Below, in pieces: positions 1 through 13,450 of a stretch of 13,450 nucleotides of DNA; position 1 is the first letter of the stretch; every line of letters starts with the position of its first letter. Both the position numbers and the translations under genes were made by a program. Source of the DNA: Desulfobacterales bacterium (lineage in GTDB: Bacteria > Desulfobacterota > Desulfobacteria > Desulfobacterales > Desulfobacteraceae); assembly GCA_022361135.1 (NCBI GenBank), contig JAKSBM010000325.1, positions 1-13,450 on the forward strand, read 5' to 3'. The notes beneath the pieces are model-generated. The model saw only the letters and a list, made by a program, of their open reading frames with translations. It did no database searches and had not been told where the DNA came from.

Positions 1-1239
1 CCGCCGTTTCCGGGCCTTTTTCCAGGCCTCTTTTTCCCGGGTTTCATGGTCCAGGATCATTTCACGCAGGCTCTCGGGTTTCCGGGAATCCTCCAGAATA
101 TCCCCATATTCCCGCCGGGTCAGATGCAGGACCTCGATCTCCCGGTTCAAAAAGCCCTGGATATCCTTGAGCAGCTCCTTTTCCCCCTCGGCACAAAAGG
201 AAAGGGCACGCCCCTTCCTCCGGCCCCGGCCGGTCCGTCCCACCCGATGGACGTAATTTTCGGCCTGGTCGGGTAGATCATAGTTGATGACATAATCCAC
301 ATCCGGGATATCAATGCCCCGGGCCGAGACATCCGTGGCAATGAGGATCCGGCCCTGGTGGTCCCGAAAATCGGCCATGACCGCGTCCCGCTCGGCCTGG
401 TCCTTTCCCCCGTGGAGGACAAAGGAGTCAATGCCCCCCCGTTCCAATGCCTTGGCCACCCGCTCGGCCCGCACCTTGGTCCGGACAAAGACCATGATCC
501 GCTTGTCGGCATTGTGGGTGATAAATCCCCGGAGGAAAAAGCGCTTGTCGTCCATTTCAATGAAGGCCACCTGGTGGTGGACATTCTTGGACACGGGATC
601 CTCCGGTGAAATCTGGATCCGGATGGCATTGCTCTTCACCTGGGAAAAGGCCAGCTTTTTAATTTGCCGGTTGATGGTGGCCGAAAAGAACAGGGTCTGG
701 TGGCGTTGCTTCAGCCGTCTTTTAATATCCTGAATATCCTTGATGAATCCCCGATCCAGCATTTGGTCGGCTTCATCCAGGATTAAGGTGGTCACGGCCC
801 GGGTATTCACCGCCCCCTGGCTGATGAGGTCGAACATGCGGCCGGGGGTGGCCACCAGGATATCCACCCCCTGGTTCAACCGTTTAATCTGGGCATCCTG
901 CTCCACCCCGCCGTAAAGGGCAAAACAATTGACCTTGGTCTTAAAGCAAAGGCTTTCAAAGACCCGGCCGATCTGCCCGGCCAATTCCCGGGTGGGCACC
1001 ATGACAATGCATTGGATTCCCCGATGGCGCCGGGAGGATTTGGCCTGGTGGATTTTATGGATCACAGGCACGGCAAAGGCCACGGTTTTACCGGTTCCGG
1101 TCTGGGCCACGGCCAATACGTCCTCCCCCCGCAAAATGGAAGGAATGGCCTTGTATTGAATATCTGTGGGCCGAATTAAGCCGGCTTGGGTCAAATTTCG
1201 TTTTATTTCAGACGAAATGGGATAGGTTTCAAATTTCAT
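1..1239 (-). CDS. rhlE: DEAD-box ATP-dependent RNA helicase, RhlE-like (C-terminus cut by window edge)
   Basis: ATP-driven RNA helicase of superfamily 2, expected to remodel RNA duplexes in ribosome assembly or mRNA decay. The reading frame is open from the ATG at 1239-1237 to the window edge (413 codons, no stop), so the C-terminus is missing. All core motifs are visible in order: Q motif with Gln28, Walker A AQTGTGKT (residues 45-52), PTREL, TPGR, DEAD (155-158), SAT (186-188), then the second RecA domain with ARGID and HRVGRTGR (331-338). The visible C-terminal tail is rich in Lys, Arg and Glu, as in RhlE-type basic tails. It is divergent from the fetAB unit and has no evident link to the B12 genes. 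The family is certain; the RhlE subgroup is a judgement from overall resemblance. It could also be another DEAD-box paralogue. Confidence 0.93.
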   Translation of the reverse strand, partial: MKFETYPISSEIKRNLTQAGLIRPTDIQYKAIPSILRGEDVLAVAQTGTGKTVAFAVPVIHKIHQAKSSRRHRGIQCIVMVPTRELAGQIGRVFESLCFKTKVNCFALYGGVEQDAQIKRLNQGVDILVATPGRMFDLISQGAVNTRAVTTLILDEADQMLDRGFIKDIQDIKRRLKQRHQTLFFSATINRQIKKLAFSQVKSNAIRIQISPEDPVSKNVHHQVAFIEMDDKRFFLRGFITHNADKRIMVFVRTKVRAERVAKALERGGIDSFVLHGGKDQAERDAVMADFRDHQGRILIATDVSARGIDIPDVDYVINYDLPDQAENYVHRVGRTGRGRRKGRALSFCAEGEKELLKDIQGFLNREIEVLHLTRREYGDILEDSRKPESLREMILDHETREKEAWKKARKRR

Positions 1240-1271
1240 GGATTGATGTCTCTTGGGTGGTTAAAGGATAA

Positions 1272-1300
1272 ACCATACAGAGGAATGGGTAAAAAAGCAA
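1272..1300 (-). promoter_or_regulatory. Candidate sigma-70 promoter for the DEAD-box helicase
   Basis: On the minus strand a TTGCTT hexamer (1300-1295) is followed after 17 bases by TATGGT (1277-1272), about 33 bases upstream of the helicase ATG. The matches to consensus are only 3/6 and 4/6. Spacing and placement are right, but the call is weak. Confidence 0.3.
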
Positions 1301-1320
1301 GATTTCCAGGGGACAAGCCT

Positions 1321-1348
1321 TTGAATTACAGCGGGTTTGGGCTATAGT
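1321..1348 (+). promoter_or_regulatory. Candidate sigma-70 promoter for fetAB
   Basis: TTGAAT (1321-1326) is followed after 16 bases by TATAGT (1343-1348), giving 4/6 and 5/6 matches to the -35 and -10 consensus. It lies about 108 bases before the chosen fetA start, in the only gap upstream of that gene pair. It faces away from the helicase promoter. No Fur-like operator is apparent nearby. Confidence 0.45.
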
Positions 1349-1455
1349 TTCCGGACACTATCAAGGGGTTTCCCGCCGGGGATCCCCCTTTGACACCGGG
1401 GTTTCAAATGAACATAAAGACATCGGCACCATACGACCATAGATCCGGGAGACCC

Positions 1456-2067
1456 ATGATTCATATCCAGAACCTAAACTATGCCGTGGGCGGAAGGCCC
1501 ATATTTTCCGACTTTGAATTCAATGTGGAGCCCGGTGAAAAGGTATTGATCCGGGGGCGCTCCGGCCGGGGGAAGACCTCCCTGCTCAAGTTAATCATGG
1601 GATTTATAATCCCCGAAGGGGGGAAGATCTCCATCCAGGGCCGATCCTTGGACCAGGCCCCCATCTCTGAAATCCGAGGGGACCTGTTCTACCTGAGCCA
1701 GGACATTGATCTCATGGACGGCCCCGTGGACCTTCTCATCCGGGAAATCTGCCAGGCCCAGCCCGGGCCCATGGATGTGGAAGACGGCCTGGCCCGGGAA
1801 ATGGAATTCCTGGAGCTGCCCCCATCCACCCTAGGCAAGCAGATTTCGGAACTCTCCGGCGGGGAACGCCAGCGATTGGGGCTTTTATTGGGATTTCTCC
1901 TGGACCGTCCGATCTGGCTGCTGGATGAACCCACGGCGGCCCTGGACGACGAACTCAAGGTTAAAATTGCCCATCGTGTGGGCCAATCCGACAATACCGT
2001 GGTGGTCATCTCCCATGACAATGTCTGGCGGGATGTCCCGGGTCTTCGCATGGAAAGGTGGTCTTAA
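1456..2067 (+). CDS. fetA: FetA-like ABC transporter ATP-binding protein
   Basis: Cytoplasmic ATPase that would power the membrane protein encoded directly downstream. The 203-residue protein is a minimal single ABC domain: Walker A GRSGRGKT (residues 34-41), a Q-loop near YLSQD, signature LSGGERQR (133-140), Walker B WLLDEP (154-159) and H-loop SHD (186-188). The downstream partner belongs to the UPF0014/FetB family, which in E. coli pairs with FetA as an iron exporter. That identifies this gene better than its own sequence does. The start at 1456 is chosen because the conserved fold begins at MIHIQNLNY and GGAG sits four bases upstream. In-frame starts at 1408 (ATG) and 1390 (TTG) would add up to 22 poorly conserved residues. 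The substrate is inferred; iron is the family precedent. Confidence 0.85.
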   Translation: MIHIQNLNYAVGGRPIFSDFEFNVEPGEKVLIRGRSGRGKTSLLKLIMGFIIPEGGKISIQGRSLDQAPISEIRGDLFYLSQDIDLMDGPVDLLIREICQAQPGPMDVEDGLAREMEFLELPPSTLGKQISELSGGERQRLGLLLGFLLDRPIWLLDEPTAALDDELKVKIAHRVGQSDNTVVVISHDNVWRDVPGLRMERWS

Positions 2068-2068
2068 T

Positions 2069-2860
2069 ATGGGTGCCCTGGATCTCTCCATACCGTCACT
2101 GCTTCTCTTCCTGATTTTTCTGGCGCCGGTGCTTTACATCGGAAAACGATTGAACCTGAACATCTCCCGCCCCTTGATCACGGGCATCATCCGCATGTCC
2201 CTGCAATTGGGCCTGGTGGGGATCTATCTTGAATTTATTTTCCGGTTCAACTCCCCCCTGGTGAACACGGTCTACCTTCTGCTCATGATTGCCGTGGCCT
2301 GCCAGTCCATCCTTAAATCCTCCCGGTTAAGGCTGAAGACCTTTTTCCTTCCCCTGTTTTTATCCCTGGTCATTCCCTTTTCCCTGATGCTCCTTTTTTT
2401 CAACGGCTGTGTGGCCCGCATCGACAACCTATTTGATGCCAAATACATGGTCCCGGTGGGGGGCATGATCCTGGGCAATTGCCTGCGCTGTATCATTGTG
2501 GGCCTGGGGTCGTTTTATTCCGGCATCAAGGACAACGAAAAGGCCTATCTTTTCACCCTGGGCCTATACAATAATCGTCTTTTGGCCGTGAAACTCTTTC
2601 TGCAAAAAAGCATTGTGGCCGGCATCACCCCCACCCTGGCCTCCATGGCCACCATCGGCCTGGTTTCCCTTCCGGGCATGATGACCGGACAAATTCTGGG
2701 GGGGTCCATTCCCATTGTGGCGGTGAAGTACCAGATCGCCATCATGTTTTCCATTTTTTACACTGAATTTTTCAGCCTCATCCTCTCCCTGCTCTTTTCC
2801 ATCAAAACCGCATTCACCCCCCGGGATGTCCTGGAAAAAAATATATTTAGGCGCCATTAG
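2069..2860 (+). CDS. fetB: FetB-like (UPF0014) ABC transporter permease
   Basis: Inner-membrane permease of the UPF0014 (YbbM/FetB) family, 263 residues, close to the usual length. It starts one base after the fetA stop, with GGAAAGG inside the end of fetA as ribosome binding site. About seven hydrophobic segments are visible, starting with a very hydrophobic helix at residues 8-23. The family hallmark lies in the C-terminal half: LASMATIGLVSLPGMMTGQI followed by LGGSIPIVAVKYQIAIMF. With the upstream ATPase it forms a complete two-component exporter. E. coli FetAB lowers cytoplasmic iron under oxidative stress. A role in iron export here is inferred from the family, and no iron-responsive operator was found. 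A longer in-frame reading back to 1925 overlaps fetA and is rejected. Confidence 0.88.
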   Translation: MGALDLSIPSLLLFLIFLAPVLYIGKRLNLNISRPLITGIIRMSLQLGLVGIYLEFIFRFNSPLVNTVYLLLMIAVACQSILKSSRLRLKTFFLPLFLSLVIPFSLMLLFFNGCVARIDNLFDAKYMVPVGGMILGNCLRCIIVGLGSFYSGIKDNEKAYLFTLGLYNNRLLAVKLFLQKSIVAGITPTLASMATIGLVSLPGMMTGQILGGSIPIVAVKYQIAIMFSIFYTEFFSLILSLLFSIKTAFTPRDVLEKNIFRRH

Positions 2861-2883
2861 CCCGGGCTCATCTCCGGGGTTTT
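2861..2883 (+). terminator. Weak candidate terminator after fetB
   Basis: Immediately after the fetB stop, CCCGG (2861-2865) can pair with CCGGG (2874-2878) across an 8-nt loop. One G and then four T follow. The stem is only 5 bp and the T-tract is short. The same bases could also pair with CCCGG at 2893-2897, so read-through into the riboswitch leader is possible. Confidence 0.3.
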
Positions 2884-2886
2884 CCC

Positions 2887-2915
2887 TTGACACCCGGGGC
2901 TCAAAGCAGTAAAGT
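2887..2915 (+). promoter_or_regulatory. Promoter of the cobalamin operon (sigma-70 type)
   Basis: A perfect -35 hexamer TTGACA (2887-2892) is followed after exactly 17 bases by TAAAGT (2910-2915, 4/6 match to TATAAT). This predicts a transcript start near 2922, just five bases before the first paired stem of the B12 riboswitch. That is where the promoter of a riboswitch-controlled operon should be. It is the strongest promoter seen in the window. Confidence 0.75.
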
Positions 2916-2926
2916 TCCGTCATATT

Positions 2927-3084
2927 TCAGGTGGTGCAAGTTACGCACTGAAAAGGGAATCCCGTGGAAATCGGGAGCGGACCCGCCGCTGTAAACCGGG
3001 GATGAACACCACATATCCACCCTTGATAGGACTTGGGGAAGGAGTGGTCAGTAATTTGATCCGGAAGCCAGAAGACCTGCCTGA
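2927..3084 (+). promoter_or_regulatory. Cobalamin (B12) riboswitch aptamer
   Basis: A complete adenosylcobalamin-type aptamer. The closing stem P1 pairs TCAGG (2927-2931) with CCTGA (3080-3084). Following it are the conserved AAAGGGAAT block, the CCCG-GTGGAAAT-CGGG hairpin, GAGCGGACCCGCCGCTGTAA, and the B12 box AGCCAGAAGACCTGCC (3066-3081). A second internal helix pairs ACCAC near 3008-3012 with GTGGT near 3044-3048. The downstream genes are corrinoid import and corrin biosynthesis, exactly the expected targets. A strong intrinsic terminator at 3152-3184 makes transcriptional attenuation the likely mode: cobalamin binding should favour termination. No gene encoded on this strand starts between the aptamer and the terminator. 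Confidence 0.96.
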
Positions 3085-3151
3085 TGACTTTATCGTTTTA
3101 CTCGCGTGGAATTGAGAAGACGGTGCATTCAATGTCGGAGAAATACGGATC

Positions 3152-3184
3152 CCACATCAAGCCAGCTTGATGTGGTTTTTTTTT
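3152..3184 (+). terminator. Intrinsic terminator: expression platform of the B12 riboswitch
   Basis: A perfect 10-bp stem, CCACATCAAG (3152-3161) with CTTGATGTGG (3166-3175), closes a four-base loop and is followed by nine T (3176-3184). It lies 67 bases after the aptamer and before btuC, so it is placed to abort operon transcription. Possible competing pairings of its 5' arm are ATGTcGG (3132-3138, one bulge) with CCACAT (3152-3157), or CTTGAT inside the aptamer (3022-3027) with ATCAAG (3156-3161). Either would be an antiterminator. Which one is used cannot be settled by eye. Confidence 0.93.
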
Positions 3185-3422
3185 GGCCGACCGCCCCCAA
3201 GGGGATGCCCACCGTGGTCTGTTCCAGGCTCCAACACGGCAACGGGACATCGACCATGGCAAAGCTATATTCCATTTCCACATATTCCTTCCCCACAAGG
3301 CGGGATGGAAACTCCATAAGTTCCACGTGGAACACTCCCTGGATTTTTCACACTGCAAGCAGCCCCCCGGCGACGGAGATGTCCACCGTTTCAGCCCATG
3401 GGGTCCACAGGAGCTAAACCAT
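3185..3422. other. Unexplained 238-nt spacer between attenuator and btuC; possible minus-strand gene remnant
   Basis: Much longer than needed to lead into btuC. No plus-strand frame looks coding: the 70-codon frame 3205-3417 is rich in Ser, Thr and Pro, as antisense frames usually are. The minus strand reads better. Codons from 3413 down to about 3186 have G-rich first positions, GC-rich third positions and a balanced composition. Fragments are WTPWAETVDISVAGGLLAV, then VFHVELMEFPSRLVGKEYVE and MVDVPLPCWSLEQTTVGIPL. That frame is interrupted by TGA (3350-3348), bounded by TAG (3416-3414), and runs into the terminator. I do not recognise a family. It may be a decayed gene, a cryptic small gene starting at GTG 3335, or chance. 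The spacer also holds a parS-like site and the btuC ribosome binding site. Confidence 0.3.
3319..3334. other. parS: parS-like centromere site 1 (leader of btuC)
   Basis: AGTTCCACGTGGAACA matches the bacterial parS consensus TGTTNCACGTGNAACA at every specified position but the first. Its core GTTCCACGTGGAAC (3320-3333) is a perfect 14-bp palindrome. It lies in the non-coding spacer between attenuator and btuC, 89 bases before the btuC start. parS is bound by ParB, which loads there and slides along neighbouring DNA for chromosome segregation. The binding function is inferred from sequence only; parA and parB are not in the window. Confidence 0.65.
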
Positions 3423-4472
3423 ATGGCCAATTCATTGGGTATACCGGTTGCCATATGTCCGGGGAGGACGGGATTTCTGGTGGTCCTGTTCTCCCTGTTG
3501 CTCCTGGTTCTGATTCTAACCTCCCTTTCCATGGGCTATATTCCCCTGTCCTGGGAAGAGATGATCCGGGTGTTCCTTCCGGGGGCTGAAGAGTTGCCTT
3601 CTCCCCGCATGGAAACCCTCACCGCGGTTCTTTTCCATGTCCGCCTTCCGCGGATATTGACCTGTGCCGCCGTGGGCGGGGCCCTGGCCGTATCCGGGGT
3701 CATTTACCAGGGTATTCTCTTGAATCCCCTGGCCGATCCCTATACCCTGGGGGTATCTGCCGGCGCTGCTTTGGGAGCGGCCCTGGCCCTTCTCCTCAAC
3801 CTCGGTGCCGCCCCGGTTTCCGTACCGGCCTTTGCCTTTGCCGGAGCCTGTGCCACCCTTTTCCTGGTCATTTTTCTTTCCTGGGAGAAACAAAGCCCTT
3901 CCGGTGGATTGTCTTCCAACAACCTGATTCTCAGCGGAATCATGGTGGGGGCCATCCTCTCAGCCGGCATCAGCTTTTTAAAATTTGTGGCCAACGACCA
4001 GGTCTCGGTGATTATCTTCTGGCTCATGGGCAGTTTTGCCTCCAAAACCTGGCCCCAGTTTTTCCTGGTGGCCGGATTCCTGGTGCTGGGATTTGCCATC
4101 GCCCTCTTCCACGCCAGGGACCTGAATCTGATCTCCCTGGGTGACCGGTCGGCCCTGAGCCTGGGGGTAAACCTCAAACAAATCACCCTGGTCCTATTGA
4201 TCACCGGCTCCATGCTGGCCGCCATTTCGGTCTCCGTGTCCGGTATCATCGGTTTTGTGGGCCTTTTGGTTCCCCACATGATCCGATTCATCACCGGCCC
4301 GGACAATCGGCGTCTGTTGCCCATTTCCATGCTCTCCGGGGCAATCCTGCTCCTGGGGGCCGATACGATCACCCGGGCGGTACTCCCCCACGAAATCCCC
4401 ATCGGCGTCCTCACCGCCCTCATCGGCGGCCCGGTCTTTTGTTGGATCTTCAAGCGAAATCGATTGAAATAA
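3423..4472 (+). CDS. btuC: BtuC-like corrinoid ABC transporter permease (FecCD family)
   Basis: Inner-membrane permease that moves cobalamin or other corrinoids from the periplasm into the cell with BtuD and BtuF. It has 349 residues, near the family norm. The N-terminus has a strongly hydrophobic helix (FLVVLFSLLLLVLILTSL). Hallmarks follow: LPRIL near residue 73, YQGILLNPLADPYTLGVSAG, FWLMGSFASKTW, LSLGVNLKQ, GFVGLLVPHMIRFITGPDNR, and a final EIPIGVLTALIGGPVFCWIF. The start at 3423 has AGGAG nine bases upstream. A longer reading to 3183 would add a His-rich stretch unlike any permease. It is the first gene after the B12 riboswitch, and this identifies the substrate; FecCD proteins otherwise carry siderophores or haem. 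btuD starts two bases after its stop. Confidence 0.9.
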   Translation: MANSLGIPVAICPGRTGFLVVLFSLLLLVLILTSLSMGYIPLSWEEMIRVFLPGAEELPSPRMETLTAVLFHVRLPRILTCAAVGGALAVSGVIYQGILLNPLADPYTLGVSAGAALGAALALLLNLGAAPVSVPAFAFAGACATLFLVIFLSWEKQSPSGGLSSNNLILSGIMVGAILSAGISFLKFVANDQVSVIIFWLMGSFASKTWPQFFLVAGFLVLGFAIALFHARDLNLISLGDRSALSLGVNLKQITLVLLITGSMLAAISVSVSGIIGFVGLLVPHMIRFITGPDNRRLLPISMLSGAILLLGADTITRAVLPHEIPIGVLTALIGGPVFCWIFKRNRLK

Positions 4473-4474
4473 AC

Positions 4475-5251
4475 ATGGATATCCAGGTTCAGCATATTGA
4501 TTTTTCCCATGGAGACACGGCGGTGATTTCCCAATTGAGCTGCTGCTTTGCCCCGGGGAAATTCCACGGCATCGTGGGCCCCAATGGATCGGGAAAAACA
4601 ACCCTCATAGACCTCATCGCAGGATTTCATAAACCATCCAGCGGGCAAATCCTCCTGGGGGATCGCCCTCTACAGAGCTGGACGGCCACGGAAAGGGCCC
4701 GGCAACTCACCCGAATTTCACAGAATGAAACCATCGGCTTTCCCTTTACCGTGGAAGAAGTGGTCCTCATGGGACGCCACCCCCATATTCCCCGGTTCAC
4801 CGCCCCCTCCCACAGGGACTGGCGACGGGTGGAACAGGCCATGGAACAGGCCGGGGTCACCGAGTTCAAGCACCGGGCCATCACCGAACTTTCGGGTGGG
4901 GAACAGCAGCGCTGCCTCTTTGCCCGGGCCCTGTGCCAGGATACCCCCCTCCTACTACTGGATGAAGCCTTTTCAAACATGGATATCCACCACACCCTGG
5001 CCATGCTTTCCCAGCTTCGCAAGATGGTGGCCCACCAAGGAAAAACCATCATTGCCGTCCTCCACGACCTCAACATGGCCGCAGCCCATTGCGATGACCT
5101 TTTCTTCCTAAAAAAAGGGAAAATCCAGGCCCAGGGTCCCACCGACGTCGTATTGACAGCGGAGCAATTGGAACAGACCTTTAACATTGAAACCCAAATC
5201 CGACGGAACAGCTATGTCCAGGCCAAACAAATTGATTTCAAACCCCTGTAA
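4475..5251 (+). CDS. btuD: BtuD-like corrinoid ABC transporter ATPase
   Basis: Cytoplasmic ATPase that energises BtuC. The 258-residue protein has Walker A GPNGSGKT (residues 35-42), a Q-loop at ISQNET, signature LSGGEQQR (about 139-146), Walker B LLLLDEA (about 158-164), the D-loop SNMD and the H-loop LHDLNMAA (His197). The FSHGDTAVISQLS start and the VLMGRHPHIPRF segment are typical of Fe3+/cobalamin-type importers. The start at 4475 lies two bases after the btuC stop, implying coupled translation. An earlier in-frame ATG at 4439 would overlap btuC and is less likely. Its assignment to corrinoids rests on the riboswitch and neighbours. Confidence 0.9.
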   Translation: MDIQVQHIDFSHGDTAVISQLSCCFAPGKFHGIVGPNGSGKTTLIDLIAGFHKPSSGQILLGDRPLQSWTATERARQLTRISQNETIGFPFTVEEVVLMGRHPHIPRFTAPSHRDWRRVEQAMEQAGVTEFKHRAITELSGGEQQRCLFARALCQDTPLLLLDEAFSNMDIHHTLAMLSQLRKMVAHQGKTIIAVLHDLNMAAAHCDDLFFLKKGKIQAQGPTDVVLTAEQLEQTFNIETQIRRNSYVQAKQIDFKPL

Positions 5252-6185
5252 ACCGGCCAAGAAAGGACAGAGATGCAGCTGGATTTCCATGGCCGTGTTT
5301 CTCATCCTGACGGGCCTTTTCACTGGAGCCGCCTGGGCCGCCCCCTTCATCAAAGACCAGGGGGGACGAAGGGTCTCCGTGGCCGTCCCAAGAAGCCGGA
5401 TTATCTCCCTATACACCGCCCATACGGAAAACCTTTTTGCTTTGGGACTGAATGGGGAAGTCATCGGGATTTCTTCCAGTGATGATTATCCCCCGGAGGC
5501 CCTGTCCAAGCCCAGATATTCCCACCACGACGACCCGGAAAAGTTCCTGGCCGCTCGACCGGACCTGGTCCTGGTCCGCCCCATGATAGACCGGGGATAT
5601 CCGGATTTCATCGGCCAATTGGAACGATTCGGCATCACTGTGGTCTCCCTCCAGCCCACCCACGTAGAGGAGATGCTGGCCTATTGGAAAACCCTGGGTC
5701 GCCTCACGGGGAAGGAAAGGGCCGCCGAAGAAATGGTGACCCGATTTCAGAACCAGGTGAAGGAAATCCGATCCAAAACCCAATCCCTCACCGAAAAAAA
5801 ACAGGTCTATTTTGAAGCCATCCATGGCAGGATGAAGACCTTTTCACAGGGTGCAATGGCCCTGTTTGCCCTGGAGGCGGCCGGCGGTATTAATATTGCC
5901 CAGGATGCCAAATCCTCCAGGGGCTCCAACATTGCCAATTACGGCAAGGAACAAATCCTGGCCAAGGGCGGCCACATGGACGTCTATCTGGCCCAGCGCG
6001 GGATCATGAATCCGGTCACCCGCGCCGACATCCTCACCGAACCCGGATTCAACACCCTTAAGGCCGTGAAAAACGGCCAGGTGTATCTCATTGATGAAAC
6101 CATCGTGTCCAGACCGGTTCCCCGGCTGAGCACCGGCATATTAACCATAGGGAAGATACTCTACCCCCATTTATTTACTCCATAG
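5214..6185 (+). CDS. btuF: BtuF-like periplasmic corrinoid-binding protein
   Basis: Extracytoplasmic substrate-binding protein that would deliver corrinoids to BtuCD. A signal peptide is evident: basic PAKKGQR, then the hydrophobic core MAVFLILTGLFTGAAW and a cleavage site around AWA-APF. The mature part shows the class III binding-protein pattern: IISLYTAHTENLFALGLNGE, ARPDLVLVRP, FGITVVSLQP, and a C-terminal GFNTLKAVKNGQVYLIDE. The start is uncertain. ATG 5214 (323 residues) overlaps btuD by 38 bases. TTG 5187 is further upstream. ATG 5289 would leave a signal peptide without basic residues. The best ribosome binding site (AAAGGACAG) precedes an ATG at 5273 that is in another frame. cbiL follows after 11 bases. 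Confidence 0.85.
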   Translation: MSRPNKLISNPCKPAKKGQRCSWISMAVFLILTGLFTGAAWAAPFIKDQGGRRVSVAVPRSRIISLYTAHTENLFALGLNGEVIGISSSDDYPPEALSKPRYSHHDDPEKFLAARPDLVLVRPMIDRGYPDFIGQLERFGITVVSLQPTHVEEMLAYWKTLGRLTGKERAAEEMVTRFQNQVKEIRSKTQSLTEKKQVYFEAIHGRMKTFSQGAMALFALEAAGGINIAQDAKSSRGSNIANYGKEQILAKGGHMDVYLAQRGIMNPVTRADILTEPGFNTLKAVKNGQVYLIDETIVSRPVPRLSTGILTIGKILYPHLFTP

Positions 6186-6196
6186 AAGAGGAAGAC

Positions 6197-6904
6197 ATGA
6201 CCACCCAGAACGGAAAATTATACGGCATCGGCGTCGGGCCCGGAGATCCGGAACTCATTACCCTTAAGGCCGTACGTGCCATCCAGGAGGCCGACATTGT
6301 GTTTACGGCCGCCTCCACCAAAAACAGCTACAGCCTGGCGGTTGAAATCGCATCCCCCCATATCCCTAAAAACGCAACCATCCAGATCCTGGGCTTTCCC
6401 ATGACCAAGGATGAGGCCGTCACCGATAAAGCCTGGACCGACAATGCCCGGGAAATCGTCACCGCCCTGGAAGAGGGAAAAACCGCAGTGTTCCTTACCC
6501 TGGGCGATCCCGTCACCTACTCCACCTTTGGATATATTCTCAAAAAAATGGCCTTACTCATGCCCGGCGCGGAAATTGAAACCATTCCCGGCATCACCTC
6601 TTTCCACGCTGCATCGGCCCGCCTCAACCGCATTTTGGTTGAAGGGGAGGAATCCCTGCTCCTGACTTCCGGGGCCTTTGGCGGAAGCCAAATCCGGGAA
6701 CTCAACCAGGTGGAAAATGTTGCCATTGTTAAGGCCTATAAAAATATCCAGGACATCAACCAAGCCCTCAAGGAGACCCATCTCCATGAAAAGGGAGTTG
6801 CCGTTACCCATTGCGGACGGAAAAATGAAAGGATCTTCCAGGACCTCGATGCACTGGAATCCCGGGATCCGGATTACTGGACCTTGATTCTGGCCTCAAA
6901 ATGA
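6197..6904 (+). CDS. cbiL: Cobalt-factor II / precorrin-2 C20-methyltransferase
   Basis: SAM-dependent methyltransferase that methylates C20 of cobalt-factor II, an early step of corrin formation in the cytoplasm. The 235-residue protein has the tetrapyrrole-methylase fold. It opens with YGIGVGPGDPELITLKAVRA and continues with LTLGDPVTYSTFGYI (the GDP loop) and IPGITSFHAASARLNRILVE. The last of these distinguishes the CbiL/CobI group from the C11 and C17 enzymes. The start at 6197 has GAAGAGGAAG just upstream. Its stop TGA overlaps the next gene's ATG (ATGA). CobI is the aerobic-pathway name; cbiL is preferred because cbiG further on marks the anaerobic route. Confidence 0.92.
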   Translation: MTTQNGKLYGIGVGPGDPELITLKAVRAIQEADIVFTAASTKNSYSLAVEIASPHIPKNATIQILGFPMTKDEAVTDKAWTDNAREIVTALEEGKTAVFLTLGDPVTYSTFGYILKKMALLMPGAEIETIPGITSFHAASARLNRILVEGEESLLLTSGAFGGSQIRELNQVENVAIVKAYKNIQDINQALKETHLHEKGVAVTHCGRKNERIFQDLDALESRDPDYWTLILASK

Positions 6905-7959
6905 ACCACGGACACGGACATAGCGGCCTGCCCTGGAGGAAATTAGCCCTGGCCATGGGTGCCACCCTGGCCATGGTGGGAATCCACCATTGGGGGATCA
7001 GCCCCCTGGACCCGGGACTATTGGTTAAGAAATTGGCCTGGCCCATGGGCCGACTCATGGGGTTCATCGTTCTGGGGCTTGCTGCGGGCCAATGGCTGGA
7101 AGCCATGGGCTATACCCGTAAGTTGGCCCTTCTGGCCCGGCCCATTTTTACATTTTCCCACATGGGGGACCATTGCAGCGCCGCCTTTACCTCGGCCTTT
7201 ATCTCCGGGGCCACGGCCAATGCCATGCTCCTGGACTATTACGAGGAAGGGAAGATCACCAAGGCCCAATTGTTCATGGCCAACTACCTGAACCATTTCC
7301 CTGCATTTTTCCTCCATTTACCCACCACCATGTTCATCGTCCTGCCCCTCACCGGCAGGGCCGGAGCCCTTTACTTCATCCTGACCTTTGCCGCCACCCT
7401 TCTCCGGGTTGCCCTGGTCATGGTTGCAGGACGGCTTTTCCTGCCCCGGATTCCATTGATGAATGAATCGGGTGGAACCGATCTGAAAAAGCCCACCCCC
7501 GGCCTGGCTAAAATCAGCCAACGGATCCTGAAACGGCTACCCCGGCGCATTGCCCGGATTTTCATCTGGGTACTGCCCATATACACCCTGGTTTTTCTCA
7601 TGGGTCAAAATGGAATTTTCACCACGTTGAATCAGGCATTATCCCATTTTATGGTGGTTCAATTCATGCCCGTGGAATCTCTCTCCGTTGTTATCCTCAG
7701 CTTTGCTGCGGAATTCACCTCGGGGTTTGCGGCTGCCGGTGCCTTGATGAATGCGGGGGTCCTCACGGTGAAACAGACCGTCATCGCCCTGCTGGCCGGG
7801 AACATCCTGGCCTTTCCAATCCGGGCCATTCGTCACCAACTCCCCCGGTACATGGGGATATTCTCCCCCAAACTTGGCCTTCAATTGCTGCTCTCGGGAC
7901 AATGCTTCCGGGTGGCCAGCCTGATTTTCATTGGTTTGATTTATTATTGGACGGCATAG
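6901..7959 (+). CDS. Nucleoside-recognition (Gate) domain membrane protein, candidate cobalt or precursor transporter
   Basis: Polytopic inner-membrane protein of 352 residues. It resembles the nucleoside-recognition/Gate-domain family (SpmA, SpmB and nucleoside-transporter gates), which has no single known function. Visible features are a His-rich N-terminus (MNHGHGHSG), then hydrophobic helices at about residues 13-31 and 49-67. FSHMGDHCSAAFTSAFISGATANAML follows in two overlapping blocks (FSHMGDHCSAAF, SAFISGATANAML). After that come NYLNHFPAFFLHLPTTMF, a basic cytoplasmic loop (KRLPRRIARI) and a second Gate-like half with FAAEFTSGFAAAGALMNAGV. The gene overlaps the cbiL stop by four bases and is followed by cbiET after one base, so it is embedded in the B12 operon. 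His and Cys residues near predicted membrane edges fit metal handling, but transport of cobalt is only an inference from context. Confidence 0.78.
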   Translation: MNHGHGHSGLPWRKLALAMGATLAMVGIHHWGISPLDPGLLVKKLAWPMGRLMGFIVLGLAAGQWLEAMGYTRKLALLARPIFTFSHMGDHCSAAFTSAFISGATANAMLLDYYEEGKITKAQLFMANYLNHFPAFFLHLPTTMFIVLPLTGRAGALYFILTFAATLLRVALVMVAGRLFLPRIPLMNESGGTDLKKPTPGLAKISQRILKRLPRRIARIFIWVLPIYTLVFLMGQNGIFTTLNQALSHFMVVQFMPVESLSVVILSFAAEFTSGFAAAGALMNAGVLTVKQTVIALLAGNILAFPIRAIRHQLPRYMGIFSPKLGLQLLLSGQCFRVASLIFIGLIYYWTA

Positions 7960-7960
7960 A

Positions 7961-9190
7961 ATGAACCCAATCCACATCATCGGCATGGGCATGGGAATGA
8001 AGGACCTCACCCCGGAACATCACCGATACATTGACCAGGCAAATGTTTTGGTGGGTGGCCAACGCCATCTGGACCAATTTCCCGACTTCCATGGCACCAC
8101 CCGGGCCATCCGGGGACCTCTGCCCCGGCTGATGGATGAAATGGCAGAATTGGCCCCCACCCACCGCATTGTTGTGCTGGCTTCGGGGGATCCCCTCTTC
8201 CATGGCATTGGCTCCACGCTGTTATCCTATTTTTCACGGGATCAATTGGTGTTCCACCCCAATATCAACACCGTGGCAGCTGCATTTTCCGCCATAAAAG
8301 AGCCCTGGCAGGATGCCCGCCTGGTGGACCTACACAAGGGGACCGAACCGGAGGGCGGGTTCCAGGCCCTTTCCAGCTGGCATAAATTCATCTGCCTCAC
8401 CGGGCCTGAAACCGGGCCCGATTACATTGCCGGGAAACTATTGGAACACCAACTCACCCAATTCACCTGCTGGACCCTGGAAGCATTGGGTCACCCCACC
8501 CGGGAACGGATTCAACGCTTTTCCCACCCCAGCCAATTGGTGGATGAAAAGTTCCGCCACCCCAATGCCATGGTACTCATCGGTGAACCTAGGGACATTG
8601 TTCCACATGGAACACATTTGGGAATGGCCGATCACCGGTTTTCCCATCCCAATGGTTTAATAACCAAATCCGAAGTACGGGCGGTTACCCTGGCCAAACT
8701 TCGCCTGGATTCCGGCGTACATACCATCTGGGACATTGGGGCCGGTTCCGGCTCCGTATCCATTGAAATGGCGCTGGTTTGCCCCCAGGCCCATATCCAT
8801 GCCGTGGAAAAAAATCCAGACCGTGGAAGCCACATTACAACCAATAAAGAGAGGTTCCACTGTGGGAATCTCACCTGGGTCCAGGGAGACGCCCTGGAAC
8901 AGATGACTGCCCTCCCCGCTCCCGATCGTATTTTCATAGGCGGGGGCGGGGGCGATTTACCCAAAATCATAAACCATTGCTGTGGACGGCTGAATCCAGG
9001 GGGACAATTGGTCATAAACACCGTGGTGCTCCAAAATATGCAGGCAGCCCAGGAAGCCCTCCAAGCCAATGGATTCGAAATTGAAACCACCCTATTACAG
9101 ATTTCACGTAGCCATCCAATCCCCGGCGGAGACCGAATGGTTCCGCTGAACCCGGTGTGGATTATTTCTGCTTTACGAAAGGATCATTGA
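7961..9190 (+). CDS. cbiET: CbiE-CbiT fusion: cobalt-precorrin-7 C5-methyltransferase / C15-methyltransferase (decarboxylating)
   Basis: Two-domain enzyme of 409 residues. The N-terminal half (about 1-200) is a tetrapyrrole methylase of the CbiE type: IHIIGMGMGMKDLTPEH, VLVGGQRHL, and VVLASGDPLFHGIGSTLL. The C-terminal half (about 215-409) is a CbiT-type Rossmann methyltransferase with the SAM loop WDIGAGSGSVSIEMA (from residue 257) and FIGGGGGDLPKII. Together they methylate C5 and C15 and decarboxylate the C12 acetate side chain, as the fused CobL does in aerobic bacteria. The start is one base after the preceding stop, and cbiF begins directly after its own stop. A parS-like site (8599-8614) lies in the stretch joining the two domains, where codon choice shifts toward A/T endings. 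Confidence 0.92.
   Translation: MNPIHIIGMGMGMKDLTPEHHRYIDQANVLVGGQRHLDQFPDFHGTTRAIRGPLPRLMDEMAELAPTHRIVVLASGDPLFHGIGSTLLSYFSRDQLVFHPNINTVAAAFSAIKEPWQDARLVDLHKGTEPEGGFQALSSWHKFICLTGPETGPDYIAGKLLEHQLTQFTCWTLEALGHPTRERIQRFSHPSQLVDEKFRHPNAMVLIGEPRDIVPHGTHLGMADHRFSHPNGLITKSEVRAVTLAKLRLDSGVHTIWDIGAGSGSVSIEMALVCPQAHIHAVEKNPDRGSHITTNKERFHCGNLTWVQGDALEQMTALPAPDRIFIGGGGGDLPKIINHCCGRLNPGGQLVINTVVLQNMQAAQEALQANGFEIETTLLQISRSHPIPGGDRMVPLNPVWIISALRKDH
8599..8614. other. parS: parS-like centromere site 2 (inside cbiET)
   Basis: TGTTCCACATGGAACA differs from the consensus TGTTNCACGTGNAACA only at the central G (here A), leaving perfect 7-bp inverted arms. It is read in cbiET as GTT CCA CAT GGA ACA. All five codons end in A or T, although cbiET overwhelmingly prefers C or G at third positions. 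This suggests selection on the DNA itself. Binding is not shown. The central change may weaken it. Confidence 0.5.
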
Positions 9191-9979
9191 ATGAATACAC
9201 CTGCAAATCCAATTATTTTTGCCGGAGCCGGCCCCGGCGATCCAGAGTTGATGACCATCAAAGCCATGAAAGCCCTTGAAAGTGCCGACTTAATTATCTA
9301 CGCCGGGTCATTGGTTCCCGAAGCCGTTCTGATTTGGAAGGGAGATAAGACCCAAACCCTATCCTCGGCGGGAATGACCCTGGAAGATATGGTGGACACC
9401 ATGGCCAATGCCCAATCCAAGGGCCAGAAGGTGGTTCGCTTACACACGGGAGACCCGTCCTTATACGGCGCCATTTTTGAACAAATCCGGGAACTCCAGA
9501 AAAAGGAAATTCCCTACCATGTCATTCCAGGGGTCACCGCAGCCTTTGGGGCGGCTGCCCGCATGGGCATGGAATACACCCTCCCCGAGGTCACCCAGAC
9601 CCTGATTCTCACCCGGGTCTCCGGGCGCACACCAGTGCCCGAGGCCGAAGATCTGGACAAATTGGCCGCCCACCAAAGTTCCATGGCCATCTATCTTTCC
9701 GTGGGCATGGCCGGCAAGGTCCAAGAAACCCTGTCCAAACATTACGGCCCCAAATCCCTGTGTGCCGTTGCCTATAAAGTGGGCCACCCCGAAGAAAAAA
9801 TCCTTTTCACACCCTTGAAGGAACTCGATGTGTGTTGCGAAACCCACGACATCCATCGCCACGCCCTCATCATCGTTGGCAAGGCCGTTGAAGCCAGCCA
9901 GGGTCGCCATGAATTGATCAAATCCAAGCTCTATGCCGCCGACTTTACCCATGGATATCGAGATGGCCGCCCCGCATAA
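9191..9979 (+). CDS. cbiF: Cobalt-precorrin-4 C11-methyltransferase
   Basis: SAM-dependent methyltransferase acting on C11 of cobalt-precorrin-4, 262 residues, the usual size. Markers of the CbiF/CobM group are IIFAGAGPGDPELMTIKAMK, LIIYAGSLVPEAVL, VRLHTGDPSLYGAIFEQI, VIPGVTAAFGAAARMGMEYT and LPEVTQTLILTRVSGRTPVP. The start ATG directly follows the cbiET stop with no spacing, and the 3' end overlaps cbiG. No anomalies were seen. The short extra tail (KLYAADFTHGYRDGRPA) is probably there because cbiG's start is embedded in it. Confidence 0.94.
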   Translation: MNTPANPIIFAGAGPGDPELMTIKAMKALESADLIIYAGSLVPEAVLIWKGDKTQTLSSAGMTLEDMVDTMANAQSKGQKVVRLHTGDPSLYGAIFEQIRELQKKEIPYHVIPGVTAAFGAAARMGMEYTLPEVTQTLILTRVSGRTPVPEAEDLDKLAAHQSSMAIYLSVGMAGKVQETLSKHYGPKSLCAVAYKVGHPEEKILFTPLKELDVCCETHDIHRHALIIVGKAVEASQGRHELIKSKLYAADFTHGYRDGRPA

Positions 9980-11090
9980 CCCCAATAAAGGGGAACTGGC
10001 CATCTGGGCCCTGACCCCCGGCGGTGGGAAGTTGAGCCGGCGCCTGTCGGCCATCCGACCCGGAGCCCGTATTTTTCTGGGCCGGAATTGTGGAAATCCC
10101 GGAAGGGGATTTCCCAAGGCCCAGGTCCGATCAATGGATCGGCTTGGCCCTACACTGGCCCGGGAATTTCACAATTTCCAGGCCCATGTGTTCATCTTCT
10201 CCACGGGCATTGCCCTAAGGGTTTTGGCTCCCCTCATTGAAACCAAGGAAAAGGACCCGGCCGTGGTCCTCATGGATGAACGGGGAGAAAATATCATCTC
10301 CCTGCTTTCGGGACACATTGGCGGTGCCAATGCCCTGACCCTGGAACTGGCAAGGGCACTGGATGCCCATCCCGTCATTACCACGGCAACCGATGTCAAT
10401 GGAATCCAAAGCGTTGACCATGTGGCCACGGTCCTTGACATGGCCATTGAAAACATTGACGCCATCAAAGGGGTGAACATGGCCACCCTCAAGGGTGAAA
10501 GAATCCAAATTAAGGATCCGGCCGGATTGTTGGCGCCCCATCTGGAAATTCCATCCCTGGAAGTCCTGGGTCCCGACGATCCCTTTTCACCCGATCCCCG
10601 GATCCCTAAGATCCATTGCCACTGGGAAACCCAAGCTGTTCCACGTGAAACCCTGTTGGTCAGACCCCGGTGCCTTTACGTGGGCATGGGATGCAATCGC
10701 AACACCCCCGGGGCCGACCTGGAAGCCTTCTTCGGGAGCACATTGAAAAAATTCAACCTCAGTCCCCTGGCTGTGGCGGCCTTGGCCACCACCCAGGTCA
10801 AGGCAGACGAACCCGGGCTTCTGGCCCTGGGCCAAAAGTTGGGCCTGCCCATCCGATTCTACGACAAGGCAGCACTGAATTCCGTAACCCAAATTCAAAA
10901 TCCATCCAAAATGGTGGAAAAACATTTAGGAGTAAAAAGCGTATGCGAAGCAGCATCCATACTGGCATCGAAACAGGGGCAGCTGATTCTGCCCAAACAG
11001 AAAAATCCGGACATCACCCTGGCCGTCTCTTTGTCATCGGCACCGGACCGGGCAACGCAGCCCACATGTCCGGACGGGCCCGCCAGCTGA
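9951..11090 (+). CDS. cbiG: Cobalt-precorrin-5A hydrolase (CbiG)
   Basis: Opens the delta-lactone of cobalt-precorrin-5A and releases the two-carbon fragment, the ring-contraction step that marks the oxygen-independent route. It has about 379 residues. The N-terminal part has LAIWALTPGGGKLSRRL, and the central CbiG domain has IALRVLAPLI, VVLMDERGENIISLLSGHIG and ANALTLELARAL. The C-terminal domain has LYVGMGCNRNTPGADLEAFF, ADEPGLLALGQKLGLPIRFY and GVKSVCEAASILASKQGQLI. Starts at 9933, 9951 and 9963 are all possible and all overlap cbiF; none has a strong ribosome binding site. Its last 148 bases overlap cbiH in another frame, an unusually long overlap. A parS-like site (10637-10652) lies between the central and C-terminal domains. 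Confidence 0.9.
   Translation: MDIEMAAPHNPNKGELAIWALTPGGGKLSRRLSAIRPGARIFLGRNCGNPGRGFPKAQVRSMDRLGPTLAREFHNFQAHVFIFSTGIALRVLAPLIETKEKDPAVVLMDERGENIISLLSGHIGGANALTLELARALDAHPVITTATDVNGIQSVDHVATVLDMAIENIDAIKGVNMATLKGERIQIKDPAGLLAPHLEIPSLEVLGPDDPFSPDPRIPKIHCHWETQAVPRETLLVRPRCLYVGMGCNRNTPGADLEAFFGSTLKKFNLSPLAVAALATTQVKADEPGLLALGQKLGLPIRFYDKAALNSVTQIQNPSKMVEKHLGVKSVCEAASILASKQGQLILPKQKNPDITLAVSLSSAPDRATQPTCPDGPAS
10637..10652. other. parS: parS-like centromere site 3 (inside cbiG)
   Basis: TGTTCCACGTGAAACC matches the consensus TGTTNCACGTGNAACA except for the last base, and is 15 of 16 identical to the well-known Bacillus site TGTTCCACGTGAAACA. In cbiG it is read as GTT CCA CGT GAA ACC in the linker before the C-terminal domain. 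CCA and CGT are unusual choices here, where CCC and CGG dominate. It is the best match of the three. Confidence 0.65.
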
Positions 11091-11797
11091 TTCAAGAGGC
11101 CGACTGTGTTGCCGGCTACACCACCTACCTGGACCTTATCCAGGAGCTGATCCAGGATAAACCCCTGATCAACACCGGAATGATGAAGGAAGTGGACCGG
11201 GTGGAACAAGCCATTGAAGAAGCCCTGGCCGGAAAAAAATGTGCCCTGGTTTCCGGGGGGGATCCGGGAATTTACGCCATGGCAGGTCTGGTTTTTGAAC
11301 TCTGCAAGGAACGCAATATTCCCATTCACAGAACCGAAGACCAGGCAGAGGCCGGAAGCATTATCCTGGAAGTGGTTCCAGGCATTCCTGCCCTGGCCGC
11401 AGGAGCGGCCCTGGCCGGTGCCCCCCTTACCCATGACTTTGCTGCCATCTCCCTTTCGGACCTGCTCACCCCCTGGGAAAAAATTGAAAAGCGTCTTTCC
11501 GCATCTGCCATGGCAGATTTTGTCATTGTGCTGTATAACCCTAAGAGCAAAAAACGGGACTGGCAGCTGAAACGGGCCCAGGAATTAATTCTGGAACACC
11601 GGGACGGAGCCGTTCCCGTGGGCATCATCACCGGCGCCATGCGGGAAAACCAGGAAATCTGTTTCACCCGACTGGACCAATTGCACACCGCAGAGGTGGG
11701 CATGCAGACCATTGTTTTCATCGGCTCCAGTGAATCGGCCCGATATATGGATTACCTCTTTACCCCCAGGGGATATACCCGAAAATATACGGTATAA
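10943..11797 (+). CDS. cbiH: Cobalt-factor III / precorrin-3B C17-methyltransferase
   Basis: SAM-dependent C17-methyltransferase catalysing the ring-contracting methylation that forms cobalt-precorrin-4. It has 284 residues. The methylase core begins at LFVIGTGPGNAAHMSGRARQ (residue 27) and has CVAGYTTYLDLI, ALVSGGDPGIYAMAGLV, VVPGIPALAAGAALAGAPLT, HDFAAISLSDLLTPWEKIE, VLYNPKSKKRDWQL and GIITGAMRENQEI, all typical of CbiH/CobJ. ATG 10943 is chosen because AGGAG (10928-10932) sits ten bases upstream and no other usable start lies before the core. This puts the first 148 bases inside cbiG. The first 26 residues look like a linker dictated by that overlap. The frame is open further upstream to 10670, so a fused CbiG-CbiH made by a -1 shift is conceivable. 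Confidence 0.91.
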   Translation: MRSSIHTGIETGAADSAQTEKSGHHPGRLFVIGTGPGNAAHMSGRARQLIQEADCVAGYTTYLDLIQELIQDKPLINTGMMKEVDRVEQAIEEALAGKKCALVSGGDPGIYAMAGLVFELCKERNIPIHRTEDQAEAGSIILEVVPGIPALAAGAALAGAPLTHDFAAISLSDLLTPWEKIEKRLSASAMADFVIVLYNPKSKKRDWQLKRAQELILEHRDGAVPVGIITGAMRENQEICFTRLDQLHTAEVGMQTIVFIGSSESARYMDYLFTPRGYTRKYTV

Positions 11798-11821
11798 TCA
11801 GCCCTGTCAGGAGACACCACC

Positions 11822-12334
11822 ATGAAAGGTTATGTTCAGGTTTACACGGGAAATGGAAAAGGAAAGACCACGGCCAGTCTGGGCCTGGCCATCCGGGCGG
11901 CCGGCGCCGGTCTCCGGGTCTTCATTGTCCAATTCATGAAGCAGGGAAATTATTCGGAAATCAAGGCCCTGTCGGCCTTCGATAATATCCAGGTGGAACA
12001 ATACGGGGCGGGCAAATTTGTAAAGGGCAAACCCTCGGAGGAGGAAATCGCTTCCTGCCGCAAGGGATACCAACGCCTCGTCAACCTGATCCAGGCCAAT
12101 GAACATGACCTCATCATTGCCGAAGAATCCAATGTGGCGGTGATGTGCGGCTTGATCAGCGAAGCCGAACAATTGGAATTGGCCGAGATGAAGCCGGACA
12201 ACATGGAATTGGTCTTCACCGGCCGTGGAGCCACCGAGGCATTGAAGGCCCGGGCCGATCTGGTCACGGAAATGAAGGAAATCAAACATTATTACAAACA
12301 GGGCGTTTCCGCCCGGGTCGGCATTGAAAAATGA
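11822..12334 (+). CDS. cobO: Cob(I)yrinic acid a,c-diamide adenosyltransferase
   Basis: Transfers the 5'-deoxyadenosyl group of ATP to cobalt(I) of corrinoids, making the coenzyme form. The CobO/CobA/BtuR family fold is seen in 170 residues: VQVYTGNGKGKTTASLGLAI with the P-loop GNGKGKTT (residues 10-17), VFIVQFMKQGNYSEI, and VFTGRGATEALKARADLVTE. The C-terminal MKEIKHYYKQGVSARVGIEK matches the family ending. The start at 11822 has AGGAG eight bases upstream, and 24 bases separate it from cbiH. One oddity: the acidic motif after the central strand, usually like LDEIN, reads IIAEESNVAV (residues 98-107), with Asp replaced by Glu. Its stop overlaps the cbiP start (ATGA). It serves both de novo synthesis and salvage of imported corrinoids. 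Confidence 0.92.
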   Translation: MKGYVQVYTGNGKGKTTASLGLAIRAAGAGLRVFIVQFMKQGNYSEIKALSAFDNIQVEQYGAGKFVKGKPSEEEIASCRKGYQRLVNLIQANEHDLIIAEESNVAVMCGLISEAEQLELAEMKPDNMELVFTGRGATEALKARADLVTEMKEIKHYYKQGVSARVGIEK

Positions 12335-13450
12335 AAAATAAGCACATTGCCGTATTGGGCACGGGATCGGATGTGGGCAAAAGCATTGTGGCCGCGGGAA
12401 TCTGCCGCTGCCTGGTGGACCGGGGTTACACCACCGCCCCCTTCAAGGCCCAAAACATGTCCAATAATTCCGGCATCACCCCCGAAGGGTTGGAAATGGG
12501 CCGTGCCCAGATTGTACAGGCCGAAGCCGCCCGTATTCCACCCCATGTGGACATGAATCCCATCCTCCTCAAACCCACCGGGGATAAACAATCCCAGGTG
12601 GTGGTCAATGGTCGGGTCCACTCCAACCAATCGGCCATGGATTACCACACCCGGAAGGATTATTTCCAAAGGGAAGTCCATGGCGCCTTTGATCGTTTGG
12701 CCGACCGCTACGACCGCATTGTTCTGGAGGGGGCCGGCTCCTGTGCCGAAGTCAATCTCATGCCCAATGACCTGGTCAACTTCAGCATGGCCGAATATGC
12801 CGACGCACGGGTGATTCTGACGGCGGATATCCACCGGGGCGGAGTCTTTGCCCAATTGGTGGGCACCCTGGACTGCATCCCCCAAAAGTACCGGGATCGG
12901 GTGGACGGATTCATCATCAACCGATTCCGGGGGGATATCAACCTCTTTACGGAGGGGAGCAAGTGGATCGAGGAAAAAACCGGAAAACCTGTGTTGGGGG
13001 TCCTGCCCTGGTACACCCATTTCCGCATCGATGCCGAAGACTCCGTGGAACTGGAACAGCCCACCCCCCAAGACATGGACGATGAACGACCGGCTATTGC
13101 TGTGATCCGCCTTCCCCGAATCGCCAATTTCACCGACTTTCACGCCTTGACCAAAATCCCCGGGCTCCAGACCATTTTCATTGATTCCCCCAGGGATCTC
13201 CATCGATTTAAGGCCGTGATCCTGCCGGGCTCCAAAAACACCCGCCAGGATCTGGAATGGCTGAAAAATGAATTTGGCCAAGCCCTGGACCAATACCATT
13301 GCCAGGGGGGTCACCTTCTGGGGATCTGCGGCGGTTACCAGATGCTGGGACAAAAGGTTGCCGACCCCCACGGACTGGAAGGGCAACCCGGGGACACCAC
13401 CGGCCTGGGCCTCCTCCCCGTGGAAACCATCCTCAAGGCACCAAAAACCA
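12331..13450 (+). CDS. cbiP: Adenosylcobyric acid synthase, glutamine-hydrolysing (3' end outside window)
   Basis: Amidates side chains b, d, e and g of adenosylcobyrinic acid a,c-diamide using glutamine and ATP, giving adenosylcobyric acid. The frame is open from 12331 to the window edge (373 codons of about 480-510 normally). The N-terminal synthetase domain shows the modified P-loop GTGSDVGKS (residues 10-18), FKAQNMSNNS, the RAQIVQAEAARIPPHVDMNP block, LKPTGDKQSQVVV, LEGAGSCAEVNL and TADIHRGGVFAQLVGTL. The amidotransferase domain starts with VILPGSKNT and includes the nucleophile in GICGGYQMLG (Cys333). The start overlaps the cobO stop by four bases. CobQ is the aerobic-pathway name. Further corrin genes may lie downstream. 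Confidence 0.95.
   Translation, partial: MKNKHIAVLGTGSDVGKSIVAAGICRCLVDRGYTTAPFKAQNMSNNSGITPEGLEMGRAQIVQAEAARIPPHVDMNPILLKPTGDKQSQVVVNGRVHSNQSAMDYHTRKDYFQREVHGAFDRLADRYDRIVLEGAGSCAEVNLMPNDLVNFSMAEYADARVILTADIHRGGVFAQLVGTLDCIPQKYRDRVDGFIINRFRGDINLFTEGSKWIEEKTGKPVLGVLPWYTHFRIDAEDSVELEQPTPQDMDDERPAIAVIRLPRIANFTDFHALTKIPGLQTIFIDSPRDLHRFKAVILPGSKNTRQDLEWLKNEFGQALDQYHCQGGHLLGICGGYQMLGQKVADPHGLEGQPGDTTGLGLLPVETILKAPKT

Follow-up and report, generated by a model that had tools for sequence, protein, structure and literature searches.

Why a vitamin B12 operon should carry repeated copies of a palindrome resembling parS, the docking site of the chromosome-partitioning protein ParB, is the question raised by the window analysed here, which is an entire 13.45-kb contig; relatives were used for all genome-wide tests. 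The explanation that we favour, at a probability of roughly 85%, is that the palindromes constitute an origin-domain centromere, or ParB loading zone, made of chromosomal parS sites that happen to be hosted by the B12 operon. The basis computed here comprises the sequence of the palindromes, their recurrence, their genome-wide concentration, codon constraint, proximity to mnmE, proximity to the GC-skew turn in three of four relatives, and the residues of ParB.

Three palindromes in a cobalamin operon

All genes and the riboswitch of the operon lie on the + strand. A cobalamin riboswitch (2912-3098; RF00174, 101.4 bits), an element also present 5′ of btuC in 7/7 relatives scanned, precedes genes for a BtuC/FecCD permease (3423-4472, with the start at 3423 assumed; PF01032, the best models being BtuC, under their cut-offs), a BtuD-like ABC ATPase (4475-5251; PF00005, specific models under cut-offs) and a BtuF-like periplasmic binding protein (5187-6185; PF01497). 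These are followed by cbiL, encoding precorrin-2 C20-methyltransferase (6197-6904; TIGR01467 above cut-off), cbiET (7961-9190; TIGR02467 and TIGR02469 above cut-off), cbiF (9191-9979; TIGR01465 above cut-off), cbiG (9933-11090; PF01890 and PF11760), cbiH/cobJ (10943-11797; TIGR01466 above cut-off), the corrinoid adenosyltransferase gene cobO (11822-12334; PF02572) and the cobyric acid synthase gene cobQ (12331-13450; NF001989 and TIGR00313 above cut-off), which continues past the contig end.

Scanning the window for TGTTNCACGTGNAACA with up to three mismatches returned exactly three matches, each with a single mismatch, as the preliminary description had it. They are treated here as putative parS sites with no strand assigned. 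Site 1 (3319-3334; AGTTCCACGTGGAACA) lies in the leader, 221 bp 3′ of the riboswitch and ahead of the btuC-like gene; site 2 (8599-8614; TGTTCCACATGGAACA) lies within cbiET, where it is read as GTT CCA CAT GGA AC (V-P-H-G-T) and has the centre CACATG; and site 3 (10637-10652; TGTTCCACGTGAAACC) lies within cbiG, where it is read as GTT CCA CGT GAA AC (V-P-R-E-T). In two of the three the mismatch falls at an outer base, so that sites 1 and 3 retain a perfect 14-bp core, GTTNCACGTGNAAC. The window sites are thus of the form taken as diagnostic of chromosomal parS, a 16-bp palindrome with one or two mismatches to TGTTNCACGTGNAACA, and the clustering above chance that is likewise diagnostic is found both in the window and in relatives. 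Shuffled sequence gave a mean of 0.33 matches at up to three mismatches and reached three in only 1 of 200 shuffles, and Markov models of order 1-4 predict 0.001-0.003 matches at up to one mismatch, close to the earlier estimate of about 0.002. A plasmid origin was set aside after a single megablast search, with the window as query, gave no match among 72,556 plasmid records, a search that is poorly sensitive to distant plasmids and a weak test for them.

Recurrence in the Desulfospira family

Sites in the Desulfospira family usually lie within or adjoin vitamin B12 genes, the palindrome being found again at the btuC leader, cbiET and cbiG, and many of them bear the centre CACATG. The counterpart of site 1 lies 63-256 bp 5′ of the btuC match in L002, L004, L007, L027, L183, L306, L308, L310, L315 and L316, and about 600 bp 5′ of it in L009, L307, L309 and L323. 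From the family total of 86 genomes we tallied the 56 with a placed cbiET and a fully listed pattern result, a tally that leaves out G006 and G044 (cbiET present, zero sites) and the genomes without a placed cbiET. At least one site lies within 10 kb of cbiET in 44 of the 56, and in 34 every site is confined to that neighbourhood, which holds 99 of the 143 sites, with 44 outside. Nine of the 12 genomes lacking a site there have one within 1.3 kb of cobO, which serves as the marker of the parS locus in a sub-group where cbiET lies elsewhere; seven of its genomes (G052, G054, G059, G062, G065, G068 and G073) each have two sites, which flank a cobO-thpR stretch. Beyond the tally, G010, G046, G057 and G063 have sites within B12 genes or adjoining cobO. 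The reversed pattern, used as a control, had matches in 1/28 genomes of a first set and 5/58 of a second.

Exceptions do exist. No B12 gene was seen near the single G056 site or near the one examined of three G038 sites; in G003 two of three sites are 55 kb from cbiET; and one CATATG match in G004 falls outside the pattern used for the tally. The survey of site surroundings extends to genomes other than G055 and, for example, G031, G033, G042, G058, G064 and G066. In the outgroups G001, G012, G017, G019 and G023, a perfect parS lies within about 60 bp of an mnmE match. Overall, the two comparisons proposed at the outset, of orthologous operons and of whole genomes, bear out the idea in relatives: the sites are kept at corresponding places and at the DNA level, and the motif is concentrated in the B12 locus.

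Chromosomal position and the remote parB

It had been suggested that the B12 operon would be origin-proximal or serve as a ParB loading zone, and the relatives support this through motif concentration, DNA conservation and the distance from the sites to mnmE, which is 5.1-11.3% of the chromosome in 10/10 single-contig genomes. Comparison with the GC-skew minimum gave a divided answer: in G048, G039 and G070 the sites and the skew turn are 0.1-3.3% of the chromosome apart, but in G053 the separation is 12-16%, even though the G053 sites are in the B12 operon. A skew minimum could not be made out clearly in G073, and noise affects the dense profile of G048. Scanning the G048 and G070 stretches and 12 loci for DnaA-box clusters near the sites turned up none, so oriC itself was not located. 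We infer the window's distance to its own origin only from these relatives.

ParB scored above the family cut-off in 32/32 genomes of one search; in another, 4 of 28 genomes (G001, G007, G018 and G024) had none above it. A parA-like gene lies directly 5′ of parB in G070, the one genome examined for this. The sites are 17.1-48.4% of the chromosome from parB in 10/10 single-contig relatives. According to one review, par operons sit in the ori domain (PMC7022226); those of the relatives appear not to, the feature being usual rather than essential. Measured by skew, the departure holds in G070, G048 and G039, whose parB is separated from the turn by 25-38%; G053 is different, its skew becoming positive near 4.3-4.6 Mb, 1-5% from parB. 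A parAB locus distant from the origin is unusual in ParABS systems.

The protein itself carries the residues of a parS binder. Arginine 173 and glycine 201 are present in 39/39 family ParBs, Q162 and R204 are likewise kept, and one contact residue shows a clade-specific change, S172N. In PMC7383237, R173 with G201 is the parS-type combination and Q173 with R201 the Noc-type. Noc and its NBS sites, which act in nucleoid occlusion, are comparable in protein family and in site size; the family ParBs nonetheless lack Q173 and R201 throughout, and the palindromes match parS, which rules out a Noc binding site.

Comparison with known systems

The arrangement resembles chromosomal ParABS (ParA, ParB/Spo0J and parS) in having several copies per few kilobases of a 16-bp palindrome of the TGTTNCACGTGNAACA type, in the relatives' sites lying near mnmE (10/10) and near the skew minimum (3/4), and in the parA-like gene ahead of parB and the parS-type ParB residues. 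It differs in the remoteness of parB, in having a B12 operon as host, in its many CACATG sites and in ParB S172N. The parAB genes of Pseudomonas aeruginosa are near oriC, and its parS1-10 are not known to be hosted by B12 genes. Intragenic position and a single mismatch, here known from sequence, are shared with those sites: in PMC4368675, nine of the ten sites most likely lie within coding sequences, and both intragenic parS and parS with one mismatch still bind ParB.

The three window palindromes are thus very probably ParB docking sites, a judgement made from sequence. After nucleating on them, ParB, encoded with ParA at a remote locus, would be loaded as a sliding clamp that depends on CTP and would spread over the B12 operon, which would thereby act as the centromere for ParA and SMC in the origin domain. 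The centromere would lie in or beside the B12 locus in the Desulfospira family and beside mnmE in outgroup Desulfobacterota, with the B12 genes as its host and not its purpose. ParB binding and loading, the role in segregation and the direction of relocation are what we infer from the observations above.

Is the B12 operon controlled through the sites?

A first alternative is an addition to the centromere reading and does not exclude it: the sites may be genuine parS at which the ParB complex also modulates transcription of the B12 operon. With the leader site placed after the riboswitch and ahead of the first gene, bound ParB and riboswitch-gated transcription could disturb each other, and a leader site 3′ of the riboswitch recurs in 5/7 relatives (L007, L027, L183, L306 and L180, the last with CATATG) but is absent from the other two, G048 and G070. 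Precedents in PMC7022226 point both ways: a mutated pneumococcal parS raised comCDE expression 5 kb away, whereas Bacillus subtilis genes beside parS were unaffected by loss of Spo0J. The sites also remain where cbiET is elsewhere, and we regard such modulation as unlikely. The link to B12 operon control touched on in the preliminary description is unsupported, because the cobO sub-group keeps its sites although cbiET lies elsewhere.

Less credible still is the proposal that a B12- or metal-responsive transcription factor uses the palindromes as operators, their likeness to parS being coincidental. A single B12 operon does contain all three, one of them in the leader shortly after the riboswitch, but two sit deep within reading frames, and 34/56 genomes offer ParB no site beyond the cbiET neighbourhood. 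The parS-type residues are kept in the family ParBs, and the operator is disfavoured by the seven sub-group genomes that retain two sites each around cobO-thpR and by the five outgroups in which the palindrome adjoins mnmE.

Codon constraint in cbiET and cbiG

Under the centromere reading, the V-[SP]-[HR]-[EG]-T peptides in two reading frames would be maintained by DNA-level selection. Among aligned sequences, the window included, the cbiET string GTT YCA CAT GRA AC is intact in 15/28, with one codon altered in 5/28 and at least two in 8/28, and the cbiG string GTT YCA CGT GRA AC is intact in 25/27. When synonymous identity was ranked in five-codon windows, for 28 hand-picked sequences, mostly relatives already known to have sites, the site was overlapped by the three highest-ranking of 369 windows in cbiET and by the two highest-ranking of 288 in cbiG. 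Windows starting exactly at the valine ranked 3/369 and 7/288, respectively, ranks that depend on placement because the last base of the threonine codon falls outside the palindrome core. The possibility that chance, or a need of the enzymes for this peptide whose codons coincidentally spell parS, accounts for the sites is negligible, since sites 2 and 3 do share a reading phase but the leader site is non-coding, the mismatch scan and Markov expectation leave chance next to nothing, codon choice among synonyms is more rigidly fixed at the sites than elsewhere in the gene, and enzymes without a site have mostly unrelated residues at that position. The parS-type sites thus appear even to shape the proteins encoded by the B12 genes that host them.

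Implications

The family-wide centromere address, the remote parAB and the clade-specific ParB S172N beside CACATG sites seem to be new. Among the literature matches listed, none linked parS with B12 or described parS in the Desulfospira family, and nothing relevant appeared on in-gene, degenerate or deltaproteobacterial parS; prior mention is possible in Livny et al. 2007, reportedly the main parS survey. A more ambitious account, which we think very unlikely in its entirety, is that the whole family moved its centromere from mnmE into B12 coding DNA while parAB and dnaA drifted far away, that S172N loosened the requirement for a central CG and thereby let in-frame codons act as parS, and that riboswitch-gated transcription across the loading zone ties ParB loading and segregation to corrinoid status.

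The centromere reading itself would provide a case of centromere relocation with both states present in living relatives, an apparent break with the usual rule of parAB beside the origin, and an instance of DNA-site selection so strong that a peptide became fixed in two metabolic enzymes. It would also predict where ParB binds in a group of sulfate reducers for which dnaA seems not to be a marker of the origin.

Sites and Genes of the B12 Operon

A search of the window with TGTTNCACGTGNAACA, in which up to three mismatches were allowed, returned exactly three matches, each with one mismatch, at 3319 (site 1, in the btuC leader), 8599 (site 2, in cbiET) and 10637 (site 3, in cbiG). These are the three sites of the preliminary description, and its claim that such a cluster is rare is borne out by Markov models, which give 0.001–0.003 expected matches with at most one mismatch. 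The 14-bp core is perfect in sites 1 and 3, and the centre of site 2 reads CACATG. The operon runs in the order riboswitch, btuC-, btuD- and btuF-like genes, cbiL, a gene for a 352-aa protein, cbiET, cbiF, cbiG, cbiH, cobO and cobQ. The window makes up an entire contig of 13,450 bases, and no plasmid record close to it was met in a nucleotide search. The 352-aa protein (6901–7956) is without Pfam or NCBIfam match and has counterparts in the B12 operons of many relatives. Directly upstream of the riboswitch lies a pair encoding an ABC ATPase and a UPF0014/FetB-like permease (1390–2860), which a pair in the relative's locus L180 resembles by eye, and relative G070 carries two back-to-back cobalamin riboswitches on opposite strands (L182:1523–1983).

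The codons of the sites within genes point to selection on the DNA. In sets of 28 cbiET and 27 cbiG sequences that take in the window, the cbiET codons GTT YCA CAT GRA AC are intact in 15, have one codon changed in 5 and two or more in 8, and the cbiG codons GTT YCA CGT GRA AC are intact in 25. Mean same-residue codon identity over five-codon windows is 0.45 (cbiET) and 0.47 (cbiG); it reaches 0.92 and 0.98 in the site regions, which take the three highest ranks among 369 cbiET windows and the two highest among 288 cbiG windows. The site-bearing relatives aligned share 36–49% protein identity with the window, and in site-less relatives the residues at the site position are mostly unrelated. 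One relative (G094) has the CACGTG form within cbiET at an offset identical to that of the G070 site.

Distribution among Relatives

A genome-contig scan using a 16-row CbiET alignment left 80 loci, of which L001–L027 and L039 were taken as Desulfobacterota. Comparison of these orthologous operons, which the preliminary description had proposed, showed that many keep sites at the window's positions (for example 3983, 9292 and 11311 in L007; 5297, 10642 and 12721 in L027), and that 13 have no site with two or fewer mismatches (L005, L010, L012, L015–L018, L020, L022–L025 and L039). The core pattern GTTYCAYRTGRAAC has a match in 27 of 28 genomes, its reversed control in G004 alone; in the family of Desulfospira joergensenii (G002), GTTYCACRTGRAAC has a match in 53 of 58 genomes and its control in 5, and 18 of 20 family genomes whose matches were listed in full have one.

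The proposed genome-wide scan, tallied against the cbiET positions of 56 relatives, places 99 of 143 sites within 10 kb of cbiET; 44 genomes have such a site, and in 34 every site is so placed. In nine of the other 12 genomes a site falls no further than 1.3 kb from cobO (G051, G052, G054, G059, G062, G065, G068, G069 and G073), and in seven of them (all save G051 and G069) two sites bracket a stretch from cobO to a gene that we presume, without a family search, to be thpR-like, with cbiET far away; the sites are therefore independent of the presence of cbiET. No B12 gene lies near the site of G056, or near the single site read out of three in G038. In Desulfocicer vacuolatum (G003), one perfect parS and another with a single mismatch start 26 bp apart (C34:66651–66692, L178), some 55 kb from cbiET and adjoining genes that look GntR-like by eye, a hint that the sites may have moved again.

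In five outgroup genomes from other Desulfobacterota (G001, G012, G017, G019 and G023), a perfect palindrome is no more than about 60 bp from the mnmE match, with neighbours that we take to be yidC, jag and rnpA. In G001 the sampled GC skew is negative before about 4.1 Mb and positive after 4.35 Mb, an interval that holds the parS of this genome (4.229 Mb); its B12 operon is 1.04 Mb from that parS. The position of mnmE is available for 15 family genomes, and among the matches listed for these none adjoins the gene. We infer that the outgroup arrangement is the older state.

Position Relative to the Origin

The GC skew agrees with the suggestion that the operon is origin-proximal in three relatives and speaks against it in a fourth. 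Sites lie near the skew turn in G070 (sites 2.969–2.978 Mb; turn 3.0–3.3 Mb by coarse sampling, cumulative minimum near 3.17 Mb by dense sampling), G048 (sites 0.612–0.614 Mb; turn 0.5–0.75 Mb by coarse sampling, minimum near 0.55 Mb in a noisy dense profile) and G039 (sites 0.271–0.279 Mb; turn between 0.01 and 0.56 Mb). In G053 the sites, at 5.144 Mb, are 12–16% of the chromosome away from a turn near 4.3–4.6 Mb. Unlike in the other three, the G053 turn (C1:4.25–4.6 Mb) lies by parB (4.256 Mb) and off the B12 parS sites, which could mean either that this chromosome has been rearranged or that its origin sits elsewhere. The skew of G073 has no clear pattern.

Across ten single-contig genomes (G070, G048, G053, G039, G073, G065, G054, G059, G068 and G052), mnmE is always near the sites (5.1–11.3% of the chromosome); parB, whose position the preliminary description had wished to see compared, is always remote (17.1–48.4%), as is dnaA (13.7–49.0%). 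In G070, G048, G039 and G053 a long distance also separates dnaA from the skew turn, so that in these relatives the gene is apparently no marker of the origin. In G070, the one genome read for this, a gene that looks parA-like by eye immediately precedes parB.

ParB and the Site Centre

ParB scored over the family cut-off in 32 of 32 genomes of one set and in 24 of 28 of an earlier one (below it in G001, G007, G018 and G024). With residues numbered by motif spacing relative to PMC7383237, Q162, R173, G201 and R204 are present in all 39 family ParBs, K179 in none and K184 in one. That paper gives R173 and G201 as parS-type residues, and Q162, S172 and R204 as among the contacts common to ParB and Noc. 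Position 172 is N in 38 of the 39 and, in ten outgroup ParBs, S in eight and D in two. Among the matches listed, outgroup sites read CACGTG, save one in G026 and a CATATG match in G001; family sites are often CACATG. The ParB at L146:1396–2268, for example, has GKNRS versus outgroup GKSRS or GKDRS, N172 being specific to the clade that uses CACATG sites. That N172 relaxes the requirement at the site centre is a lead only, and G057 combines S172 with a CACATG site.

Implications for Segregation and B12 Regulation

Intragenic and one-mismatch parS are already known (PMC4368675); in the papers listed by the literature searches, the 2007 parS survey excluded, we met no mention of the family-wide B12 address of parS, of its contrast with the mnmE location or of a remote parAB. 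It is possible that the sites also influence expression of the B12 operon, because site 1 lies 221 bp downstream of the riboswitch and, in the pneumococcus, a parS acts on comCDE at a distance of 5 kb (PMC7022226). However, the cobO-only sub-group keeps its sites without cbiET there, and the leader site is absent from G048 and G070. We consider it probable, at roughly 0.85, that the sites are chromosomal parS and that the B12 operon hosts the origin-domain centromere. Within the established ParABS framework (PMC7022226; see also PMC7053999), ParB would then bind and load at the three sites, slide across the B12 operon and there engage ParA and SMC, so that a B12 operon would serve in chromosome segregation.
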